Assembly: GCF_001507435.1 (NCBI RefSeq)
Contig: NZ_LMWH01000246.1
Span: 1 to 64,000 of the forward strand
Direction: 5' to 3'
Length of the DNA: 64,000 nucleotides
Origin: Streptomyces sp. NRRL F-5122
GTDB taxonomy: Bacteria > Actinomycetota > Actinomycetes > Streptomycetales > Streptomycetaceae
Shown piece after piece: positions 1 to 64,000 of the stretch (positions are counted from its first letter, which is position 1; each line of letters starts with the position of its first letter). A model generated the notes under the pieces. The model had not been told where the DNA came from. It saw only the letters and a program-made list of their open reading frames with translations, and ran no database searches. The position numbers and the translations under genes were made by a program.

Positions 1-108
1 GATCAGCACGTTCGGAACACCGCTCAACCCGAACCCGCCGACCGCCAGCGACGCACCGTCCGGCACATCGGCCACCGCCTCCAAGGCCGTGGCGACCACC
101 TTGTCCAT
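1..108 (-). CDS. pcaI: 3-oxoadipate CoA-transferase, alpha subunit (partial, N-terminus only)
   Basis: Only the first 36 codons are present; the gene runs off the left edge. The reading begins MDKVVATALEAVADVPDG and continues with a glycine-rich stretch (GGFGLSG) followed by PNVLI. This is the usual start of the alpha subunit of family I CoA-transferases, which move CoA from succinyl-CoA to 3-oxoadipate in protocatechuate breakdown. The gene is divergent from a PcaV-like MarR repressor, the arrangement known for the pca operon in S. coelicolor. Another succinyl-CoA:3-oxoacid CoA-transferase is the main alternative. The call rests on a short fragment plus the neighbour. Confidence 0.75.
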   Translation of the reverse strand, partial: MDKVVATALEAVADVPDGASLAVGGFGLSGVPNVLI

Positions 109-211
109 CCGCGAAGCCTCATCTCTTCCTGGCGTTCCGACCCGCAATTAATCAGCACACGGAGCATTTCTGCGAGATGGCTCTCACGCTGCCACCGTCG
201 GCAGAGAGGCG

Positions 212-224
212 TCAAGGCCCTTGA
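212..224. promoter_or_regulatory. Palindrome in the pcaI-pcaV divergent promoter region
   Basis: TCAAGG-C-CCTTGA is a perfect 6-base inverted repeat around a single central base. It lies in the 211-base gap between pcaI and pcaV, about 100 bases from each start. It could be a second operator for a local regulator. No binding data are implied. Confidence 0.3.
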
Positions 225-280
225 TGAGACACAAGGTACTGCGCCACCCCGAGATGGGACCACCGTCGAATCACCGGCTA

Positions 281-295
281 TCGTTCAGTGCACGA
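281..295. promoter_or_regulatory. Candidate PcaV operator
   Basis: TCGTTCA-G-TGCACGA is an inverted repeat with 7-base arms and one mismatch. It ends 24 bases before the pcaV start codon. MarR-family repressors normally bind such short dyads near the promoter of their own gene and of the divergent operon. The position fits autoregulation, and the assignment to PcaV is inferred from position. Confidence 0.45.
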
Positions 296-319
296 ATCAA
301 AACGACCAGGGGAGCGCAC

Positions 320-787
320 ATGGCCGCGGTGGATCTCTCCACCCATCCGGGGCACCTGGCCCGGCGGTTGCAGCAGGCGCACTACCTGCTGTGGAACACG
401 ATGGTCTCCGAGGAGATCACCTCGCCGCAGTTCGCGGTCCTCAACGCGCTCGTCGCCGAGCCCGGCCTCGATCAGCGCACCGTGGGGGAGCGCGTGGGTC
501 TGGACCGGTCGACCGTCGCCGAGGTGATCAGCCGGCTGAGCCGCCGGGACCTCCTGGACAAGGTCCGCGACCCGCAGGACGGCCGTCGTTTCCTGTTGCG
601 GCTCACGGACGAGGGGGTGCGGACGCACCGCCGGCTGATCGTGCGCACGGCACGGATGAACCAGGTCTTCCTCGCCCCTCTCTCCGCCGACGAGCAGTCC
701 GTGTTCTTCGATCTCATCCGGCGCGTCTCGGAGGCCGCCGAGGGGCTGCGCAACCCTGCGACACCCCTCACGGCGGCGGAAGCCTGA
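320..787 (+). CDS. pcaV: MarR-family repressor of the protocatechuate (pca) genes
   Basis: The protein has 155 residues, typical of MarR dimers: a winged helix (about residues 35-105) flanked by dimerisation helices. Recognition-helix residues lie around LDRSTVAEVISRL, and the wing has the usual D-x-R pair (DPQDGRR). The start is ATG 320, preceded by GGGGAG; an in-frame ATG at 221 has no good ribosome site. With this start an arginine falls at position 15 (HLAR). I recall Arg15 as the key ligand residue of S. coelicolor PcaV, which releases DNA when protocatechuate binds. The gene is divergent from pcaI and is followed by an IclR regulator. It probably controls the pca operon and itself. Confidence 0.85.
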   Translation: MAAVDLSTHPGHLARRLQQAHYLLWNTMVSEEITSPQFAVLNALVAEPGLDQRTVGERVGLDRSTVAEVISRLSRRDLLDKVRDPQDGRRFLLRLTDEGVRTHRRLIVRTARMNQVFLAPLSADEQSVFFDLIRRVSEAAEGLRNPATPLTAAEA

Positions 788-869
788 CGAAGTCCGCCGG
801 GCAGTACCGTGCAGGTGCAAGGGGGTCCAGCCGGGCCGTGGCGCGGTTCCCGGATCGAGAGGATCAGCG

Positions 870-1628
870 ATGGCGGTCGAGTCGGAACGCGTCGGGATGA
901 GAAGCGTGCAGCGGGCGATCGACATCCTCCAGCTCTTCGACGAAGGCCGTCCCGCCCTGTCGATCCGTGAGATCGCCACCGAGTCGGGGCTGCCCAAGAC
1001 CACCGTGCTCCGCCTGCTGGGGACGCTTCGGCTCAACGGGCTGCTCTGGCTCGACGAACACGGCCGCCATCTGGCGGGCCCCGCTCTGCTGCGCTGGTCG
1101 CGGCTGGCCGAGCAGGCCTGGCGGCTCCCGCCCGCGGCCGGGGTGATCCTGCGGGAGCTGGCCGCCGAGCACGGCGAGACGGTGCACCTGCACGTGCGCC
1201 GCGACATCCGCCGCATCTGCATCGCCCAGGAGGAGGGGCCGCAGTCGCTGCGCCAGGTCGTCCGGATCGGGGACGAACTTCCGCTGTGGGCGGGCGGCGT
1301 CTCCAGGGCGCTGCTGCTGGACGCCCCGGAGGCCCTGCTGTGCCGTGTCGCCGGGACCTCACCGTACGGGGCGGCCCATCTGGAGACGCTGCGCGCCCGG
1401 ATCGAGGAGGCACGGGCCCTCGGCTACGCCACGAGCCACGGCGAGTACGAAGAGGGCCTCTCAGCGGTGGCCGTGCCGGTGCGCGGCCGCGACGGGGCGC
1501 CGGACGCGGCTCTTTCCTTCGGGGGCCCCAGCACCCGTTTCACCGACGAGCGTGTACGGCGCTTCGCGGACGGACTCCGGGTGGCGGCGCGTGAGCTGTC
1601 ACTGGTGGGGCTGCCGTTCGAGGAGTGA
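870..1628 (+). CDS. IclR-family transcriptional regulator
   Basis: The 252-residue protein has an N-terminal winged helix-turn-helix (about residues 10-70: SVQRAIDILQLF, then LSIREIATESGLPKTTVLRLL). An IclR effector domain follows (about 85-245) with the characteristic GEYEEGLSAVAVPV segment near its end. ATG 870 follows GAGAGGA. It lies 82 bases after pcaV on the same strand. IclR proteins often govern aromatic acid catabolism (PcaR, PobR types), so it may respond to an intermediate of the neighbouring pca pathway. That role is inferred from location; the sequence does not show the ligand. Confidence 0.85.
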   Translation: MAVESERVGMRSVQRAIDILQLFDEGRPALSIREIATESGLPKTTVLRLLGTLRLNGLLWLDEHGRHLAGPALLRWSRLAEQAWRLPPAAGVILRELAAEHGETVHLHVRRDIRRICIAQEEGPQSLRQVVRIGDELPLWAGGVSRALLLDAPEALLCRVAGTSPYGAAHLETLRARIEEARALGYATSHGEYEEGLSAVAVPVRGRDGAPDAALSFGGPSTRFTDERVRRFADGLRVAARELSLVGLPFEE

Positions 1629-1743
1629 GCCCGCGGAGGTGGTCCGTTCAGCGGACCGGGAGCGCCGCAGTCCGGAACGTCGGATTAGACTGCACCTGTC
1701 CGCAGCGCCCTGTATGCGTACCCGTAAGGAAGGCGGCACCACC

Positions 1744-2076
1744 GTGGACCGCACCGTCGTCACCCCAGCCTCGCGCACCTCCGCCGACTGGTGGGTCACC
1801 GCCGACCAGGCGCGGCACGTGGCGCAGAGCGGACTCGCGGGGGCCGCGACGGCACCGGAACTGCTCCGCACGCTCACCGAACTGGACCGGGCCCGCCGGG
1901 CGGCGGTGGTCGCCGTCGGTGCCGCCGTGGAGGCGCTGCTCGAAGGAGGCGTCGCCTGGGAGGCGATCGCGGCGGCCCTGGGATTCGAGTCCGTCGAGGA
2001 GGGCCGCCGGGCGCTGGCCCCCGCACGCGAGGACGCGGCCGCCGCGATCGAGCGACGGCTCGGCCGCCGGGCGTAG
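1744..2076 (+). CDS. Small helical protein of unknown function
   Basis: I do not recognise the 110-residue product. It is alanine- and arginine-rich and reads as almost all helix, with a possible helix-turn-helix-like segment near the end (GVAWEAIAAALGFES). Many small Streptomyces DNA-associated proteins have a similar 'does this row need testing' segment, but no family can be named. GTG 1744 follows AAGGAAGGCGG at suitable spacing; an upstream ATG at 1714 is possible. It is convergent with the lipoprotein gene, with a 23-base gap holding a hairpin. Confidence 0.6.
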   Translation: MDRTVVTPASRTSADWWVTADQARHVAQSGLAGAATAPELLRTLTELDRARRAAVVAVGAAVEALLEGGVAWEAIAAALGFESVEEGRRALAPAREDAAAAIERRLGRRA

Positions 2077-2080
2077 GGCG

Positions 2081-2097
2081 CCGGCCTCGTGCGGCCG
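2081..2097. terminator. Hairpin between convergent genes
   Basis: CCGGCC and GGCCGG form a 6-base stem with a 5-base loop in the 23-base gap between two convergent genes. There is no T-run, as is usual in Streptomyces. It may serve both directions. Confidence 0.4.
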
Positions 2098-2099
2098 GG

Positions 2100-3101
2100 T
2101 CAGGCCGTCGCGAGCACGACCCACACCTGCCCCTTCGCGAAGTTCAAGGGCGCGCCGTCGGCCGTCGTGAACCGGGTGCCCCCCGTCGCGGACGACCGCT
2201 GCCAGCGGGCGTCGAATGCCTTTCCGTCGCGCAGCACTTGGGCCCTGCCGGAACCGACGCTCTCCGAGTAGGGCGAGTTGTTGCCGAGGACGTCGTGGAA
2301 GCGTGAGGCGCGCACCCGTACGTACTGCACCACCACGGTGGCCGGGGCCACCCGCGTGCCGTCCGCCGTCACGGTCGCCGTGCCGTCCATCGACACGAGC
2401 CAGCGGTGCCGTTGTGCGGACCAGTTGAACGTGAAGCGGGCCGAGGGGAAGCGGACCGTGCGTGTGTTCTCGGGAGTACCGCCGGACGGCGCGGAACCGA
2501 ACCGGAACCCGGTCGTCAGAGCCGCGGTTCCGGGCGCGGACCGGAGCAGCCGCCGCGGCCGCAGAAAGAGGTTGTGCGGCGCGACCTTGCCGTCGCCGCG
2601 GAAGTAGGCGCCCGAGTTCTTCTCGGGCGGCACCGGGGTGAGCGGCGCCTTGTTGATGAGGGGTAGCAGTTTGTGCTGGGCGCCGGAGAACGCGAGCGTC
2701 GGATCGTGGAACTGGCGCAGCAGTTCCAGATCCGACTCGCGGGCACTGCGCACCGGTCCCACCACGGGCGGCAGCTTGGTCGCGAACACCGCCATCAGCC
2801 GGCTCAGACCGCCCTCGACCTGCTCCGCGTAGACGATGTCGGCCTGGTCCAGGCCCGTCTGGGGGCGGGCCGCCGACACGTTGTCGATCTTCACGGCGAG
2901 CAGCGGGCCGGCAGGTGCGGCGGACGTGGCCGAGGCGGCGGGGGCCTTGGTGCTGTTCTGCGGGGGCTGCCCCGACCGCCCGCCCCGGGCGTCGGACCTG
3001 TCGGCCTGCGATGTGCAGCCCGCCAGCAGGGAGCCCGTCAGGGCGACGGTCAGAAGCACCGCCGTCGCCGCAGCCCGCCGCATTCGCGCAATCTGTCCCA
3101 T
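2100..3101 (-). CDS. Secreted DUF3048-type lipoprotein
   Basis: The 333-residue protein starts with a positive N-terminus, a hydrophobic run and a lipobox LAGC with Cys29, so it should be lipid-anchored outside the membrane. After a Ser/Pro/Ala-rich linker comes a domain of the YerB/DUF3048 type (PLLAVKIDN, then ADIVYAEQVEGGLSRL and GPVRSARESDLEL). A C-terminal subdomain follows (residues about 200-333). Function in this family is unknown. The start at 3101 puts the lipobox at a normal distance; a GTG at 3140 would add 13 residues but lies inside a likely promoter. The gene stands alone. Confidence 0.8.
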   Translation of the reverse strand: MGQIARMRRAAATAVLLTVALTGSLLAGCTSQADRSDARGGRSGQPPQNSTKAPAASATSAAPAGPLLAVKIDNVSAARPQTGLDQADIVYAEQVEGGLSRLMAVFATKLPPVVGPVRSARESDLELLRQFHDPTLAFSGAQHKLLPLINKAPLTPVPPEKNSGAYFRGDGKVAPHNLFLRPRRLLRSAPGTAALTTGFRFGSAPSGGTPENTRTVRFPSARFTFNWSAQRHRWLVSMDGTATVTADGTRVAPATVVVQYVRVRASRFHDVLGNNSPYSESVGSGRAQVLRDGKAFDARWQRSSATGGTRFTTADGAPLNFAKGQVWVVLATA

Positions 3102-3126
3102 GCCCACCGTTCCATCACGCCTGTGC

Positions 3127-3157
3127 CATCGATTGTGCACTTATAAGTTCATCGATG
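3127..3157. promoter_or_regulatory. AT-rich promoter region with nested palindromes before the lipoprotein gene
   Basis: CATCGAT (3127-3133) and ATCGATG (3151-3157) form an inverted repeat that encloses a second palindrome, ACTTATAAGT (3139-3148). Such AT-rich DNA is rare here. TTATAA could be a -10 box for the leftward lipoprotein gene starting at 3101, with an operator over it. Confidence 0.4.
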
Positions 3158-3256
3158 CCCATACCCGTTCTCTTCCGTTCGCGTGCCTTGTGGGGACGAT
3201 CGTTTTGAGAAGGGGCAAGGATGGGGGGGCGTTGGCAGGCTCGGCGTCGGTGCGGG

Positions 3257-4327
3257 TCAGTCCGTGGTGCCGAGGATCTCCGCGAGGTCGTAGCGCACCG
3301 GTTCCTCCAACTGCGCGTATGTGCAGCTCTCGGGGGTGCGGTCCGGGCGCCAGCGACGAAAGCGCGCGGTGTGCCGGAAGCGCGCTCCGTTCTCCATGTG
3401 GTCGTAGGCCACCTCGGCCACCCGTTCGGGGCGCAGCGGCACCCAGGACAGGTCCTTCTTGCCCGACCAGCGGCTCGGCGCGCCGGGCAGCCTCGCCGTC
3501 TCGTGCGCCACCTCGTCCGACCACGCGGCCCATGGATGCCCCGCGACCTCGTCCATCCGCAACGGCTCCAGCTCCTGCACCAGCTCGGCGCGCCGCTTCA
3601 TCGTGAACGCGGCGGCCACCCCCACGTGCTGGAGGGCGCCCCGGTCGTCGTACAGCCCGAGCAGCAGCGAGCCCACGACCGGACCGCTCTTGTGGAAGCG
3701 GTACCCGGCCACCACGACGTCCGCGGTGCGCTCGTGCTTGACCTTGAACATCACACGTTCGTCCGGCCGGTAGGGAAGCGTGAGGGGCTTGGCGATCACT
3801 CCGTCCAGGCCCGCGCCCTCGTACTGCCGGAACCACTGCTCCGCCACGGCCCGGTCCGTCGTCGCCGGCGCGAGGTGCACGGGCGGCGTCAGCCCGGACA
3901 TCGCCCTCTCCAGCAGGGCGCGCCGGTCGCTCAGCGGAACCTCGAGCAGGGAGGAGTCGTCCAGCGCCAGCAGATCGAACGCCACGAACGAGGCCGGGGT
4001 CTTCTGCGCGAGCATCCGCACCCGGGAGTCGGCCGGATGGATCCGCTCCGTCAGCGCGTCGAAGTCGAGATGCCCCTCCCGGGCGATCACGATCTCGCCG
4101 TCCAGTACGCACCGCTCGGGCAGCCGCTCCCGCAGTGCCTCGACCAGTTCGGGAAAGTACCTGGTCAGAGGCTTTCCCGTGCGGCTGCCCAGTTCGACCT
4201 CGGCGCCGTCGCGGAAGACGATCGCCCGGAACCCGTCCCACTTGGCCTCGTACTGCATGCCCGGCGGAATCACGGCCACGGCCTTGGCGAGCATCGGCTT
4301 CACGGGCGGCATCACCGGCAGATCCAT
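3257..4327 (-). CDS. ATP-dependent DNA ligase (LigC/LigD ligase-domain type)
   Basis: The 356-residue protein carries the nucleotidyl-transferase core of ATP-dependent ligases. Motif I is EAKWDGFR with adenylated Lys29, followed by FVAFDLLALD, motif IV (LDGVIAKP) and motif V (VMFKVKHERTADVVVAGYR). An OB-fold follows from about residue 210. It lacks the nuclease and polymerase parts of a full LigD, so it is a stand-alone ligase. ATG 4327 follows AGGAGA. It is divergent from a LigD-type polymerase gene 75 bases away. The pair likely acts in end joining or gap repair. No ku gene is visible in the window, so a partner must lie elsewhere. Confidence 0.9.
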   Translation of the reverse strand: MDLPVMPPVKPMLAKAVAVIPPGMQYEAKWDGFRAIVFRDGAEVELGSRTGKPLTRYFPELVEALRERLPERCVLDGEIVIAREGHLDFDALTERIHPADSRVRMLAQKTPASFVAFDLLALDDSSLLEVPLSDRRALLERAMSGLTPPVHLAPATTDRAVAEQWFRQYEGAGLDGVIAKPLTLPYRPDERVMFKVKHERTADVVVAGYRFHKSGPVVGSLLLGLYDDRGALQHVGVAAAFTMKRRAELVQELEPLRMDEVAGHPWAAWSDEVAHETARLPGAPSRWSGKKDLSWVPLRPERVAEVAYDHMENGARFRHTARFRRWRPDRTPESCTYAQLEEPVRYDLAEILGTTD

Positions 4328-4402
4328 GTCTTCGATTCTCCTGCCATGTGATGCGGTTCGCCCGGTGTGCGGGGGCCGGTCCCCGGGCCTACCGTGGCAC
4401 GC

Positions 4403-5542
4403 ATGGGCAATGCGGTGGAGTTGGAGGTGGCAGGCAGGACGGTACGGCTGTCCAGCCCGGACAAGGTCTTCTTCCCGGAACGCGGCTTCACCAAGCTCGA
4501 CCTCGCGCAGTACTACATGGCCGTGGGTCCGGGGATCCTGCGGGCCCTGCGCAACCGGCCCACCACACTCGAGCGCTACCCGGACGGCGTGTCGGGCGAG
4601 TCCTTCTTCCAGAAGAGGGCGCCCAAGAACATGCCCGACTGGATCCCCACCGCCCACATCACCTTTCCCAGCGGCCGCTCGGCCGACGAGATGTGCCCCA
4701 CCGAGGCGGCCGCCGTCGTCTGGGCCGCGCAGTACGGGACGCTGACCTTCCACCCGTGGCCGGTGCGCCGCGACGACGTCGACCACCCCGACGAACTGCG
4801 CATCGACCTCGACCCGCAGCCCGGCACCGACTTCACGGACGCGGTGCGGGCCGCCCACGAACTGCGTGCCGTCCTGGACGAGTTCGGCGGGCTGCGAGGC
4901 TGGCCCAAGACCTCCGGCGGCCGGGGACTGCATGTGTTCGTACCCATCGAACCGCGCTGGACCTTCACCCAGGTGCGCCGCGCAGCCATCGCCGTCGGGC
5001 GCGAGCTCGAACGGCGGATGCCGGAGCGTGTGACCATCGCCTGGTGGAAGGAGGAGCGGGGCGAGAGGATCTTCGTCGACTACAACCAGACCGCCCGCGA
5101 CCGCACCGTCGCCTCGGCCTACTCGGTGCGACCGAGCCCCGGCGCCCCGGTGTCCGCGCCGCTGCGCTGGGAGGAGGTCGACGACGTGGCGCCCCGCGAC
5201 TTCGACCTGGAGACCATGCCCCGGCGGTTCGCCGAACTCGGCGACGTCCACGCCGACATGGACGACCACGCCTACTCCCTCGAGGCGCTCCTGGAACTCG
5301 CCCGCCGTGACGAGCACGACCACGGCCTGGGCGACCTGCCCTATCCGCCCGAGTATCCGAAGATGCCGGGTGAGCCCAAACGGGTGCAGCCGAGCCGCGC
5401 GCGGCGGGAGGGAAAGCCGGTGAGCACCGAGGGTCGGGGCGGACCGGGGAAGAAGCCCGGGAAGTCCGACGCGCCGGCCGGCCCAGGCGGGTCCGACGGA
5501 CCGGGGGACGCGGCGCCTCCCGAGGGCTCCGCCTCCCCCTGA
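4403..5542 (+). CDS. LigD-type polymerase/primase (PolDom) protein
   Basis: The 379-residue protein matches the archaeo-eukaryotic primase-like polymerase domain of LigD (about residues 5-300). The catalytic acidic motif is [10 protein letters not shown] (Asp135 and Asp137), followed by GRGLHVFVP and FVDYNQ. The last 70 residues are a low-complexity Pro/Gly/Lys tail. The family adds ribonucleotides or deoxynucleotides at gaps and breaks. The start is ATG 4403; an upstream GTG at 4367 reads as a poor N-terminus. It is divergent from the stand-alone ligase, so the two halves of LigD are split into separate genes here, a layout known in Streptomyces. Confidence 0.9.
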
Positions 5543-5711
5543 GCGGCGGACTGCTCCGCAACGGGACTCGCCACGACTCGGCCAGAGGTATGACCGAAAT
5601 ACTACGAATTTGGCCAGTCGTGAGCATAAAATCACGCTGTGCCGCTACTGTCGCTTTTTCTATCCGGCGGCCCGTCTCCGTGAATTCCCGTACAGGATGG
5701 GGGAACCCGCC

Positions 5712-6653
5712 ATGGACAGACGCAGCTTCCACCGGAGCATGCTGCTGGGCGGTACAGCCGTCGCGACATCGATGACACTGGGCCCGGAGTCCGTCGGTGT
5801 CGACAAGCGCGTGCGAACAGCGCCCGCAGGCGGCCAGGTCAGACGCATCACGATGTACGCCGAGAAGCTGAGAGACGGGCGGATGGGCTACGGCTTCGCC
5901 CGGGGCAAGGCGACCGTCCCCGGCCCGTTGATCGAGATCAACGAAGGCGACACGCTGCACATCGAGTTCGTGAACACCATGGACGTCGCGGCCAGTCTCC
6001 ATGTGCACGGACTCGACTACGCGATCAACGACGACGGCACGAAGACGTCCCGGAGCAGTGTGGCGCCTGGTGGCAGACGCGTCTACACCTGGCGCACGCA
6101 CACCCCCGGACGCCGCGAGGACGGGACCTGGCGTGAGGGCAGCGCGGGCTACTGGCACTACCACGACCATGTCGTGGGCACGGAACACGGCACGGGCGGC
6201 ATCCACAAGGGCTTGTACGGGCCGGTGATCGTGCGCCGCGCGGGCGATCTGCTCCCCGACAGGACCTTCACGATCGTCTTCAACGAGACGATGATCAACC
6301 AGCAGAAGCACGAAGGCCCCGAACTGCCGGCGATCGTCGGGGAGCGGGTCGAGTTCGTGATGATCACGCACGGCGACCTGTACCACACGTTCCATCTGCA
6401 CGGTCATCGCTGGGCCCACAACCGTACGGGGCTGCTCACCGGGCCCGACGACCCGAGCCAGATCATCGACAACAGGATCGTGGGTCCCGGGGACTCCTTC
6501 GGCTTCCAGGTGCTCGCGGGCGAGCACGTCGGACCCGGAGCCTGGATGTACCACTGCCATGTGCAACACCACGCCGACCACGGGATGGTGGGCCTCTTCA
6601 TCGTGAAGAGGGCGGACGGGACGATTCCCACGTACGTGGCGCACGAGCACTAG
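5712..6653 (+). CDS. Small two-domain laccase (multicopper oxidase), Tat-exported
   Basis: The 313-residue protein closely resembles the small laccase SLAC of S. coelicolor (SCO6712 from memory). It begins with a twin-arginine signal (DRRSFHR plus a hydrophobic stretch). Copper ligands appear in four places: HVHG (about residue 97), HYHDH (about 152), HTFHLHGH, and [12 protein letters not shown] near the C-terminus, which supplies type 1 and type 3 ligands. These enzymes form trimers and oxidise phenols with four-electron reduction of oxygen. The start ATG 5712 places RR at residues 3-4. It ends at HEH and lacks the His-rich tail I recall for SLAC. Confidence 0.93.
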
Positions 6654-6836
6654 CGTCTGTCGTTCGCGCTCGAGAAGGCCCGTTGTGTCGGCGAATCCTC
6701 ACCGGTCCCGAGTCCGGGCATCCTCAGGTCCGTCCAGCCCGATCGTGTGACGCCGCCGAGCCGTGCCGGACGCGATGAGTTTCGAGGAGAAGCCGGGTCT
6801 ACGAGGCGAGGGAGAAGCCCGACGAGAGGATCGACC

Positions 6837-7451
6837 ATGGACGCCTCGAGGACCCCGCGGCGCACCGGCCCTGCGGTGCGCCGCTCGCCTGCGGACACGG
6901 AACGGCAGACCGCCGGAGCGAAGGTGCTGTGGCATTTCACCATGTCGCTGGACGGGTTCGTGGCGGGGCCGAATCACTCGATGGACTGGATGACGGGCTT
7001 CTCGGTCCGGCCCGGTCTCGTCGAGGAGTACACCGGGACGACCGGTGCCGTCCTCGGCGGCCGGAACGGTTGGGACGCCCGCCCCGACGCCGCCGCCGTC
7101 TACGGTGGCGCGTGGAAGGGGCCGCTCTTCGTCCTGACGCACCATCCCGAGGACGCGCGGCCCGTCGACGGTGTGACGTTCCTGAACTGCGATGTGGCGG
7201 AGGCGGTCCGGATCGGGCTGGAGGCCGCCGGCGGGAAGAACCTCGAGGTCTTCTCGCCCACGATCGGCCGTCAGCTTCTCGAGCGCGGACTGATCGACGA
7301 GGTCGACCTGCACATCGTGCCGGTACTGCTCGGCGAGGGGATCCGGCTGTTCGACAACCCCGGCGGCGTCCCGGTCCGGCTCGAACTGCTCAACGGCGAG
7401 GACCGCTCCGCGGCCGTGAACCTGCGCTACCACCCGGTGGCGATCGGCTGA
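6837..7451 (+). CDS. RibD C-terminal / dihydrofolate-reductase-fold family protein
   Basis: The 204-residue protein has the small DHFR-like fold of the RibD_C family: MSLDGFVAGP near the start, a middle segment AVLGGRNGWD, and near the end LLERGLIDEVDLHIVPVLLGEG, the family signature. Such proteins reduce NADPH-dependent substrates, but most stand-alone members have no known substrate. ATG 6837 follows GAGAGGA. About 30 N-terminal residues before the conserved fold are Arg/Pro-rich and look disordered. It lies upstream of the lacI-type gene; the link between them is unclear. Confidence 0.8.
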   Translation: MDASRTPRRTGPAVRRSPADTERQTAGAKVLWHFTMSLDGFVAGPNHSMDWMTGFSVRPGLVEEYTGTTGAVLGGRNGWDARPDAAAVYGGAWKGPLFVLTHHPEDARPVDGVTFLNCDVAEAVRIGLEAAGGKNLEVFSPTIGRQLLERGLIDEVDLHIVPVLLGEGIRLFDNPGGVPVRLELLNGEDRSAAVNLRYHPVAIG

Positions 7452-7531
7452 AGTCGCCTGCTCCGCGGGCGCTGCCGCACCCGTCACCCATCGGCGTGCG
7501 ACGGCGGAGGCGTGATCGGGCGCCCGCGCCG

Positions 7532-7543
7532 GAAAGCGCTCTC
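7532..7543. promoter_or_regulatory. LacI-type operator before the repressor gene
   Basis: GAAAGCGCTCTC differs by one base from the perfect palindrome GAGAGCGCTCTC at 9981. It lies 57 bases before the GTG of the lacI-type gene. The shape (AGCGCT core) is typical of LacI/GalR sites, which suggests autoregulation. Confidence 0.6.
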
Positions 7544-7600
7544 AGCGCCATGGGCCTTGCGGGCTATCCTGATCGGCAGCCGCCGAGGAGGAGTCCCGCA

Positions 7601-8644
7601 GTGACCGAGACCGCGCCCCGCCCCACGCTCGAGGCCGTGGCCGCGCGTGCCGGTGTCTCGCGGGCCACCGTGTCCCGGGTCGTGAACGGTGGTGAGGGGG
7701 TGCGCGAGCCGCTCGTCGAGCGGGTCCGCCGCGCCGTCGAGGAACTCGGTTATGTGCCGAACCAGGCGGCCCGCAGCCTGGTGACCAAACGGCACGACGC
7801 GGTCGCCGTGGTGATCGCCGAACCGGAGACCCGGGTCTTCGCCGACCCGTTCTTCGCCCTGCAACTGCGCGGGATCAGCAAGGAACTGACCGCGCACGAC
7901 TCCCAGTTGGTGCTGCTGCTCACGGAGGGCCGCGCCGACCACGCAAGGGTCGGCCGCTATCTCGCGGGCGGTCATGTCGACGGCGCCCTCGTCTTCTCAC
8001 TGCACCTGGACGACCCCCTGCCGGAGCTGGTGCAGCGCGCCGGGGTGCCGACGGTGTTCGGCGGGCGGCCCGACTGGGGCGAGGGCAACCGCAGTGTGTA
8101 CGTGGACAGCGACAACCGGGGCGGGGCCCGCGAGGCCGTGCGGCATCTCGTGGGACTCGGCCGCCGCCGCGTCGCGCACATCACGGGCGCTCTGGACCAG
8201 ACCTCCGCGGTGGACCGGCTCGACGGCTTCCGGGACGTCGTGGTCGACGCCGATCCGCGTCTGATCGCCGAAGGGGACTTCACCCCGGCCGGCGGCGAAC
8301 GCGCCATGCGGCTGCTGCTGGAGCGCTGCCCGGATCTCGACGCCGTCTTCGCCGCCAACGACCTGGCCGCCTCCGGCGCCCTGCGCGTACTGCGTGCGCA
8401 GGGACGCCGGGTGCCCGAGGACGTCGCCGTCGTCGGCTTCGACGACATGCTTCCGGTCGCCGAGCAGACAGACCCGCCCCTGACGACGATCCGTCAGGAC
8501 ATCGAGGAAATGGGCCGGTTGATGGCCGGACTGCTGTTGCGCGCCCTCGACCGACGCGGTACGCCCCTGGACGACGGGCCGGGTGCGGACGGTGGGTCCG
8601 GCGTCGTGCTGCCGACGACGCTGGTGCGGCGGGCGTCCGCCTGA
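7601..8644 (+). CDS. LacI-family transcriptional repressor
   Basis: The 347-residue protein has an N-terminal LacI helix-turn-helix (TLEAVAARAGVSRATVSRVVNG), a hinge with YVPNQAARSL, and a periplasmic-binding-type effector domain (residues about 65-345, with DAVFAANDLAASGAL and VAVVGFDD). GTG 7601 follows GAGGAGGAG; an in-frame ATG at 7550 would add 17 residues. The gene is convergent with a secreted glucanase gene 16 bases away. The matching palindromes before both genes suggest it represses the glucanase until a beta-glucan sugar binds. The ligand is inferred. Confidence 0.9.
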   Translation: MTETAPRPTLEAVAARAGVSRATVSRVVNGGEGVREPLVERVRRAVEELGYVPNQAARSLVTKRHDAVAVVIAEPETRVFADPFFALQLRGISKELTAHDSQLVLLLTEGRADHARVGRYLAGGHVDGALVFSLHLDDPLPELVQRAGVPTVFGGRPDWGEGNRSVYVDSDNRGGAREAVRHLVGLGRRRVAHITGALDQTSAVDRLDGFRDVVVDADPRLIAEGDFTPAGGERAMRLLLERCPDLDAVFAANDLAASGALRVLRAQGRRVPEDVAVVGFDDMLPVAEQTDPPLTTIRQDIEEMGRLMAGLLLRALDRRGTPLDDGPGADGGSGVVLPTTLVRRASA

Positions 8645-8660
8645 ACCACCGGTCGGTGCG

Positions 8661-9872
8661 TCATGAGCCGACGGTCACCGTGAAGCGCCGCGGGTTCCCG
8701 TCGTTCGCGGTGCCCGACACGTCCGGCTGACCGTCAGGGCGGACGTCGTCGTAGGGGAACGCATAACCGATCGGTGAGTTGGCGTGCACCACCCGCGCCC
8801 ACTGGTTGGTCACCGAGCCCTGGTAGTAGTCGGCGCTGCCGGCACCGTTCGGCTGGTCGGGGTGGGTGAGCATCAGTGAGCGGTTGAAACCGGCGGCGAG
8901 TCGGGCGAGGAGGCCCTTCTTGTCGTCGGGGTCACCCGGGTTGTTGGCGAACGGGCCGTGGTTGCAGGTGAAGACGTCCTTCGAGGTGGGCTTGGCGAAG
9001 GAGTGCCCCCCGGTGAAGGTGAGCGTGTCACCGCTGACCCGGCCGGTGAACACACCGCGTCCGCCCTGCAGATCGATCCTGAGGTCGGCCGCACGGTACT
9101 TCTGCCAGACCTCGTCGATGTAGGAGCTCCACAGGTCGCGGAACGGCATCCTGTCGGGCTGGTCGAAGTAGGGCGCCATGAGGTTCTGCGGAGAGATGAC
9201 GCGCAGGACCTCTCCGCCCGTGCCGCGGACCACGAGCCGGTCCCACGGCTGCCCGTCCCGCGCGGCCTGCGCCGTGAGGTCGGCGGCGATCCTGCCCACC
9301 GCGCCGTCGGGCAGGGGAGCGACGGTGTGCGTGGCGTCGCCTTCCAGGGTGAGCCCGATCGGGAGCGCGGTCACCAGGTCGACATAGCTGATGTTCGCGT
9401 ACAGCTGGGCGGAGTTGAAGGTGAACTCACAGAACGACCAGGTCTTGCCGTAGTTGGCGTCGGCGGGTGTCGCGAAGGCCGGCTCGACCAGGGCGGGGCC
9501 CGGGTTGAGGAAGAAGGCGAGGGTGTCGTCGCGCACGAAGTAGATCCGGGCGCCGTACATCTGAGGAAGAGTCAGCACCGTGGCCGGGGAACCCGCCGGT
9601 CCGAGCGGGATGGAGCAGTCGACGGGCAGCGGGGTCTGCGGGGCGGGCGGGGAGGTCGGCCGGTAGACGCTGCCGTCGGCCCGCAGCAGCATCCAGGCGC
9701 CGGTCGACTGCTCGTGCCCGGTGACGTACGCCCGGACCGTGCCCGGTAACGAGGCGTTGTGCAGGGCGAGTTGGCAGGTCGCGGGAGCCGCTTGGGCGAT
9801 GCCGGAGGCGAGTGCGCCGATCCCCGTCGAGGCGGCGGCGGCTCCGGTCAGAAACACACGACGCGATATCAC
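8661..9872 (-). CDS. Secreted GH64 beta-1,3-glucanase (laminaripentaose-producing type)
   Basis: The 403-residue protein opens with a twin-arginine-like signal peptide (SRRVFLTG, hydrophobic core, AQA cleavage site near residue 28). The mature part reads as glycoside hydrolase family 64. The catalytic Glu in FCEFTFN and the Asp in NISYVD are 16 residues apart, the spacing I recall for Glu154/Asp170 of the S. matensis enzyme. GH64 enzymes cut beta-1,3-glucan chains of fungal walls into pentasaccharides. GTG 9872 follows AGGAG. The gene is monocistronic, with a LacI-type palindrome 109 bases upstream, and faces its presumed repressor. Confidence 0.88.
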   Translation of the reverse strand: MISRRVFLTGAAAASTGIGALASGIAQAAPATCQLALHNASLPGTVRAYVTGHEQSTGAWMLLRADGSVYRPTSPPAPQTPLPVDCSIPLGPAGSPATVLTLPQMYGARIYFVRDDTLAFFLNPGPALVEPAFATPADANYGKTWSFCEFTFNSAQLYANISYVDLVTALPIGLTLEGDATHTVAPLPDGAVGRIAADLTAQAARDGQPWDRLVVRGTGGEVLRVISPQNLMAPYFDQPDRMPFRDLWSSYIDEVWQKYRAADLRIDLQGGRGVFTGRVSGDTLTFTGGHSFAKPTSKDVFTCNHGPFANNPGDPDDKKGLLARLAAGFNRSLMLTHPDQPNGAGSADYYQGSVTNQWARVVHANSPIGYAFPYDDVRPDGQPDVSGTANDGNPRRFTVTVGS

Positions 9873-9980
9873 GAGGCGTCTCCTGGGGGTGTGGGGGGAG
9901 CGCAGGGGCGGCCGTGGGGGGCGTGTCCCTGCGGAGCTCCACTGTTCCCAGGGGCGGTTGAGGCGTCAAGAGTTATGACT

Positions 9981-9992
9981 GAGAGCGCTCTC
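9981..9992. promoter_or_regulatory. LacI-type operator before the GH64 glucanase gene
   Basis: GAGAGCGCTCTC is a perfect 12-base palindrome in the 254-base gap upstream of the glucanase gene. It matches 11 of 12 bases with the site before the adjacent lacI-type gene. It is likely the operator of that repressor. Confidence 0.65.
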
Positions 9993-10126
9993 GAAAATTG
10001 TCCGCCTTCAAGAACCGACGGTGCTCGCCGATGGGCGCGGGCGGCAGGACGGCGTCGAATGCCGAACGGGCAGAGATGCGCGAGGCGGGGGTTCCCGGCC
10101 TGCGCACCTGGACGACCGGGACTTCG

Positions 10127-10927
10127 TCAGCCCTGGCCGGGCTCCTGCGGTGCGCTCGTGATGACCGCGAACCGAGCTCCGTACGGATCGGAGAGTCGCG
10201 CGATGCGGCCCACTCCCTGCACATCCGTCGGGGGCATCAGGACGGTGCCGCCGCGCTCCTGAGTCGCGCGTGCGACGGCGTCGGTGTCGGTGGCCTCGAA
10301 GTACGGCAGCAGGTATGCGCCCGACTCCGGATCCACGGGATCGTCGGCCTGCGGTACGAGTCCGCCGAACCCGGTCTCCGGGCTGCCGCCGTCCGGGTTG
10401 ATGCAGGTGTACGTACCGCCGGGGAAGGGCACGCCCTCGGTCTCCCAGCCCAGCACCTTCCGGTAGAACGCGGCGGCGCGGGCGATGTCCGGTGTGAACA
10501 GCTCGATCCAGCACAGTGAGCCCGGCTCCCCGGCCACGTCGACCCCCTGGGTCCGCCCCGGCTGCCAGATGCCGAAGGGCACACCGGCGGTGTCGGCGAG
10601 GATGGCCATGCGGCCCTCGCCCAACACGTCCATGGGCCGGAGCAGCACGCTGCCGCCCGCCTGCTCGGCGGCCTTGGCGGTGGCCTCGGCGTCGGTGCTC
10701 CGGAAGTAGACGGTCCAGGACGGCGCGCCCTGTTCGGAGGTGGTCTGCATACCGCCGGCGACGGTCCTTCCGTCGAGCTGGAAGAAGCCGTAGCCCCCGG
10801 AGCCGGGTCCCGCCGACCGGAACTGCCAGCCGAAGAGATCACGGTAGAAGGAGATGGCCCCGTCGATGTCGGAGGTGCCGACATCCAGCCAGTTCGGGGC
10901 GCCGTTGACAAAACGGGTCGTGAGCAT
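10127..10927 (-). CDS. Two-domain VOC (glyoxalase/bleomycin-resistance) family protein
   Basis: The 266-residue protein is a tandem of two vicinal-oxygen-chelate domains (about residues 5-125 and 135-255). Each starts with a W-x-[DE]-x-x-T-x-D pattern (PNWLDVGTSDIDGAISFY; LCWIELFTPDIARAAAFY) and ends with a DPxGxxF-like segment (GARFAVI). Such Streptomyces proteins are often annotated as hydroxylases, but the activity is not established. Metal-ligand histidines are not obvious, so it may bind rather than turn over a ligand. ATG 10927 follows AAGGA. The gene stands alone. Confidence 0.82.
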   Translation of the reverse strand: MLTTRFVNGAPNWLDVGTSDIDGAISFYRDLFGWQFRSAGPGSGGYGFFQLDGRTVAGGMQTTSEQGAPSWTVYFRSTDAEATAKAAEQAGGSVLLRPMDVLGEGRMAILADTAGVPFGIWQPGRTQGVDVAGEPGSLCWIELFTPDIARAAAFYRKVLGWETEGVPFPGGTYTCINPDGGSPETGFGGLVPQADDPVDPESGAYLLPYFEATDTDAVARATQERGGTVLMPPTDVQGVGRIARLSDPYGARFAVITSAPQEPGQG

Positions 10928-11181
10928 GACTGCATCCTTCGAGGTTCCCGTTGCCTGCACTGCCGAGTCTTGCACTGCGCACCGGCGTGCGCTGCCGGGA
11001 CGGCGCGAAAGTCCACGTACGCGGGGGCCGACGCACGCCGCCGGTGTCCGGCGAAGTTTCTCCGCGCGCCGCCGTGCGCGGGCCGGCCGGCACGGGACAT
11101 CATCGGGTGCTGCGGGAACCCCGGACGGGCCGTTGATCACGCGTTGATCGAACGTTTGTCGCCGAGCGACACGATTTCGCC

Positions 11182-11433
11182 ATGCACATCGAAGCGATCA
11201 CCGCGTCCGACATCGCCTGGCAGGAGCAGGCGCTGTGCGCGCAGACGGGGGCAGACTTCTTCTTCCCCGAGCCCGGCAGCTCGGTGCGGGAGGCGAAGCG
11301 CATCTGCGCGCTGTGCGACAGCCGCTCCGCGTGCCTGGAGTACGCGCTCGCCAACGACGAACGGTTCGGGGTCTGGGGCGGGCTGTCCGAGAAGGAGCGG
11401 CTGCGTCTGCGGCGGTCGGAGGAGAACGGATGA
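11182..11433 (+). CDS. WhiB-like (Wbl) iron-sulfur transcription factor
   Basis: The 83-residue protein has the four cluster-binding cysteines of the family: Cys19, Cys42, Cys45 and Cys51 (the CxxC-x5-C part lies in ICALCDSRSAC). The GVWGG turn (residues 63-67) and a basic C-terminal tail (KERLRLRRS) follow. Wbl proteins bind a [4Fe-4S] cluster and usually work by contacting the principal sigma factor. ATG 11182 opens a monocistronic gene. I recall a wbl gene at the equivalent S. coelicolor position, but cannot assign which paralogue this is. Confidence 0.92.
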   Translation: MHIEAITASDIAWQEQALCAQTGADFFFPEPGSSVREAKRICALCDSRSACLEYALANDERFGVWGGLSEKERLRLRRSEENG

Positions 11434-11619
11434 GATCCACCGGTCCGGCGATGGGTACGGGGGTGCCGTCGAGGGTCGGTGAGCGCGGCGGCGAGGCCCG
11501 CGCGGGCCTCGCCGCCGGACCCGGCGGGCGTCCCTGAAGACCGCCGGGTACGAAGCCGGGTCGTGGCCCGCGCCGTCCGTCCGGATGCGCAGCGGGGCGC
11601 CCGGGACGATCCTGGAGGT

Positions 11620-11835
11620 ATGTCCGGAAGGGCCCCTGTCATCGTTCATCCGCCGTCCGGCACCGGTGGCCGTCGGGTGACCACGCGCGGGGAGAGCCTG
11701 GGGATGGCCTTCTCCGACGAGGACCTGATCGAGTTCCTCGGCCGCGCCGGGCTGCCCGATGCCGAGGACGTGCTCGACGATCCGTCGTGGGTCAAGTGGC
11801 GCGGCGCGGACGCACACCACTACGAGGCGGCGTAG
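11620..11835 (+). CDS. Small acidic protein of unknown function
   Basis: The 71-residue product is not one I recognise. Its C-terminal half (MAFSDEDLIEFLGRAGLPDAE then DPSWVKWRG) looks like a short folded helical unit with conserved-style aromatic residues. The N-terminal half is Gly/Arg-rich. ATG 11620 has GGAGG only one base upstream, which is too close to be ideal, so initiation at the internal ATG 11704 (MAFSDED, 43 residues) is a serious alternative. It follows the wbl gene by about 190 bases. Confidence 0.5.
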   Translation: MSGRAPVIVHPPSGTGGRRVTTRGESLGMAFSDEDLIEFLGRAGLPDAEDVLDDPSWVKWRGADAHHYEAA

Positions 11836-11989
11836 CGGCCGACCGCAATGAGGCGGCCGCAGGAGACGCGCATCGTCGGGGCGCGCCGTGGTGACGGCGT
11901 GCGCCGGCCGACCCGCGTGCGCAGGAGCGTGCCCGGGGGTGCGCCGCCCCCGCGTCGGCGCGGATCGGGCCGACCGGGGACCTTTGCGC

Positions 11990-12457
11990 TCAGTCCGTGC
12001 TGACGGGGGCCAGTACGGCGAGCGTCTCATTGGCCTGGCGCAGCGCGAGCTCCAGGGTGAGAGGCGGATGCAGGGTGCCGCTTCCGTCGGGCGGCACGAT
12101 CCACTCCACCGAGCCCGCCGACCGGTACGGCGGGGGCGTCGCGACCCATGAACCCTTGCTCGCGTGGCGGACGTCGGCCCCGGTCCAGTGGCCGGCGGGG
12201 TCCGGCGGCACGAAGAAGCCCACCCGGTGCGCCGCCGAGTCCACCAGGGTCGGTCCGGGGGTCTGCAACGGGGCGTACCACAGGATGTCCAGCGCGAGCA
12301 GACCCAGTTGCCGGGGGACGCTCACCACGTCCCAGTGGCGCCCGGCCTCCAGGAGCACGGTGCCCTCACCGCGTTCCCACTCCCGCTTGCACGCCTGCGG
12401 GTCCGGCGCGGCGGCGGCCAGCCACTCCACGCCCTGCATCCACATCGCATTCCTCAT
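11990..12457 (-). CDS. Hypothetical protein, possible primase/polymerase-fold relative
   Basis: The 155-residue protein is rich in tryptophan and proline (WDVVSVP, GLLALDILWYAP, RVGFFVPPDPAGHW, SVEWIVPPDGSGTLHPP). The pattern resembles short Streptomyces proteins that look like fragments of the N-terminal bifunctional primase-polymerase fold, but no catalytic acidic motif stands out, so I make no functional claim. ATG 12457 or ATG 12445 (after GAGGAA) may be the start. It is monocistronic and is followed on the same strand only by distant genes. Confidence 0.6.
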   Translation of the reverse strand: MRNAMWMQGVEWLAAAAPDPQACKREWERGEGTVLLEAGRHWDVVSVPRQLGLLALDILWYAPLQTPGPTLVDSAAHRVGFFVPPDPAGHWTGADVRHASKGSWVATPPPYRSAGSVEWIVPPDGSGTLHPPLTLELALRQANETLAVLAPVSTD

Positions 12458-12699
12458 GACCCGCTCCAGGGGCGCCACCCGGCGACCAGGCGTCCGACAG
12501 GGACAGCGCCGGTCGCGGGTCCGGGAGGGGACGCGCAACCGGCATATTCATGCTGATAGATAATTCCACCCCGAGGAAAGGGTGGCGCGGCCTGGCGATT
12601 AGTGCTGAAACGTTCTGCCTCTGCATTGACGTTCCTGCCGTCGGCCACCAACCGTGCCGGGGCCGACGGCACTTGCGCGGCGCTGCGCCGCGCACGGGG

Positions 12700-13674
12700 T
12701 CACGCCCGGCCCCGCCCCGCCATCCGTGCCTTGCGGGCCGCGAGCTTCTCGTCGAACTTCGCCGCCTCGGCGTCCAGTCCGCCCATGAACATGCCCAGTT
12801 CCTCCTGGGCGCGGCACCCCTCGGGGCCGAGGCCGTCGATCTCCATGACCTTCAGGAAGCGCAGTACGGGCTGGAGCACGTCGTCGTGGTGGATGCGCAG
12901 GTTGTAGACCTCGCCGATCGCCATCTGCGCCGCGGCGCGCTCGAAGCCGGGAATGCCGTGGCCCGGCATCCGGAAGTTCACGACGACGTCCCGGACCGCC
13001 TCCATGGTCATGTCGGGGGCGATCTCGAACGCGGCCTTGAGGAGATTCCGGTAGAAGACCATGTGGAGGTTCTCGTCGGTCGCGATACGGGCCAGCATCC
13101 GGTCGCAGACCGGGTCGCCGGACTGGTGGCCGGTGTTGCGGTGCGAGATGCGGGTCGCCAGCTCCTGGAACGCGACATACGCGACGGAGTGCAGCATCGA
13201 GTGACGGTTGTCCGACTCGAAGCCCTCGCTCATGTGCGACATGCGGAACTGTTCCAGCTTGTCGGGGTCGACCGCGCGGGACGCGAGCAGGTAGTCGCGC
13301 ATGACGATGCCGTGCCGCCCTTCCTCGGCGGTCCAGCGGTGCACCCAGGTGCCCCAGGCGCCGTCGCGGCCGAAGAGCGTGGCGATCTCGTGGTGGTAGC
13401 TGGGGAGGTTGTCCTCCGTCAGAAGGTTCACCACCAGGGCGATCCGGCCGATTTCGGTCACCTTGGACTGGTCCTTCTCCCAGGCCGCGCCGTCCTCGAA
13501 GAAGCCGGGGAAGTTGCGGCCGTCGGTCCAGGGCACGTACTCGTGCGGCATCCAGTCCTTGGCCGCCTTCAGATGGCGGTTCAGTTCCCTTTCGACCACT
13601 TCCTCCAGTGCGTACAGCAGCCGGGCGTCGGTCCAGACGGAGGCGCTGTCGAGGCGGGAAGAAGTGATCGTCAT
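12700..13674 (-). CDS. Acyl-ACP desaturase (diiron, stearoyl-ACP desaturase family)
   Basis: The 324-residue protein is a helical diiron oxygenase of the soluble acyl-ACP desaturase (DesA/FA_desaturase_2) type. Two iron motifs are clear: EEGRH in TAEEGRHGIV and DENLH in TDENLHMVFY. A further Glu in LTEDNLPSYHHE likely completes the site. It should introduce a double bond into membrane fatty acids using ferredoxin and oxygen. ATG 13674 follows GGAG. The gene is monocistronic. Three tandem operator-like repeats lie 44-88 bases upstream, so control by a TetR-type lipid regulator is likely, though none is encoded next to it. Confidence 0.9.
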   Translation of the reverse strand: MTITSSRLDSASVWTDARLLYALEEVVERELNRHLKAAKDWMPHEYVPWTDGRNFPGFFEDGAAWEKDQSKVTEIGRIALVVNLLTEDNLPSYHHEIATLFGRDGAWGTWVHRWTAEEGRHGIVMRDYLLASRAVDPDKLEQFRMSHMSEGFESDNRHSMLHSVAYVAFQELATRISHRNTGHQSGDPVCDRMLARIATDENLHMVFYRNLLKAAFEIAPDMTMEAVRDVVVNFRMPGHGIPGFERAAAQMAIGEVYNLRIHHDDVLQPVLRFLKVMEIDGLGPEGCRAQEELGMFMGGLDAEAAKFDEKLAARKARMAGRGRA

Positions 13675-13717
13675 AGGAACTCCAGGGGGACACTGAGGTA
13701 AACCGGCGTACCGGAAC

Positions 13718-13762
13718 CTACGGGATCGTAGGCTACGAAGCCGTAGGTTACGAACCCGTAGG
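13718..13762. repeat. Three tandem 15-base operator-like repeats before the desaturase
   Basis: Three units start at 13718, 13733 and 13748, exactly 15 bases apart. Each is CTACG-N4-CGTAG (the third begins TTACG), so each is an inverted repeat in itself. The first extends to a perfect CCTACG-GGAT-CGTAGG at 13717-13732. The array lies just upstream of the desaturase start. The form suits cooperative binding of a TetR-family dimer. Confidence 0.65.
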
Positions 13763-13897
13763 TTAAGCGCGCTGTAAGGCCAGTTGCTCCACCGGTGCCC
13801 GTGCGGGTCTCCGCCACCGGTTCCGGCCCCGTTTTCGGGCATGGCGAACTCCCGTGCGGCGTAGGCCCCACGGGTGTGACGGACGCGGAGACAGCGG

Positions 13898-14674
13898 TCA
13901 GACGTACAGCTCCCGCATGCGCACCGAGAGGCATGTCACGCAGCCCTCGAGCTTCTCGAACTCGCTGATGTCCACGACCACCGGCTCGTGGCCGAGGTCG
14001 GCGAGCAGTTCCGCCGTCTTGGGGGCGCTGGCCGCCATCAGCAGTCTGCCCCCGCCGAGGACCACGACGTGCGAACCGGACTCCTCCGGGACCGGCAGGA
14101 AACGCGGGAAGAGCGCGGGTTTGTCCACCAGCGGCACATGACCGATGACGGTGCCGTCGGGCAGCGCGGTGACCGCCGACTTCAGATGCAGCACCCGGGT
14201 GACCGGTACCGAGACGACCCGGGCGCCCAGTGGTTCGAACACGGCGCGCACCTGCTGGACGGCGGCCGCGTTGGTGCGTTCGCTGCGGCCGACGTAGAGG
14301 GTGTCGTCGACCTTCAGCACGTCACCGCCGTCGAGAGTGCCCGGCTCCCAGATCCAGTTCACCGAGCAGCCGAGGCGGGCCACCGCCTCCTCGACCCCGT
14401 CGGTCTCGTCGCGTCGTGACTCAGCCCCGGGCCGGGCGATCAGGGCGACGTTCCTGTACATCACGACCGTGTCCTCGACGAACACCGAGTCGGGGCAGTC
14501 GTCGGCGGGATCCACCTCGATCGTCTCCCAGCCGTGCGTACGCAGCGCCTCGCCGTACGCCTCCCACTGCTCGAGCGCGAGATCGGGATCGACCTTCTCC
14601 CGCTCGATGTGGGTCACCAGTCCATCGGCGAGGCGTGGGCTGGGTCGGCGGATGAGGGCCTTCTTGCTGGGCAC
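13898..14674 (-). CDS. ddaH: Dimethylarginine dimethylaminohydrolase (dimethylargininase)
   Basis: The 258-residue length equals the DDAH proteins I recall from S. coelicolor. It hydrolyses N-methylated arginines to citrulline and methylamines in the cytosol. The amidinotransferase-fold motifs are present: DDCPDSVFVED, LDGGDVL, a His in VLHLKSAV (about residue 162) and the nucleophile Cys248 in VTCLS at the C-terminus. The start is GTG 14674 with GGAG upstream; in-frame ATGs further upstream would add non-conserved residues. Arginine deiminase relatives are longer. It lies between the desaturase and the ABC-F gene without sharing an operon. Confidence 0.9.
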   Translation of the reverse strand: MPSKKALIRRPSPRLADGLVTHIEREKVDPDLALEQWEAYGEALRTHGWETIEVDPADDCPDSVFVEDTVVMYRNVALIARPGAESRRDETDGVEEAVARLGCSVNWIWEPGTLDGGDVLKVDDTLYVGRSERTNAAAVQQVRAVFEPLGARVVSVPVTRVLHLKSAVTALPDGTVIGHVPLVDKPALFPRFLPVPEESGSHVVVLGGGRLLMAASAPKTAELLADLGHEPVVVDISEFEKLEGCVTCLSVRMRELYV

Positions 14675-14787
14675 GTGGGACTCCGTCTCGGCTGAAAGTT
14701 TGCCCGCCATCATGCAGGCCGGGAACCCGGGGACAAAGCCCCGGGTTCCGGCTGTCGCCTGCCCGATACACGGGCCGCCAATCGTGT

Positions 14788-16425
14788 TCACGGGCGACGG
14801 TCGGGATCTCCGAGTGCCTCGGGAGAGGTCTCCTTGAGCTCTCCGTCGAGCAGCACCATACGGGTGATCCCGATCGACTCCAGGAACGGGATGTCGTGGC
14901 CGGCCACGATCAGCGCTCCCTCGTAGGACTCCAGGGCCGTGGTGAGCTGCCGCACGCTCGCCATGTCGAGGTTGTTCGTCGGTTCGTCGAGGATCAGCAG
15001 TTGCGGCGCGGGCTCGGCGAGCATCAGTGCGGCCAGGGCGGCGCGGAAGCGCTCGCCGCCCGAGAGCGTCCCGGCCGGCTGGTCGGCCCGCGCGCCACGG
15101 AACAGGAAGCGGGCCAGCCGGGCCCGGATCCGGTTGTTGGTGGCCCCCGGGGCGAACCGCGCCACGTTCTGCGCCACCGTCAGCGTGTCGTCGAGGACGT
15201 CCAGCCGTTGCGGCAGCAGACGCATCGGGACGTGCGCGGTGGCCTCGCCCGCAAGCGGTGCCAGCTCGCCCGCGATCGTGCGCAGCAGGGTGGTCTTGCC
15301 CGCCCCGTTGCGCCCCACCAGACCGATCCGCTCGGGACCTCGCAGCTCGAAGGTGCCCTCCACGCGCGCTCCGTAGGTCAGCTCCAGATCCCTGAGCGTC
15401 AGCACGGACCGCCCCAAGGGCACCGCCGTGTACGGCAGATCGATCCGGATCTCGTCGTCGTCCCGTACCGCCTCGACGGCTTCGTCGAGGCGTTCCCTGG
15501 CGTCGGCGAGCCTCTCCTCGTGCATGATGCGGTGCTTGCCGGCGGATTCCTGCGCCGCCCGCTTGCGCGCCCCCATGACGATCTTCGGTTCACGCTTCTG
15601 GTCCCACATCTTCTGGCCGTACTTCTTGCGGCGGGCCAGCTTGACCTGGGCGTCGACCAGTTCGCGCTTCTGCTTGCGGAAGTCGGCCTCGGCCGCGCGC
15701 ACCGTGCGCTCCGCCGCCTCCTGCTCCACGGCCAGCGCCTGTTCGTACGCCGAGAAGTTGCCGCCGAACCAGGTGACCTCCCCGGAGCGCAGATCCGCGA
15801 TCTGGTCGACCCGGTCCAGAAGCTCCCGGTCGTGACTGACCACGACCATGACCCCCGACCACGCCTCGACCGCCGCGTACAGACGCCGGCGCGCGTACAG
15901 ATCGAGGTTGTTGGTGGGCTCGTCCAGCAGCAGCACGTCGGGCCGTCGCAGCAGCAGAGCGGCCAGCCGCAACAGGACGGACTCGCCCCCGGAGACCTCG
16001 CCGATGGTGCGGTCGAGACCGATGTGGCCGAGGCCGAGTTCGCCGAGCGTCGCCTCGGCGCGCTCCTCCACGTCCCAGTCGTCGCCGATGGCGGTGAAGT
16101 GCTCCTCGGACACGTCGCCCGCCTCGACGGCGTGCAGTGCCCGGCGTGTCGCGGCGATGCCGAGCGCCTCGTCGACCCTCAGGGAGGTGTCGAGGGTGAC
16201 GTTCTGCGGGAGAAGGCCGACGTCGCCGGTGACGCGCACCGCTCCGGCGGACGGCACGAGTTCGCCGGCGATCAGTTTCAGCAGGGTGGACTTGCCCGAT
16301 CCGTTGACGCCGACGAGTCCCGTCCTGCCGCCGTTGAACGCGATCTGGAGGTCGTCGAAGACGGACGTCCCGTCGGGCCAGGAGAAGGACAGGGACGTGC
16401 AGGTGAGTGAGGGGGTCTGTGACAT
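14788..16425 (-). CDS. ABC-F family ATPase (ribosome-acting, possible antibiotic resistance type)
   Basis: The 545-residue protein has two ABC nucleotide-binding domains and no membrane segments. Walker A is GVNGSGKST and GRNGAGKTT; signatures are VSGGE and LSGGE; Walker B is LLLDEPTNNLDL and LILDEPTNNLDM. A charged linker (about residues 220-310, Lys/Arg-rich) joins them and would reach into the ribosomal E site in this family. ATG 16425 is the first good start. The long leader with inverted repeats suggests attenuation, as for known resistance ABC-F genes. A second ABC-F gene in this window (38404) is a different subfamily. The drug or stress is not shown. Confidence 0.9.
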   Translation of the reverse strand: MSQTPSLTCTSLSFSWPDGTSVFDDLQIAFNGGRTGLVGVNGSGKSTLLKLIAGELVPSAGAVRVTGDVGLLPQNVTLDTSLRVDEALGIAATRRALHAVEAGDVSEEHFTAIGDDWDVEERAEATLGELGLGHIGLDRTIGEVSGGESVLLRLAALLLRRPDVLLLDEPTNNLDLYARRRLYAAVEAWSGVMVVVSHDRELLDRVDQIADLRSGEVTWFGGNFSAYEQALAVEQEAAERTVRAAEADFRKQKRELVDAQVKLARRKKYGQKMWDQKREPKIVMGARKRAAQESAGKHRIMHEERLADARERLDEAVEAVRDDDEIRIDLPYTAVPLGRSVLTLRDLELTYGARVEGTFELRGPERIGLVGRNGAGKTTLLRTIAGELAPLAGEATAHVPMRLLPQRLDVLDDTLTVAQNVARFAPGATNNRIRARLARFLFRGARADQPAGTLSGGERFRAALAALMLAEPAPQLLILDEPTNNLDMASVRQLTTALESYEGALIVAGHDIPFLESIGITRMVLLDGELKETSPEALGDPDRRP

Positions 16426-16774
16426 ACGGGCCTCGCGGTTGCTGGGAGTGGACAAAGGCAACGCGTGTGAGACACCGCAAAGGGGCGACGGTCCGGGAAC
16501 GGGAAACGGCCCCGAACCGGAGGACGGACGGCTCGAACGCCGAGGTCGCACACGACGCACACAGGCGCGGACAGCGCTGTGTGACGCGGTGTCTCATGAC
16601 CTCAGACGAGCAACGTCCTTCTCCTATCGACGGCAACAGGACCGCTGAACACCGTAGGAACGGGTACGAGGAGTGTCAACGGATTAAAACCCGCATCACG
16701 ACCCCTGTCCGGCCCCGCGGCCACTGTGTGCGCGGACCGGACGGCTCCCCCCGAACCGTGCGCCAGGAGGCCTC
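16426..16774 (-). promoter_or_regulatory. 349-base leader/intergenic region of the ABC-F gene with a long-range inverted repeat
   Basis: No convincing gene was found here. TGAGACACCGC (16468-16478) and its exact complement GCGGTGTCTCA (16586-16596) can pair across 107 bases in the leftward transcript. An ATG of a short leftward reading (MRHRVTQRC) lies within the outer arm. This could be an attenuator that senses stalled ribosomes. The right end (16690-16774) should hold the promoter of the rightward GPP34 gene. Confidence 0.4.
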
Positions 16775-17428
16775 GTGTCCCACGGCTCCACCTCGCTGCC
16801 CGCCCAGCTGTATCTGCTGGCCTGGGACATCTCCGGGCCCTGCCTCACCGGTGCGGCCGGTATCGGAAACCTCGTCCGGGCAGGTGCCCTCACCGAACTG
16901 GCGCAGCGGGGTCTGCTGGTCGACGTGGAGGGCGTCGCCACCCCCGCCGACCTCGACGCCGAGACGGGCGACCCCGTCCTCGACGGGCTCCTCGAACTCG
17001 TCGAGGAGTCGATGCCCCGTCTCTGGAGCACCTGGGTGACCCTGCACACCGGGATCACCCTGGACGCCGTGCGCGCGGGGCTCGTCACGCAAGGCCTGCT
17101 GCGCGCCGGGAAGAAGAGGGCGCTCGGGCTGCTGCCGCCCGCGGACCACGAACTGCGGGACGTGCGGGCCGTGGAAGCACTGCAGCAGGAGGCGCGCCGG
17201 GTGCTCGCGGGCGGGGCACCCGTCACGGAGGTCTCCGACCGTGACGCCGCCCTCGTGCCGCTGGCCGCCGCGGCCGGACTGCGCACGGTGGCGACCGAGG
17301 CGGAGCGGGAACGCCACCGGGAGCGCATCGAGGCGCTGGCGGACCGCGCCGGTGCCGCCTCGCCCGCGTTGCACAGGGTCGTCCACGAGGTGCGTTCGGC
17401 CCTGGTCGCGGCGGGTGCGGCGGGCTGA
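16775..17428 (+). CDS. GPP34 (GOLPH3-like) family phosphoprotein
   Basis: The 217-residue helical protein fits the GPP34/GOLPH3 domain found in many actinomycetes: LPAQLYLLAWD near the start, LVRAGALTELAQRGLL, and ERERHRERIEALADR near the end. In eukaryotes GOLPH3 binds phosphatidylinositol-4-phosphate at Golgi membranes; in bacteria its role is unknown. GTG 16775 follows AGGAGG. There is no signal peptide or membrane segment. It is followed 73 bases later by a lyase gene on the same strand. Confidence 0.82.
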   Translation: MSHGSTSLPAQLYLLAWDISGPCLTGAAGIGNLVRAGALTELAQRGLLVDVEGVATPADLDAETGDPVLDGLLELVEESMPRLWSTWVTLHTGITLDAVRAGLVTQGLLRAGKKRALGLLPPADHELRDVRAVEALQQEARRVLAGGAPVTEVSDRDAALVPLAAAAGLRTVATEAERERHRERIEALADRAGAASPALHRVVHEVRSALVAAGAAG

Positions 17429-17501
17429 TCCCCCTCGCGGCGGCACGTACCTGTCGGAAACCTGCCGGACTCCGACCGGTGGTCCTGGTTGGCTCGTCCC
17501 C

Positions 17502-18335
17502 ATGACCTCCGAGACTCTTCCCGGCGGGCAGGCTCTCGCCTTCCGTGCCCTCCATGTGCCCGGCCGTCCGCTCGTCCTGCCCAACGCCTGGGACACGGCC
17601 AGCGCGCGGCTCGTCGAGGAGGCCGGCGCGGCGGCCGTCGCCACCACCAGTGCCGGTGTCGCCTGGGAGCTCGGCGCCGCCGACGGCGACCGGCTGACCC
17701 GGGCCGACGCCCTCGCCGCGGTCGCCCGCATCGCGGACACGGTGGCCGTGCCCGTCACCGCGGACATCGAGACCGGGTACGCGAACGACCCCGCGGGCGT
17801 CGGGGACACGATCAGGGAGGTGCTCGCGGCGGGCGCCGTCGGTGTGAACATCGAGGACGGCCTGTACGGCCCGGGCGCGCCGCTGCGCCCGGTGGACGAG
17901 CAGGTCGAACGCATCGCCGCGGCGCGTGCGGCCGCCGACGCGGCGGGGGTACCGCTGTTCGTCAACGCCCGCGTCGACACGTATCTGCGCGGTGCCGGGG
18001 GACTGGGCGACACCCTCGAGCGAGCGGCCGCCTTCCTCGCGGCCGGGGCGGACGGCGTCTTCGTGCCGGGGACCGTCGACCCGGTGACCGTGAAGGCGCT
18101 CGCCGAGGGCATCGAGGGTCCGCTGAACGTGCTGGTCGGCGCCAGCACGCCCCCCGTCGCCGAACTGGCGGCCCTCGGCGTCGCCCGGATCAGCGCCGGA
18201 TCGGCCCTCGCCGAGGCGGTCCACGGTCTGGTCCTGCGCGCCGCACGGGAGCTGCTCGGCGCGGGGACGTACGGGGCCCTCGCGGGCGGAGCCGACTACA
18301 CGAGCCTCAACGGGCTGCTGGGCGGCGGTCGTTAG
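17502..18335 (+). CDS. Isocitrate lyase / PEP mutase family protein
   Basis: The 277-residue protein is a TIM-barrel of the PEP mutase/isocitrate lyase superfamily (residues about 10-245). VLPNAWDTASARLVEEAG opens the barrel. Mg-binding and active-site segments follow: VTADIETGYAN, VGVNIEDG and FVNARVDTYLRG. The active-loop KKCG of true isocitrate lyase is absent, so it is more likely a 2,3-dimethylmalate or oxaloacetate-type C-C lyase or a related enzyme of unknown substrate. ATG 17502 has only a weak ribosome site. Confidence 0.85.
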   Translation: MTSETLPGGQALAFRALHVPGRPLVLPNAWDTASARLVEEAGAAAVATTSAGVAWELGAADGDRLTRADALAAVARIADTVAVPVTADIETGYANDPAGVGDTIREVLAAGAVGVNIEDGLYGPGAPLRPVDEQVERIAAARAAADAAGVPLFVNARVDTYLRGAGGLGDTLERAAAFLAAGADGVFVPGTVDPVTVKALAEGIEGPLNVLVGASTPPVAELAALGVARISAGSALAEAVHGLVLRAARELLGAGTYGALAGGADYTSLNGLLGGGR

Positions 18336-18349
18336 CCCTCCAGGACGCT

Positions 18350-18403
18350 GTCCGGCCGTGCGCGCCCTGCCCCAAGGGGGGTGCGGCCGCCCGACGGCCG
18401 GAC
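18350..18403. terminator. Strong hairpin between convergent genes
   Basis: GTCCGGCCGT (18350-18359) and ACGGCCGGAC (18394-18403) are exact complements. A C-rich/G-rich inner part can also pair. It lies between the lyase gene and ssgD, which converge, so it probably stops transcription in both directions. Confidence 0.65.
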
Positions 18404-18422
18404 CCTCCGGAGGCGGCCCCGA

Positions 18423-18836
18423 TCAGGCGTCCCGCATCAGCTCCGCCAGGTCGTGGTCCAGGTCCATCTGCAGATGCTCCAGGCCCGTCGGCACCAGTTC
18501 CGCGGTCCGCTGCAGGAATTGCCGGACGTCGGCCGAGTGGATGTGCACCACGGCGGTGCCCTCCGGGGCGTGGAACTCCACCACGGTGCGGTCGTAGCCG
18601 TACGGCCGCACCCGGACGTCTCCGTGGCCCTCGGATCCCTCCAGACCCGCGCGCAGTAGTTCACGTGCGAAGGTCCAGCAGACCTCCACACCCTCAAGGG
18701 TGGCCGGGGCGGGGAAGGTCATGCGGACGGCGAAGGGGTCGCGCCGGTCGTAGTGGAGCGTGGCAGGAATGCTCTGCATGCGCGGCGCAGCGGCGACGAG
18801 CCGGGCCTCCACTGGCTGCTCGATCAGGGTGGACAA
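18423..18836 (-). CDS. ssgD: SsgA-like sporulation / cell-wall regulator SsgD
   Basis: The 137-residue protein is an SsgA-like protein (SALP), a family unique to sporulating actinomycetes that guides septation and peptidoglycan handling. It carries IPATLHYDRRDPFAVRMTF, WTFARELL, GDVRVRP and FLQRTAELVPTG, matching SsgD (SCO6722 from memory) including the extension STLIEQPVEARLVAAAP. The start is TTG 18836: AAGGGAG sits 7 bases upstream and the conserved extension begins there, whereas further upstream reading is not conserved in style. SsgD is thought to act in lateral wall integrity. The gene is monocistronic. Confidence 0.88.
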   Translation of the reverse strand: MSTLIEQPVEARLVAAAPRMQSIPATLHYDRRDPFAVRMTFPAPATLEGVEVCWTFARELLRAGLEGSEGHGDVRVRPYGYDRTVVEFHAPEGTAVVHIHSADVRQFLQRTAELVPTGLEHLQMDLDHDLAELMRDA

Positions 18837-19098
18837 CGCCTTGCTCCCTTGTGACGGCTGAACGGACTTCGGGCGGATGTGACACGGCACTTGAAGAGAC
18901 GATGGAAGCGGCGATTCCGTGCACATGAACGGCGAGTGACCTCTGTCACCGAGTCCATGCCAGTGAGGTGATCCACAGGAGCTCGACGGCTTCGGCCCGT
19001 GGTTCGCGGGTCACTCAGGAGGACTCCGTGCGCATCGGTGCGGTTCCCGGGTACGGCCATCTGGACGGGGCCGTGGCGGTGGGCTAGCTTCGCGCGCC

Positions 19099-20187
19099 AT
19101 GACGGGCATGGGGAACACGAAGCGTTCGGGCCGGATGATGGCCGTGGGAGTGTGTGCCGCCGCGCTGGCCGCGCTGTCGGTCGCACCGGCGCAGGCGCAC
19201 GGGGCGTCGCGGCCGGCGCCGCACTGGGAGCTCAAGGACAGCGGCACCGCGGCGCGTTTTCGCGGGCTGGCCGCGGTCGATCGGGACACCGCGTGGCTGG
19301 CCGGGTCCGGAGGCACCGTGCTGCGCACCGCCGACGGCGGCGCGCACTGGCGGAACGTCTCCCCGCCGGGCGCCGGGGACCTGGAGTTCCGCGACGTCCA
19401 GGCGTTCGACGCGCGGCGCGCGGTGGTCCTCGCCATCGGCGAGGGCGAGGCCTCCCGGGTCCTGCGCACCGAGGACGGGGGCGCGACCTGGACCGAGACC
19501 TTCCGCAACACCGACACCAAGGCCTTCTACGACTGCCTCGCCTTCTTCGACCGGCGTCACGGCCTGGCCATGAGCGATCCCGTCGACGGAAGGTTCCGCA
19601 TCCTGTCCACCAGCGACGGCGGCCGTTCCTGGAAGGTCCTGCCGAGCGCCGGGATGCCCGATGCCCAGGAGGGGGAGGCCGGGTTCGCGGCCGGCGGCCA
19701 GTGCCTGGTCACCTCGGGGCCGCGCGACGTGTGGATCGCCACGGGCGGCGGTGCACATGCGCGCGTACTGCACTCCGCCGACCGCGGGCTGACCTGGAAG
19801 GCCGCCGGCACACCCGTCCCTGCGGGCGATCCCGCCCGCGGCGTGTTCGCACTCGCCTTCCGCGACCGCACCCACGGCATCGCGGTCGGCGGAGACTACC
19901 GCGCGGACCAGGCCTCGCCGATGGCGGCGGCGGTGAGCGGGGACGGCGGCCGCACCTGGACGCCGGCGGCCCAGCCGCCGCCCGCCTACCGTTCCGGCGT
20001 CACCTGGCTCCCGCACAGCCGCACCACGGCGCTCGCCGTGGGCCCGACCGGTACCGATCTCACCACGGACGGCGGGCGCACCTGGCGAACCGTCGACCCG
20101 GGCTCCTTCGACACCGTCGACTGCGCCGCCGATCTGGGCTGCTGGGCCTCCGGCGAGCAGGGTCGGGTGGCCCGGCTGGAGCCCTGA
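19099..20187 (+). CDS. Secreted beta-propeller protein with BNR/Asp-box repeats
   Basis: The 362-residue protein has a cleavable signal peptide (hydrophobic stretch ending APAQAHG near residue 34). At least six Asp boxes of the S-x-D-x-G-x-T-W type are visible (TADGGAHW, TEDGGATW, TSDGGRSW, SADRGLTW, SGDGGRTW, TTDGGRTW). That predicts a six- or seven-bladed propeller like Ycf48 or bacterial sialidase-like proteins. Sialidase catalytic residues are not evident. It is often annotated as oxidoreductase without evidence. The substrate is unknown; it acts outside the cell. Confidence 0.85.
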   Translation: MTGMGNTKRSGRMMAVGVCAAALAALSVAPAQAHGASRPAPHWELKDSGTAARFRGLAAVDRDTAWLAGSGGTVLRTADGGAHWRNVSPPGAGDLEFRDVQAFDARRAVVLAIGEGEASRVLRTEDGGATWTETFRNTDTKAFYDCLAFFDRRHGLAMSDPVDGRFRILSTSDGGRSWKVLPSAGMPDAQEGEAGFAAGGQCLVTSGPRDVWIATGGGAHARVLHSADRGLTWKAAGTPVPAGDPARGVFALAFRDRTHGIAVGGDYRADQASPMAAAVSGDGGRTWTPAAQPPPAYRSGVTWLPHSRTTALAVGPTGTDLTTDGGRTWRTVDPGSFDTVDCAADLGCWASGEQGRVARLEP

Positions 20188-20257
20188 CGCCGGCCTCGGC
20201 GGAACTCTGGGCGACGCGTGACGGCGGAGCGGGGGGATGCGTACGCTCGACACCATC

Positions 20258-20980
20258 ATGACGACCGTACGCATCCCCGAGGACTGGCCCACTACAGAAG
20301 CGCAAGCACGCGCCGTACAGGACGAGTTGCGCGACCGGGTCGTCCTCGACGAGCCGGGGCCGCCGCCCGGGACCGGCCGGGTGACGGGGGTCGACGTGGC
20401 CTACGACGACGAGCGGGGCGCGGTCGCGGCGGCGGCCGTGGTCCTGGACGCGGCCACGCTCGCCGTGGTCGCGCAGGCCACCGCCGTCGGCAGGGTCTCC
20501 TTCCCGTACGTCCCCGGACTGCTGGCGTTCCGTGAGATCCCCACGGTCCTGGCGGCGCTTGAGGCTCTGCACCAGGACCCCGGGTTGGTCGTCTGCGACG
20601 GCTACGGCCTCGCTCATCCGCGCCGCTTCGGCCTGGCCAGCCACCTCGGTGTGCTCACCGGGCTGCCCACTGTCGGCGTGGCCAAGAACCCGTTCACCTT
20701 CGCCTACGTGGAGCCGGCCGCCCCGCGCGGCAGCACGGCCCCTCTGCTCGCGGGTGCCGACGAGGTCGGCCGGGCGGTGCGCACCCAGGCGGGCGTCAAG
20801 CCGGTGTTCGTCTCCGTGGGACACCGGGTGAGCCTCGACACCGCCTGCGCCCACACCCTCGCGCTCGCGCCGAAGTACCGCGTACCCGAATCGACCCGAC
20901 GTGCCGACGCCCTGTGCCGGGAGGCGCTCAAGGAGGCGGTCGCCCGGCCCGGCGGCCGGTCGCCCGAGTACGGGAACTGA
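20258..20980 (+). CDS. nfi: Endonuclease V
   Basis: The 240-residue protein matches endonuclease V, which nicks DNA or RNA one base 3' of deaminated adenine (inosine). Motifs are GVDVAYDD (first catalytic Asp), the PYVPG wedge in FPYVPGLLAFRE, CDGYGLAHPRRFGLASHLG (second catalytic Asp and the HPR loop) and VGVAKNPF. ATG 20258 is chosen; an in-frame ATG seven codons upstream (20237) is equally possible. The gene sits alone between the propeller protein and a tiny membrane protein. Confidence 0.93.
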   Translation: MTTVRIPEDWPTTEAQARAVQDELRDRVVLDEPGPPPGTGRVTGVDVAYDDERGAVAAAAVVLDAATLAVVAQATAVGRVSFPYVPGLLAFREIPTVLAALEALHQDPGLVVCDGYGLAHPRRFGLASHLGVLTGLPTVGVAKNPFTFAYVEPAAPRGSTAPLLAGADEVGRAVRTQAGVKPVFVSVGHRVSLDTACAHTLALAPKYRVPESTRRADALCREALKEAVARPGGRSPEYGN

Positions 20981-21028
20981 GTATCCGTACGGATGCGGCC
21001 GGGTCGTCCCGGCCCGGAGGCTGGGCGC

Positions 21029-21175
21029 ATGACGACACATCGCGCCCCCGAGAGCACGAACGAACCCGCCGCGCCCGTCGAGCGCGGCGTGCGGGTCGCG
21101 TTGCTCCTCGCCGTCTTCACCGGGCTCGCCTGGACGGGCGGGATGATCTACACCGTCCTCACCTGGCCTCTGTAG
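21029..21175 (+). CDS. Small single-pass membrane protein (possibly MmpA-like)
   Basis: The 48-residue protein has a polar N-terminus (MTTHRAPESTNEP) and one C-terminal membrane span (VALLLAVFTGLAWTGGMIY). ATG 21029 follows GGAGG nine bases upstream. From memory it resembles short Streptomyces proteins named morphogenic membrane protein MmpA, but I could not confirm this. It would sit in the cytoplasmic membrane with its N-terminus inside or out undetermined. It follows nfi by 48 bases and may share its transcript. Confidence 0.7.
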   Translation: MTTHRAPESTNEPAAPVERGVRVALLLAVFTGLAWTGGMIYTVLTWPL

Positions 21176-21246
21176 GGCACCGGGGCCTGTCGTTCGGATC
21201 ACGCCGGCGTCGCGGGGCGTGGCACACGCGTCCGCCACGACGGGTC

Positions 21247-22422
21247 CTAGCGGCGGTCCGCCGTTCGGAAGGTGATGCCCGCCGCGCAGAGCCGGTCGAT
21301 CAGCGCTTCACCCATCGCCTGGGCGGTCGTGACCTGGCCGGACGTGGACGGCAGGTCGTCCAGGGCCAGAGACAGAGCCGACTCGGCGAACATCTTGGCC
21401 GTCTCGTCGTACCCCGGGTCGCCGCCCGCGACCTCCGTGAACACGCGCCGCCCGCCGCCCTCACCCACGAACCGCACCGAGAACCAGCTCCTGGCCCGCC
21501 GCTCGGTACTCGGGCCGTCTCCGGGGCGCAGCCGCCCGGACAGCCAACGCCGGGCGGGCGGCAGCTGGGCGGCCGCGAACAGGGCGCCCGCGGTCCCGAC
21601 GCCGCCCAGCGCATAGGGCAGGGTCTCGACGGCCGCGTAGTGCCGGTAGCGGAAGTCGGGCCCGTACTGCTCGAGCGCCCGTGCCGACCGGCGCACCACC
21701 TGGGCGTCGATGGTGGGCAGCGGCAGCGCCCACGCCCCGACCTCCTTGGCGAAGCGCGGTGCGCCGAGCGGCGCCTGCGCCCGGCGGCCCAGCAGGCGCG
21801 GCTCGTGGCGTCCGCGATCCCGGGCCGCGGCCAGCATCTGCGGTCCCCGCGCGAGCTGGCCGAGCGCGGAGGCGAAGGTGCCGCCCGAGAACATGGCCTG
21901 CGCCCGGACGTACCCGTCGACCGTCAGCGGCACCCCTTCGGGGAGCTGCCGCACGGTGAAGTACGCCCCGAGGTCGTGCGGGACGGAGTCGAACCCGCAG
22001 GAGTGCACGATCCGAGCCCCGGTCTCCCGCGCGCGTGCGTCGTGCCGCACGTACATGAGGTCGACGAATTCCGCCTCACCGGACAGGTCCAGATAGTCGG
22101 TGCCCGCGTCGGCGCAGGCGGCCACGAGTTCCTCGCCGTACTCCAGATAGGGGCCGACGGTGGTGGCCAGCACCCGCGCGCGGCGGGCGAGAGCGCGCAG
22201 CGATTCCGGATCGGAGACATCCGCCTGGAGTACACCCGGGTCACTGCCGCCGGGCAGCCGTTCCCGCAGCCGCTCGAGCTTCTCGGCGCTGCGGCCCGCG
22301 ATCGCCCAGCGCACTCCCTCGGGGGTGTGCGCGGCAAGATACTCCGCGGTCAGCGCGCCGACGAAGCCCGTGGCTCCGAACAGCACGATGTCGTACGCGC
22401 GATCCGTTTTCAGCCTGCTCAT
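21247..22422 (-). CDS. Saccharopine-dehydrogenase-like / trans-acting enoyl reductase family protein
   Basis: The 391-residue protein has an N-terminal Rossmann fold (DIVLFGATGFVGALTAEYL, residues 11-29; WAIAGRS). The family segment SGEAEFVDLMYVRHDARARETGARIVHSCGFDSVP follows in the middle. Mycobacterial relatives reduce enoyl intermediates in trans during lipid synthesis; the Streptomyces substrate is unknown. ATG 22422 follows GAGAGGT. It is divergent from the acyl-CoA degradation operon, so it may act on a related acyl substrate. Confidence 0.85.
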   Translation of the reverse strand: MSRLKTDRAYDIVLFGATGFVGALTAEYLAAHTPEGVRWAIAGRSAEKLERLRERLPGGSDPGVLQADVSDPESLRALARRARVLATTVGPYLEYGEELVAACADAGTDYLDLSGEAEFVDLMYVRHDARARETGARIVHSCGFDSVPHDLGAYFTVRQLPEGVPLTVDGYVRAQAMFSGGTFASALGQLARGPQMLAAARDRGRHEPRLLGRRAQAPLGAPRFAKEVGAWALPLPTIDAQVVRRSARALEQYGPDFRYRHYAAVETLPYALGGVGTAGALFAAAQLPPARRWLSGRLRPGDGPSTERRARSWFSVRFVGEGGGRRVFTEVAGGDPGYDETAKMFAESALSLALDDLPSTSGQVTTAQAMGEALIDRLCAAGITFRTADRR

Positions 22423-22532
22423 GACACCTCTCCGCCCGCGCCGTTGTCGGTGGCCGAGGCTAGCGTGAGCGGTGAGCGGTCGGACGAGGAGGTGGGTGCG
22501 CGGGCGAGCCGGCGGTCTCTGTGACGCACTTG

Positions 22533-22546
22533 ACTAAGCGCTTGCT
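22533..22546. promoter_or_regulatory. TetR-type palindrome in the acyl-CoA operon promoter region
   Basis: ACTAAGCGCTTGCT centres on the perfect palindrome AAGCGCTT (22536-22543). It lies between the divergent reductase gene and the acyl-CoA degradation operon, 80 bases before the first start of the operon. Motifs of this form often precede TetR-controlled acyl-CoA genes in actinomycetes. Confidence 0.45.
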
Positions 22547-22591
22547 CGTGAGGGTATTGCCCCTCCCGCCGCCCGTTCATAACATCATCGA

Positions 22592-22611
22592 TGTCACATC
22601 AGTTGTGTCAC
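22592..22611 (+). promoter_or_regulatory. 20-base element shared with the MerR gene promoter (operon copy)
   Basis: TGTCACATCAGTTGTGTCAC begins 35 bases before ATG 22627. It matches 16 of 20 bases with the element 36 bases before the merR start (29371-29390, other strand), in the same orientation relative to the gene. It is a candidate binding site for that MerR protein. Confidence 0.55.
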
Positions 22612-22626
22612 GTACCTGGGGGCCAG

Positions 22627-23763
22627 ATGGCAGTGACAGGGACGCCGGGGCACGGCCCCCTCGCCGGCGTGCGCGTCGTGGAGCTCGCGGGCATCGGGCC
22701 CGGCCCGTTCGCGGCCATGCTCCTGGCCGACCTCGGCGCCGACGTCGTCCGTGTGGACCGTCCGAACGGAACAGGGCTCGCGATCGATCCCGCGTACGAC
22801 GTCACCAACCGGAACAAGCGGTCCGTGATCGTCGACCTGAAGACCGCGGACGGCGCGGCCACGGTGCTCGAGCTGGTGGAACGCGCCGACATCGTCATCG
22901 AGGGCTACCGGCCCGGCGTGGCCGAACGCCTCGGTGTCGGCCCCGGGACCTGCCACGCCCGCAACCCACGCCTCGTCTACGGCCGTATGACCGGCTGGGG
23001 TCAGGAAGGGCCGCTCGCCCCGCGCGCCGGACACGACATCGCCTACATCGCCCTCACCGGCACCCTCGGCATGATCGGGGACCCCGACGCGCCACCCGCA
23101 GTCCCCGCGAACCTCGTCGGCGACTACGCGGGCGGTTCCCTCTATCTGGTCGTCGGCCTGCTCGCCGCGCTCCACCACGCGCGTGCGACGGGCACCGGCC
23201 AGGTCGTGGACGCGGCCATCGTCGACGGCACGGCACATCTGTCCTCGATGATCCACGGAATGCTCGCCGCCGGCGGCTGGCAGGACCGTCGCCGCGCCAA
23301 CCTGCTGGACGGCGGCTGCCCGTTCTACGGCACCTACGAGACGGCCGACGGGCAGTACATGGCGGTCGGTGCCCTGGAGCGGCAGTTCTACGAGGAGTTC
23401 GTCGCCCTGCTCGGCATCGGGGACAGGGCTCCGGACCGCGAGGACGTCACCCGCTGGGACGAGTTGCGGGAGCAGGTCGCGGCATGTTTCAAGACCCGCA
23501 CCCGCGACGAGTGGACGGCGGTCTTCGAAGGCTCCGACGCATGCGTGGCCCCCGTCCTTTCGCTGCGCGAAGCCCCCGGGCATCCCCATCTCGCCGCCCG
23601 CGGCACCTTCACCGAGCACGGCGGAATCACCCAGCCGGCCCCCGCACCGCGCTTCTCCGCCACCCCCGCGTCGGTGCGCAGCGGACCCGCGCGGCCCGGA
23701 GCCGGCACCGCGGACGTGGCGCGCGAGTGGGACGTGCCCAGACTGCTCCGGGACGGCGGCTGA
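22627..23763 (+). CDS. CoA-transferase family III, alpha-methylacyl-CoA racemase type
   Basis: The 378-residue protein is a CaiB/BaiF-fold enzyme: PLAGVRVVELAGIGPGPFA at the start and LGADVVRVDRP. It shows racemase hallmarks NRNKRS-VIVDLK, GHDIAYIAL (His about 127) and NLVGDYAGG (Asp about 157), corresponding to the His/Asp acid-base pair of methylacyl-CoA racemase. It would interconvert 2R and 2S methyl-branched acyl-CoA before beta-oxidation. ATG 22627 follows GGGGGCC; an upstream ATG 22591 overlaps the regulatory element. It is the first gene of the operon with acyl-CoA dehydrogenase, thiolase and FadB. Confidence 0.88.
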   Translation: MAVTGTPGHGPLAGVRVVELAGIGPGPFAAMLLADLGADVVRVDRPNGTGLAIDPAYDVTNRNKRSVIVDLKTADGAATVLELVERADIVIEGYRPGVAERLGVGPGTCHARNPRLVYGRMTGWGQEGPLAPRAGHDIAYIALTGTLGMIGDPDAPPAVPANLVGDYAGGSLYLVVGLLAALHHARATGTGQVVDAAIVDGTAHLSSMIHGMLAAGGWQDRRRANLLDGGCPFYGTYETADGQYMAVGALERQFYEEFVALLGIGDRAPDREDVTRWDELREQVAACFKTRTRDEWTAVFEGSDACVAPVLSLREAPGHPHLAARGTFTEHGGITQPAPAPRFSATPASVRSGPARPGAGTADVAREWDVPRLLRDGG

Positions 23764-24026
23764 TGGCGTCCACGACCCTTCTCGGCCGCACGGCGGCCCC
23801 TCGGCAGTCCGTCGACAAGGTCCGCCGGCTCGAAGAGACCGTGCGAACCGGCCTCGCCGTCCCTGCCGACCTCCTCCGCGAGCCGGGAAGCTGTGTCCAG
23901 GCGCGTGTCGAGGGCCCTGCGCGCCACCGGGATCGAGATGCTGAACATCGCGCCGCCGGGCCGGGATCCGGCCCGGCCGGCCGAAACCGCCGGGAACCGG
24001 CTGCGAGGAGGACGTGCACCCCATGA
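23763..24026 (+). CDS. Small overlapping open reading frame, doubtful gene
   Basis: ATG 23763 overlaps the racemase stop (TGATG), and the TGA at 24024-24026 overlaps the start of the next gene (ATGA). The 87-residue product begins MASTTLLGRTAAPRQSVDKV and then a helical part (RRLEETVRTGLAVPADLLREPG). The last half is low-complexity Arg/Pro/Ala, not like a folded protein. Another frame reads RALRATGIEMLNIAPPG, so this may be a decayed or frameshifted gene instead. Position favours translation coupling, but composition argues against a stable protein. Confidence 0.35.
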   Translation: MASTTLLGRTAAPRQSVDKVRRLEETVRTGLAVPADLLREPGSCVQARVEGPARHRDRDAEHRAAGPGSGPAGRNRREPAARRTCTP

Positions 24027-25165
24027 AGCGGCAGATCTACACCGCGGAGCACGAGGCGTTCCGCGAGACCGTGCGCGTGTTCCTCGCCAAGGAGGTGCTG
24101 CCGCACTACGAGCGGTGGGAGAGGGACGGCGTCGTCTCCCGCGCCGTCTGGCGGGCGGCCGGGAAGCAGGGGCTGCTCGGACTCGCCGTACCGGAGGAGT
24201 ACGGAGGCGGCGGCACCCCGGACTTCCGCTACAGCGCCGTCCTGGTGGAGGAGTTCACGCGCGCCGGCGCCTCGGGGCTCGCGATCGGGCTGCACAACGA
24301 CATCATCGGCCCGTATCTGACGGGCCTGGCCACCGAGGAGCAGAAGCGCCGCTGGCTGCCCGGCTTCTGCGACGGCTCGATCATCACGGCAATCGCCATG
24401 ACCGAGCCAGGGGCCGGTTCCGACCTCCAGGGCATAAGGACCCGGGCCGAGGACAAGGGCGACCACTGGCTGCTCAACGGCTCCAAGACCTTCATCTCCA
24501 ACGGGATCCTCGCCGACCTGGTGATCGTCGTGGCGAAGACGACTCCCGAGGGCGGGGCGCACGGGCTGTCGCTGCTCGTCGTCGAGCGTGGGGCGGAGGG
24601 CTTCGAACGCGGCCGCAACCTCGACAAGATCGGCCAGAAGGCGCAGGACACGGCCGAGTTGTTCTTCCACGACGTGCGGGTGCCCAAGGACAACCTGCTC
24701 GGCGACCTGCACGGCGCCTTCAGGCACCTGATGACGAACCTGGCGCAGGAGCGGCTGAACATCGCCGTCGCCGGTATCGCCGCTGCCGAGCACCTGCTGG
24801 AGATCACCACCGAGTACGTGAAGGAACGCGAGGCCTTCGGGCGGCCGCTCGCCAGACTTCAGCACATCCGCTTCGAGGTGGCGGAGATGGCGACCGAGTG
24901 CGCCGTCACCCGCGCCTTCCTCGATCGCTGCATCGCCGACCACGCGGACGGCGGACTCGACGCCGTGCACGCCTCCATGGCCAAGTGGTGGGCGACCGAA
25001 CTGCAGAAGCGGGTCGCGGACCGCTGTCTCCAGCTGCACGGCGGCTACGGCTACATGACGGAGCACCGCGTGGCCAGGGCCTTCACCGACGGCCGCATCC
25101 AGACCATCTACGGCGGGACCACCGAGATCATGAAGGAGATCATCGGACGTTCCCTGCTCGGCTGA
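24023..25165 (+). CDS. Acyl-CoA dehydrogenase
   Basis: The 380-residue protein is a standard FAD-dependent acyl-CoA dehydrogenase. It has an N-terminal helical domain, a middle sheet domain with AMTEPGAGSDLQGIRT and GSKTFISNG, and a C-terminal domain. That domain carries REAFGRPLARLQHIRFEVAE, LQLHGGYGYM and the catalytic Glu in YGGTTEIMKEIIGR. It introduces the alpha-beta double bond in beta-oxidation. GAGGAGG lies 12 bases before ATG 24023; a GTG at 24014 is closer than usual. It is part of the operon with racemase, thiolase and FadB. Confidence 0.93.
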   Translation: MKRQIYTAEHEAFRETVRVFLAKEVLPHYERWERDGVVSRAVWRAAGKQGLLGLAVPEEYGGGGTPDFRYSAVLVEEFTRAGASGLAIGLHNDIIGPYLTGLATEEQKRRWLPGFCDGSIITAIAMTEPGAGSDLQGIRTRAEDKGDHWLLNGSKTFISNGILADLVIVVAKTTPEGGAHGLSLLVVERGAEGFERGRNLDKIGQKAQDTAELFFHDVRVPKDNLLGDLHGAFRHLMTNLAQERLNIAVAGIAAAEHLLEITTEYVKEREAFGRPLARLQHIRFEVAEMATECAVTRAFLDRCIADHADGGLDAVHASMAKWWATELQKRVADRCLQLHGGYGYMTEHRVARAFTDGRIQTIYGGTTEIMKEIIGRSLLG

Positions 25166-25186
25166 CCCTCCCCGAAAGGCTTACCA

Positions 25187-26401
25187 GTGAGCACCGAAGC
25201 GTATGTGTACGACGCGATCCGCACCCCGCGCGGTCGCGGCAAGGCCAACGGCGCCCTGCACGGCACCAAGCCCATCGACCTGGTGACCGGACTCATCCAC
25301 GAGGTCCGGCGGCGGTTCCCCGACCTCGATCCGGCCGCCGTCGACGACATCGTGCTCGGTGTCGTGGGCCCGGTCGGCGACCAGGGCTCCGACATCGCCC
25401 GTATCGCAGCCATCGCCGCCGGACTGCCCGACTCCGTGGCGGGCGTCCAGGAGAACCGCTTCTGTGCGTCCGGTCTCGAGGCCGTCAACATGGCCGCCGC
25501 CAAGATCCGCTCGGGCTGGGAGGACCTCGTCCTGGCGGGCGGCGTGGAGTCGATGTCACGGGTGCCCATGGCCTCCGACGGCGGCGCCTGGTTCGCCGAC
25601 CCGATGACCAACATGGCCACCAACTTCGTGCCGCAGGGCATCGGCGCCGACCTCATCGCCACCATCGAGGGCTTCTCCCGGCGGGACGTCGACGAGTACG
25701 CGGCCCTGTCACAGGAGCGTGCCGCGGCCGCCTGGAAGGACGGCCGCTTCGAGAAGTCCGTGGTACCGGTCACGGACCGCAGCGGCCTTGTCGTCCTCGA
25801 CCACGACGAGCACATGCGGCCGGGTACGACGGCCGACTCCCTGGCCAAGCTGAAGCCGTCCTTCGCGGACATCGGCGAACTCGGCGGATTCGACGCCGTG
25901 GCGCTCCAGAAGTACCACTGGGTCGAGCAGATCGACCACGTCCACCACGCGGGCAACTCCTCGGGCATCGTGGACGGCGCGGCACTGGTCGCCATCGGTT
26001 CCAAGGAGGTCGGCGAGCGGTACGGGCTGCGGCCGCGGGCACGGATCGTCTCCGCCGCGGTGTCCGGCTCCGAGCCGACGATCATGCTGACCGGCCCCGC
26101 GCCCGCCACCCGTAAGGCGCTCGCCAAGGCGGGGCTGACGATCGACGACATCGACCTCGTCGAGATCAACGAGGCGTTCGCCGCGGTCGTGCTGCGCTTC
26201 GTCAAGGACATGGGGATCTCGCTGGACAAGGTCAACGTCAACGGCGGTGCCATCGCCCTCGGCCACCCGCTCGGTGCGACCGGCGCCATGATCCTCGGCA
26301 CGCTGGTGGACGAACTGGAGCGGCAGGACAAGCGGTACGGCCTCGCCACGCTGTGCGTGGGTGGCGGGATGGGCATCGCCACCGTCGTCGAACGCGTCTG
26401 A
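25187..26401 (+). CDS. fadA: Acetyl-CoA acyltransferase (3-ketoacyl-CoA thiolase)
   Basis: The 404-residue protein is a thiolase of degradative type. The nucleophile Cys is in [11 protein letters not shown], the His in GHPLGATG and the second Cys in LCVGGGMG near the C-terminus. It cleaves 3-ketoacyl-CoA with CoA to shorten the chain by two carbons. GTG 25187 follows CCGAAAGGC. It lies 21 bases after the acyl-CoA dehydrogenase and 31 bases before FadB, so the three enzymes form a full beta-oxidation cycle. Confidence 0.93.
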
Positions 26402-26432
26402 CTTTCCCCAACGGATCCTACGGAGCACCCTG

Positions 26433-28619
26433 ATGAGCACTGAGTCCACCACCATCCGCTGGGAGCAGGACGACAGCGGGATCGTCACCCTCGTCCTGGA
26501 CGACCCCAACCAGTCCGCGAACACCATGAACCAGGCGTTCAAGGACTCGATCGCGGCGATCGCCGAGCGTGCCGAGGCCGAGAAGGACTCCATCCGCGGC
26601 ATCATCTACACCTCCGCCAAGAAGACCTTCTTCGCGGGCGGCGACCTGAAGGACATGATGAAGGTCGGGCCGGCCGAGGCCCGGCAGGCGTTCGACACCG
26701 GCACCGCGATCAAGAGTTCCCTGCGACGCATCGAGACCCTCGGCAAGCCGGTCGTCGCGGCCATCAACGGCGCGGCCCTCGGCGGCGGTTACGAGATCGC
26801 CCTCGCCTCCCACCACCGCATCGCCCTGGACGCTCCCGGCTCCAAGATCGGCCTGCCCGAGGTCACCCTCGGTCTGCTGCCGGCCGGCGGCGGTGTCACC
26901 CGCACCGTACGCCTCATGGGCATCGCCGACGCCCTGTTGAAGGTGCTCCTCCAGGGCACCCAGTACGCGCCGCGGCGCGCCCTGGAGAACGGCCTGGTGC
27001 ACGAGGTGGCCACCACCGTCGAGGAGATGCTCGAGAGGGCCCGCGCCTTCATCGACGCCCACCCCGAGTCCCGGCAGCCCTGGGATCAGCCGGGCTACAA
27101 GATCCCGGGCGGTACGCCGTCCAACCCGAAGTTCGCGGCCAACCTGCCCGCGTTCCCGGCCAATCTGAAGAAGCAGCTGAACGGCGCTCCCTACCCCGCC
27201 CCGCGCAACATCCTCGCGGCCGCGGTGGAGGGCTCCCAGGTCGACTTCGAGACCGCCCTGACCATCGAGGCGCGCTACTTCACCGAGCTGGTCACCGGGC
27301 AGACCGCGAAGAACATGATCCAGGCGTTCTTCTTCGACCTCCAGGCAGTCAACTCCGGCGCCAACCGGCCGAAGGGCGTCGAGCCCCGGCAGGTCCGCAA
27401 GGTCGCCGTGCTGGGCGCCGGGATGATGGGCGCGGGCATCGCCTACTCGTGCGCCCGCGCGGGCATCGAGGTCGTCCTGAAGGACGTGTCGCTGGAAGCG
27501 GCCGTCAAGGGCAAGGAGTACTCCGAGAAGCTGTGCGCCAAGGCGGTCGGCAGGGGGCGTACGACCCAGGAGAAGGCGAACGCCCTGCTCGCCCGCATCA
27601 CGCCCACCGCCGAGGCGGCCGACCTCGCGGGCTGTGACGCCGTCATCGAGGCGGTGTTCGAGGACTCTACGCTCAAGCACAAGGTGTTCCAGGAGATCGA
27701 GAACGTCGTCGAGCCGGACGCGCTGCTGTGCTCCAACACTTCGACGCTGCCGATCACCGCGCTGGCCGAGGGTGTGCAGCGGCAGTCCGACTTCATCGGG
27801 CTGCACTTCTTCTCGCCCGTCGACAAGATGCCGCTCGTCGAGATCATCAAGGGGAAGCGGACCGGCGAGGAGGCACTGGCCCGTGCCTTCGACCTGGTCC
27901 GCCAGATCAACAAGACGCCGATCGTCGTCAACGACTCGCGCGGCTTCTTCACCTCCCGGGTGATCGGGCACTTCATCAACGAGGGCGTCGCCATGGTCGG
28001 AGAGGGCATCGAGCCCGCGTCCGTCGAGCAGGCGGCGGCCCAGGCCGGCTACCCGGCCAAGGTCCTCTCCCTGATGGACGAGCTGACGCTGACCCTGCCG
28101 CGGAAGATCCGCAACGAGTCCAGGCGGGCCGTCGAGGAGTCGGGCGGCACCTGGACCCCGCACCCGGCCGAGGCCGTCATCGACCGCATGGTCGACGAGT
28201 TCGGCCGGCCCGGCCGCAGCGGGGGCGCCGGCTTCTACGAGTACGGCGAGGACGGCAAGCGCGGGCGGCTGTGGCCGGGCCTGCGGGAGCACTTCACCGA
28301 GCCGGGCCGCACGATCCCGTTCGAGGACATGCAGGAGCGCATGCTGTTCTCCGAGGCGCTGGACACCGTCCGGCTCCTGGAGGAGGGCGTGCTGACGTCC
28401 GTCGCCGACGCCAACATCGGCTCGATCTTCGGCATCGGCTTCCCCGGCTGGACCGGTGGTGTCCTGCAGTACATCAACGGCTACGCCGACGGCGCCGGTC
28501 TCCCCGCCTTCGTGGCCCGTGCCCGGGAGCTCGCCGAGCGGTACGGCGAGCGGTTCACCCCGCCCGCGCTGCTGGTGGAGAAGGCGGACAAGGGCGAGCG
28601 GTTCACCGACGCGGGCTGA
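26433..28619 (+). CDS. fadB: Fatty acid oxidation complex: enoyl-CoA hydratase / 3-hydroxyacyl-CoA dehydrogenase
   Basis: The 728-residue bifunctional protein has an N-terminal crotonase domain (residues 1-about 300). Both catalytic glutamates are present there (GGGYEIA and LPEVTLG). A NAD-binding 3-hydroxyacyl-CoA dehydrogenase domain follows (AVLGAGMMGAGIAYSCA at about 345; SNTSTLPIT; GLHFFSPVDKMPLVEI with the catalytic His). Two C-terminal helical domains complete it. It carries out the two middle steps of beta-oxidation and pairs with the thiolase upstream. ATG 26433 follows ACGGAGC. This is the last gene of the operon, ending 22 bases before the convergent merR stop. Confidence 0.95.
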   Translation: MSTESTTIRWEQDDSGIVTLVLDDPNQSANTMNQAFKDSIAAIAERAEAEKDSIRGIIYTSAKKTFFAGGDLKDMMKVGPAEARQAFDTGTAIKSSLRRIETLGKPVVAAINGAALGGGYEIALASHHRIALDAPGSKIGLPEVTLGLLPAGGGVTRTVRLMGIADALLKVLLQGTQYAPRRALENGLVHEVATTVEEMLERARAFIDAHPESRQPWDQPGYKIPGGTPSNPKFAANLPAFPANLKKQLNGAPYPAPRNILAAAVEGSQVDFETALTIEARYFTELVTGQTAKNMIQAFFFDLQAVNSGANRPKGVEPRQVRKVAVLGAGMMGAGIAYSCARAGIEVVLKDVSLEAAVKGKEYSEKLCAKAVGRGRTTQEKANALLARITPTAEAADLAGCDAVIEAVFEDSTLKHKVFQEIENVVEPDALLCSNTSTLPITALAEGVQRQSDFIGLHFFSPVDKMPLVEIIKGKRTGEEALARAFDLVRQINKTPIVVNDSRGFFTSRVIGHFINEGVAMVGEGIEPASVEQAAAQAGYPAKVLSLMDELTLTLPRKIRNESRRAVEESGGTWTPHPAEAVIDRMVDEFGRPGRSGGAGFYEYGEDGKRGRLWPGLREHFTEPGRTIPFEDMQERMLFSEALDTVRLLEEGVLTSVADANIGSIFGIGFPGWTGGVLQYINGYADGAGLPAFVARARELAERYGERFTPPALLVEKADKGERFTDAG

Positions 28620-28631
28620 CACGGGCCGGGG

Positions 28632-28657
28632 CGCACGGGGTCACAGGTCCCCGTGCG
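28632..28657. terminator. Hairpin at the fadB / merR convergence
   Basis: CGCACGGGG and CCCCGTGCG form a perfect 9-base stem with an 8-base loop. It overlaps the last codons of merR and lies 13 bases past the fadB stop. It likely terminates both transcripts. Confidence 0.65.
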
Positions 28658-29354
28658 GTCCCGTCTCCGGGAGCCATTTGCGCAGCTCCTCCCTCAGGGA
28701 GCGCTGGAAGGTGGTGAGCAGGGCCTGCACCACCAGCGGATGCATATGGGCGGACAGTGACTTCACGGCCGTGGAGTCACTGTCCGCGACCGCGTCGCGG
28801 AACAGGCACGACAGCTCGTGCGCCGCCGCCCGCGAATGTTCGATGAGCACGCCGCGGGCCGCGAGGATCGTCTCGAGGCCGAAGGGCACGTCGAGGAGCT
28901 GGACGCCGAGCCGGAGGAGCCCCGGGTCCACGAGGTACGCGCCGTCGCGCGGCACGGCCACGTTCATCGCCGTGAGCCGCTCCAGTTCCTCCTCGCCGAG
29001 CGGCCGTCCCGCCCGGCGTTCGAGCTCCTCGCGGGTCATCGTCTCCGTCGCGTCCGGCGCCCAGGACGCGACGACGGCGCGGTGGATGGCCAGGTCCCTG
29101 GGGGACAGGTCTCCCGGAAGCTGCTGCATATAGCGCTCGATGGCCGCCAGCGTCATGCCCTGGCGCTGCAACTCCTCGATGAGCGCAAGCCGGGCCAGGT
29201 GCCCGGAACCGTAGTGCCCCACCCGCCGCGGGCCGATCACGGGCGGCGGCAGCAGGCCCTTGGCGCTGTAGAAGCGAACGGTGCGGACCGTGACCCCGGC
29301 CCGTGCGGCCAGCTCGTCGACGGTGAGTGCCGGCTCCTCGGTCTCGGTCGTCAT
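28641..29354 (-). CDS. MerR-family transcriptional regulator (probable regulator of the acyl-CoA operon)
   Basis: The 237-residue protein has an N-terminal MerR winged helix (TVDELAARAGVTVRTVRFYSAKGLL), a second helix pair (ALIEELQRQGMTLAAIERYM) and a long C-terminal domain without metal-binding cysteines. It therefore probably senses an organic ligand. ATG 29354 is chosen. It converges on the fad operon. Its promoter carries a 20-base element nearly identical to one before the operon, so it may control both. Fatty acyl-CoA as ligand is an inference. Confidence 0.85.
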   Translation of the reverse strand: MTTETEEPALTVDELAARAGVTVRTVRFYSAKGLLPPPVIGPRRVGHYGSGHLARLALIEELQRQGMTLAAIERYMQQLPGDLSPRDLAIHRAVVASWAPDATETMTREELERRAGRPLGEEELERLTAMNVAVPRDGAYLVDPGLLRLGVQLLDVPFGLETILAARGVLIEHSRAAAHELSCLFRDAVADSDSTAVKSLSAHMHPLVVQALLTTFQRSLREELRKWLPETGPHGDL

Positions 29355-29370
29355 GTGCAGCAGTATCGCT

Positions 29371-29390
29371 GTCCCACCACTGCTGTGACA
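29371..29390 (-). promoter_or_regulatory. 20-base element shared with the acyl-CoA operon (merR copy)
   Basis: Read on the minus strand, TGTCACAGCAGTGGTGGGAC begins 36 bases before the merR start. It matches 16 of 20 positions with the copy at 22592-22611, in the same orientation and at the same distance from the start codon. This implies a shared operator or promoter element. Confidence 0.55.
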
Positions 29391-29607
29391 CCTGAGCGGG
29401 TGCTGCATGGCAACGTGACCGCCAGGTGACGCCAAGATGGACTTCGTGTGAGAAGTGCCCCCATGTGACGTGCACCATCGCATGCCCGGCGATCTTCGGG
29501 GGAAGGTGGCGCCTTGGTCTGCGCCACGTCAGGGGTGGCCCGGGCCGAGCCCCATCCGGACACCCGCAGCAGCTGAGCGACGGGCGCACCAGAGAGTAGA
29601 TCCACTC

Positions 29608-31074
29608 GTGAGCAAGGACGCCGTGAACACGGCCGCGGTCCCATCCCAGCGCGATGCGGCCCGGACGCCCGCGGACGCCGGCGACGCCGGTTACAGCAAG
29701 GACCTCAAGGCCCGCCACGTCAACATGATCGCGATCGGCGGCGCCATCGGGACCGGACTCTTCCTTGGCGCCGGCGGACGACTGCACAGCGCGGGTCCGG
29801 CCCTCGCCCTGGCCTATCTGGTCTGCGGTGTCTTCGCCTTCTTCGTGGTCCGCGCCCTCGGTGAGCTGGTCCTGTACCGGCCGTCGTCCGGGTCCTTCGT
29901 GTCGTACGCCCGCGAGTTCCTCGGCGAGAAGGGCGCGTACGTCGCCGGCTGGATGTACTTCCTCAACTGGTCGACGACCGGCATCGCGGACATCACCGCC
30001 ATCGCGCTCTACACGCACTACTGGAGCTTCTTCACCTCCGTCCCGCAGTGGGTGCTCGCCCTCATCGCGCTCGCGGTGGTGCTGGCGGTGAACCTGATCT
30101 CGGTGAAGATCTTCGGTGAGATGGAGTTCTGGTTCGCGATCATCAAGGTCGCCACGCTGGTGTGCTTCATGTTCGTCGGCATCTTCCTGCTGTCCACGCA
30201 GCACGACGTGGACGGCACCAAGCCGGGTCTGAGCGTGATCACCGGCCACGGCGGGATCCTTCCGCACGGGGTCATGCCCGTCGTCATCGTCATGCAGGGC
30301 GTGATCTTCGCCTACGCGGCCCTGGAACTGGTCGGCGTCGCCGCCGGCGAGACCGACCGGCCGGAGAAGGTCGTACCGCGCGCCGTGAACTCGATCATGT
30401 GGCGCGTGGGCCTCTTCTACGTCGGCTCGGTGGTGCTGCTCGCGCTGCTGCTGCCCGGCTCGGTGTACTCGGCGGACCAGAGCCCGTTCGTCACCGTGCT
30501 GTCGAAGATCGGCGTCCAGGGCGCGGGAGACGTGATGAACCTGGTCGTGCTGACCGCCGCGATGTCCTCGCTGAACTCGGGCCTGTACTCCACCGGCCGC
30601 ATCCTGCGCTCCATGGCCGTGGCGGGCTCGGCGCCGAGGTTCACGGCACGGATGAACCGCAGCCAGGTGCCCTACGGCGGCATCCTGCTCACCTGCGCGG
30701 TGTGCGTCCTCGGCGTCGCCCTGAACTACTTCGTGCCGAGCCGGGCCTTCGAGATCGTGCTGAACGTGGCCTCGCTCGGTGTCATCAGCACCTGGGTGAT
30801 CATCATGGTCTGCCACCTGGCCTTCGTGCGCCGCGCCCGGGAGGGCCGGCTCACCCGGCCGTCCTTCCGGCTGCCCGGCAGCCCGGTCACCGAGATCGTC
30901 ACCATCGCCTTCCTGCTGGCCGTGCTCGGCCTGATGTGGAACGACCCCGACGTCGGCCGCAAGACGCTGATGCTCGTCCCCGTGATCGCCGTCATGCTCG
31001 TCGGCGGCTGGTTCGCACTGCGCCGGCGCATCGCGAAGGCGGCGGACAGGGAGCTGACCGGGTTCACGCAGTAG
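29608..31074 (+). CDS. ansP: L-asparagine permease
   Basis: The 488-residue protein has 12 membrane spans of the amino acid transporter (AAT/APC) family. Its sequence closely resembles Escherichia coli AnsP as I recall it: MIAIGGAIGTGLFLGAG in span 1, ALGELVLYRPSSGSFVSYAREFLGEK, WMYFLNWSTTGI, FAYAALELVGVAAGE and SSLNSGLYSTGRILRSM. It would import asparagine by proton symport. GTG 29608 is chosen; the ribosome site is weak and longer versions are possible. It is divergent from merR with a 253-base gap. Confidence 0.9.
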   Translation: MSKDAVNTAAVPSQRDAARTPADAGDAGYSKDLKARHVNMIAIGGAIGTGLFLGAGGRLHSAGPALALAYLVCGVFAFFVVRALGELVLYRPSSGSFVSYAREFLGEKGAYVAGWMYFLNWSTTGIADITAIALYTHYWSFFTSVPQWVLALIALAVVLAVNLISVKIFGEMEFWFAIIKVATLVCFMFVGIFLLSTQHDVDGTKPGLSVITGHGGILPHGVMPVVIVMQGVIFAYAALELVGVAAGETDRPEKVVPRAVNSIMWRVGLFYVGSVVLLALLLPGSVYSADQSPFVTVLSKIGVQGAGDVMNLVVLTAAMSSLNSGLYSTGRILRSMAVAGSAPRFTARMNRSQVPYGGILLTCAVCVLGVALNYFVPSRAFEIVLNVASLGVISTWVIIMVCHLAFVRRAREGRLTRPSFRLPGSPVTEIVTIAFLLAVLGLMWNDPDVGRKTLMLVPVIAVMLVGGWFALRRRIAKAADRELTGFTQ

Positions 31075-31117
31075 CAGCTCACCGGCCGCTGTCAGTGGTG
31101 GTCCCTACGGTGGCGTC

Positions 31118-31609
31118 ATGTCGGAGATCCTGTATGTCCGGGGTGACGCCACCATGCCGTCGGGCGAGGGCGCGAAGGTGGTCGCCCATGTGTGCAACGA
31201 CGTCGGGCGCTGGGGGCGCGGCTTCGTGACGGCGGTCTCGGAGCGCTGGCCGGAGCCGGAAGCGGCGTACCGCGCCTGGTACCGGGCCCGGGAGACGAAC
31301 GACTTCGGTCTGGGCGCCGTCCAGGTCGTCCGGGTCGAGACCGACGTGTGGGTGGCCAATCTGATCGGGCAGCGGGGGATACGCAGGCGCGGCCGCGGGA
31401 CCGTACCCGTGCGGTACGAGGCGATCGACACGGCACTGGCGGCGCTGGCCCCTCGGGCGCTGGACCTCGGCGCCCGCGTCCATATGCCGCGCATAGGGTG
31501 TGGGCTCGCCGGGGGCACATGGTCCCGCGTGGAGCCGTTGATCAGCCAGCGGCTCCTGAAGCGTGGCGTGCACGTGACCGTGTACGACCCGGGGGAGGAG
31601 CCGGAGTGA
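31118..31609 (+). CDS. Macro-domain protein (ADP-ribose binding)
   Basis: The 163-residue protein is a single macro domain: YVRGDATMP at the start, VVAHVCNDVGRWGRGFV (ligand loop with Asn and Asp), and the second loop MPRIGCGLAGGTW near the end. Macro domains bind ADP-ribose and may remove it from proteins or hydrolyse ADP-ribose-1''-phosphate. The layout is like the ALC1/Poa1p group. ATG 31118 starts the gene; its stop overlaps the GTG of the following sugar kinase (GTGA), so the two proteins are translationally coupled. Confidence 0.88.
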   Translation: MSEILYVRGDATMPSGEGAKVVAHVCNDVGRWGRGFVTAVSERWPEPEAAYRAWYRARETNDFGLGAVQVVRVETDVWVANLIGQRGIRRRGRGTVPVRYEAIDTALAALAPRALDLGARVHMPRIGCGLAGGTWSRVEPLISQRLLKRGVHVTVYDPGEEPE

Positions 31610-32523
31610 GCCGGGACACCGATGTGCTCGTCGTGGGCGGGGCCGGGGTGGACACCATCGTGTACGTGCCGGAACTGCCGCTCCCGTATGCGGACAGTTA
31701 CATGATCCGGTCCGGGATCGAGACCAGGGCCGGGCAGACCGGGGACTTCGTGGCGCTGGGGCTGAGCGCCCTCGGGCTTCGCACCCATCACCTCGACATG
31801 CTCGGCGACGACCCCGAGGGCGAACTGGTCCGTGCCCTGCACCGCGACCGGGGCGTCGGGCTCACCGTGATACCCCAGCCCGCCGGCACGAAGCGCGCCG
31901 TCAACCTCGTCGGCCCGGACGGGCGGCGGCTGTCCCTGTACGACGCGAGCCGTTCGCACGGAGAGGACCGGTTCCCCGAGCCGGTGCTCCGGGCGCTGGC
32001 GGACGGCAGCCGGCACGTCCATGTCGCGATCACCCATCCGGCCGCCCACGCATTGCCCGTGCTCCGGGAGGCGGGGGTGACCCTGTCCACCGATCTGCAC
32101 GACTGGGACGGCGAGGATGCGTATCACGAGCCATTCGCCCGCGCCGCGGACGTCGTCTTCGTGTCCACCGCCCGTCTCACCGATCCGGAGCGGACCATGC
32201 GGCACCTCGTGGAGCGCGGCCGGGCGCGGATCGTCGTCGCCACGGCCGGAGCCGAGGGGGCGTACCTCCTGGCCGACGACGAGGTGACCCATGTCCCTGC
32301 CGTGGCCCCGCCCGCCCCGGTGGTGGACTCCAACGGCGCGGGCGACTCCTTCGCGGCCGGCTTCCTCTTCGGCCTTCTCAGCGGGGAGCCGCCCCGGCGG
32401 TGCGCGCTCTACGGCGCGGTGGCCGGGGCTCACGCCTGTACGGTGCCGGCGACGCGGACGGCGGCGGCGGGCCGGGAAGAACTGCTGACCCGGGCGGCGG
32501 AGGCGGAGTCGGCCCTGCGGTGA
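31606..32523 (+). CDS. PfkB-family carbohydrate or nucleoside kinase
   Basis: The 305-residue protein has the ribokinase fold: VLVVGGAGVDTIVYV at the start, a substrate segment GIETRAGQTGDFVALGLSALG and the signature DSNGAGDSFAAGF with the catalytic Asp near residue 245. It should phosphorylate a sugar or nucleoside with ATP. GTG 31606 overlaps the macro-domain stop by four bases, after GGGGGAGGAG. Coupling to an ADP-ribose-binding protein suggests a role in recycling ribose or ADP-ribose products; this is inference. The gene ends before a convergent peptidase gene. Confidence 0.87.
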   Translation: MSRDTDVLVVGGAGVDTIVYVPELPLPYADSYMIRSGIETRAGQTGDFVALGLSALGLRTHHLDMLGDDPEGELVRALHRDRGVGLTVIPQPAGTKRAVNLVGPDGRRLSLYDASRSHGEDRFPEPVLRALADGSRHVHVAITHPAAHALPVLREAGVTLSTDLHDWDGEDAYHEPFARAADVVFVSTARLTDPERTMRHLVERGRARIVVATAGAEGAYLLADDEVTHVPAVAPPAPVVDSNGAGDSFAAGFLFGLLSGEPPRRCALYGAVAGAHACTVPATRTAAAGREELLTRAAEAESALR

Positions 32524-32562
32524 GGCGGCGCGGGCGCCCGGCCCACGCCGCCCGGGTCGGCA

Positions 32563-34056
32563 TCAGCCTCCGTGCACGTCGTTCGTCGCCTCGATCCTCT
32601 TCCACGACTTCGGCGGTATGGGGGCGGTGGCGCGCTGCGCGACTGCCGCGCCCTGTGCCGCGGGTGCGGCGGGCTTCGTCGGCTGGAACAGCCAGGTGTC
32701 GAAGAGTTCGCCCAACGGCTTCCCCGACACCTTCTGCGCGTACGCCCGGAAGTCCGCGACCGAGGCGTTGCCGTACGCGTGCTTCTTCGGCCAGCCCTTC
32801 AGGACGGCGAAGAACGCGTCGTCCCCGATCTCGTTCCGCAGTGCCTGCACGGCGAGCGCGCCCCGGTCGTACACCGCGATGTCGAACTGGTTGTCCGGCC
32901 CCGGGTCACCCGGCGCGACGGTCCAGAAGGCGTCGTCGGCCGGATGCGAGGCGTACACGTAGTCCGCCAGCTCCTGCGCGGTGCCCTCGCCCTCGTGCTC
33001 GGACCACAGCCACTGGGCGTAGCGTGCGAACCCCTCGTTGATCCAGATGTCCTTCCAGCCCTTCAGCGACACGTCGTCGCCGAACCACTGGTGCGCCAGT
33101 TCGTGCACGACCACGGACGTGTTCGAGCCGCCTGCGAACTGCCGGGGGCTGTAGTACACACGGGTCTGTGTCTCCAGCGCGTATCCGGTGGTCGTGTCGG
33201 GGACGTACCCGCCGACCGAGTTGAAGGGATACGGCCCGAAGTAGCCGGTCAGCCAGTCGACGATCTCGCCGGTCCGCTCCACGCTCGCCCGGGCGGCGCC
33301 GTCGTCGGCACCGAGGTCCTTGCTGTAGGCGTTGACGACCGGGACGCCGTTGGACGTCTTCCCCGTCGTGATGTCGAACCTGCCGATCGCCAGCGTGGTG
33401 AGATAGGTCGCCTGCGGCTTGTCGGAGCGCCAGTTGTACCGGGTCGTACCGGGCCCGGAGACGGTCGACTGCAGCGTGCCGTTCGAGATCGCCTGTGTGC
33501 CCTGCGGCACCGCCACCGACACGTCGTAGGTCGCCTTGTCGAGCGGATGATCGTTGCTGGGGAACCACCACCACGCGGACTCGGGCTCGTCGGCCGCGAC
33601 CGCGCCGTCCGGGGTGCGGTGCCAGGTGGAGAAGCCGTACGCGCTCTTCGTGGACGGCACCCCGCTGTACCGCACCACGACGGTGATCGCGGTGCCCTTC
33701 GGCAGTGCACGGGCCGGGGTGATCTCCAGTTCGTGCTGTCCGGACGTGGTGAACGCCGCCTTCGCGCCGTTCACCCGGACCTCGCTCACATCGAGCAGGA
33801 AGTCCAGGTCGAACCGGGACAGGTTCTGCGTGGTGGTGGCGAGGAGGGTCGTCGTGCCCTCCAGTTCGTCCGTCTGCGGCCGATAGGTGAGCCGGATGTC
33901 GTAGTGGGAGACGTCGTAGCCGCCGTTGCCGTAGTACGGGTAGTAGGAGTCGCCGATACCCGGTGCGCCGGGCCGGTCGTCGGCGGCCGATGCCGGGATC
34001 GCCAGCAACAAGGAAGCCGCCGCGAGCGCGCCCGGGGCGATGAGTCTGCGGTGCAC
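32563..34056 (-). CDS. Secreted M1-family zinc metallopeptidase
   Basis: The 497-residue protein has a signal peptide (ending ASAAD near residue 25), a beta-rich N-terminal domain typical of M1 aminopeptidases, and the zinc site HELAHQWFGDD followed 18 residues later by the Glu in WINEGFARY. The exopeptidase motif GxMEN appears degraded here (GYALETQT), so specificity may differ from classical PepN. It is shorter than full PepN and lacks the C-terminal helical domain. GTG 34056 follows GGAGC. It acts outside the cell, next to a second secreted peptidase on the other strand. Confidence 0.9.
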   Translation of the reverse strand: MHRRLIAPGALAAASLLLAIPASAADDRPGAPGIGDSYYPYYGNGGYDVSHYDIRLTYRPQTDELEGTTTLLATTTQNLSRFDLDFLLDVSEVRVNGAKAAFTTSGQHELEITPARALPKGTAITVVVRYSGVPSTKSAYGFSTWHRTPDGAVAADEPESAWWWFPSNDHPLDKATYDVSVAVPQGTQAISNGTLQSTVSGPGTTRYNWRSDKPQATYLTTLAIGRFDITTGKTSNGVPVVNAYSKDLGADDGAARASVERTGEIVDWLTGYFGPYPFNSVGGYVPDTTTGYALETQTRVYYSPRQFAGGSNTSVVVHELAHQWFGDDVSLKGWKDIWINEGFARYAQWLWSEHEGEGTAQELADYVYASHPADDAFWTVAPGDPGPDNQFDIAVYDRGALAVQALRNEIGDDAFFAVLKGWPKKHAYGNASVADFRAYAQKVSGKPLGELFDTWLFQPTKPAAPAAQGAAVAQRATAPIPPKSWKRIEATNDVHGG

Positions 34057-34274
34057 GAGAGCTCCAAGTCATAGGGGCACGAGATCGGTTCGGACCCTAT
34101 TCAGTCCCCGCCCGCCTGAGCATGTCCATGGCGCCCCCTGTCACACGATCGCCATTCGGCCGTCATGGGCCACGGCGTCCCTCGGGACTCTCCCGGCCGT
34201 TGCAGCCGCTGCCGTCCGGCAGGTCGTCAGTTGCCCTCTTCTGCACGGGAGTTGACCCATGTACCGTCCCGCGC

Positions 34275-36230
34275 ATGCCGAAACGTACGCGCTTCACGAT
34301 CTGGAGACCACTCGCGACGGCGGCCACGGCCGCCCTGCTGGCCGCCTTCCTCACGCCGTCGGCCGCCCACGGCGCGCCACGGGAGAGCCGGCCCGTGTAC
34401 TCGTACGAGAACGCCATCCGTGAGTCCGTCTGGGTGGACACCGGCCTGGACGGCGACGGCGACGGCCGGACCGACCGGGTCGCCGTCGACATCGTCCGGC
34501 CGCGCGAACCCGCAGCCCAGGGGCGCCGAATCCCCGTGATCATGGATGCCAGCCCGTACTACTCCTGCTGCGGGCGCGGCAACGAGAGCCAGACGAAGAC
34601 CTACGACGCCGCGGGCCATGTCGTCCAGATGCCGCTCTTCTACGACAACTACTTCGTGCCGCGCGGCTACGCCTTCGTCGGGGTCGACCTGGCCGGAACC
34701 AACCGCTCCGACGGCTGTGTCGACGTCGGCGGCCGCTCCGACATCCAGTCCGCCAAGGCGGTCGTCGACTGGCTGAACGGCCGCGCCAAGGGTTACACCA
34801 CCCGCACCGGTGCGACCACGGCGAAGGCGACCTGGACCGACGGCAGCACCGGCATGATCGGCAAGAGCTGGGACGGCACCATCGCCAACGGCGTCGCGGC
34901 CACCGGCGTCAAGGGCCTGAAGACCATCGTGCCGATCAGCGCCATCTCCTCCTGGTACGACTACTACTTCGCCAAGGGCGCACCCCTGTACGACTCAGGC
35001 CCCGACTGGCTCGCCGACTACGTCGACAGCCCCGACGCCCGCGCCCGGTGCGCCGCCGTGCAGCAGAAGCTCGTCGAGGGAGCACCGCGCACCGGTGACT
35101 GGACGCCGCAGTGGACCGAGCGCGACTACGTGAAGGACGCCGCCAAGGTCCGGGCCAGCGTCTTCCTCGTGCACGGCATGCAGGACCTCAACGTCCGCAC
35201 CAAGCACCTCGGTCAGTGGTGGAACGCGCTGGCGAAGAACGGCGTCGAGCGCAAGATCTGGCTCTCCCAGACCGGGCACGTCGACCCCTTCGACTACCGG
35301 CGCACGGAGTGGGTGGACACCCTGCACCGCTGGTTCGACCACGAGCTCCTCGGCTACGACAACGGCATCGACCGCGAGCCCATGGCCGACATCGAACGCC
35401 ACCCCGACCAGTGGTCCACCTCGGCCGTCTGGCCGCCGCGGGACACGGCGACCACCACCCTGCGGCCGGGCCGGGGCACCACGGCGGGCGTCGGCACCCT
35501 CGGGCTGCGGACCGGCAAGGGCACCGAGACGTTCACCGACGATCCGAAGCTGAGCGAGACCGACTGGGCCGCACACATCGACGAGTCCACCCCGGGCAAG
35601 GCCGGCTTCCTCACCGCGCCCCTGTCGAGGGACCTGCGGGTCTCCGGCTCCTCCACGGTCACCGTCACCGTGACACCGACCACCCCCACCGCCCATCTCT
35701 CCGCGGTGCTGGTCGATCTCGGGCCCGACACCATCCGGGACTACGCCGACTCCGGCGAGGGCATCACAACGCTCACCGACCGCACCTGCTGGGGTGCGAG
35801 CACGACGGGCGACAGCGCCTGTTTCAGGGCCACCCAGGCCAAGAGGACCGACGTGGGCTCCACGGTGTTCAGCCGCGGCTGGGCCGACCTCGGCAACTAC
35901 GCCTCGGACCGCAAGGGCGTCCCGCTCACCCCGGGCAGGGCGTACACGATCACACTCGACCTGGCCGCAACCGACCACGTCGTCCCGAAGGGCCACCGGC
36001 TCGCGCTGATCGTCGCGGGCACCGACCGGGATCTCATCGACCCACCGGCCGACACCCCCACCCTGACCGTGGACCTGTCCCGTACGAGCGCCCGTGTTCC
36101 GCTGGTCGGTGGGGCGGCGGCCTTCGACCGCGCCGCCTCGGGCTCCCCCGCGTCCGCGCCCGGGTCCGCCGCCCGGGACGGTGTACGGACCCCGCACACC
36201 GCCCACCGGGTTCCGGGGGACGTCCGGTGA
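34275..36230 (+). CDS. Secreted Xaa-Pro dipeptidyl-peptidase (S15 family)
   Basis: The 651-residue protein has a signal peptide (about residues 1-35, ending AAHGA) and an alpha/beta hydrolase of the CocE/NonD/X-Pro dipeptidyl-peptidase type. The nucleophile Ser is in GKSWDGTIA, the acid in HGMQDLNV and the His in TGHVDPF. A C-terminal jelly-roll domain (about 430-620, PLSRDLRVSGSS) completes the family architecture. It should release Xaa-Pro dipeptides from extracellular peptides. ATG 34275 is chosen although no strong ribosome site is seen. Confidence 0.9.
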   Translation: MPKRTRFTIWRPLATAATAALLAAFLTPSAAHGAPRESRPVYSYENAIRESVWVDTGLDGDGDGRTDRVAVDIVRPREPAAQGRRIPVIMDASPYYSCCGRGNESQTKTYDAAGHVVQMPLFYDNYFVPRGYAFVGVDLAGTNRSDGCVDVGGRSDIQSAKAVVDWLNGRAKGYTTRTGATTAKATWTDGSTGMIGKSWDGTIANGVAATGVKGLKTIVPISAISSWYDYYFAKGAPLYDSGPDWLADYVDSPDARARCAAVQQKLVEGAPRTGDWTPQWTERDYVKDAAKVRASVFLVHGMQDLNVRTKHLGQWWNALAKNGVERKIWLSQTGHVDPFDYRRTEWVDTLHRWFDHELLGYDNGIDREPMADIERHPDQWSTSAVWPPRDTATTTLRPGRGTTAGVGTLGLRTGKGTETFTDDPKLSETDWAAHIDESTPGKAGFLTAPLSRDLRVSGSSTVTVTVTPTTPTAHLSAVLVDLGPDTIRDYADSGEGITTLTDRTCWGASTTGDSACFRATQAKRTDVGSTVFSRGWADLGNYASDRKGVPLTPGRAYTITLDLAATDHVVPKGHRLALIVAGTDRDLIDPPADTPTLTVDLSRTSARVPLVGGAAAFDRAASGSPASAPGSAARDGVRTPHTAHRVPGDVR

Positions 36231-36269
36231 CCATGCCGCGCACGCCGGCGATGCACCGCTGACGGTACG

Positions 36270-37232
36270 TCAGGCGGCCGGGCCCGCCAGCCCGGCCGCC
36301 CGACGCGCACACCCCCACGCCACCGTGACGCCCGCACCCCCGTGCCCGTAGTTGTGCACCACCGTCCCGCCGCCGGGCAGCACCTCGCGTTCCAGCCGGA
36401 CGGTGTCGCGGGCCGGTCGCAGCCCCACCCGGTGCTGGAGGACGCGGGCTCCCGCGATCTCGGGCCGTACCGCCGAGCACCGCGCCACGATCTCCGCTGC
36501 CGTACGCGGATCGGGTGTCAGCGACCAGTCGTCCTCCTCGGCGGTGCCGCCCAGGATCAGCCCGCCCGGCTGGGGGAGGATGTACGTGCTGGCCTTAGCC
36601 GAGTGGTCCACCGAGGTGAGCCAGGTCGTGATCCCGGGGTTCTCCACCACGACGAGCTGCCCGCGTACCGGATGCACCAGGGGATCCCCGGCCAGCTCGC
36701 GAGCCCCCAGGCCGGTGCAGTTGACCACGACCGGTGCCTCGGCGGCCGGCTCCGCCAGATCCGTGACGGCCCGTTCCTCGGCCCTACCGCCGGCCCGCAG
36801 CAACTGCTCACGCAACCAGGGAAGATGAGTCGACATGTCGATCAGGGGGAGCTGTCCCCACAGCCCGGTTCCCGGGTACTCGGCGTCCGTGGCGGCCCGC
36901 AGACCGTCGATGCCCGCGGCCCACGCCCCGAGCCCGTCCAGGCGTGTCTCACCGTGTACGCCCTCGACCAGGCGTACGCCCGTCTCCTCGGGCCGCTCCG
37001 CCAGTTCCCGGTACACGGCGAGTGATTCCAGAGCCCAGTCGCCGACGAGGGACTCGGGCCGGATCCGGTAGGGCCACCACAGTGCTCCGGCGACCGCCGA
37101 GGTGGCCCGCTCGGCGGGTTCCCTCGCCCACACCCGTACCCGCCGGCCGCTCCTGGCCAGGACGATCGCCGTCGTCAAACCGATGACGCCGCCGCCGACC
37201 ACGATCACATCACCGCTCTGGTCTCTCGTCAC
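36270..37232 (-). CDS. FAD-dependent D-amino-acid oxidase-like protein (DAO)
   Basis: The 320-residue protein starts with a FAD Rossmann motif (VIVVGGGVIGLTTAIVLARSG). It contains GALWWPYR, VVNCTGLGARELAGD, YILPQPGGLILGGT and the C-terminal HNYGHGGAGVTVAWGCA, all typical of D-amino-acid oxidases and thiazole-type relatives. It would oxidatively deaminate D-amino acids, producing a keto acid and peroxide. GTG 37232 is the start. It is convergent with the dipeptidyl-peptidase and divergent from a hypothetical gene. Confidence 0.88.
   Translation of the reverse strand: MTRDQSGDVIVVGGGVIGLTTAIVLARSGRRVRVWAREPAERATSAVAGALWWPYRIRPESLVGDWALESLAVYRELAERPEETGVRLVEGVHGETRLDGLGAWAAGIDGLRAATDAEYPGTGLWGQLPLIDMSTHLPWLREQLLRAGGRAEERAVTDLAEPAAEAPVVVNCTGLGARELAGDPLVHPVRGQLVVVENPGITTWLTSVDHSAKASTYILPQPGGLILGGTAEEDDWSLTPDPRTAAEIVARCSAVRPEIAGARVLQHRVGLRPARDTVRLEREVLPGGGTVVHNYGHGGAGVTVAWGCARRAAGLAGPAA
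36273..36300. terminator. Hairpin at the peptidase / DAO convergence
   Basis: GGCGGCCGGGC (36273-36283) and GCCCGGCCGCC (36290-36300) form a perfect 11-base stem with a 6-base loop. It overlaps the last codons of the DAO gene and lies 43 bases past the peptidase stop. Confidence 0.6.
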
Positions 37233-37298
37233 GCGGGGACGCTAGCCGAATGTGCGCTGCCGCGCTCACTGCACCGCGAGTGCGGGGATACTCACCAC

Positions 37299-38318
37299 AT
37301 GTCTGCCGAGTACGCGACCTTCGGCCTGGCGCCGGCGATGCGCGCCGGTGGCGTCCTCGCCAACGGTGACCGTCAAGTGCACCGGGACTTCATGGACTTC
37401 GTCGTGGACGGACGTCCGCTGCTGTTCCGGCTCCCCGACCTGGACGCCGTCTCCCCGCTCGCCTCCGACCTACCGCCCGCCGTCCTCACCGCCCAGGTGC
37501 GCGCCCTGCTGCTGGAGACCGGCGCACCTCTCGCCGGCGGTCGCCACATCATCTACGGCTGCCCGGAGTGCGCGGAGCTGGCCTGCGGCGCCGTCACCGC
37601 GGTGATCGAGAACGACGGTGACGACGTCGTCTGGCGGGACTTCGTCCGGCAGAGCGACGAGCGGGTGGACCTGGAGCTGAACGGCTACCCGGGAACAGGG
37701 CCGTTCCGCTTCCACGGCGAGGAGTACCGCCGTGCCCTGCGTGCCCTGCTCGACGGCGGTGCGGCCGAACGGAGCCGGGTGCTGCTGATCGGCCCGCGCG
37801 TCGCCGGCCCGGCCCGGCTCGCCGCCGCGCTGCGGACCATCGGCATCGGTGCGGACATCACGCAGGACGCCACGGACGTGCCCGCCGAGGAACTCCGCGG
37901 GTACGACGCGGTCGTCTTCGGGGACGCGGTCGGCGAACGGGAACGCGCCGGCGTCCGGGACTCGTTCGAGCGCGCAGGGGTCGAGGTGGCGTACGTCGAC
38001 GGACCGGCCCCCGTCGTTCCGCTCCTCGTCGCCCAGGTCGAGCAGGCGCTGGACCGCAACCCGCCGCAGCGGCGCCGGCTCGTCCGCCTGACGGCCGCCG
38101 ACGGCACGGCGGACCTCGAGGTCGGTGCCACCTGCCGGGTCGGCCTCACCACGTACCGCCAGGACCGACTGCACCGCGTCCACATCCGTGAGGTCTTCGA
38201 CGGAATGCTGGCGACGGGCCGCCATCGCATCGCCCTCGGCCCGAGGGCCACCAAGGGGGAGGCCTACGTGGTGGCCAGGACGTCCGCCGGAGTGCTGGTG
38301 GCGGCGGTGGCGAGCTGA
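37299..38318 (+). CDS. Hypothetical protein with a CxxC segment
   Basis: I do not recognise this 339-residue protein as a named family. Residues about 85-100 hold IIYGCPECAELACGAV, which could bind zinc or a redox pair. A middle segment (ERSRVLLIGPRVAGPARLAAAL) looks like a nucleotide-binding Rossmann start, followed by helices. Length and composition are normal for a folded cytosolic protein. Some similar Streptomyces genes are labelled oxidoreductase, with no support visible here. ATG 37299. The next gene, an ABC-F ATPase, follows 85 bases later. Confidence 0.7.
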   Translation: MSAEYATFGLAPAMRAGGVLANGDRQVHRDFMDFVVDGRPLLFRLPDLDAVSPLASDLPPAVLTAQVRALLLETGAPLAGGRHIIYGCPECAELACGAVTAVIENDGDDVVWRDFVRQSDERVDLELNGYPGTGPFRFHGEEYRRALRALLDGGAAERSRVLLIGPRVAGPARLAAALRTIGIGADITQDATDVPAEELRGYDAVVFGDAVGERERAGVRDSFERAGVEVAYVDGPAPVVPLLVAQVEQALDRNPPQRRRLVRLTAADGTADLEVGATCRVGLTTYRQDRLHRVHIREVFDGMLATGRHRIALGPRATKGEAYVVARTSAGVLVAAVAS

Positions 38319-38403
38319 GCGGCCCGGAGCGGCGCCCTGCGGTCCGGCCCGAGGCTCCTGCCGTTGGGACCGCCGTCCCGCGCTCGTTAGGATCGGCGGT
38401 CTG

Positions 38404-40047
38404 ATGACTGCCACTCTTGTCGCCAAGGACCTCACCGCCGGGCACGGTGATCGTTCGCTCTTCTCCGGGCTCGACCTCGTCGTCGCGCCCGGGGACGTGA
38501 TCGGGCTCGTCGGTGCCAACGGGGCCGGCAAGTCCACCCTGCTGCGGATGCTCGCCGGAGTGCTCGCCCCGGAGCGGGGGGAACTGCGCCTGTCCCCGCC
38601 GACCGCGACGGTCGGCCACCTCCCGCAGGAGCCGGACCGCAGGCCGGGCGAGACGGTACGCGCGTTTCTGGCGCGCCGCACCGGTGTGGCCGAGGCGCAG
38701 CGTCTGATGGACGAGGCGACACAGGGGCTCGTCGACGGGACGCCCGGGGCCGACGACGCGTACGCCGAGAACCTGGAGCGCTGGCTCGGCCTCGGCGGTG
38801 CGGACCTGGACGAACGTGCCGAGGAGGTCGCAGACTCCCTCGGCCTGGGCGTCGGTCTCGACCAGCGGATGACCGCCCTGTCCGGCGGCCAGGCGGCCCG
38901 TGCCGGCCTCGCCTCGCTGCTGCTGTCCCGCTACGACGTGTTCCTGCTGGACGAGCCCACGAACGACCTCGATCTCGACGGTCTGGAGCGCCTGGAGCAC
39001 TTCGTCGCGGGGCTGCGGGCCGGCACGGTGGTCGTCAGCCACGACCGCGAGTTCCTCACCCGCACGGCCACCAAGGTCCTCGAGCTGGACCTCGCGCAGC
39101 GGCAGATCAATCTGTACGGCGGTGGCTACGAGGCCTACCTGGAGGAGCGGGAGACGGCGCGCAGGCACGCGCGCGAGGACTACGAGGAGTACGCCGACAA
39201 GAAGTCCGCCCTCCAGGACCGGGCCCAGATGCAGCGGTCCTGGATGGACAAGGGGGTCAGGAACGCGCGGCGCAAGTCGGGCAACGACAACGACAAGATC
39301 GGCCGCAAGTTCCGCAGCGAGGCCAGCGAGAAGCAGGCCGCGAAAGCCCGGCAGACGCAGCGCATGATCGAGCGCCTCGAAGTCGTCGAGGAACCCCGCA
39401 AGGAGTGGGAGCTGCGCATGGAGATCGCGGCGGCTCCCCGTTCGGGTTCCGTCGTGGCCACGCTGCGGGACGCGCAGGTGCGGCACGGCGACTTCACGTT
39501 CGGTCCGGTGTCGCTGCAGCTCGACTGGGCGGACCGGGTGGCGGTGACCGGTGCCAACGGCTCGGGCAAGTCGACGCTGCTCGGCGCGCTGCTCGGCCGT
39601 GTCCCGCTGGACTCGGGCCATGCCGCCCTCGGTTCGGGGGTCCTGGTCGGCGAGGTCGACCAGGCGCGCGGGCTCTTCCACGGCCCCGAGACCCTGCTGG
39701 ACGCGTTCAGTGCCGCCGTCCCCGACACGGAGCCGGTCGAGGTGCGTACGCTGCTCGCCAAGTTCGGCCTGAAGACGGAACACGTCCTGCGCCCGGCCTC
39801 GACCCTTTCCCCGGGCGAGCGCACGCGGGCCGCACTGGCCCTTCTCCAGGGCAGGGGCGTGAACCTCCTCGTCCTCGACGAGCCGACGAACCACCTCGAT
39901 CTCCCGGCCATCGAGCAGCTGGAATCGGCCCTGGACTCCTACGGGGGCACTCTGCTCCTGGTCACCCACGACCGCCGGATGCTGGATGCCGTCCAGGTGA
40001 ACCGCCGCCTGGAGGTGGCGGACGGCAAGGTGACGGAACACCGGTGA
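38404..40047 (+). CDS. ABC-F family ATPase (second paralogue)
   Basis: The 547-residue protein has two ABC domains and no membrane segments. Walker A is GANGAGKST and GANGSGKST; signatures are LSGGQ and LSPGE (unusual Pro in the second); Walker B is LLDEPTNDLDL and VLDEPTNHLDL. A charged linker (about 210-320, Arg/Lys-rich, ARRKSGNDNDKIGRKFRSEA) joins them. It is probably a translation factor acting on ribosomes. ATG 38404 opens the gene. Compared with the ABC-F protein at 14788 it lacks the long regulated leader, so it may be constitutive. Confidence 0.9.
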   Translation: MTATLVAKDLTAGHGDRSLFSGLDLVVAPGDVIGLVGANGAGKSTLLRMLAGVLAPERGELRLSPPTATVGHLPQEPDRRPGETVRAFLARRTGVAEAQRLMDEATQGLVDGTPGADDAYAENLERWLGLGGADLDERAEEVADSLGLGVGLDQRMTALSGGQAARAGLASLLLSRYDVFLLDEPTNDLDLDGLERLEHFVAGLRAGTVVVSHDREFLTRTATKVLELDLAQRQINLYGGGYEAYLEERETARRHAREDYEEYADKKSALQDRAQMQRSWMDKGVRNARRKSGNDNDKIGRKFRSEASEKQAAKARQTQRMIERLEVVEEPRKEWELRMEIAAAPRSGSVVATLRDAQVRHGDFTFGPVSLQLDWADRVAVTGANGSGKSTLLGALLGRVPLDSGHAALGSGVLVGEVDQARGLFHGPETLLDAFSAAVPDTEPVEVRTLLAKFGLKTEHVLRPASTLSPGERTRAALALLQGRGVNLLVLDEPTNHLDLPAIEQLESALDSYGGTLLLVTHDRRMLDAVQVNRRLEVADGKVTEHR

Positions 40048-40216
40048 CCGCGCGGCCGTAATCGGCTTGTTCCGCCGGAGGCGTGCGCCCTACGGTGAGT
40101 CCACTTCGACGAGACGCTCCCCCGGAGTACGCCGCAGAGCGGGAACGTCCCACCTCGGTGAGGTGCCGGAGGGGCGGCAGCAGTCTTTGCCGACCCTTCC
40201 TCCCGGAGGTCTCCTC

Positions 40217-41062
40217 ATGCACATCGGTATCGGCCTGCCCATCGGCGACCCGACCGCATTGATCGACTGGGCGCGGCGCGCCGACGCAGGGCCCTTCAGC
40301 ACCCTCGGCCTGCTCGACCGGCTCGTCTACGACAACCCCGAACCGCTGGTGGCGCTCGCCGTACTCGCCGGAGCCACCTCGCGCATCCGGGTGCAGACCG
40401 AGGTACTGCTCGCTCCGCTGCGCGACACCGCCCTGCTCGCCAAGCAGGCCGCCACCGTGGACCGGATGACCGATGGCCGTCTGGTTCTCGGTCTCGGCAT
40501 CGGCGGCCGGCACGACGACCACAGGGCCACGGGCGTCGACATCCGGACCCGGGGCCGGCGCCTCGACGAACAGATGAGGGTGCTGCGCCGGCTGTGGGCC
40601 GGCGAGCCGCACGGCCAGGGCGTCGGCCCCATCGGTCCCCTGCCGGCCCGTCCCGGTGGACCGGAGGTGCTCTTCGGCGGCTTCAAGCCCGTCGCGCTCG
40701 AACGCGTCGCGCGGTGGGGCGACGGGTTCCTCGCCGCCGCTCCGCCCTCCTGGGCGGGCGGCCTGTTCGACACGGTCCGCCGCTTCTGGCACGAGTACGG
40801 CCGTGAGGGGGAGCCCCGCATCGTCGCGCAGATCAACGTCGCCCTCGGACCGGAAGAGCTGATCGACGAGGCCCGGGCGGCGATGCGGGCCTATTACGCC
40901 TTCACCGGCATGGCCGACCGGATGGCCGCCGGCATGCTCACCACACGGGTGGAGATCCGCGACGCGATCACCGGATTCGCCGACCTCGGCGCCGACGAGG
41001 TCATGCTCTACTGCTACGGCCTCGACCCGGCCCAGGTGGACCGGCTCGCCGACGTCCTGTGA
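40217..41062 (+). CDS. LLM-class flavin-dependent oxidoreductase
   Basis: The 281-residue protein is a luciferase-like monooxygenase barrel: MHIGIGLPIGDP at the start, RIRVQTEVLLAPLRDTALLAKQAATVDRMTDGRLVLGLGIGG in the middle, and FADLGADEVMLY near the end. These enzymes use FMN or F420. The family name does not fix the substrate. ATG 40217 follows GGAGGTCTCCTC. It is monocistronic. Confidence 0.88.
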   Translation: MHIGIGLPIGDPTALIDWARRADAGPFSTLGLLDRLVYDNPEPLVALAVLAGATSRIRVQTEVLLAPLRDTALLAKQAATVDRMTDGRLVLGLGIGGRHDDHRATGVDIRTRGRRLDEQMRVLRRLWAGEPHGQGVGPIGPLPARPGGPEVLFGGFKPVALERVARWGDGFLAAAPPSWAGGLFDTVRRFWHEYGREGEPRIVAQINVALGPEELIDEARAAMRAYYAFTGMADRMAAGMLTTRVEIRDAITGFADLGADEVMLYCYGLDPAQVDRLADVL

Positions 41063-41404
41063 GGCCCCCTGACACACCGACGGACGCCGCGCGCGGACAG
41101 CTCCGGGCCCGCCCTGTCACCGGGGGCGCGGACCTCGGTGCCGCCGCGTTCGTCGAGCCGCTCCGCCCGGCTTCCGCCGCCGCGCGCCCGGGCCGGTTTC
41201 GACCGTCCTCCCACCGCGTCGCGCCGCCCGGGAACAGGCAGTCGCCGGCGACCCGCAGTCCGGTGGTCCGGCCGACGAGTACCCGGGCGGTGACGACGTG
41301 TCCAGTGTGCAGGCGGCGTCCGTGTGATCCGGCCCGGTCATGGGTCGGGCCGTGACGAACGCGCCGACGGCACGCACGTCTTCGACCGTGCGAAGGCGCA
41401 ACGA
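41063..41404. other. Intergenic region without a convincing gene
   Basis: These 342 bases between the LLM oxidoreductase gene and the tex terminator show no reading with good start, composition and family resemblance. Leftward fragments (such as TGHVVTARVLVGRTTGLRVAGD) look a little protein-like, so a decayed gene is possible, but I see no firm evidence. Confidence 0.5.
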
Positions 41405-41442
41405 GGGCCCCGCCCCCCGCGGTTCGCGGGAGGTCGGGGCCC
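41405..41442 (-). terminator. Terminator of tex
   Basis: A 17-base GC-rich arm starting GGGCCCCG and ending CCGCG pairs, with small bulges, with an arm starting CGCGG and ending CGGGGCCC around a GTT loop. It lies 7 bases past the tex stop codon. Confidence 0.7.
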
Positions 41443-41448
41443 AGTGCC

Positions 41449-43824
41449 TCAGCGGCGGCCGTTCTTCGGGTCGAGGAGACCCGCGCGACGCAAGGCGTCG
41501 GCCATCGCACTGTTGGCCGGCGGGGGCGCCTGCCGGGAACCGCCGCCCTGGCGGGAACCACCGCCCTGGCGGGGCTGCCGCTGCTGCGGCGCCCGCCCGC
41601 CGCGCTGCTGGCGACCGCCGCCACCGCCGTTCTGCTGCGGGACGGCCTCGTCGTCCAGACGCAGCGTCAGCGAGATCCGCTTCCGCGGGATGTCGACGTC
41701 CAGGACCTTCACCTTGACGATGTCGCCCGGCTTCACCACGTCCCGCGGGTCCTTGACGAACGTCTTCGACATCGCCGAGACGTGCACGAGGCCGTCCTGG
41801 TGAACGCCGATGTCCACGAAGGCGCCGAAGGCCGCGACATTCGTGACGACACCCTCCAGGACCATCCCGGAGGACAGGTCGGAGATCTTCTCGACGCCGT
41901 CCTTGAAGGTGGCCGTCTTGAAGGCGGGCCGCGGGTCGCGTCCCGGCTTCTCCAACTCCTTGAGGATGTCGGTGACGGTGGGCAGACCGAACGTCTCGTC
42001 CACGAACTCGGACGGCTTCAGCGAGCGCAGCACACCCGTGTTGCCGATCAGCGAGGCCACTTCCCGGCCCGCCGTCTTCACCATGCGGCGGACGACCGGA
42101 TAGGCCTCCGGGTGCACGCTGGAGGCGTCCAGCGGATCGTCACCGCCGCGGATCCGCAGGAAGCCCGCGCACTGCTCGTACGCCTTGGGGCCGAGCCGCG
42201 CCACGCCCTTCAGCTGCGAGCGCGAGCTGAACGGCCCGTTGGAGTCGCGGTGGGCCACGATGTTCTCCGCGAGTCCGGAGGAGATGCCGGACACCCGGGC
42301 GAGCAGGGGAGCCGAGGCCGTGTTGACGTCCACGCCCACGCCGTTCACACAGTCCTCGACCACCGCGTCCAGCGAACGCGACAGCTTCACCTCGGACAGG
42401 TCGTGCTGGTACTGGCCGACGCCGATGGACTTCGGGTCGATCTTCACCAGTTCGGCCAGCGGGTCCTGGAGGCGGCGGGCGATGGAGACCGCACCGCGCA
42501 GCGACACGTCCATGTCCGGCAGTTCCTGGGAGGCGAAGGCGGAGGCCGAGTACACCGACGCGCCCGCCTCGGACACCATGACCTTGGTGAGCTTCAGCTC
42601 CGTGTGCTTGGCGATGAGTTCGCCGGCGAGCTTGTCCGTCTCACGGGACGCGGTGCCGTTGCCGATCGCGACCAGTTCGACCGCGTGCTCCTTGGCCAGG
42701 CGTGCCAGCTTGGCGATCGCCTCGTCCCACTTGTTGGCCGGTACGTGCGGGTAGATGACGTCCGTCGCGACGACCTTGCCCGTCGCGTCCACCACGGCCA
42801 CCTTCACACCCGTACGGAATCCGGGGTCCAGGCCCAGCGTCGCGCGCGTGCCGGCCGGGGCGGCGAGCAGCAGATCGCGCAGGTTCGCTGCGAAGACCGC
42901 CACCGCCTCGTCCTCGGCGGCCGTGCGCAGCCTGAGGCGCAGGTCGATGCCCAGGTGCACGAGGACACGGGTGCGCCAGGCCCAGCGGACGGTGTCCGTC
43001 AGCCACTTGTCGGCGGGCCGGCCGCGGTCGGCGATCCCGAACCGGTTCGCCATGATCCCCTCGTACGAGGACGGCCCCTCCGTCGCCTCCTCCGGCTCCA
43101 GGACGAGGTCGAGGACTTCCTCCTTCTCGCCGCGGAGCATCGCGAGGATGCGGTGCGAGGGCAGCTCGGTGAACGGCTCCGCGAAGTCGAAGTAGTCGGC
43201 GAACTTGGCGCCCGCCTCCTCCTTGCCCTCCCGTACCTTGGCGGCCAGGCGCCCGCGTACCCACATCCGCTCGCGCAGTTCGCCGATCAGGTCGGCGTCC
43301 TCGGAGAACCGCTCGGTGAGGATCGCCCGCGCGCCGTCGAGCGCGGCCTGGGCATCGGCCACTCCCTTGTCGGCGTCGACGAAGGCGGCGGCCGCGGCGA
43401 ACGGCTCGACCGCCGGGTCGCCCAGCAGCCCCTCGGCCAGCGGTTCCAGGCCCGCCTCACGCGCGATCTGCGCCTTGGTGCGCCGCTTCGGCTTGAACGG
43501 CAGGTAGATGTCCTCCAAGCGCGCCTTCGTCTCGGCGCCCCGGATCTGGGCCTCCAGCTCTTCGGTGAGCTTGCCCTGCTCGCGCACCGACTCCAGGATC
43601 GCCGTGCGCCGCTCCTCCAGCTCCCGCAGATAGCGCAGCCGCTCCTCGAGCGTGCGCAGCTGCGCGTCGTCGAGCATCTCGGTCGCTTCCTTGCGGTAGC
43701 GGGCGATGAAGGGCACCGTCGAGCCGCCGTCGAGCAGCTCGACCGCGGCCTTCACCTGCCGCTCCCGTACGCCGAGCTCCTCGGCGATCCTGCCTTCGAT
43801 GGACCCTACGAGGGGTGTCGTCAC
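41449..43824 (-). CDS. tex: Tex RNA-binding protein / transcription accessory factor
   Basis: The 791-residue protein has the full Tex layout. It starts with an N-terminal helical domain ([20 protein letters not shown]) and [11 protein letters not shown] YqgF-like nuclease-fold domain follows ([17 protein letters not shown], about 330-450), then helix-hairpin-helix motifs ([34 protein letters not shown]) and a C-terminal S1 domain ([31 protein letters not shown], about 650-720). A Gln/Gly/Arg-rich tail ends the protein. It binds RNA and affects transcription. GTG 43824 is chosen. The tail contains two exact GSRQGG repeats and is likely disordered. Confidence 0.95.
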
Positions 43825-43967
43825 GATCCCGTACCGCCTTCTCCACTGAGGTTGCGCGGCAATTGTGGCAGGTCGCACGGGCAACAGGGGATCAGGGCGG
43901 GGGCCCTGGCGGTTCCGGGTCGCGCAAGGCGGCCGCCGTGGCCCCGCCGCCGCGTGCGACCGGCCGC

Positions 43968-44105
43968 TCAGGCCCGGCGGGCGCCGCCTCCCCCCGAGCC
44001 CGACGCCGCGCCGAAGAGCCTGGCCAGAGCCCTGAAGGGCAGGGCCACCAGAGTGCCGACCGCGCCGCCGATCCGGCGCAGTGCTTCCGCGATCGCATGG
44101 AACAC
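43968..44105 (-). CDS. Small amphipathic protein (45 residues)
   Basis: GTG 44105 follows AAAGGGGAA at good spacing. The product ([19 protein letters not shown], then [22 protein letters not shown] and a basic end) is one amphipathic or membrane-associating helix with a glycine-rich tail. I recall similar short Streptomyces proteins with [11 protein letters not shown]. Function unknown. It lies between tex and the SCO6745-family gene, 53 bases after the latter and on the same strand, so it may be cotranscribed. Confidence 0.65.
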
Positions 44106-44158
44106 GTCGTTCCCCTTTCCTCGTCCCGGCGTGTCCGCCGGGACGAGGTCCGGGTACC

Positions 44159-45025
44159 TCATCCCTTGCCGATCATGTCCGGGGGAAAGGCTCCGGCCGC
44201 GAACGCCCTGGCGAGGAAATCCCCGGCCAGCCCCGTGAGGCGTTCGACGCCCGCGGCGCCGAGGTGCTCGTAGGGACCGCGGTCCAGACGGTCGGTCTCC
44301 ACCTCGATCTCCTTGCGCAGCGCGGTGCCCTTCGCGGTCAACCCGCCGTCCGCGTCGAGCAGCCCGCGCTCGCGCAGCCGGCCGGCTGCGGCAGCCCAGT
44401 CCTCCCTGCTCCAGCCCCGAGTGGCCAGCGCCCACTTCGGCGCCATGCCCTTGCCCGTGGCGGTGTGCGTCACCAACGCCTCAAGCGGGCCGAGTCCGGC
44501 GTCCAGCAGTACCGCGAGATGACCGTCGCCACGGTGTTCGCGCAGCAGTGTGGCCGCGTGCCAGAAAGCCAGATGGGGTGCGTCGGGCACGGGAAGTGCG
44601 GCGTGCGCGGCGTACAGCGGGCGTGCCTGCGGGGTGCACGCCTGTGCCGCGCGCAGCGCGAGCTCCGCGGCCTCGGCCATCTCCTCGGAGGCGACGGCCT
44701 CCTCGCCGAGCAGCCGCCGCAGCGTCGTGTCGACGGCACGCGTGCGTGCCGCGAGGACCACAGGGGCGGGCGCGGTCTCCCAGACGGCGGGCACATGCCG
44801 TGCCACCGTCTCGGGCCGGAAGTTGTAGAACGTCGCCGTCACCACGCCCGCGCCGACCGGTCCCATCGCGGCGGCCCGCACCGCGAAGTAGGCGGCCCTG
44901 CGGTCCTCGATCCCCACTGCGGTCAGTTCGCGTTCCAGATCCGGTGAGAAGTAGTGCGTCGAGTGCAGCGGATTGATCAGGTTGTGGCAGCGCCGCCCAG
45001 CGCGCTCGGGCAGGGGAATCGTCAT
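44159..45025 (-). CDS. SCO6745-family protein (helical, winged-helix-like)
   Basis: The 288-residue protein matches the family that I recall being named after S. coelicolor SCO6745: [61 protein letters not shown] at the start, then [27 protein letters not shown] and [17 protein letters not shown]. The C-terminal part resembles a winged-helix unit ([20 protein letters not shown]). Its molecular function is unknown. ATG 45025. A perfect TetR-type palindrome lies 12-27 bases upstream. Confidence 0.85.
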
Positions 45026-45036
45026 GGCCCGTACGT

Positions 45037-45052
45037 TACCGACTGGTCGGTA
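45037..45052. promoter_or_regulatory. Perfect TetR-type palindrome before the SCO6745-family gene
   Basis: TACCGAC-TG-GTCGGTA is a perfect inverted repeat with 7-base arms. It lies 12-27 bases before ATG 45025, where a bound repressor would block the promoter or start. The ACCGAC...GTCGGT form is a common TetR operator shape. No TetR gene is adjacent. Confidence 0.6.
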
Positions 45053-45138
45053 CGCAAGGAACGGCCGCGCAGACGATGGCAGGAAAGGTGGGTTGCTCGT
45101 CGTTGCGGCCATCCCGCCGTCCGCCAAGAATCGATGCC

Positions 45139-46092
45139 ATGCGCACCCTGCTTGTCGTCCTCTTCGACGAGGTGCAGAGCCTCGACGTCACCGGGCCGGT
45201 GGAGGTCTTCGCGGGAGCAGAGGCCTGCTGCCCCGGGACCTACCGCCTGGTCACCGCCTCCCTGGACGGTGCCCCCGTCCGTTCCTCCAGCGGCCTGACG
45301 CTCGTTCCCGACCTCGCACTCGCCGACGCGCCCGCTCTGGACATCCTGCTCGTCCCCGGCGGCCGGGGCACCCGGAGCCCCGACTCGCGCCTGGTGGACT
45401 GGCTGGGCCGGCACGGCCGGGTCGTCGGCCGCCTGGTCTCCGTCTGCACCGGGGCGATCCTCCTCGCCCGCGCGGGCCTTCTGGACGGCCGCCGTGCGAC
45501 CACCCACTGGGCGTACTGCGACACCCTGGCGCGCCATCACCCGGAGATCGACATCGACCCCGACCCCATCTATGTGCGCGACGGGCATGTGGCAACCTCG
45601 GCCGGCGTCACGTCGGGCATCGACCTCGCTCTCGCGCTCGTCGAGGAGGACCTGGGGCGCGAGACCGCACTGAACATCGCCCGCCACCTCGTCGTCTTCC
45701 TGCGCCGCCCCGGAAACCAGTCGCAGTTCAGCGCCCAGCTCGCCGCCCAGACCGCCCGGCGCGAACCGCTGCGCGAGGTCCAGCAGTGGATCACCGAGCA
45801 CCCGGGGGACGACCTCTGCGTCGAGTCGCTCGCCGCCCGCGCCCGGCTCTCGCCCCGCCACTTCGCTCGTGCCTTCCGGGCCGAGACCGGTACGACACCG
45901 GGCCGCTTCGTCGACCGGGTCCGCCTGGAGCACGCCCGACGGCTCCTGGAGGACACCGCGGACGGCGTCGAGGAGATCTCCCGGGCCAGCGGCTACGGCA
46001 CCCCCGAGGCCATGCGCCGTGCCTTTGTGAAGGCTCTCGGCTCCGCCCCGGCGGAGTACCGGCGCCGCTTCCGTCCGGCGCCGGCCCTCTGA
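45139..46092 (+). CDS. GlxA-family transcriptional regulator (DJ-1 domain plus AraC helix-turn-helix)
   Basis: The 317-residue protein fuses a DJ-1/PfpI-like domain (residues 1-about 180) with an AraC-type double helix-turn-helix (about 215-315). The DJ-1 part has FDEVQSLDVTGPVEVF and SVCTGAILLARAGLL with a Cys at the nucleophile-like position. The AraC part has LCVESLAARARLSPRHFARAFRAETG and ASGYGTPEAMRRAFVKALG. GlxA regulators control catabolic and stress genes. A stand-alone DJ-1 protein gene follows 39 bases later and is a likely target or partner. ATG 45139. Confidence 0.9.
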   Translation: MRTLLVVLFDEVQSLDVTGPVEVFAGAEACCPGTYRLVTASLDGAPVRSSSGLTLVPDLALADAPALDILLVPGGRGTRSPDSRLVDWLGRHGRVVGRLVSVCTGAILLARAGLLDGRRATTHWAYCDTLARHHPEIDIDPDPIYVRDGHVATSAGVTSGIDLALALVEEDLGRETALNIARHLVVFLRRPGNQSQFSAQLAAQTARREPLREVQQWITEHPGDDLCVESLAARARLSPRHFARAFRAETGTTPGRFVDRVRLEHARRLLEDTADGVEEISRASGYGTPEAMRRAFVKALGSAPAEYRRRFRPAPAL

Positions 46093-46131
46093 CCGCCGCC
46101 GACCGCACGACCACCCATCGAGACCGAATGG

Positions 46132-46773
46132 ATGCACATGCAGATCGCCATCGTCCTTTACGACCGGTTCACCGCCCTCGACGCCGTGGGCCCGTACGAG
46201 ACCCTCGGCAGGCTCCCCGACGCGGAGACCGTCTTCGTCGCCGAGCGGACCGGGCCCGTGCGCAGCGACACCGGAGCGCTCGCTCTCACCGCCGACAGGA
46301 CCCTGGAGGAGGTGCCCGCCCCGGACGTCGTGGTCGTCCCGGGCGGACCCGGCCAGACCGCGCAGATGGAGAACGAGGCACTGCTCGACTGGTTGCGCTC
46401 CGCCGATGCCACCAGCACCTGGACGACGTCCGTGTGCACCGGCTCGCTGCTGCTCGCCGCCGCCGGGCTCCTCCAAGGGCGCCGCGCCACCTCTCACTGG
46501 CTGGCCCTGGACGCCCTCGGGGGGCTCGGTGCACAGCCCACGGGGGAGCGTGTCGTGTTCGACGGCAAGTACGTCACTGCCGCCGGCGTCTCCTCCGGCA
46601 TCGACATGGGGCTCACCCTGCTCGGCCGTATCGCGGGTGACGAGCACGCCCAGGCCGTGCAGCTGCTGACCGAGTACGACCCGCAGCCGCCCTACGACGC
46701 GGGGTCCCCGCACAAGGCGCCCGCGCACCTCGTCGAGAAGTTCCGCGCGGAGAGCCGCTTCATCCTGACGTAG
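46132..46773 (+). CDS. DJ-1/PfpI family protein (isonitrile hydratase-like)
   Basis: The 213-residue protein is a DJ-1/PfpI protein like the group containing isocyanide hydratase. It has IAIVLYDRFTALDAVGPYETL at the start, the elbow SVCTGSLLLAAAGLLQGRRAT with the nucleophile Cys near residue 101, and AAGVSSGIDMGL. Isocyanide hydratase adds water to isonitriles; aldehyde deglycase-like roles are alternatives. ATG 46132 is chosen (ATG 46138 is possible). It is cotranscribed with the GlxA-type regulator. Its 3' end overlaps the convergent crotonase gene by 14 bases. Confidence 0.88.
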   Translation: MHMQIAIVLYDRFTALDAVGPYETLGRLPDAETVFVAERTGPVRSDTGALALTADRTLEEVPAPDVVVVPGGPGQTAQMENEALLDWLRSADATSTWTTSVCTGSLLLAAAGLLQGRRATSHWLALDALGGLGAQPTGERVVFDGKYVTAAGVSSGIDMGLTLLGRIAGDEHAQAVQLLTEYDPQPPYDAGSPHKAPAHLVEKFRAESRFILT

Positions 46774-47509
46774 TCCAGGTGAACCGCGGCACTCTGCGCT
46801 CCAGGAACGCGGCGACGCCCTCCGCGGTGTCGCCGCTGCCGCGTGCCTGGTCGGCCCAGTGGGCGTCCCGGTCCGTGCGGCCGTTCGCGAACTCCTTGGC
46901 CGCGGCCTGCGTCAACTGCGAGCGGGACGCCAGCACCCGGGCGAACTCGGCGACGCGCTTGCCGAGTTCGCCCTCGGCCTGCACCTCGTCCAGCAGGCCC
47001 GTGCGCAACGCCCGCGCCGCGTCGATCAACTCGCCGGAGAACAGGAGGTACTTGGCCGTGCCGGGTCCGACCAGCGACACCAGCCGGCGGGTGGAGGAGG
47101 CCGGATAGACGATCCCCAGCTTCGCCGGCGTCACACCGAACAGCGCGCCCTCCTCGGCGAACCGCAGATCGCAGGCCGCCGCGAGCTGCGACCCGCCGCC
47201 CACGCAGTGCCCGCGGATCGCCGCGAGGGTCGGCTTCGGGAACGCGGCCAGCGACTCCTCGGCCAGCACGGCCAGCGTCTGCGCCTGCTGCGGCGAGCCC
47301 CGCAGCGTCGAGATGTCGGCGCCGGCGCAAAACGTCCCGCCCTCGCCGGTGAGCACCAGCACCCGGACGGCCGGATCGGCGGCCATCGCGTCGAGGAGCG
47401 GTGGCAGCGCCTCCCACATACCGGCCGTCATGGCGTTCCGCTTGGCCGGGTGATGGATGACGACGGTCGCGACCCCGTCGCTGACGCGGTGCAGCAGCTG
47501 CGGCTCCAT
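46760..47509 (-). CDS. Crotonase (enoyl-CoA hydratase family) lacking both catalytic glutamates
   Basis: The 249-residue protein is crotonase-like: GVATVVIHHPAKRNAMT, the oxyanion segment FCAGADISTL and FPKPTLAAIRGHCVGGG. The two glutamates of true hydratases are replaced: Gln108 in GGGSQLA and Ala129 in TPAKLG, while FadB in this window keeps both. It is therefore probably an isomerase, decarboxylase, thioesterase or non-catalytic member. ATG 47509 has a weak ribosome site. The 3' end overlaps the convergent DJ-1 gene by 14 bases. Confidence 0.85.
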   Translation of the reverse strand: MEPQLLHRVSDGVATVVIHHPAKRNAMTAGMWEALPPLLDAMAADPAVRVLVLTGEGGTFCAGADISTLRGSPQQAQTLAVLAEESLAAFPKPTLAAIRGHCVGGGSQLAAACDLRFAEEGALFGVTPAKLGIVYPASSTRRLVSLVGPGTAKYLLFSGELIDAARALRTGLLDEVQAEGELGKRVAEFARVLASRSQLTQAAAKEFANGRTDRDAHWADQARGSGDTAEGVAAFLERRVPRFTWTTSG

Positions 47510-47776
47510 ACGCCGGATGCTATCCGCAGCTGCCCGACGCGCGATCAGGAAGGCCTCGCACACCGACGGGAGGGCGGCGTGGAACCCGTACAACCCGAAG
47601 AGTTCGGAAGTCGGCGGCAACCAGGACAGGATCGGTCACTCGGTCGACCGTGTCATACGGCAACGGTCATATGTCGTCGATAACCGCTGACTTCTGTTCA
47701 GTCATTCGGGACGGACCAGCGCATTCCCAACACTCGACGTGTGGTGACAATCGAGCGCAAGGGTGGCGACCGGACG

Positions 47777-48286
47777 ATGGAGAACCGAGGGCGAGGGTCT
47801 GGCCCGCGCCCTGAAGGCGGGGGAATTGCGCCGGACGGTCGCGCAGCACCGGGACCGCTGCCGTACGAGGGGGTGTGGCGGTTCACCGCAGCCGCGGTGG
47901 ACGCCTCGGTGCCGCAGGCGCGGCACGCCGTTCGAGATCTGCTCGCCCGTCAGGGAGTGCCCGCGTCGGACGACACGGTGCAGGCGTTGTTGTTGATCGT
48001 GTCCGAACTGGTCACCAACGCGGTACGGCATGCGGCGCTGCTGTCGCCGACGCTCGCCGTGGAGGTCGCCGTCGGCCCCGAGTGGGTGCGGGTGTCGGTG
48101 GAGGACGAGCATCCCTACCGGCCGAGTGCCCTGGAGGCCGATCACGGCCGTACGGGCGGCCGGGGGTTGCTCCTGGTCCGGGAGATCACCAGGGAGTCGG
48201 GCGGGGTGTGCGACGTCGAGCACACGGCGAGCGGCGGCAAGGTGATCTGGGCCGCCCTGCCGCTCAAGCACCCGGGATTCGTGTGA
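47777..48286 (+). CDS. Anti-sigma-factor-type ATP-binding protein (HATPase_c, SpoIIAB/RsbW-like)
   Basis: The 169-residue protein has a GHKL ATPase domain (residues about 40-165). The N box is VSELVTNAVRHA, G1 is EDEHPYRPS, and G2 is TGGRGLLLVREI. There is no histidine kinase dimerisation domain, so it belongs to the large Streptomyces set of stand-alone anti-sigma kinases or anti-anti-sigma partners. The substrate is not visible and there is no sigma gene nearby. ATG 47777 is chosen; GTG 47741 is an in-frame alternative. Confidence 0.88.
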   Translation: MENRGRGSGPRPEGGGIAPDGRAAPGPLPYEGVWRFTAAAVDASVPQARHAVRDLLARQGVPASDDTVQALLLIVSELVTNAVRHAALLSPTLAVEVAVGPEWVRVSVEDEHPYRPSALEADHGRTGGRGLLLVREITRESGGVCDVEHTASGGKVIWAALPLKHPGFV

Positions 48287-48315
48287 GGACGCGCCGCAGG
48301 GCGCGGACCGGATGA

Positions 48316-48347
48316 GTCCGTCCGGCGACCGGCGCTGCCGGACGGAC
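48316..48347. terminator. Hairpin between anti-sigma-type and idi genes
   Basis: GTCCGTCCGGC (48316-48326) and GCCGGACGGAC (48337-48347) form an 11-base perfect stem with a 10-base loop. It sits between convergent genes and probably serves both. Confidence 0.65.
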
Positions 48348-48355
48348 CGGTGCGG

Positions 48356-48949
48356 TCACCAGCCGGCGGACGGCTGCGTCAGCTCCCTGATCGCCGGACG
48401 CGCCGCATCCAGGACCGTCATGAACCACGACGAGAACGTGTCTTTGGCGTGCCGCTCCGCCAGTTCCCCGGCGGTGACGAACGCCGTCGCCCCCACCTCT
48501 TCCGGGTCCGGGTCCAGGGGGGACTGCACCAGACCGACGAACAGGTGGTTGTATTCCTGCTCCACCAGGCCCGAGTCCGGGTCCGGGTGGTTGTAGCGGA
48601 CCGTGCCCGCCTGCGCCATCAGGGACGGGGAGACGCCGAGCTCCTCGAAGGTCCGCCGGGCGGCTGCCGCGAAAGGCGCCTCGCCGGGGTAGGGGTGACC
48701 GCAGCAGGTGTTCGACCAGACACCGGGGGAGTGGTACTTGCCCAGCGCCCGCTGCTGGAGCAGCAGCCGCCCCTGCTCGTCGAAGAGGAACACCGAGAAG
48801 GCCCGGTGGAGCCGACCCGGCGGTTGGTGGGCGGCGAGCTTCTCCGCCGTGCCGATCGTGGTGCCGTTCTCGTCGACGAGCTCCAGCAAGATGGCCTCGG
48901 CGGTGCCGTTCGAGGAACGGTGCGTCGCGCTGGCAGGTGTGATCGGCAT
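48356..48949 (-). CDS. idi: Isopentenyl-diphosphate delta-isomerase, type I
   Basis: The 197-residue protein is a Nudix-fold type I IPP isomerase that converts IPP to dimethylallyl diphosphate. Signatures are HRAFSVFLFDEQGRLLLQQR, TCCGHPYPGE (catalytic Cys) and the Glu-containing YNHLF region with metal-binding residues. ATG 48949 follows AAGGATGGG; two further ATGs lie just upstream. It supplies isoprenoid precursors for the hopanoid operon 9 kb away and for polyprenyl carriers. In S. coelicolor I recall idi in the same neighbourhood. Confidence 0.93.
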   Translation of the reverse strand: MPITPASATHRSSNGTAEAILLELVDENGTTIGTAEKLAAHQPPGRLHRAFSVFLFDEQGRLLLQQRALGKYHSPGVWSNTCCGHPYPGEAPFAAAARRTFEELGVSPSLMAQAGTVRYNHPDPDSGLVEQEYNHLFVGLVQSPLDPDPEEVGATAFVTAGELAERHAKDTFSSWFMTVLDAARPAIRELTQPSAGW

Positions 48950-49116
48950 ACCCATCCTTCGCATTCGTTGTCCAGCCCCAAGTCTGCCGTACGAATCCGG
49001 CACTCCCGGCACTTTGTGACCCCCCGCATGTCCCGCCGCAGCCGTCCGCACGGGGCCGTATGACGCCCCTCGGAACGGACGCCGTGAGCGGCAGGACACC
49101 TGATCGTGTCCGCTCC

Positions 49117-49135
49117 CCGGACGGACACCGTCCGG
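49117..49135 (-). terminator. Hairpin downstream of galE
   Basis: CCGGACGG-ACA-CCGTCCGG is a perfect 8-base stem with a 3-base loop, about 105 bases past the galE stop codon. It could terminate galE. Distance makes this tentative. Confidence 0.4.
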
Positions 49136-49240
49136 ATGCGGGCGTGCTCGGGCCCGCCCCCCGCATCACCCGCACGGGTCGTGCCGCGCCCCCGCGGACG
49201 GGAGCGCACCGGCACGGCGCGCACTGTGCGTGTGCCCCGC

Positions 49241-50221
49241 TCAGTCGCGGCGCGCCTCCGGGTGGTGCAGCCGCCAGCCGCGCCACGCCGACTCCACCAT
49301 CTCGCGCACCCCGCGCCGGGCGGTCCAGCCCAGCTCCCGCTCGGCCAGCGCGGCCGAGGCGACCGCACGGGGGGCGTCACCGGGACGGCGCTGCTCGACG
49401 ACCGCGGGCGTCAGGTCCCCGGTCACCTCGCCGATGACGTCCACGAGTTCACGCACCGACACGCCCTCGCCGCGCCCGATGTTCACGGTCAGATCACCGG
49501 TCGCACCGGCGGCGAGCCGCTTGGCCGCGGTGAGGTGCGCGTCGGCGAGGTCCGCGACGTGGATGTAGTCGCGTACACACGTGCCGTCAGGCGTCGGGTA
49601 GTCGTCGCCGAAGATCCGCGGGGCCTCGCCCCGGGTGAGCCGGTCGAAGACCATCGGCACCACGTTGAAGACACCGGTGTCGGCCAGTTCGGGGTCGGCG
49701 GCGCCCGCCACGTTGAAGTACCGCAGGCACACGGTCGCGATGCCGTGCGCCCGGCCCGCGGCCCGCACCAGCCACTCGCCGGCGAGCTTCGTCTCGCCGT
49801 ACGGGCTCATCGGGGCACAGGGGGTGTCCTCCGAGATGAGGTTCACATCGGGGTTGCCGTAGACGGCGGCGGACGAGGAGAACAGGAACCGCTCGATCCC
49901 CGCCCCGGCCACCGCGCCCAGCAGCGTCGCCAGACCGCCCACGTTCTCCTGGTAGTAGCGGACCGGGTCGGCCACGGACTCGCCGACCTGCTTGTGCGCG
50001 GCGAGATGGACCACACCGGTCACCGCGTGCTCGGCGAGGACGCGCTTCAGCAGCTCACCGTCCAGCGCGGAGCCCTGGACCAGGGGAATGTCCTCCGGGA
50101 GACGCGCCGGCACGCCAGCCGAGAGGTCGTCCAGGACGAGCACACGCTCACCGTCCGCGGCCATCGCCCGTGCCACATGCGCCCCGATGTATCCGGCCCC
50201 GCCGGTGATCAGCCATGTCAT
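49241..50221 (-). CDS. galE: UDP-glucose 4-epimerase
   Basis: The 326-residue protein is a short-chain dehydrogenase of the extended type: LITGGAGYIGAHVARA (NAD binding), HLAAHKQVGESVADP, the catalytic Ser and YxxxK in SSSAAVYG and SPYGETKLAGE, and CVRDYIHVADLADAHL. It interconverts UDP-glucose and UDP-galactose (or the N-acetyl forms). ATG 50221 is the start. It is divergent from the G1P/CDP-alcohol operon, so it may supply UDP-galactose to the operon's glycosyltransferase. That link is inferred from location. Confidence 0.92.
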   Translation of the reverse strand: MTWLITGGAGYIGAHVARAMAADGERVLVLDDLSAGVPARLPEDIPLVQGSALDGELLKRVLAEHAVTGVVHLAAHKQVGESVADPVRYYQENVGGLATLLGAVAGAGIERFLFSSSAAVYGNPDVNLISEDTPCAPMSPYGETKLAGEWLVRAAGRAHGIATVCLRYFNVAGAADPELADTGVFNVVPMVFDRLTRGEAPRIFGDDYPTPDGTCVRDYIHVADLADAHLTAAKRLAAGATGDLTVNIGRGEGVSVRELVDVIGEVTGDLTPAVVEQRRPGDAPRAVASAALAERELGWTARRGVREMVESAWRGWRLHHPEARRD

Positions 50222-50272
50222 GGCCCCTCACCCTATGCCCGTCGGACGAACGGGCTCCCGGTAGGGACCGCG

Positions 50273-50308
50273 GTGGAGGGCTTCTCTCCAGTGGAGGGCT
50301 TCTCTCCA
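50273..50308. repeat. Two exact tandem 18-base repeats
   Basis: GTGGAGGGCTTCTCTCCA occurs at 50273-50290 and again at 50291-50308. Each copy contains TGGAG...CTCCA, so each can form a small hairpin. A partial third arm (GAGGAGTGGA) follows. They lie 52 bases upstream of galE and could be regulator sites or a short expansion. Confidence 0.7.
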
Positions 50309-50478
50309 GAGGAGTGGAAGCTCCCGTTTCGTGTGCAATGGGGCGAATATCGCAGGGCCCGGCGAGCGGGATGCCGGGATTGCGTGGTTCTGGGGTCATG
50401 GTTTGTGACGCGTGCGCCCGATCCCTGATGATGATCGCGGTGGTGGCGATGCAGACCGGGTTGATCGGCCCATGAACG

Positions 50479-50494
50479 GCCGGTGAACACCGGC
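50479..50494. promoter_or_regulatory. Perfect palindrome upstream of the CDP-alcohol operon
   Basis: GCCGGTG-AA-CACCGGC is an inverted repeat with 7-base arms. It lies about 115 bases before the first gene of the operon and is a candidate operator. Confidence 0.45.
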
Positions 50495-50607
50495 TTCCAG
50501 GCATCCGATAGCCTCTGCCGACATGCCGCCCGGCCTCTGCCCCGGGTGTCCCACACCACACACATATCCGACGCCCGCGGGTGCCGGACCCCAGGGAGTG
50601 AGTTCGT

Positions 50608-52458
50608 CTGTCGACCGCCATCCTCACCGGTCAGCCGGTCCCCGGATCGTCGCTCGAGGGCGATCTGCGGTCCCTCGGCTTCGACGTGCGGGTCGCCGCC
50701 GACGCCGGTGACGCCGAGACACTCCTCGCCGCCGTACCGGCGAACCAGCGGGTCGCCATCGTCGACGCCCGGTTCGTGGGCCATGTGCACGCGCTGCGCC
50801 TCGGACTCACCGACCCCCGCTTCCCGGCCGCCGCGGTGCCCGGCGCGGTCACGGTCCAGCCCGCCGCCCGCCAGGCGCTGACGCGCGCCCTGGCCCGAGA
50901 GAACTCCGCCGAGATAGGCAGGGTGTCCGCCCGGCCGCCGGCCGCGTCCGAACGGGCGGATGTCCCGACCCTCACCGGCAGCCTCGCGGAGCACATCACC
51001 TCGGCCCTCGGCGCCGACGACGTCACCGTCCACCGCCCCGAGCTCGGCACGCTGGTCGCCGCGGTCCCGGCCGACCCCCAGTCCCGCAACGAGGCCCGCC
51101 AGGCGGTCGCCGCGGTCGACGACGAGGCCGTACGCCTGCGCAGCGCCGTCAAGGCCCGCGACGGCTTCTTCACCACGCACTTCATCAGCCCGTACTCGCG
51201 TTACATCGCCCGCTGGTGCGCCCAGCGCGGTCTCACCCCGAACCAGGTCACGACCGCCTCCCTGCTGACCGCTCTGATCGCGGCGGGCTGCGCGGCCACC
51301 GGGACGCGCGGCGGTTTCGTCGCCGCGGGCGTCCTGCTGATCTTCTCCTTCGTGCTCGACTGCACCGACGGCCAGCTCGCCCGCTACTCGCTGCAGTACT
51401 CCACGCTCGGCGCCTGGCTGGACGCCACCTTCGACCGTGCGAAGGAGTACGCCTACTACGCGGGACTCGCCCTCGGTGCCGCCCGTGGCGGCGACGACGT
51501 CTGGGCGCTCGCCCTCGGGGCGATGATCCTGCAGACGTGCCGGCACGTCGTCGACTTCGCGTTCAACGAGGCCAACCACGACGCGACCGCCAACACGAGC
51601 CCCACCGCGGCCCTCTCCGACCGGCTCGACAGCGTCGGCTGGACCGTCTGGGTGCGCCGGATGATCGTCCTGCCGATCGGTGAACGCTGGGCCATGATCG
51701 CCGTCCTCACGGCCGCGACCACGCCCCGCATCACGTTCTACGCCCTGCTCGTCGGCTGCGCCTTCGCCGCCACCTACACCACGGCGGGCCGTGTGCTGCG
51801 CTCCCTGACGCGCAGGGCCCGGCGCACCGACCGGGCGGCACGGGCGCTCGCCGACCTGGCGGACAACGGTCCGCTCGCCGGGGCCGTGGCCGGGTGGCGC
51901 GACAGGAACCCGCGGATCCGCCTCGGTCCGCCCGTGCTGCTCGCCGCGATCGGGCTCGTGGCCCTCGCGGCGGCCCTCCTCACGGGCAACCACTGGGCCG
52001 CCGTCGCCGGGGCCGTCGTCTACGCCGCGACCTCCGGTCCGGCCCTGTCCAAGCCGCTCAAGGGCGCCCTGGACTGGCTGATCCCGCCCCTCTTCCGCGC
52101 CGCCGAATACATCACCGTGCTGGTGCTGGCCGCCGAATCCAAGGTGAACGGAGCGCTTCCGGCAGCTTTCGGACTGGTGGCGGCGGTCGCCTACCATCAC
52201 TACGACACGGTGTACCGCATCCGCGGCGACGCCGGCGCGCCGCCGCACTGGTTGGTGCGCGCGATCGGGGGGCACGAAGGGCGGACGCTGCTGGTCACGG
52301 TCCTGGCCGCGGTACTCGCCGCGGACGGGTTCACGCTCGCGCTCACGGCTCTCGCCGGCTACGTGGCCCTGCTGGTGCTCGTCGAGAGCATCCGCTTCTG
52401 GGTGTCCGCTCACAAGGGCGGCGCGCCCGCCGTACACGATGAAGGAGAACCCGCATGA
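50608..52458 (+). CDS. CDP-alcohol phosphotransferase, long two-domain form
   Basis: The protein has 616 residues if started at CTG 50608. Residues 1-about 180 form an alpha/beta domain (AILTGQPVPGSSL, GFDVRVAADAGD) that I cannot assign. Then a membrane CDP-alcohol phosphotransferase domain carries the complete motif D251xxD254G-x2-A258R259-x8-G268-x3-D272-x3-D276 (DCTDGQLAR, GAWLDATFD). A further polytopic C-terminal part follows (DUF5941-like from memory). No ATG/GTG/TTG lies between the in-frame stop at 50599 and GTG 50686. CTG 50608 has AGGGAG nine bases upstream and begins a conserved-looking sequence; GTG 50686 is the alternative. The stop overlaps the next ATG (ATGA). Confidence 0.88.
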   Translation: MSTAILTGQPVPGSSLEGDLRSLGFDVRVAADAGDAETLLAAVPANQRVAIVDARFVGHVHALRLGLTDPRFPAAAVPGAVTVQPAARQALTRALARENSAEIGRVSARPPAASERADVPTLTGSLAEHITSALGADDVTVHRPELGTLVAAVPADPQSRNEARQAVAAVDDEAVRLRSAVKARDGFFTTHFISPYSRYIARWCAQRGLTPNQVTTASLLTALIAAGCAATGTRGGFVAAGVLLIFSFVLDCTDGQLARYSLQYSTLGAWLDATFDRAKEYAYYAGLALGAARGGDDVWALALGAMILQTCRHVVDFAFNEANHDATANTSPTAALSDRLDSVGWTVWVRRMIVLPIGERWAMIAVLTAATTPRITFYALLVGCAFAATYTTAGRVLRSLTRRARRTDRAARALADLADNGPLAGAVAGWRDRNPRIRLGPPVLLAAIGLVALAAALLTGNHWAAVAGAVVYAATSGPALSKPLKGALDWLIPPLFRAAEYITVLVLAAESKVNGALPAAFGLVAAVAYHHYDTVYRIRGDAGAPPHWLVRAIGGHEGRTLLVTVLAAVLAADGFTLALTALAGYVALLVLVESIRFWVSAHKGGAPAVHDEGEPA

Positions 52459-53207
52459 TCGGCCTCGTGCTGGCGGCCGGCGCCGGACGGCGTCTGCGCC
52501 CCTACACCGACAGCCTGCCCAAGGCTCTGGTGCCGGTGGGGCCCGCGGGCATAGAGGACGGACCCACGGTCCTCGACCTCACCCTCGCCAACTTCGCCGA
52601 GATCGGTCTGACCGAGGCCGCGATCATCGTCGGGTACCGCAAGGAGGCCGTGTACGAGCGCAAGGAGGCCCTCGAGCGCCGTTACGGCCTCAAGCTCACC
52701 CTCATCGACAACGACCGGGCCGAGGACTGGAACAACGCCTACTCCCTGTGGTGCGGCCGTGACGCCCTCCGGGACGGCGTGATCCTCGCCAACGGCGACA
52801 CCGTGCACCCGGTCTCCGTCGAGCGTACGCTGCTGGCCGCCCGCGGGGACGGCAAGAAGATCATCCTCGCCGTCGACACGGTGAAGAAGCTCGCCGACGA
52901 GGAGATGAAGGTCGTCGTGGACCCCGGCAAGGGCGTCCAGAAGATCACCAAGCTCATGGAGCCCGCCGAGGCGACCGGCGAGTACATCGGTGTCACGCTC
53001 ATCGAGGGCGAGGCCGCCCCGGAGCTGGCCGACGCGCTGAGGACGGTGTGGGAGAGCGATCCCCAGCAGTTCTACGAGCACGGCTACCAGGAGCTCGTGA
53101 ACCGCGGCTTCCGGATCGACGTCGCGCCGATCGGGGACGTGCCGTGGGTCGAGATCGACAACCACGACGACCTGGCCAGGGGACGGGAGATCGCGTGCCG
53201 GTACTGA
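52455..53207 (+). CDS. Sugar/alcohol-phosphate nucleotidyltransferase (CTP-dependent type likely)
   Basis: The 250-residue protein is a nucleotidyltransferase fold: LVLAAGAGRRLRPYTDSLPKALVPV with the nucleotide loop and Lys, LANGD (metal Asp) in the middle, and WVEIDNHDDLARG at the end. The pattern resembles inositol-1-phosphate cytidylyltransferases and LicC-type enzymes more than hexose-1-phosphate ones. It should activate an alcohol phosphate with CTP, giving the CDP-alcohol used by the neighbouring transferases. It starts four bases inside the previous gene and overlaps the next by 13 bases. Confidence 0.87.
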   Translation: MIGLVLAAGAGRRLRPYTDSLPKALVPVGPAGIEDGPTVLDLTLANFAEIGLTEAAIIVGYRKEAVYERKEALERRYGLKLTLIDNDRAEDWNNAYSLWCGRDALRDGVILANGDTVHPVSVERTLLAARGDGKKIILAVDTVKKLADEEMKVVVDPGKGVQKITKLMEPAEATGEYIGVTLIEGEAAPELADALRTVWESDPQQFYEHGYQELVNRGFRIDVAPIGDVPWVEIDNHDDLARGREIACRY

Positions 53208-54256
53208 CGAGGCTCATTCCCTCGCCGGTCGTCGTCGACATCCGCCCCGGTGCCCTGGACGACCTGGCGAACGTGCTCGCGGACGAGCGCATCTCACACT
53301 CGGGCAAGCTGGCCGTGGCGGTGAGCGACGGCTCGGGCGCGCGGCTGCGCGAGAGGCTGGCCCCCAGCCTGCCCGGTGCCACCTGGTACGAGGTCGACGG
53401 CGGCACGCTCGACGACGCCGTCAGGCTGGCCGGCGACATGAAGGCCGGCCACTACGACGCGCTGGTGGGCCTGGGCGGCGGCAAGATCATCGACTGCGCC
53501 AAGTTCGCCGCCGCGCGGGTCGGCCTGCCGCTGGTCGCCGTCCCCACGAACCTCGCACACGACGGACTGTGCTCCCCGGTGGCGACCCTCGACAACGACG
53601 CGGGCCGCGGCTCGTACGGCGTGCCGAACCCGATCGCCGTCGTCATCGACCTGGACGTCATCCGCGAGGCCCCGGCGCGCTTCGTGCGCGCGGGCATCGG
53701 CGACGCCGTGTCCAACATCTCGGCGATCGCGGACTGGGAGCTGGCCAACCGCGTCAACGGCGAGAAGATCGACGGCCTGGCCGCGGCGATGGCCCGGCAG
53801 GCCGGTGAGGCGGTGCTGCGCCATCCGGGCGGCATCGGCGACAACGACTTCCTGCAGGTGCTGGCCGAGGCGCTGGTCCTCAGCGGTATCGCCATGTCCG
53901 TCTCCGGCGACTCCCGGCCGTCCTCCGGCGCGTGCCACGAGATCAACCACGCATTCGACCTGCTGTTCCCCAAGCGCGCGGCCGCGCACGGCGAGCAGTG
54001 CGGGCTGGGCGCCGCCTTCGCGATGTACCTGCGCGGAGCCCACGAGCAATCGGCCTATATGGCCCGGGTGCTCCGCCGGCACGGTCTGCCCGTGCTGCCG
54101 GAGGAGATCGGCTTCACGGTGGACGAGTTCGTCCAGGCCGTGGAGTTCGCCCCGCAGACCAGGCCCGGCCGCTACACGATCCTCGAACACCTCGACCTGA
54201 AGACCGACCAGATCAAGGACACCTACGCCGACTATGTCAAGGCCATCGGTAGCTGA
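53195..54256 (+). CDS. sn-glycerol-1-phosphate dehydrogenase-like iron/zinc alcohol dehydrogenase
   Basis: The 353-residue protein fits the EgsA/AraM group of the iron-containing alcohol dehydrogenase fold. The NAD(P) site is GLGGGKIIDCAKFAA (94-106), the substrate segment is VPTNLAHDGLCSPVA (Asp123), and the metal triad is Asp170 (GIGDAVSN), His248 (ACHEINHAFD) and His265 (AAHGEQCGLG). Such enzymes reduce dihydroxyacetone phosphate to sn-glycerol-1-phosphate, the stereoisomer of archaeal lipids. Dehydroquinate synthase and glycerol dehydrogenase are less likely by motif. GTG 53195 lies inside the previous gene; the 3' end overlaps the next by 23 bases. Confidence 0.87.
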   Translation: MPVLTRLIPSPVVVDIRPGALDDLANVLADERISHSGKLAVAVSDGSGARLRERLAPSLPGATWYEVDGGTLDDAVRLAGDMKAGHYDALVGLGGGKIIDCAKFAAARVGLPLVAVPTNLAHDGLCSPVATLDNDAGRGSYGVPNPIAVVIDLDVIREAPARFVRAGIGDAVSNISAIADWELANRVNGEKIDGLAAAMARQAGEAVLRHPGGIGDNDFLQVLAEALVLSGIAMSVSGDSRPSSGACHEINHAFDLLFPKRAAAHGEQCGLGAAFAMYLRGAHEQSAYMARVLRRHGLPVLPEEIGFTVDEFVQAVEFAPQTRPGRYTILEHLDLKTDQIKDTYADYVKAIGS

Positions 54257-55013
54257 ACTCCGCCCCGTCGTCCACCCGGCTGGGGTGAAGGACCGGCGCA
54301 GCGGTGAGCACTGGGCGGGACGCCTCTACATGCGGGAGATCTCGCTGCGCGTCGACCGCTACCTGGTGAACACCAGGGTCACGCCCAACCAGCTGACGTA
54401 CCTGATGACGGTCTTCGGCGTCCTCGCCGCCCCGGCCCTGCTGGTGCCGGGCGTGGCGGGGGCGGTGCTCGGTGTGGTGATGGTCCAGCTCTACCTGCTC
54501 CTCGACTGCGTCGACGGTGAGATCGCGCGCTGGAAGAAGCAGTTCTCGCTCGGCGGGGTGTACCTGGACCGGGTCGGTGCGTATCTGTGCGACGCCGCCG
54601 TGCTGGTCGGTTTCGGCCTGCGCGCCGCCGATCTGTTCGGCTCCGGCCGGATCGACTGGCTGTGGGCCTTCCTGGGAACGCTCGCCGCGCTCGGCGCCGT
54701 CCTGATCAAGGCCGAGACCGACCTGGTCGGGGTCGCCCGGCACCAGGGCGGTCTGCCGCCGGTCAAGGAGGCGGCGTCCGAGCTCCGCTCGTCCGGCATG
54801 GCGCTGGCCCGCAGGGCGGCCGGGGCGCTGAAGTTCCACCGCCTGGTCCTCGGCATCGAGGCGTCCTTGCTGATCCTGGTCCTGGCCGTGGTGGACGAGG
54901 TCAGGGGCGACCTGTTCTTCTCCCGGCTCGGCGTGGCGGTGCTGGCGGGCATCGCGCTGCTGCAGACGGTCCTGCACCTGGTGTCCATCCTCGCCTCCAG
55001 CAGGCTGAAGTGA
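54234..55013 (+). CDS. CDP-alcohol phosphotransferase, short form, with an altered active-site motif
   Basis: The 259-residue membrane protein has the CDP-alcohol phosphotransferase fold. VTPNQLTYLMTVFGVL starts span 1, and DCVDGEIAR holds Asp91, Asp94, Gly95, Ala98 and Arg99. Gly108 and Asp112 (GVYLD) fit. The fourth conserved Asp of DxxDG-x2-AR-x8-G-x3-D-x3-D is Ala116 instead; another Asp occurs four residues later (Asp120, YLCD). The fourth Asp is thought to be the catalytic base, so the protein may use a shifted base, another reaction, or be non-catalytic. ATG 54234 overlaps the previous gene by 23 bases. The stop overlaps the next GTG. Confidence 0.88.
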   Translation: MSRPSVAELRPVVHPAGVKDRRSGEHWAGRLYMREISLRVDRYLVNTRVTPNQLTYLMTVFGVLAAPALLVPGVAGAVLGVVMVQLYLLLDCVDGEIARWKKQFSLGGVYLDRVGAYLCDAAVLVGFGLRAADLFGSGRIDWLWAFLGTLAALGAVLIKAETDLVGVARHQGGLPPVKEAASELRSSGMALARRAAGALKFHRLVLGIEASLLILVLAVVDEVRGDLFFSRLGVAVLAGIALLQTVLHLVSILASSRLK

Positions 55014-55894
55014 GCGGCGCCATAAGGGTCGGGGCCGTCATCATCACGATGGGCAACCGGCCGGCCGAGCTCCGGGCCCTCCTGGACTCGGTGGCCAAAC
55101 AGGACGGCGACCCCGTCGAGGTCGTCGTGGTCGGCAACGGCTCGCCCGTGCCGGACGTCCCCGACGGCGTCCGCACGGTGGAGCTGCCCGAGAACCTCGG
55201 CATCCCCGGCGGCCGCAACGTGGGCATCGAGGCCTTCGGGCCCGGCGGCAGCGACGTGGACGTGCTGCTCTTCCTGGACGACGACGGCCTGCTCGCCTCG
55301 AACGACACCGCCGAGCTGTGCCGGCTGGCCTTCGCGGCGGACCCCCGGCTCGGGATCGTCAGCTTCCGCATCGCCGACCCCGACACCGGCGAGACCCAGC
55401 GGCGGCACGTACCGCGACTGCGTGCCTCGGACCCGATGCGCTCCTCCCGGGTCACCACCTTCCTGGGCGGGGCCAACGCCGTCCGTACGAAGGTGTTCAC
55501 CGAGGTGGGCGGTCTGCCGGACGCGTTCTTCTACGCCCACGAGGAGACGGACCTGGCCTGGCGGGCCCTGGACGCGGGCTGGATGATCGACTACCGGTCG
55601 GACATGGTGCTGTACCACCCCACGACCGCCCCCTCCCGGCACGCGATCTACCACCGCATGGTCGCCCGCAACCGGGTCTGGCTGGCCCGTCGCAATCTGC
55701 CCGTCGTCCTCATCCCCGCCTATCTGGGCGTCTGGTTGCTCCTGACGCTGCTGCGGCGCCCCTCGCGGGCGGCCCTCCAGGCCTGGTTCGGCGGGTTCAG
55801 GGAGGGCTGGACGACTCCGTGCGGTCCCCGGCGGCGCATCAAGTGGCGCACCGTGTGGCTCCTCACACGACTGGGCCGGCCCCCGGTGATCTGA
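55010..55894 (+). CDS. Family 2 glycosyltransferase
   Basis: The 294-residue protein is a GT-A fold transferase: VGAVIITMGNRPAELRALLDSV at the start, VVVVGNGS, LPENLGIPGGRNVGIEA, the DXD motif in LFLDDDGLLA, FLGGANAVR, and the acceptor segment AFFYAHEETDLAWRALDAGW. A hydrophobic C-terminal segment (LIPAYLGVWLLLTLL) suggests membrane attachment. It resembles rhamnosyl/galactofuranosyl-type transferases; the sugar donor is not shown. GTG 55010 overlaps the previous stop (GTGA). It likely adds a sugar to the product of the CDP-alcohol pathway on the cytosolic face. Confidence 0.9.
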   Translation: MSGAIRVGAVIITMGNRPAELRALLDSVAKQDGDPVEVVVVGNGSPVPDVPDGVRTVELPENLGIPGGRNVGIEAFGPGGSDVDVLLFLDDDGLLASNDTAELCRLAFAADPRLGIVSFRIADPDTGETQRRHVPRLRASDPMRSSRVTTFLGGANAVRTKVFTEVGGLPDAFFYAHEETDLAWRALDAGWMIDYRSDMVLYHPTTAPSRHAIYHRMVARNRVWLARRNLPVVLIPAYLGVWLLLTLLRRPSRAALQAWFGGFREGWTTPCGPRRRIKWRTVWLLTRLGRPPVI

Positions 55895-55993
55895 CAAGCT
55901 CGAGGGAAGGAATGCAGCGGGCGGGTACCTGACCCCGGTTCCCACCCGTGCGCGGCACGGCCGCGCATCCCTCGAACGAGAGTTTGCCGATCT

Positions 55994-56923
55994 GTGAGTG
56001 AGACAACGCGTGACGGCGACGTGGCGGTGGGTGCCCACCAGTCGTCCGACGACGGGCTGACCGCGACCGAGCTGGCCGCCGAGTACGGACTCTCGGTCAG
56101 CGGGGCCCGGCCCGGACTCGTCGAGTACGTCCGCCGGCTGTGGGGGCGGCGTCACTTCATCCTCGCCTTCTCCCAGGCGAAGCTCACCGCCCAGTACAGC
56201 CAGGCCAGGCTGGGGCAGTTGTGGCAGGTCGCCACCCCGCTGCTGAACGCCTGCGTGTACTACCTGATCTTCGGCCTGATCCTGAAGGCCAGCCGCGGCA
56301 TGCCGCACGGCACCTACATCCCGTTCCTGGTGACCGGCGTGTTCGTCTTCACCTTCACCCAGAGCTCGATCATGGCCGGGGTCCGGGCGATCTCCGGCAA
56401 CCTGGGGCTGGTGCGCGCCCTGCACTTCCCCAGAGCCGCGCTGCCCGTCTCGTTCGCGTTGCAGCAGCTCCAGCAGCTGCTGTTCTCGATGATCGTGATG
56501 TTCCTGGTGGTGGTCGGGTTCGGCAGCTATCCGCGGCTGCCCTGGCTGCTGATCGTCCCGGTGCTGGTGCTGCAGTTCCTCTTCAACACCGGCCTCGCGC
56601 TGATCGTGGCCCGGCTGGGTGCCGGGACCCCGGACCTGGCGCAGCTGATGCCGTTCGTCCTGCGTACCTGGATGTACACCTCCGGGGTCATGTTCTCCCT
56701 GCACCACATGCTGGCCGGCCGCCCCGAATGGGTCATCCGGGTGCTCCAGGTGAACCCGGCCGCCGTCTACATGGACCTGATGCGTTTCGCGCTCATCGAG
56801 GACTACGGCTCGGAGAACCTTCCACCGCACGTCTGGGCCGTCGCGCTGTTCTGGGCCGTGGTCGTCTTCGGGGGCGGGTTCGTGTACTTCTGGAAGGCGG
56901 AGGAGAGGTACGGCCGTGGCTGA
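55994..56923 (+). CDS. ABC-2 type transporter permease (TagG/Wzm-like glycoconjugate exporter)
   Basis: The 309-residue protein has six predicted membrane spans in the ABC-2 fold (ILAFSQAKLTAQYSQARLGQLWQVATPLLNACVYYLIFGLILK is the amphipathic entry and span 1). FPRAALPVSFALQQ and a C-terminal pair of spans follow. It belongs to the exporters of teichoic acid and O-antigen type polymers. GTG 55994. Its stop overlaps the ATPase GTG by 8 bases, so they form one transporter with the gene downstream. The substrate is likely the lipid-linked product of the five enzymes upstream. Confidence 0.9.
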   Translation: MSETTRDGDVAVGAHQSSDDGLTATELAAEYGLSVSGARPGLVEYVRRLWGRRHFILAFSQAKLTAQYSQARLGQLWQVATPLLNACVYYLIFGLILKASRGMPHGTYIPFLVTGVFVFTFTQSSIMAGVRAISGNLGLVRALHFPRAALPVSFALQQLQQLLFSMIVMFLVVVGFGSYPRLPWLLIVPVLVLQFLFNTGLALIVARLGAGTPDLAQLMPFVLRTWMYTSGVMFSLHHMLAGRPEWVIRVLQVNPAAVYMDLMRFALIEDYGSENLPPHVWAVALFWAVVVFGGGFVYFWKAEERYGRG

Positions 56924-57695
56924 GCAGAACACCGGGGCCAGGGTGCCCACCGTCATCGCGGACGAGCTGCACATCGTCTACCGCGTCAGCGGCGCCAAGA
57001 CCGGCAGGGGCAGTGCGACCGCCGCGCTGAGCCGGATCCTCAAGCGCGGCGAGGAGCGCGGTGTGCGCAAGGTGCACGCGGTCAAGGGCGTCTCGTTCGT
57101 CGCCTACCGGGGCGAGGCCATCGGGCTGATCGGTTCGAACGGGTCGGGCAAGTCCACCCTGCTGCGGGCCATCGCCGGTCTGCTGCCCGCCGAGCGGGGC
57201 AGGGTCTACACCGACGGCCAGCCCTCGCTGCTCGGCGTGAACGCGGCGCTGATGAACGACCTGACGGGCGAGCGGAACGTCATCCTGGGCGGCCTCGCGA
57301 TGGGGATGACCCGCGAGGAGATCAAGTCCCGCTACCAGGAGATCGTCGACTTCTCCGGGATCAACGAGAAGGGCGACTTCATCACGCTGCCGATGCGCAC
57401 CTACTCCTCCGGCATGGCGGCGCGGCTGCGCTTCGCCATCGCGGCCGCCAAGGACCATGACGTCCTCATGATCGACGAGGCGCTCGCCACCGGTGACCGC
57501 AAGTTCCAGATGCGCTCGGAGGAGCGCATCAGGGAGCTGCGCAAGGAGGCGGGCACGGTGTTTCTGGTCAGTCACAACAACAAGTCCATCCGGGACACCT
57601 GTGACCGCGTCCTGTGGCTCGAACGCGGTGAGCTGAGGCTGGACGGTCCGACCGAGGACGTCCTCAAGGAGTACGAGAAGTTCACCGGCAAGTGA
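56916..57695 (+). CDS. ABC transporter ATPase (TagH/Wzt-like, short form)
   Basis: The 259-residue protein is the ATPase partner of the permease. VHAVKGVSFVAYRGEAIGLIGSNGSGKSTLL holds Walker A (near residue 80). The teichoic-type signature is TYSSGMAARLRFAIA, and Walker B is VLMIDEALATGD. HNNKSIRDTCDRVLWL carries the switch His. It lacks the extra C-terminal carbohydrate-binding domain of long Wzt proteins, so export probably does not need a capped end group. GTG 56916. Last gene of the operon, followed 11 bases later by a strong hairpin. Confidence 0.92.
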   Translation: MAEQNTGARVPTVIADELHIVYRVSGAKTGRGSATAALSRILKRGEERGVRKVHAVKGVSFVAYRGEAIGLIGSNGSGKSTLLRAIAGLLPAERGRVYTDGQPSLLGVNAALMNDLTGERNVILGGLAMGMTREEIKSRYQEIVDFSGINEKGDFITLPMRTYSSGMAARLRFAIAAAKDHDVLMIDEALATGDRKFQMRSEERIRELRKEAGTVFLVSHNNKSIRDTCDRVLWLERGELRLDGPTEDVLKEYEKFTGK

Positions 57696-57706
57696 CCCGT
57701 TCTGCC

Positions 57707-57740
57707 CAGGGCCCCGTCGGAACGTTCCGGCGGGGCCCTG
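57707..57740 (+). terminator. Strong terminator after the ABC exporter gene
   Basis: A 34-base inverted repeat (arms from CAGGGCCCCG to GTTCC... CGGGGCCCTG) pairs end to end with one G-T pair and almost no loop. It begins 11 bases after the ATPase stop and separates the exporter operon from the hopanoid operon. Confidence 0.8.
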
Positions 57741-58054
57741 CGTCTGCAAAGGATGTGCCAAGTCTGTTTGCGCTTAGGAATCTTGGTGCCAATCGGTGTG
57801 TTGTTGTGATGTGCAGGACACCCCGACGAACCCCGCTGAGTTGTACAACGTAAGCTGTACGGGTGCTGATTCGCGGCAAGTGGGGCCATAATGCCTGCGC
57901 CCGCACACCTGCTGCGCTGCACGGACGGCCGGGCGGCGTGTCCGAAATAGGATGTATTGGGTCGGCAGTGTAGAACGGGAGATGTGACGGCAATGGCTAC
58001 GGAAAGTCTCCGGCTCCGCGGGGCATGTGCCGTCTCCACGTCGGGCGGCGAGCG
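57741..58054 (+). promoter_or_regulatory. AT-richer promoter region of the hopanoid operon
   Basis: This 314-base stretch has no gene and is less GC-rich than its surroundings. TTGTACAA (57841-57848) is a perfect palindrome, and TGTAC recurs at 57856-57860, so a regulator site is possible. TAGGAT near 57950 could be a -10 box. I could not match a known sigma consensus with confidence. Confidence 0.45.
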
Positions 58055-58957
58055 GTGACCCAAGCCGGGACGGCGCGCGCCGGTGACCCGGTGCGCGGCA
58101 CCCTCGAGAAAGCCGCGGACGAGAACTTCCCCGTGGCCCCCTTCTTCCTGCCCAGGGCCTGGCGTGCCGATCTGATGGCCGTCTACGGTTTCGCCCGGCT
58201 CGTCGACGACATCGGCGACGGCGATCTGGCCCCCGGCGGGGCGGACGCCCGTCTGCTCGGCGTGTCGCCCGAGGAGGCCGGGGACCGTCTCGTTCTGCTG
58301 GACGCCTTCGAGGCCGATCTGCACCGGGTGTTCGACTCGACGCCGCGTCACCCGATCCTGGTCCGCCTCCAGCCCACGGTCCGGCGGGCCGGACTCGATC
58401 CCGAGCCCTTTCTCGGTCTGATCGCCGCCAACCGCCAGGACCAGGTGGTCAGCCGGTACGAGACCTATGACGACCTCCTCGCGTACTGCGAACTTTCCGC
58501 CAACCCGGTCGGCCGGCTCGTCCTCGGCGTCACCGGCACCGCCACCCCCGAGCGCATCCGGCGCTCCGACGCGATCTGCACCGCCCTGCAGATCGTCGAA
58601 CACCTCCAGGACGTCGCCGAGGACCTCGGCCGCGACCGCATCTATCTGCCCGCCGAGGACATGAAGCGGTTCCATGTCCAGGAGGGGGATCTCGCCACGA
58701 CCACAGCGGGCGCATCGGTGCGCGCACTGGTTGCGTACGAAGCAGAACGCGCCCGCGATCTCCTGAATGAAGGCGCCCCCCTTGTGGGTAGCGTCCACGG
58801 CAGGCTGAGGCTGCTGCTCGCAGGCTTCGTGGCGGGAGGGAGGGCGGCGATCCACGCGATCGCCGCCGCCGAATACGACGTACTTCCCGGCCCGCCCAAG
58901 CCCGGCAAGCTCCGGTTGCTGCGCGAGGTGGGCGTGACTCTGCGAGGAGAGGGGTGA
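58055..58957 (+). CDS. hpnC: Hydroxysqualene/presqualene-pathway enzyme HpnC
   Basis: The 300-residue protein is in the squalene/phytoene synthase family: FFLPRAWRADLMAVYGFARLVDDIGDGD with the first aspartate-rich site, and LQIVEHLQDVAEDLGRDRIYLP with the second. HpnC works with HpnD and HpnE to make squalene from farnesyl diphosphate via presqualene diphosphate and hydroxysqualene. GTG 58055 is chosen (GGCGGCGAG upstream); ATG 58025 would add ten Arg-rich residues. Its stop overlaps the GTG of hpnD (GTGA). First gene of the hopanoid operon. Confidence 0.88.
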   Translation: MTQAGTARAGDPVRGTLEKAADENFPVAPFFLPRAWRADLMAVYGFARLVDDIGDGDLAPGGADARLLGVSPEEAGDRLVLLDAFEADLHRVFDSTPRHPILVRLQPTVRRAGLDPEPFLGLIAANRQDQVVSRYETYDDLLAYCELSANPVGRLVLGVTGTATPERIRRSDAICTALQIVEHLQDVAEDLGRDRIYLPAEDMKRFHVQEGDLATTTAGASVRALVAYEAERARDLLNEGAPLVGSVHGRLRLLLAGFVAGGRAAIHAIAAAEYDVLPGPPKPGKLRLLREVGVTLRGEG

Positions 58958-59904
58958 TCCGGACCGTGGAGTCGGAACAGCATGTGTCCCCACCGGTACT
59001 TGCCGCCTACAGCTACTGCGAGACCGTGACCGGTCAGCAGGCCCGTAACTTCGCCTACGGCATCAGGCTCCTGCCGACGGCCAAGCGTCGGGCGATGTCC
59101 GCGCTCTACGCGTTCTCGCGGCGGGTCGACGACATCGGGGACGGCGAGCTGCCGACGGACGTCAAGGCCGAGCGGCTGGAGGAGACCAGGGCGCTGCTGG
59201 GACGGATCCGTGCCGACGAGGTGGCCGAGGACGACACCGATCCGGTCGGGGTCGCCCTGACGCACGCCGCCCGGCAGTTCCCGATCCCGCTCGGCGGTCT
59301 CGACGAGCTCATCGACGGCGTCCTCAAGGACGTGCGCGGCGAGACCTACGAGACCTGGGACGACCTGAAGGTCTACTGCCGTTGTGTGGCCGGGGCCATC
59401 GGACGGCTCTCCCTGGGTGTGTTCGGCACCGAGCCGGGGGCGCGCGGCGCTGAGCGCGCGCCGGAATACGCCGACACGCTCGGGCTCGCGCTGCAACTCA
59501 CCAACATCCTCCGGGACGTCCGCGAGGACGCGGAGGGCGGGCGGGTGTATCTGCCGGCCGACGACCTGGCCAAGTTCGGCTGCTCAGCCGGATTCCACGG
59601 GCCGACCCCGCCCGAGGGGTCCGATTTCGCGGGCCTCGTGCACTTCGAGGTACGCCGGGCCCGTGCCCTGTTCGCCGAGGGCTACCGGCTGCTGCCGATG
59701 CTGGACCGGCGCAGCGGAGCCTGCGTCGCCGCCATGGCAGGCATCTACCGCCGGCTTCTGGACCGTATCGAGCGCGAGCCCGAGGCCGTGCTGCGCGGGC
59801 GGGTCTCGCTGCCCGGCCGTGAGAAGGCGTATGTCGCCGTGCGCGGCCTGTCGGGTCTTGACGCGAGGAACGTTTCCCGGCGGACCGTCAGGAGGCGCGC
59901 CTGA
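58954..59904 (+). CDS. hpnD: Presqualene diphosphate synthase HpnD
   Basis: The 316-residue protein is the second squalene/phytoene synthase-type enzyme of the operon: YGIRLLPTAKRRAMSALYAFSRRVDDIGDGEL for the first metal site and LQLTNILRDVREDAEGGRVYLP for the second, which fits a head-to-head prenyl synthase. HpnD joins two farnesyl diphosphates into presqualene diphosphate. GTG 58954 overlaps the hpnC stop. The stop codon overlaps the ATG of a small gene (TGATG). Confidence 0.92.
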   Translation: MIRTVESEQHVSPPVLAAYSYCETVTGQQARNFAYGIRLLPTAKRRAMSALYAFSRRVDDIGDGELPTDVKAERLEETRALLGRIRADEVAEDDTDPVGVALTHAARQFPIPLGGLDELIDGVLKDVRGETYETWDDLKVYCRCVAGAIGRLSLGVFGTEPGARGAERAPEYADTLGLALQLTNILRDVREDAEGGRVYLPADDLAKFGCSAGFHGPTPPEGSDFAGLVHFEVRRARALFAEGYRLLPMLDRRSGACVAAMAGIYRRLLDRIEREPEAVLRGRVSLPGREKAYVAVRGLSGLDARNVSRRTVRRRA

Positions 59905-60044
59905 TGGACAGTCCGCTCCAGGATGATGCCGGTGCCGAAAAACGGCAGGCAACCCTCCGGCGCGGCGCGGCGTCCCTGACTGCGACGGCCTGCCGTGCAT
60001 GGTTCAAGCACCACGGCGGACCGGCAGGGGAGGATGCACGATGA
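59904..60044 (+). CDS. 46-residue small protein coupled between hpnD and hpnE (DUF6380-like)
   Basis: ATG 59904 overlaps the hpnD stop (TGATG) and TGA 60042-60044 overlaps the hpnE start (ATGA). The product starts MDSPLQDDAGAEKRQATLRR and ends with RAWFKHHGGPAGEDAR. The pattern, including GAASLTATACRA in the middle, matches my memory of short Streptomyces proteins called DUF6380. Function is unknown. It has no membrane span. Double coupling suggests it is truly translated, or that its translation carries ribosomes to hpnE. Confidence 0.7.
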   Translation: MDSPLQDDAGAEKRQATLRRGAASLTATACRAWFKHHGGPAGEDAR

Positions 60045-61468
60045 GCGACGGCACACTGCCGGAGGGCCCGGTTCAGGACGCCTCCGGGCGCCCCGGAACC
60101 TCCGCCGTGGTGGTCGGAGGAGGACTCGCCGGGATCACTGCCGCGCTTGCGCTCGCCGACGCGGGCGTGCAGGTCACGCTGCTGGAGGGACGCCCCCGCC
60201 TCGGCGGCCTCGCCTTCTCCTTCGAGCGCGGGAACCTCACCGTCGACAACGGCCAGCACGTCTATCTGCGCTGCTGCACCGCATACCGGTGGTTCCTCGA
60301 CCGTATCGACGCCGCCGCGCTCGCCCCGCTGCAGGATCGTCTCGACGTGCCCGTTCTCGACGCGGACGCCGCACCGGGACGACGGCTGGGCAGACTCCGG
60401 CGCGACGCGCTGCCCGTGCCCCTGCACCTCGGGCGCAGCCTGGCCATCTACCCGCACCTCTCCCTCGCGGAGCGCGCCAGAGTAGGGCGCGCCGCATTGG
60501 CGCTCCGCACACTGGACCTCGCGGATCCCGCGCTCGACGCGCAGGACTTCGGCAGCTGGCTGGCCGCGCACGGTCAGTCGGCGCGTGCCATCGAGGCACT
60601 GTGGGACCTGGTCGGGGTCGCCACCCTCAACGCGGTGGCCGAAGACGCCTCGCTCGGGCTCGCCGCGATGGTGTTCAAGACGGGTCTGCTGTCCGACCCG
60701 GGTGCGGCCGACATCGGATGGGCTCGCGTCCCGCTGGGCGAACTGCACGACCGGCTGGCCCGCAAGGCGCTCGACTCCGCGGGCGTGCGTACCGAGGTCC
60801 GTACACGCGTCACCTCCATCTCCCATGACGAAAACGGGAACTGGAGCGTTCAGGTTCCCGGCGAACGCATCGACACCGACGCGGTCGTCCTCGCCGTCCC
60901 CCAGCGCGAGGCGCACGGCCTGCTGCCGGCCGGAGCCCTCGACGCCCCCGAACGGCTGCTCGAGATCGGCACGGCACCGATCCTCAACATCCATGTCGTC
61001 TACGGCCGCAAGGTCCTCGGACGGCCGTTCTTCGCCGCTCTGGGCTCCCCGGTCCAGTGGGTCTTCGACCGCACCGAGGCCTCGGGACTGCGCGAGGGCC
61101 AGTACCTGGCACTGTCGCAGTCGGCGGCACAGGACGAGATCGACGAACCGGTCGCCGTGCTGCGCGAGCGTTATCTGCCCGAGCTGGAGCGGTTGTTGCC
61201 GGGTGCCCGCGACGCCGAGGTCAAGGACTTCTTCGTTACCCGGGAGCGCACGGCGACGTTCGCCCCCACCCCGGGCGTCGGGCGGTTGCGGCCCGGCGCC
61301 CGCACCAAGGCCCCCGGCCTCTACCTGGCCGGAGCGTGGACCGCCACCGGGTGGCCCGCGACCATGGAAAGTGCGGTCCGCAGCGGAGTCAGCGCGGCGG
61401 GTGCCGCTCTGGGCGCCCTGGGCCGGTCCGGCGCGCACCTGTCCGGCCTCTTCGAGGAGGCGGCGTGA
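60041..61468 (+). CDS. hpnE: Hydroxysqualene dehydroxylase HpnE (FAD-dependent)
   Basis: The 475-residue protein is a phytoene-desaturase-type FAD oxidoreductase: AVVVGGGLAGITAALALADAG at the start, GGLAFSF and a C-terminal FAD segment LYLAGAWTATGWPATMESAVRSG. HpnE reduces hydroxysqualene to squalene in this pathway. ATG 60041 has GGGGAGG seven bases upstream; ATG 59999 would be inside the small upstream gene. It overlaps that small gene by four bases. Confidence 0.9.
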   Translation: MSDGTLPEGPVQDASGRPGTSAVVVGGGLAGITAALALADAGVQVTLLEGRPRLGGLAFSFERGNLTVDNGQHVYLRCCTAYRWFLDRIDAAALAPLQDRLDVPVLDADAAPGRRLGRLRRDALPVPLHLGRSLAIYPHLSLAERARVGRAALALRTLDLADPALDAQDFGSWLAAHGQSARAIEALWDLVGVATLNAVAEDASLGLAAMVFKTGLLSDPGAADIGWARVPLGELHDRLARKALDSAGVRTEVRTRVTSISHDENGNWSVQVPGERIDTDAVVLAVPQREAHGLLPAGALDAPERLLEIGTAPILNIHVVYGRKVLGRPFFAALGSPVQWVFDRTEASGLREGQYLALSQSAAQDEIDEPVAVLRERYLPELERLLPGARDAEVKDFFVTRERTATFAPTPGVGRLRPGARTKAPGLYLAGAWTATGWPATMESAVRSGVSAAGAALGALGRSGAHLSGLFEEAA

Positions 61469-61527
61469 GCGTCCGATCGTACGGGGCAGACCCCCGCACC
61501 CCCGGTATCGCGACAAGAGGAGAGACT

Positions 61528-62595
61528 GTGCCCACTGTGCCCCCGGCCGAGACGGCTGCCGACGCGGTGGCCGTGTCCGCGCTTCTGGAGCGCGGCCGGA
61601 CCCTGGCCACCCCGGTGCTGCGGGAGGCAGTGGACCGGCTGGCGCCGCCCATGGACACCGTCGCCGCCTACCACTTCGGCTGGATCGACGCCGAGGGCAA
61701 GCCCGCGGACGGCGACGGCGGCAAGGCGGTGCGCCCCGCTCTCGCCCTGCTGTCCGCGCAGGCCGCGGGCCGGGCGCCGGAGGTGGGGGTACCGGGCGCG
61801 GTCGCGGTCGAGCTGGTGCACAACTTCTCGCTGCTGCACGACGACCTGATGGACGGCGACGAACAGCGCCGACACCGGGACACCGTCTGGAAGGTGCACG
61901 GTCCCGCGCAGGCCATCCTCGTCGGCGACGCCCTGTTCGCCCTGGCCAACGAGGTTCTGCTGGAGCTCGGCACCGTCGAGGCCGGCCGCGCGACCCGTCG
62001 TCTGACCAGGGCCACCCGCGCCCTGATCGACGGTCAGGCCCAGGACATCTCCTACGAGCACCGCGACCGCGTCAGTGTCGAGGAGTGCCTGGAGATGGAA
62101 GGCAACAAGACGGGCGCCCTGCTCGCCTGCGCCTCCTCCATCGGCGCGGTCCTCGGCGGCGCCGACGACGCCACCGCCGACACCCTGGAGAAGTACGGCT
62201 ACCACCTCGGCCTCGCGTTCCAGGCCGTCGACGACCTCCTCGGCATCTGGGGCGACCCGGAGGCCACCGGAAAGCAGACCTGGAGCGACCTGCGCCAGCG
62301 CAAGAAGTCCCTGCCGGTGGTGGCCGCGCTGGCGGCGGGCGGTCCCGCCTCCGAGCGCCTAGGGGAGATGCTCGCCGAGGACGCCAAGAGCAGCGACTTC
62401 GAGAACTTCTCCGAGGAGGAGTTCGCCGCGCGGGCCGCCCTCATCGAGGAGGCGGGCGGCCGCGAGTGGACCACTCAGGAGGCGCGTCGCCAGCACACCA
62501 TCGCCGTCGAGGCCCTTGAATCGGTCCGGATGCCCCAAGAGGTGCGCGCACGGTTCACGGCGCTCGCCGACTTCGTCGTCGTACGAAAGAGATGA
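61528..62595 (+). CDS. Polyprenyl (farnesyl-type) diphosphate synthase
   Basis: The 355-residue protein is a trans-prenyltransferase. The first aspartate-rich motif is LLHDDLMDGD (DDxxD) and the second is VDDLLGIWGD, where the last residue of DDxxD is Gly. GNKTGALLACASSIGA and the Lys/Arg segments for diphosphate binding are present. It likely supplies farnesyl diphosphate to HpnD. GTG 61528 follows AAGAGGAGAG; GTG 61465, overlapping the hpnE stop, would give 376 residues. Chain length cannot be read from sequence alone. Confidence 0.9.
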   Translation: MPTVPPAETAADAVAVSALLERGRTLATPVLREAVDRLAPPMDTVAAYHFGWIDAEGKPADGDGGKAVRPALALLSAQAAGRAPEVGVPGAVAVELVHNFSLLHDDLMDGDEQRRHRDTVWKVHGPAQAILVGDALFALANEVLLELGTVEAGRATRRLTRATRALIDGQAQDISYEHRDRVSVEECLEMEGNKTGALLACASSIGAVLGGADDATADTLEKYGYHLGLAFQAVDDLLGIWGDPEATGKQTWSDLRQRKKSLPVVAALAAGGPASERLGEMLAEDAKSSDFENFSEEEFAARAALIEEAGGREWTTQEARRQHTIAVEALESVRMPQEVRARFTALADFVVVRKR

Positions 62596-62784
62596 TCACT
62601 ATCGGTCGAACACACCTCGCGTAGTCGCCGGCCGGTGCCTTCCCCGCTCTCGACTCCTCCCTCAAGTCCCGGCATCACTCGGGCGGGGGACTCCTGGGAG
62701 TGAGGGGACCCGCATCGGGCAAGCACAGCGGCCGACGGCGGACCCACAGCAGCACTACTTGTATGACTGCACGAAGGGGAAGCC

Positions 62785-64000
62785 ATGACAGCGACGACCG
62801 ACGGAAGCACAGGGGCGCTACCGCCCCGCGCCGACTCGGCCACCGAAACAGACGAACCGCTCCCGGAGGCGGCCGGGACGGTCGGCATTCGACACGCCGC
62901 CGAACGCGCCATGCGGCGCGCGACAGATTTCCTGCTCGCGGAGCAGGACGCCCAGGGCTGGTGGAAGGGCGACCTCGAGACGAACGTCACGATGGACGCA
63001 GAGGACCTGCTGCTCCGCCAGTTCCTGGGGATCCGCGACGAGAGGACCACGCAGGCCGCCGCGCTCTTCATCCGCGGCGAGCAGCGCGAGGACGGCACCT
63101 GGGCCACGTTCTACGGCGGGCCGGGCGAACTGTCCACCACCATCGAGGCGTACGTGGCGCTGCGCCTGGCCGGCGACACGCCGGACGAGCCCCACATGGC
63201 ACGGGCGTCCGCATGGGTCCGCGAACAGGGCGGCGTCGCCGCCTCCCGTGTCTTCACCCGGATCTGGCTCGCGCTGTTCGGCTGGTGGAAATGGGAGGAC
63301 CTGCCCGAACTGCCGCCGGAACTCATCTACTTCCCGAAGTGGATGCCGCTGAACATCTACGACTTCGGCTGCTGGGCGCGTCAGACCATCGTGCCGCTCA
63401 CCGTCGTCTCGGCGAAGCGCCCGGTGCGTCCCGCCCCGTTCCCGCTGGACGAGCTGCACACCGACGCGGACAACCCCAACCCGGCCAAGGACCTGGCCCC
63501 GGTGGCCAGTTGGGACGGAGCCTTCCAGCGTCTGGACAAGGCCCTGCACCAGTTCCGCAAGGTCGCCCCGCGCCGGCTGCGCGCCGCCGCGATGAAGGCC
63601 GCATCGCGCTGGATCATCGAGCGTCAGGAGAACGACGGCTGCTGGGGAGGCATCCAGCCGCCCGCGGTGTACTCGGTCATCGCCCTGCACCTGCTCGGCT
63701 ACGACCTCGAACACCCCGTGCTGCGCGAGGGCATCGCGTCGCTCGACCGCTTCGCGGTGTGGCGCGAGGACGGTGCCCGCATGATCGAGGCGTGTCAGTC
63801 CCCGGTGTGGGACACCTGCCTCGCGACCATCGCGCTCGCCGACGCGGGAGTGCCGGCCGACCACCCGCAGTTGGTGAAGGCCGCGGACTGGATGCTCGGC
63901 GAGGAGATCACCCGGCCCGGCGACTGGTCGGTGAAACGCCCCCAACTGCCGCCGGGCGGCTGGGCGTTCGAGTTCCACAACGACAACTACCCCGACATCG
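62785..64000 (+). CDS. shc: Squalene-hopene cyclase (3' end beyond the window)
   Basis: The first 405 codons are present. The N-terminus is Thr/Ala/Pro-rich (about 40 residues), then RATDFLLAEQDAQGWWKGDLETNVTMDAEDLLLRQF. Two or more QW repeats are seen (GEQREDGTWATFYGGPGELS; ERQENDGCWGGIQPP). The last codons read NDNYPDI, where the D starts the catalytic DxDD motif, so the cut lies exactly inside the active-site motif. The enzyme cyclises squalene to hopene at the membrane. ATG 62785 follows GAAGGGGA. It is 189 bases after the prenyl synthase gene. Confidence 0.93.
   Translation, partial: MTATTDGSTGALPPRADSATETDEPLPEAAGTVGIRHAAERAMRRATDFLLAEQDAQGWWKGDLETNVTMDAEDLLLRQFLGIRDERTTQAAALFIRGEQREDGTWATFYGGPGELSTTIEAYVALRLAGDTPDEPHMARASAWVREQGGVAASRVFTRIWLALFGWWKWEDLPELPPELIYFPKWMPLNIYDFGCWARQTIVPLTVVSAKRPVRPAPFPLDELHTDADNPNPAKDLAPVASWDGAFQRLDKALHQFRKVAPRRLRAAAMKAASRWIIERQENDGCWGGIQPPAVYSVIALHLLGYDLEHPVLREGIASLDRFAVWREDGARMIEACQSPVWDTCLATIALADAGVPADHPQLVKAADWMLGEEITRPGDWSVKRPQLPPGGWAFEFHNDNYPDI

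What the first reader, a model, noticed from the sequence alone, without database searches (positions are those of the whole stretch)
50608..57695. Operon joining archaeal-type glycerol-1-phosphate chemistry, CDP-alcohol transfer and an ABC exporter
Seven consecutive genes, five junctions of which overlap, encode two CDP-alcohol phosphotransferases, a cytidylyltransferase-like protein, a G1P-dehydrogenase-like enzyme with an intact metal triad (Asp170, His248, His265), a GT2 and a TagGH-like exporter. No TagB/TagF-type polymerase is present. One reading is: DHAP to G1P, activation to CDP-glycerol (or a similar CDP-alcohol), transfer to an acceptor by the two membrane enzymes, sugar addition, export. 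It would be a bacterial envelope phospho-glycoconjugate built on the archaeal stereoisomer. Such a pathway is not one I can name in Streptomyces.
Basis: partly seen in the sequence, partly recalled or inferred. Interest (0 to 1): 0.85.

Follow-up and report, generated by a model that had tools for sequence, protein, structure and literature searches.

The report
Mirror-image glycerol phosphate envelope operon
A gene cluster shared by Streptomyces and many related soil bacteria looks able to activate the archaeal mirror-image form of glycerol phosphate, attach it to something in the membrane, add sugar and export it, which would be an unrecognised way of building teichoic-acid-like surface molecules.

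Summary
It is not peculiar to this strain. The dehydrogenase was found in 60 of 246 class genomes, 22 of them in the window's genus; the cytidylyltransferase lies beside it in 36 of 38 dehydrogenase loci. In relatives the pair sits among wall-polymer genes: LytR-CpsA-Psr ligases near 47 and TagF-type polymerases near 20 of 80 named loci. Of 32 carrier genomes 30 have TagF and 0 have TagD over its cut-off, so the pair is a candidate source of CDP-glycerol, made from sn-glycerol-1-phosphate. One of the two transferases lacks the fourth catalytic Asp in all 70 named loci that have it (His 54, Ala 16). Substrates, enantiomer and product are inferred. Against: G086 and G045 have the core without TagF; the window's genome has a weak TagD relative; PMC6431249 credits Streptomyces with archaeal lipid genes. 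The synteny was listed in print in 2026 (PMC13118837). Best reading, 0.55: a variant teichoic- or lipoteichoic-acid-like pathway.

The parts
50608..52458 (+). P1: N-terminal domain + CDP-alcohol phosphotransferase with complete DxxDGxxAR..G..D..D motif + DUF5941
   Evidence: motif complete in window and 22 relatives; CTG start
52455..53207 (+). P2: LicC/IPCT-like nucleotidyltransferase, proposed CTP:glycerol-1-phosphate cytidylyltransferase
   Evidence: Pfam NTP_transferase; best solved match LicC 1jyk, then 4jd0 and, weaker, 6pd1; conserved residues
53195..54256 (+). P3: glycerol-1-phosphate dehydrogenase-like enzyme, metal triad D170/H248/H265
54234..55013 (+). P4: CDP-alcohol phosphotransferase with the fourth Asp replaced by Ala
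   Evidence: model pLDDT 83.8 matches AF2299 and IPCT-DIPPS
55010..55894 (+). P5: family 2 glycosyltransferase
   Evidence: DDD at 90-92 conserved in 26 sequences
55994..56923 (+). P6: ABC-2 type permease, TagG/Wzm-like
56916..57695 (+). P7: ABC ATPase, TagH-like (180 bits, below the model's cut-off of 320)
58025..61468 (+). Neighbouring hpnC, hpnD, hpnE (hopanoid genes); context, probably not part of the pathway
   Evidence: hpnC over cut-off; downstream of P7 in the 11 primary Streptomyces loci and present in 18 of 80 named loci, all Streptomyces, Kitasatospora or Wenjunlia

Best explanation
The operon is an envelope glycerol-phosphate pathway that starts from the archaeal enantiomer. P3 reduces DHAP to sn-glycerol-1-phosphate (inferred from family and triad). 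P2 activates it with CTP to CDP-1-glycerol (inferred from the near-fixed P2-P3 pairing, LicC/IPCT likeness and CDP-using partner enzymes). P4, and where present P1, transfer glycerol-1-phosphate to a membrane acceptor, most likely a lipid or polyprenyl-linked intermediate (inferred from fold). P5 adds a sugar and P6/P7 export the product. It works like a teichoic or lipoteichoic acid pathway but without TagD or an operon-borne TagF. In other loci the same pair probably also feeds TagF-type polymerases. A candidate product in Streptomyces is polyglycerolphosphate lipoteichoic acid, for which no clear LtaS orthologue has been reported in actinobacteria.
Against: No enzyme of this clade has been assayed in any paper I saw. 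P3 is below the equivalog cut-off (248 against 413) and P7 below TagH's (180 against 320). G086 and G045 carry P2-P3-P4-P5 and an exporter but no TagF at 1e-15, so TagF is not the universal partner. The window's genome and 4 of the 8 other Streptomyces have a TagD relative at 63-66 bits that could make CDP-glycerol. TagF-family enzymes can use other donors (PMC5974469 describes hexose-phosphate transfer), so TagF without TagD does not prove a need for P2. Seven of 25 TagF genomes have neither strong P2 nor TagD at 100 bits. Relatedness was not corrected for. S. verticillus gave no detectable macroamphiphile (PMC3196553). The enantiomer in Streptomyces lipoteichoic acid is not given in the passages seen.
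Confidence: 0.55

Rival explanations
1. P3 reduces a different ketose phosphate and P2 makes a different CDP-polyol; the operon makes an exported glycan with another polyol phosphate.
For: P3 is below the G1P dehydrogenase equivalog cut-off. P2's relatives by sequence act on choline phosphate, inositol phosphate and phosphonate (molecule names; phosphonate for 6pd1 is recalled). IPCT-DIPPS is an inositol enzyme.
Against: P3 scores 248 bits with the G1P dehydrogenase model against 88 for the next; triad and flanking motifs shared with archaeal G1P dehydrogenase; TagF and GDPD neighbours in relatives point to glycerol phosphate.
Confidence: 0.2
2. The product is a small glycerol-phospho-glycolipid, not a polymer: P4 makes a phosphatidylglycerol-like or glycerophosphoglycolipid, P5 glycosylates it, the ABC pair flips it.
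Against: The exporter resembles polymer exporters and LCP ligases lie near the block in 47 of 80 named loci.
Confidence: 0.15
3. Archaeal-type ether lipid synthesis: P3 supplies G1P for prenylation.
For: PMC6431249 (passages) counts Streptomyces among genera with species holding orthologues of G1PDH, GGGPS and DGGGPS and suggests they may make archaeal-like lipids. Isoprenoid genes adjoin the operon.
Against: No PF01884 (PcrB/GGGPS) match at E<=0.001 in the window's genome, control rings in 7 of 14 genomes; only this one genome was searched. The conserved partner of P3 is a cytidylyltransferase, not a prenyltransferase.
Confidence: 0.04
4. A soluble glycerol phosphodiester solute is made, as in Archaeoglobus.
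For: Nearest solved CDP-alcohol enzymes are archaeal AF2299 and IPCT-DIPPS; A. fulgidus lysate activity forms CDP-glycerol with preference for Gro1P (PMC8262930 passage, citing earlier work).
Against: A glycosyltransferase and an exporter belong to the block.
Confidence: 0.05

Closest known systems
Wall teichoic acid pathway of Firmicutes (TagD, TagB/F, TagGH, LCP)
   Same: Proposed CDP-glycerol as donor, TagGH-like exporter; LCP, TagF and GDPD genes beside the block in many relatives
   Different: No TagD or TagF in the operon; cytidylyltransferase of the LicC/IPCT type; a G1P dehydrogenase; CDP-alcohol phosphotransferases as transferases; proposed opposite enantiomer
Lipoteichoic acid of Streptomyces (PMC3196553, passages) and LtaS pathway
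   Same: Polyglycerolphosphate envelope polymer whose actinobacterial synthesis is unresolved in that paper
   Different: No link between that polymer and this operon has been shown; LtaS draws on phosphatidylglycerol (PMC8262930 passage)
Archaeoglobus fulgidus IPCT-DIPPS and AF2299
   Same: Cytidylyltransferase plus CDP-alcohol phosphotransferase chemistry; nearest folds to P4
   Different: Fused there, separate here; inositol substrate for IPCT-DIPPS; no dehydrogenase, glycosyltransferase or exporter known to me in that system
Bacillus subtilis AraM (G1P dehydrogenase) with PcrB
   Same: Bacterial G1P dehydrogenase
   Different: There G1P is prenylated (PMC6431249, PMC5059525 passages); here its conserved partner is a cytidylyltransferase and no PcrB match was found in the window's genome
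Streptomyces syntenic region of PMC13118837
   Same: By its gene list (araM, tagG, tagH, crtB, CDP-alcohol phosphatidyltransferase, GT2, sugar phosphate nucleotidyltransferase) this operon
   Different: The one passage I saw gives no pathway or enantiomer

Membership tests
Glycerol-1-phosphate dehydrogenase (EgsA/AraM) | Iron-ADH family with Asp/His/His metal triad | tested here: met
   Fe-ADH_2 97.9 bits, cut-off 28; triad in window, D40/E2, H42, H42 in relatives
Glycerol-1-phosphate dehydrogenase (EgsA/AraM) | Curated equivalog cut-off of the NCBIfam model | tested here: not met
   248 against 413 bits, although the best-scoring model by far
Glycerol-1-phosphate dehydrogenase (EgsA/AraM) | DHAP to sn-glycerol-1-phosphate activity | not testable with these tools
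   needs an assay
CDP-alcohol phosphotransferase (P1) | D-xx-DG-xx-AR-x8-G-xxx-D-xxx-D motif | tested here: met
   window and 22 of 22 relatives shown
CDP-alcohol phosphotransferase (P4) | Same motif with fourth Asp | tested here: not met
   Ala in window; Ala 10/His 18 of 28 relatives; His 54/Ala 16 of 70 named loci
CDP-alcohol phosphotransferase (P4) | Fold | tested here: met
LicC/IPCT-type cytidylyltransferase (P2) | NTP_transferase fold family and CTP specificity | tested here: inconclusive
   NTP_transferase 38.3 bits, cut-off 21.2; LicC best solved match; CTP use not testable here
TagD glycerol-3-phosphate cytidylyltransferase (P2) | TIGR01518 family | tested here: not met
   not among the 18 NCBIfam families listed for P2 at E<=0.01
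Wall teichoic acid pathway | TagF-type polymerase in the operon | tested here: not met
   none of the seven proteins matches PF04464; four matches elsewhere in the genome
Wall teichoic acid pathway | TagH ATPase by curated cut-off | tested here: not met
   best model, 180 against 320 bits
Wall teichoic acid pathway | LCP ligase near the block | tested here: inconclusive
   near 47 of 80 named loci; none of the annotated genes beside the window's operon is one
Archaeal-type ether lipid pathway | GGGPS/PcrB prenyltransferase | tested here: not met
   no PF01884 match in the window's genome; PMC6431249 reports GGGPS in some Streptomyces
LtaS-type lipoteichoic acid pathway | LtaS polymerase | not tested
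   absence in actinobacteria taken from PMC3196553 only

The most novel reading that the evidence does not exclude
Streptomyces and many other actinomycetes build lipoteichoic or wall teichoic polymers from CDP-1-glycerol, the archaeal enantiomer, made by a G1P dehydrogenase-cytidylyltransferase pair that stands in for TagD. CDP-alcohol-phosphotransferase-fold enzymes, one with altered catalytic chemistry (Asp to His or Ala), do the priming or polymerisation that TagB or LtaS does elsewhere. This would give many bacterial G1P dehydrogenases of the lipid-divide literature a purpose in the cell envelope rather than in ether lipids.
Probability: 0.4. Interest if true: 0.87.

Novelty: new variant of a known kind. 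Interest (0 to 1): 0.68.

Why it matters
If true it ties up three loose ends: why many actinomycetes carry a G1P dehydrogenase, where TagF-bearing actinomycetes without a TagD over cut-off get CDP-glycerol, and how actinomycetes without a clear LtaS make polyglycerolphosphate lipoteichoic acid. It would put mirror-image glycerol phosphate in the envelope of antibiotic-producing bacteria, and each step can be tested with one enzyme assay or one deletion.

Tried and rejected

Literature searches: (open-licence library only). Only PMC13118837 was found to list the block. DUF5941: 0 papers. The SCO6752-6757 search gave one paper, which mentions SCO6753 (listing only); that these tags are the S. 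coelicolor counterparts is recalled, not checked. Papers seen as passages only: PMC13118837, PMC6431249, PMC5059525, PMC8262930, PMC5974469, PMC9385802, PMC3196553, PMC11481543. PMC2612442 is not held. No whole text or supplement was read.

Limits of the counts: GT2c9 and FGGAP matches under 80 bits were dropped and labels rest on tblastn at 1e-8, so P6 and P1 may be undercounted; some loci are cut by contig ends. The gene caller is my own codon-bias script; it missed genes in L059, L133 and L134. The 40 loci are a choice out of the 60 class genomes plus the DUF5941 hits outside the genus. The 32 handles are likewise a choice. One search kept 80 of 569 confirmed relatives.
Full report
OBSERVATION. 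The seven genes are there as described. P1 (50608-52458) begins with CTG behind GGAG; at the aligned place eleven Streptomyces relatives have CTG (8) or TTG (3). Five of six junctions overlap. P3 has its metal triad, and its best NCBIfam model is NAD(P)-dependent glycerol-1-phosphate dehydrogenase (248 bits; next, glycerol dehydrogenase, 88), though below that model's cut-off of 413; its best solved matches are G1P dehydrogenases 4rgq and 4rfl. P2's best solved match is CTP:phosphocholine cytidylyltransferase LicC. In an alignment of 39 P2 rows, W92-N93-N94, Y96-S97, N113-G114-D115-T116, E149-E150-M151-K152 and G175-E176-Y177-I178-G179 are at least 97% conserved.

DISTRIBUTION. P3 (E<=1e-40) is in 60 of 246 genomes of the class; 22 of the 60 belong to the window's genus, and no genus member stands among the no-match rows shown (166 no-match rows are not shown). 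Forty loci were taken out of 37 genomes. Thirty-eight contain P3, and P2 is directly beside it in 36; the exceptions are L065 and the second copy L080. A scan of named genomes fetched 80 loci by P2 (80 kept of 569): Microbispora, Nonomuraea, Streptosporangium, Nocardiopsis, Nocardioides, Micromonospora, Glycomyces, Kitasatospora, Streptacidiphilus, Streptomyces and others. In all 80, P3 follows P2; P4 and P5 are near 70 each, P1 near 57, P7 near 36 and P6 near 32. So the core is P2-P3-P4-P5, often with an exporter; P1 is optional, and in several relatives its transferase and DUF5941 parts are separate reading frames. A set without P1 (ABC-ABC-P2-P3-P4-P5) occurs in a distant genome of the phylum, G045.

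WALL-POLYMER CONTEXT. In relatives the block lies among LytR-CpsA-Psr ligases (near 47 of 80), TagF-type polymerases (20), glycerophosphodiester phosphodiesterases (14) and, in Nocardioides, GlfT2-like galactofuranosyltransferases (4) (family assignments of the reference proteins by Pfam). In Streptomyces G403 an extra P3 lies 5.7 kb from a TagF gene, in an interval I recognise by eye, without a family scan, as rne-rplU-rpmA-obg-proB; in G433 an extra P2-P3 pair sits at the same interval, with its TagF genes on another contig.

GENOME-LEVEL TEST. In 32 carrier genomes, chosen because they have P3 or DUF5941, TagF (PF04464) is in 30 and missing in G376 and G086. TagD (TIGR01518) is over cut-off in 0 of 32; 23 have a weaker match at 1e-3, the best 65.8 bits. 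G023, G193 and G433 have no match although they hold 3, 3 and 5 TagF matches. In 296 phylum genomes: TagF (1e-15) in 25; P2 in 16, of which 13 at 245 bits or more; TagD at 100 bits or more in 13. TagF goes with strong P2 in 12, with TagD in 6, with neither in 7. Strong P2 and TagD at 100 bits never coincide. By genus, TagF is in 4 of 5 strong-P2 genera against 12 of 193 others (Fisher p 1.4e-4), or in 4 of 8 against 12 of 190 when weak P2 genera are counted (p 0.0017). Relatedness is not corrected for. Against exclusivity: 5 of the 9 Streptomyces, the window's genome among them, have a TagD relative at 63-66 bits; in the window's genome it lies beside a further CDP-alcohol phosphotransferase. 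G086 and G045 carry the core genes without TagF at 1e-15, so the block does not depend on TagF.

THE ODD TRANSFERASE. P1 has the full CDP-alcohol phosphotransferase motif. P4 has every element but the fourth Asp, which I recall is the proposed catalytic base: Ala in the window, Ala 10 and His 18 among 28 relatives, His 54, Ala 16 and Asp 0 in the 70 named loci that have it. By contrast the P1-type motif ends in Asp in 51 of 51 loci where it was found; four of those are a separate Micromonospora-type transferase. Ala occurs in Streptomyces and in Nonomuraea, and all 16 Ala loci also have P1, against 41 of 54 His loci (p 0.03, uncorrected). P4's model (pLDDT 83.8) still matches AF2299 and the A. 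fulgidus IPCT-DIPPS best. A base may be unnecessary if the acceptor is already a phosphate, such as a polyprenyl phosphate; this is speculation.

MECHANISM. Shown: gene order, its conservation, motifs, co-occurrence. Inferred: DHAP to G1P (P3), G1P to CDP-1-glycerol (P2), transfer to a membrane acceptor (P4, P1), glycosylation (P5), export (P6/P7). PMC8262930 (passages) reports that an A. fulgidus lysate activity forms CDP-glycerol with preference for Gro1P (citing earlier work), that free Gro1P is thought absent from the vast majority of bacteria, and that Gro1P in the polymers it discusses appears to come from donors other than CDP-1-Gro. Polyglycerolphosphate lipoteichoic acid, reported in S. 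hygroscopicus and preliminarily in S. coelicolor, with no clear LtaS in actinobacteria (PMC3196553, passages), is the most attractive product; the same paper found none in S. verticillus. T. fusca, cited there as LTA-positive, is in the same family as Nocardiopsis, whose loci carry the block; I did not check T. fusca itself.

KNOWN OR NEW. Bacterial G1P dehydrogenases, Streptomyces included, are discussed in the lipid-divide literature (PMC6431249, PMC5059525, passages); PMC6431249 suggests archaeal-like lipids for Streptomyces species that hold all three archaeal genes, which the single GGGPS search here does not support for this genome. The Streptomyces synteny is listed in PMC13118837 (one passage). 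I found no paper giving the pathway in the searches named under Tried and rejected. I call it a new variant of a known kind: it works like teichoic acid synthesis, but I do not file it as a member of the TagD/TagF system, because features tested for that were not met.

Noticed in passing
window 50608: P1 starts with a CTG codon; at the aligned place 8 of 11 Streptomyces relatives have CTG and 3 have TTG, with a conserved GGAGTGAGT just upstream, so a rare start codon seems to be kept.
   Followed up: partly
window 54234-55013: CDP-alcohol phosphotransferase P4 has lost the fourth motif Asp throughout its family (His or Ala); Ala appears in both Streptomyces and Nonomuraea, in each case with P1 present.
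   Followed up: partly
L078, L080, L125, L126 (genomes G433, G403): The interval I take for rne-rplU-rpmA-obg-proB holds variable teichoic-type genes in Streptomyces: an extra P2-P3 pair and galE in one genome, an extra P3 with TagF genes and a galU-like gene in another.
   Followed up: partly
L128:6995-8132 (own genome, contig C265): A 151-aa TagD-like protein (65 bits) lies beside another CDP-alcohol phosphotransferase among polysaccharide-like genes; 5 of 9 Streptomyces have such a TagD relative.
   Followed up: partly
L060 and L137, L158, L159, L176 (Nocardioides): P2-P3 stands beside a GlfT2-like galactofuranosyltransferase and, in the locus scanned, an exporter and an FG-GAP/amidase protein, hinting at a glycerol-phosphate-bearing galactofuranan. 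L060 and L137 appear to be the same locus.
   Followed up: no
window 52000-52458 (DUF5941 part of P1): DUF5941 occurs in 13 of 296 phylum genomes, in the loci examined together with a CDP-alcohol phosphotransferase, fused or as a neighbouring frame; no paper in the library names it.
   Followed up: partly
L134:6317-7700 (genome G005): A distant P2 (31% identity) lies directly beside a CDP-alcohol phosphotransferase with no P3 match in the 15-kb locus, so P2-type enzymes may also serve other alcohols.
   Followed up: no
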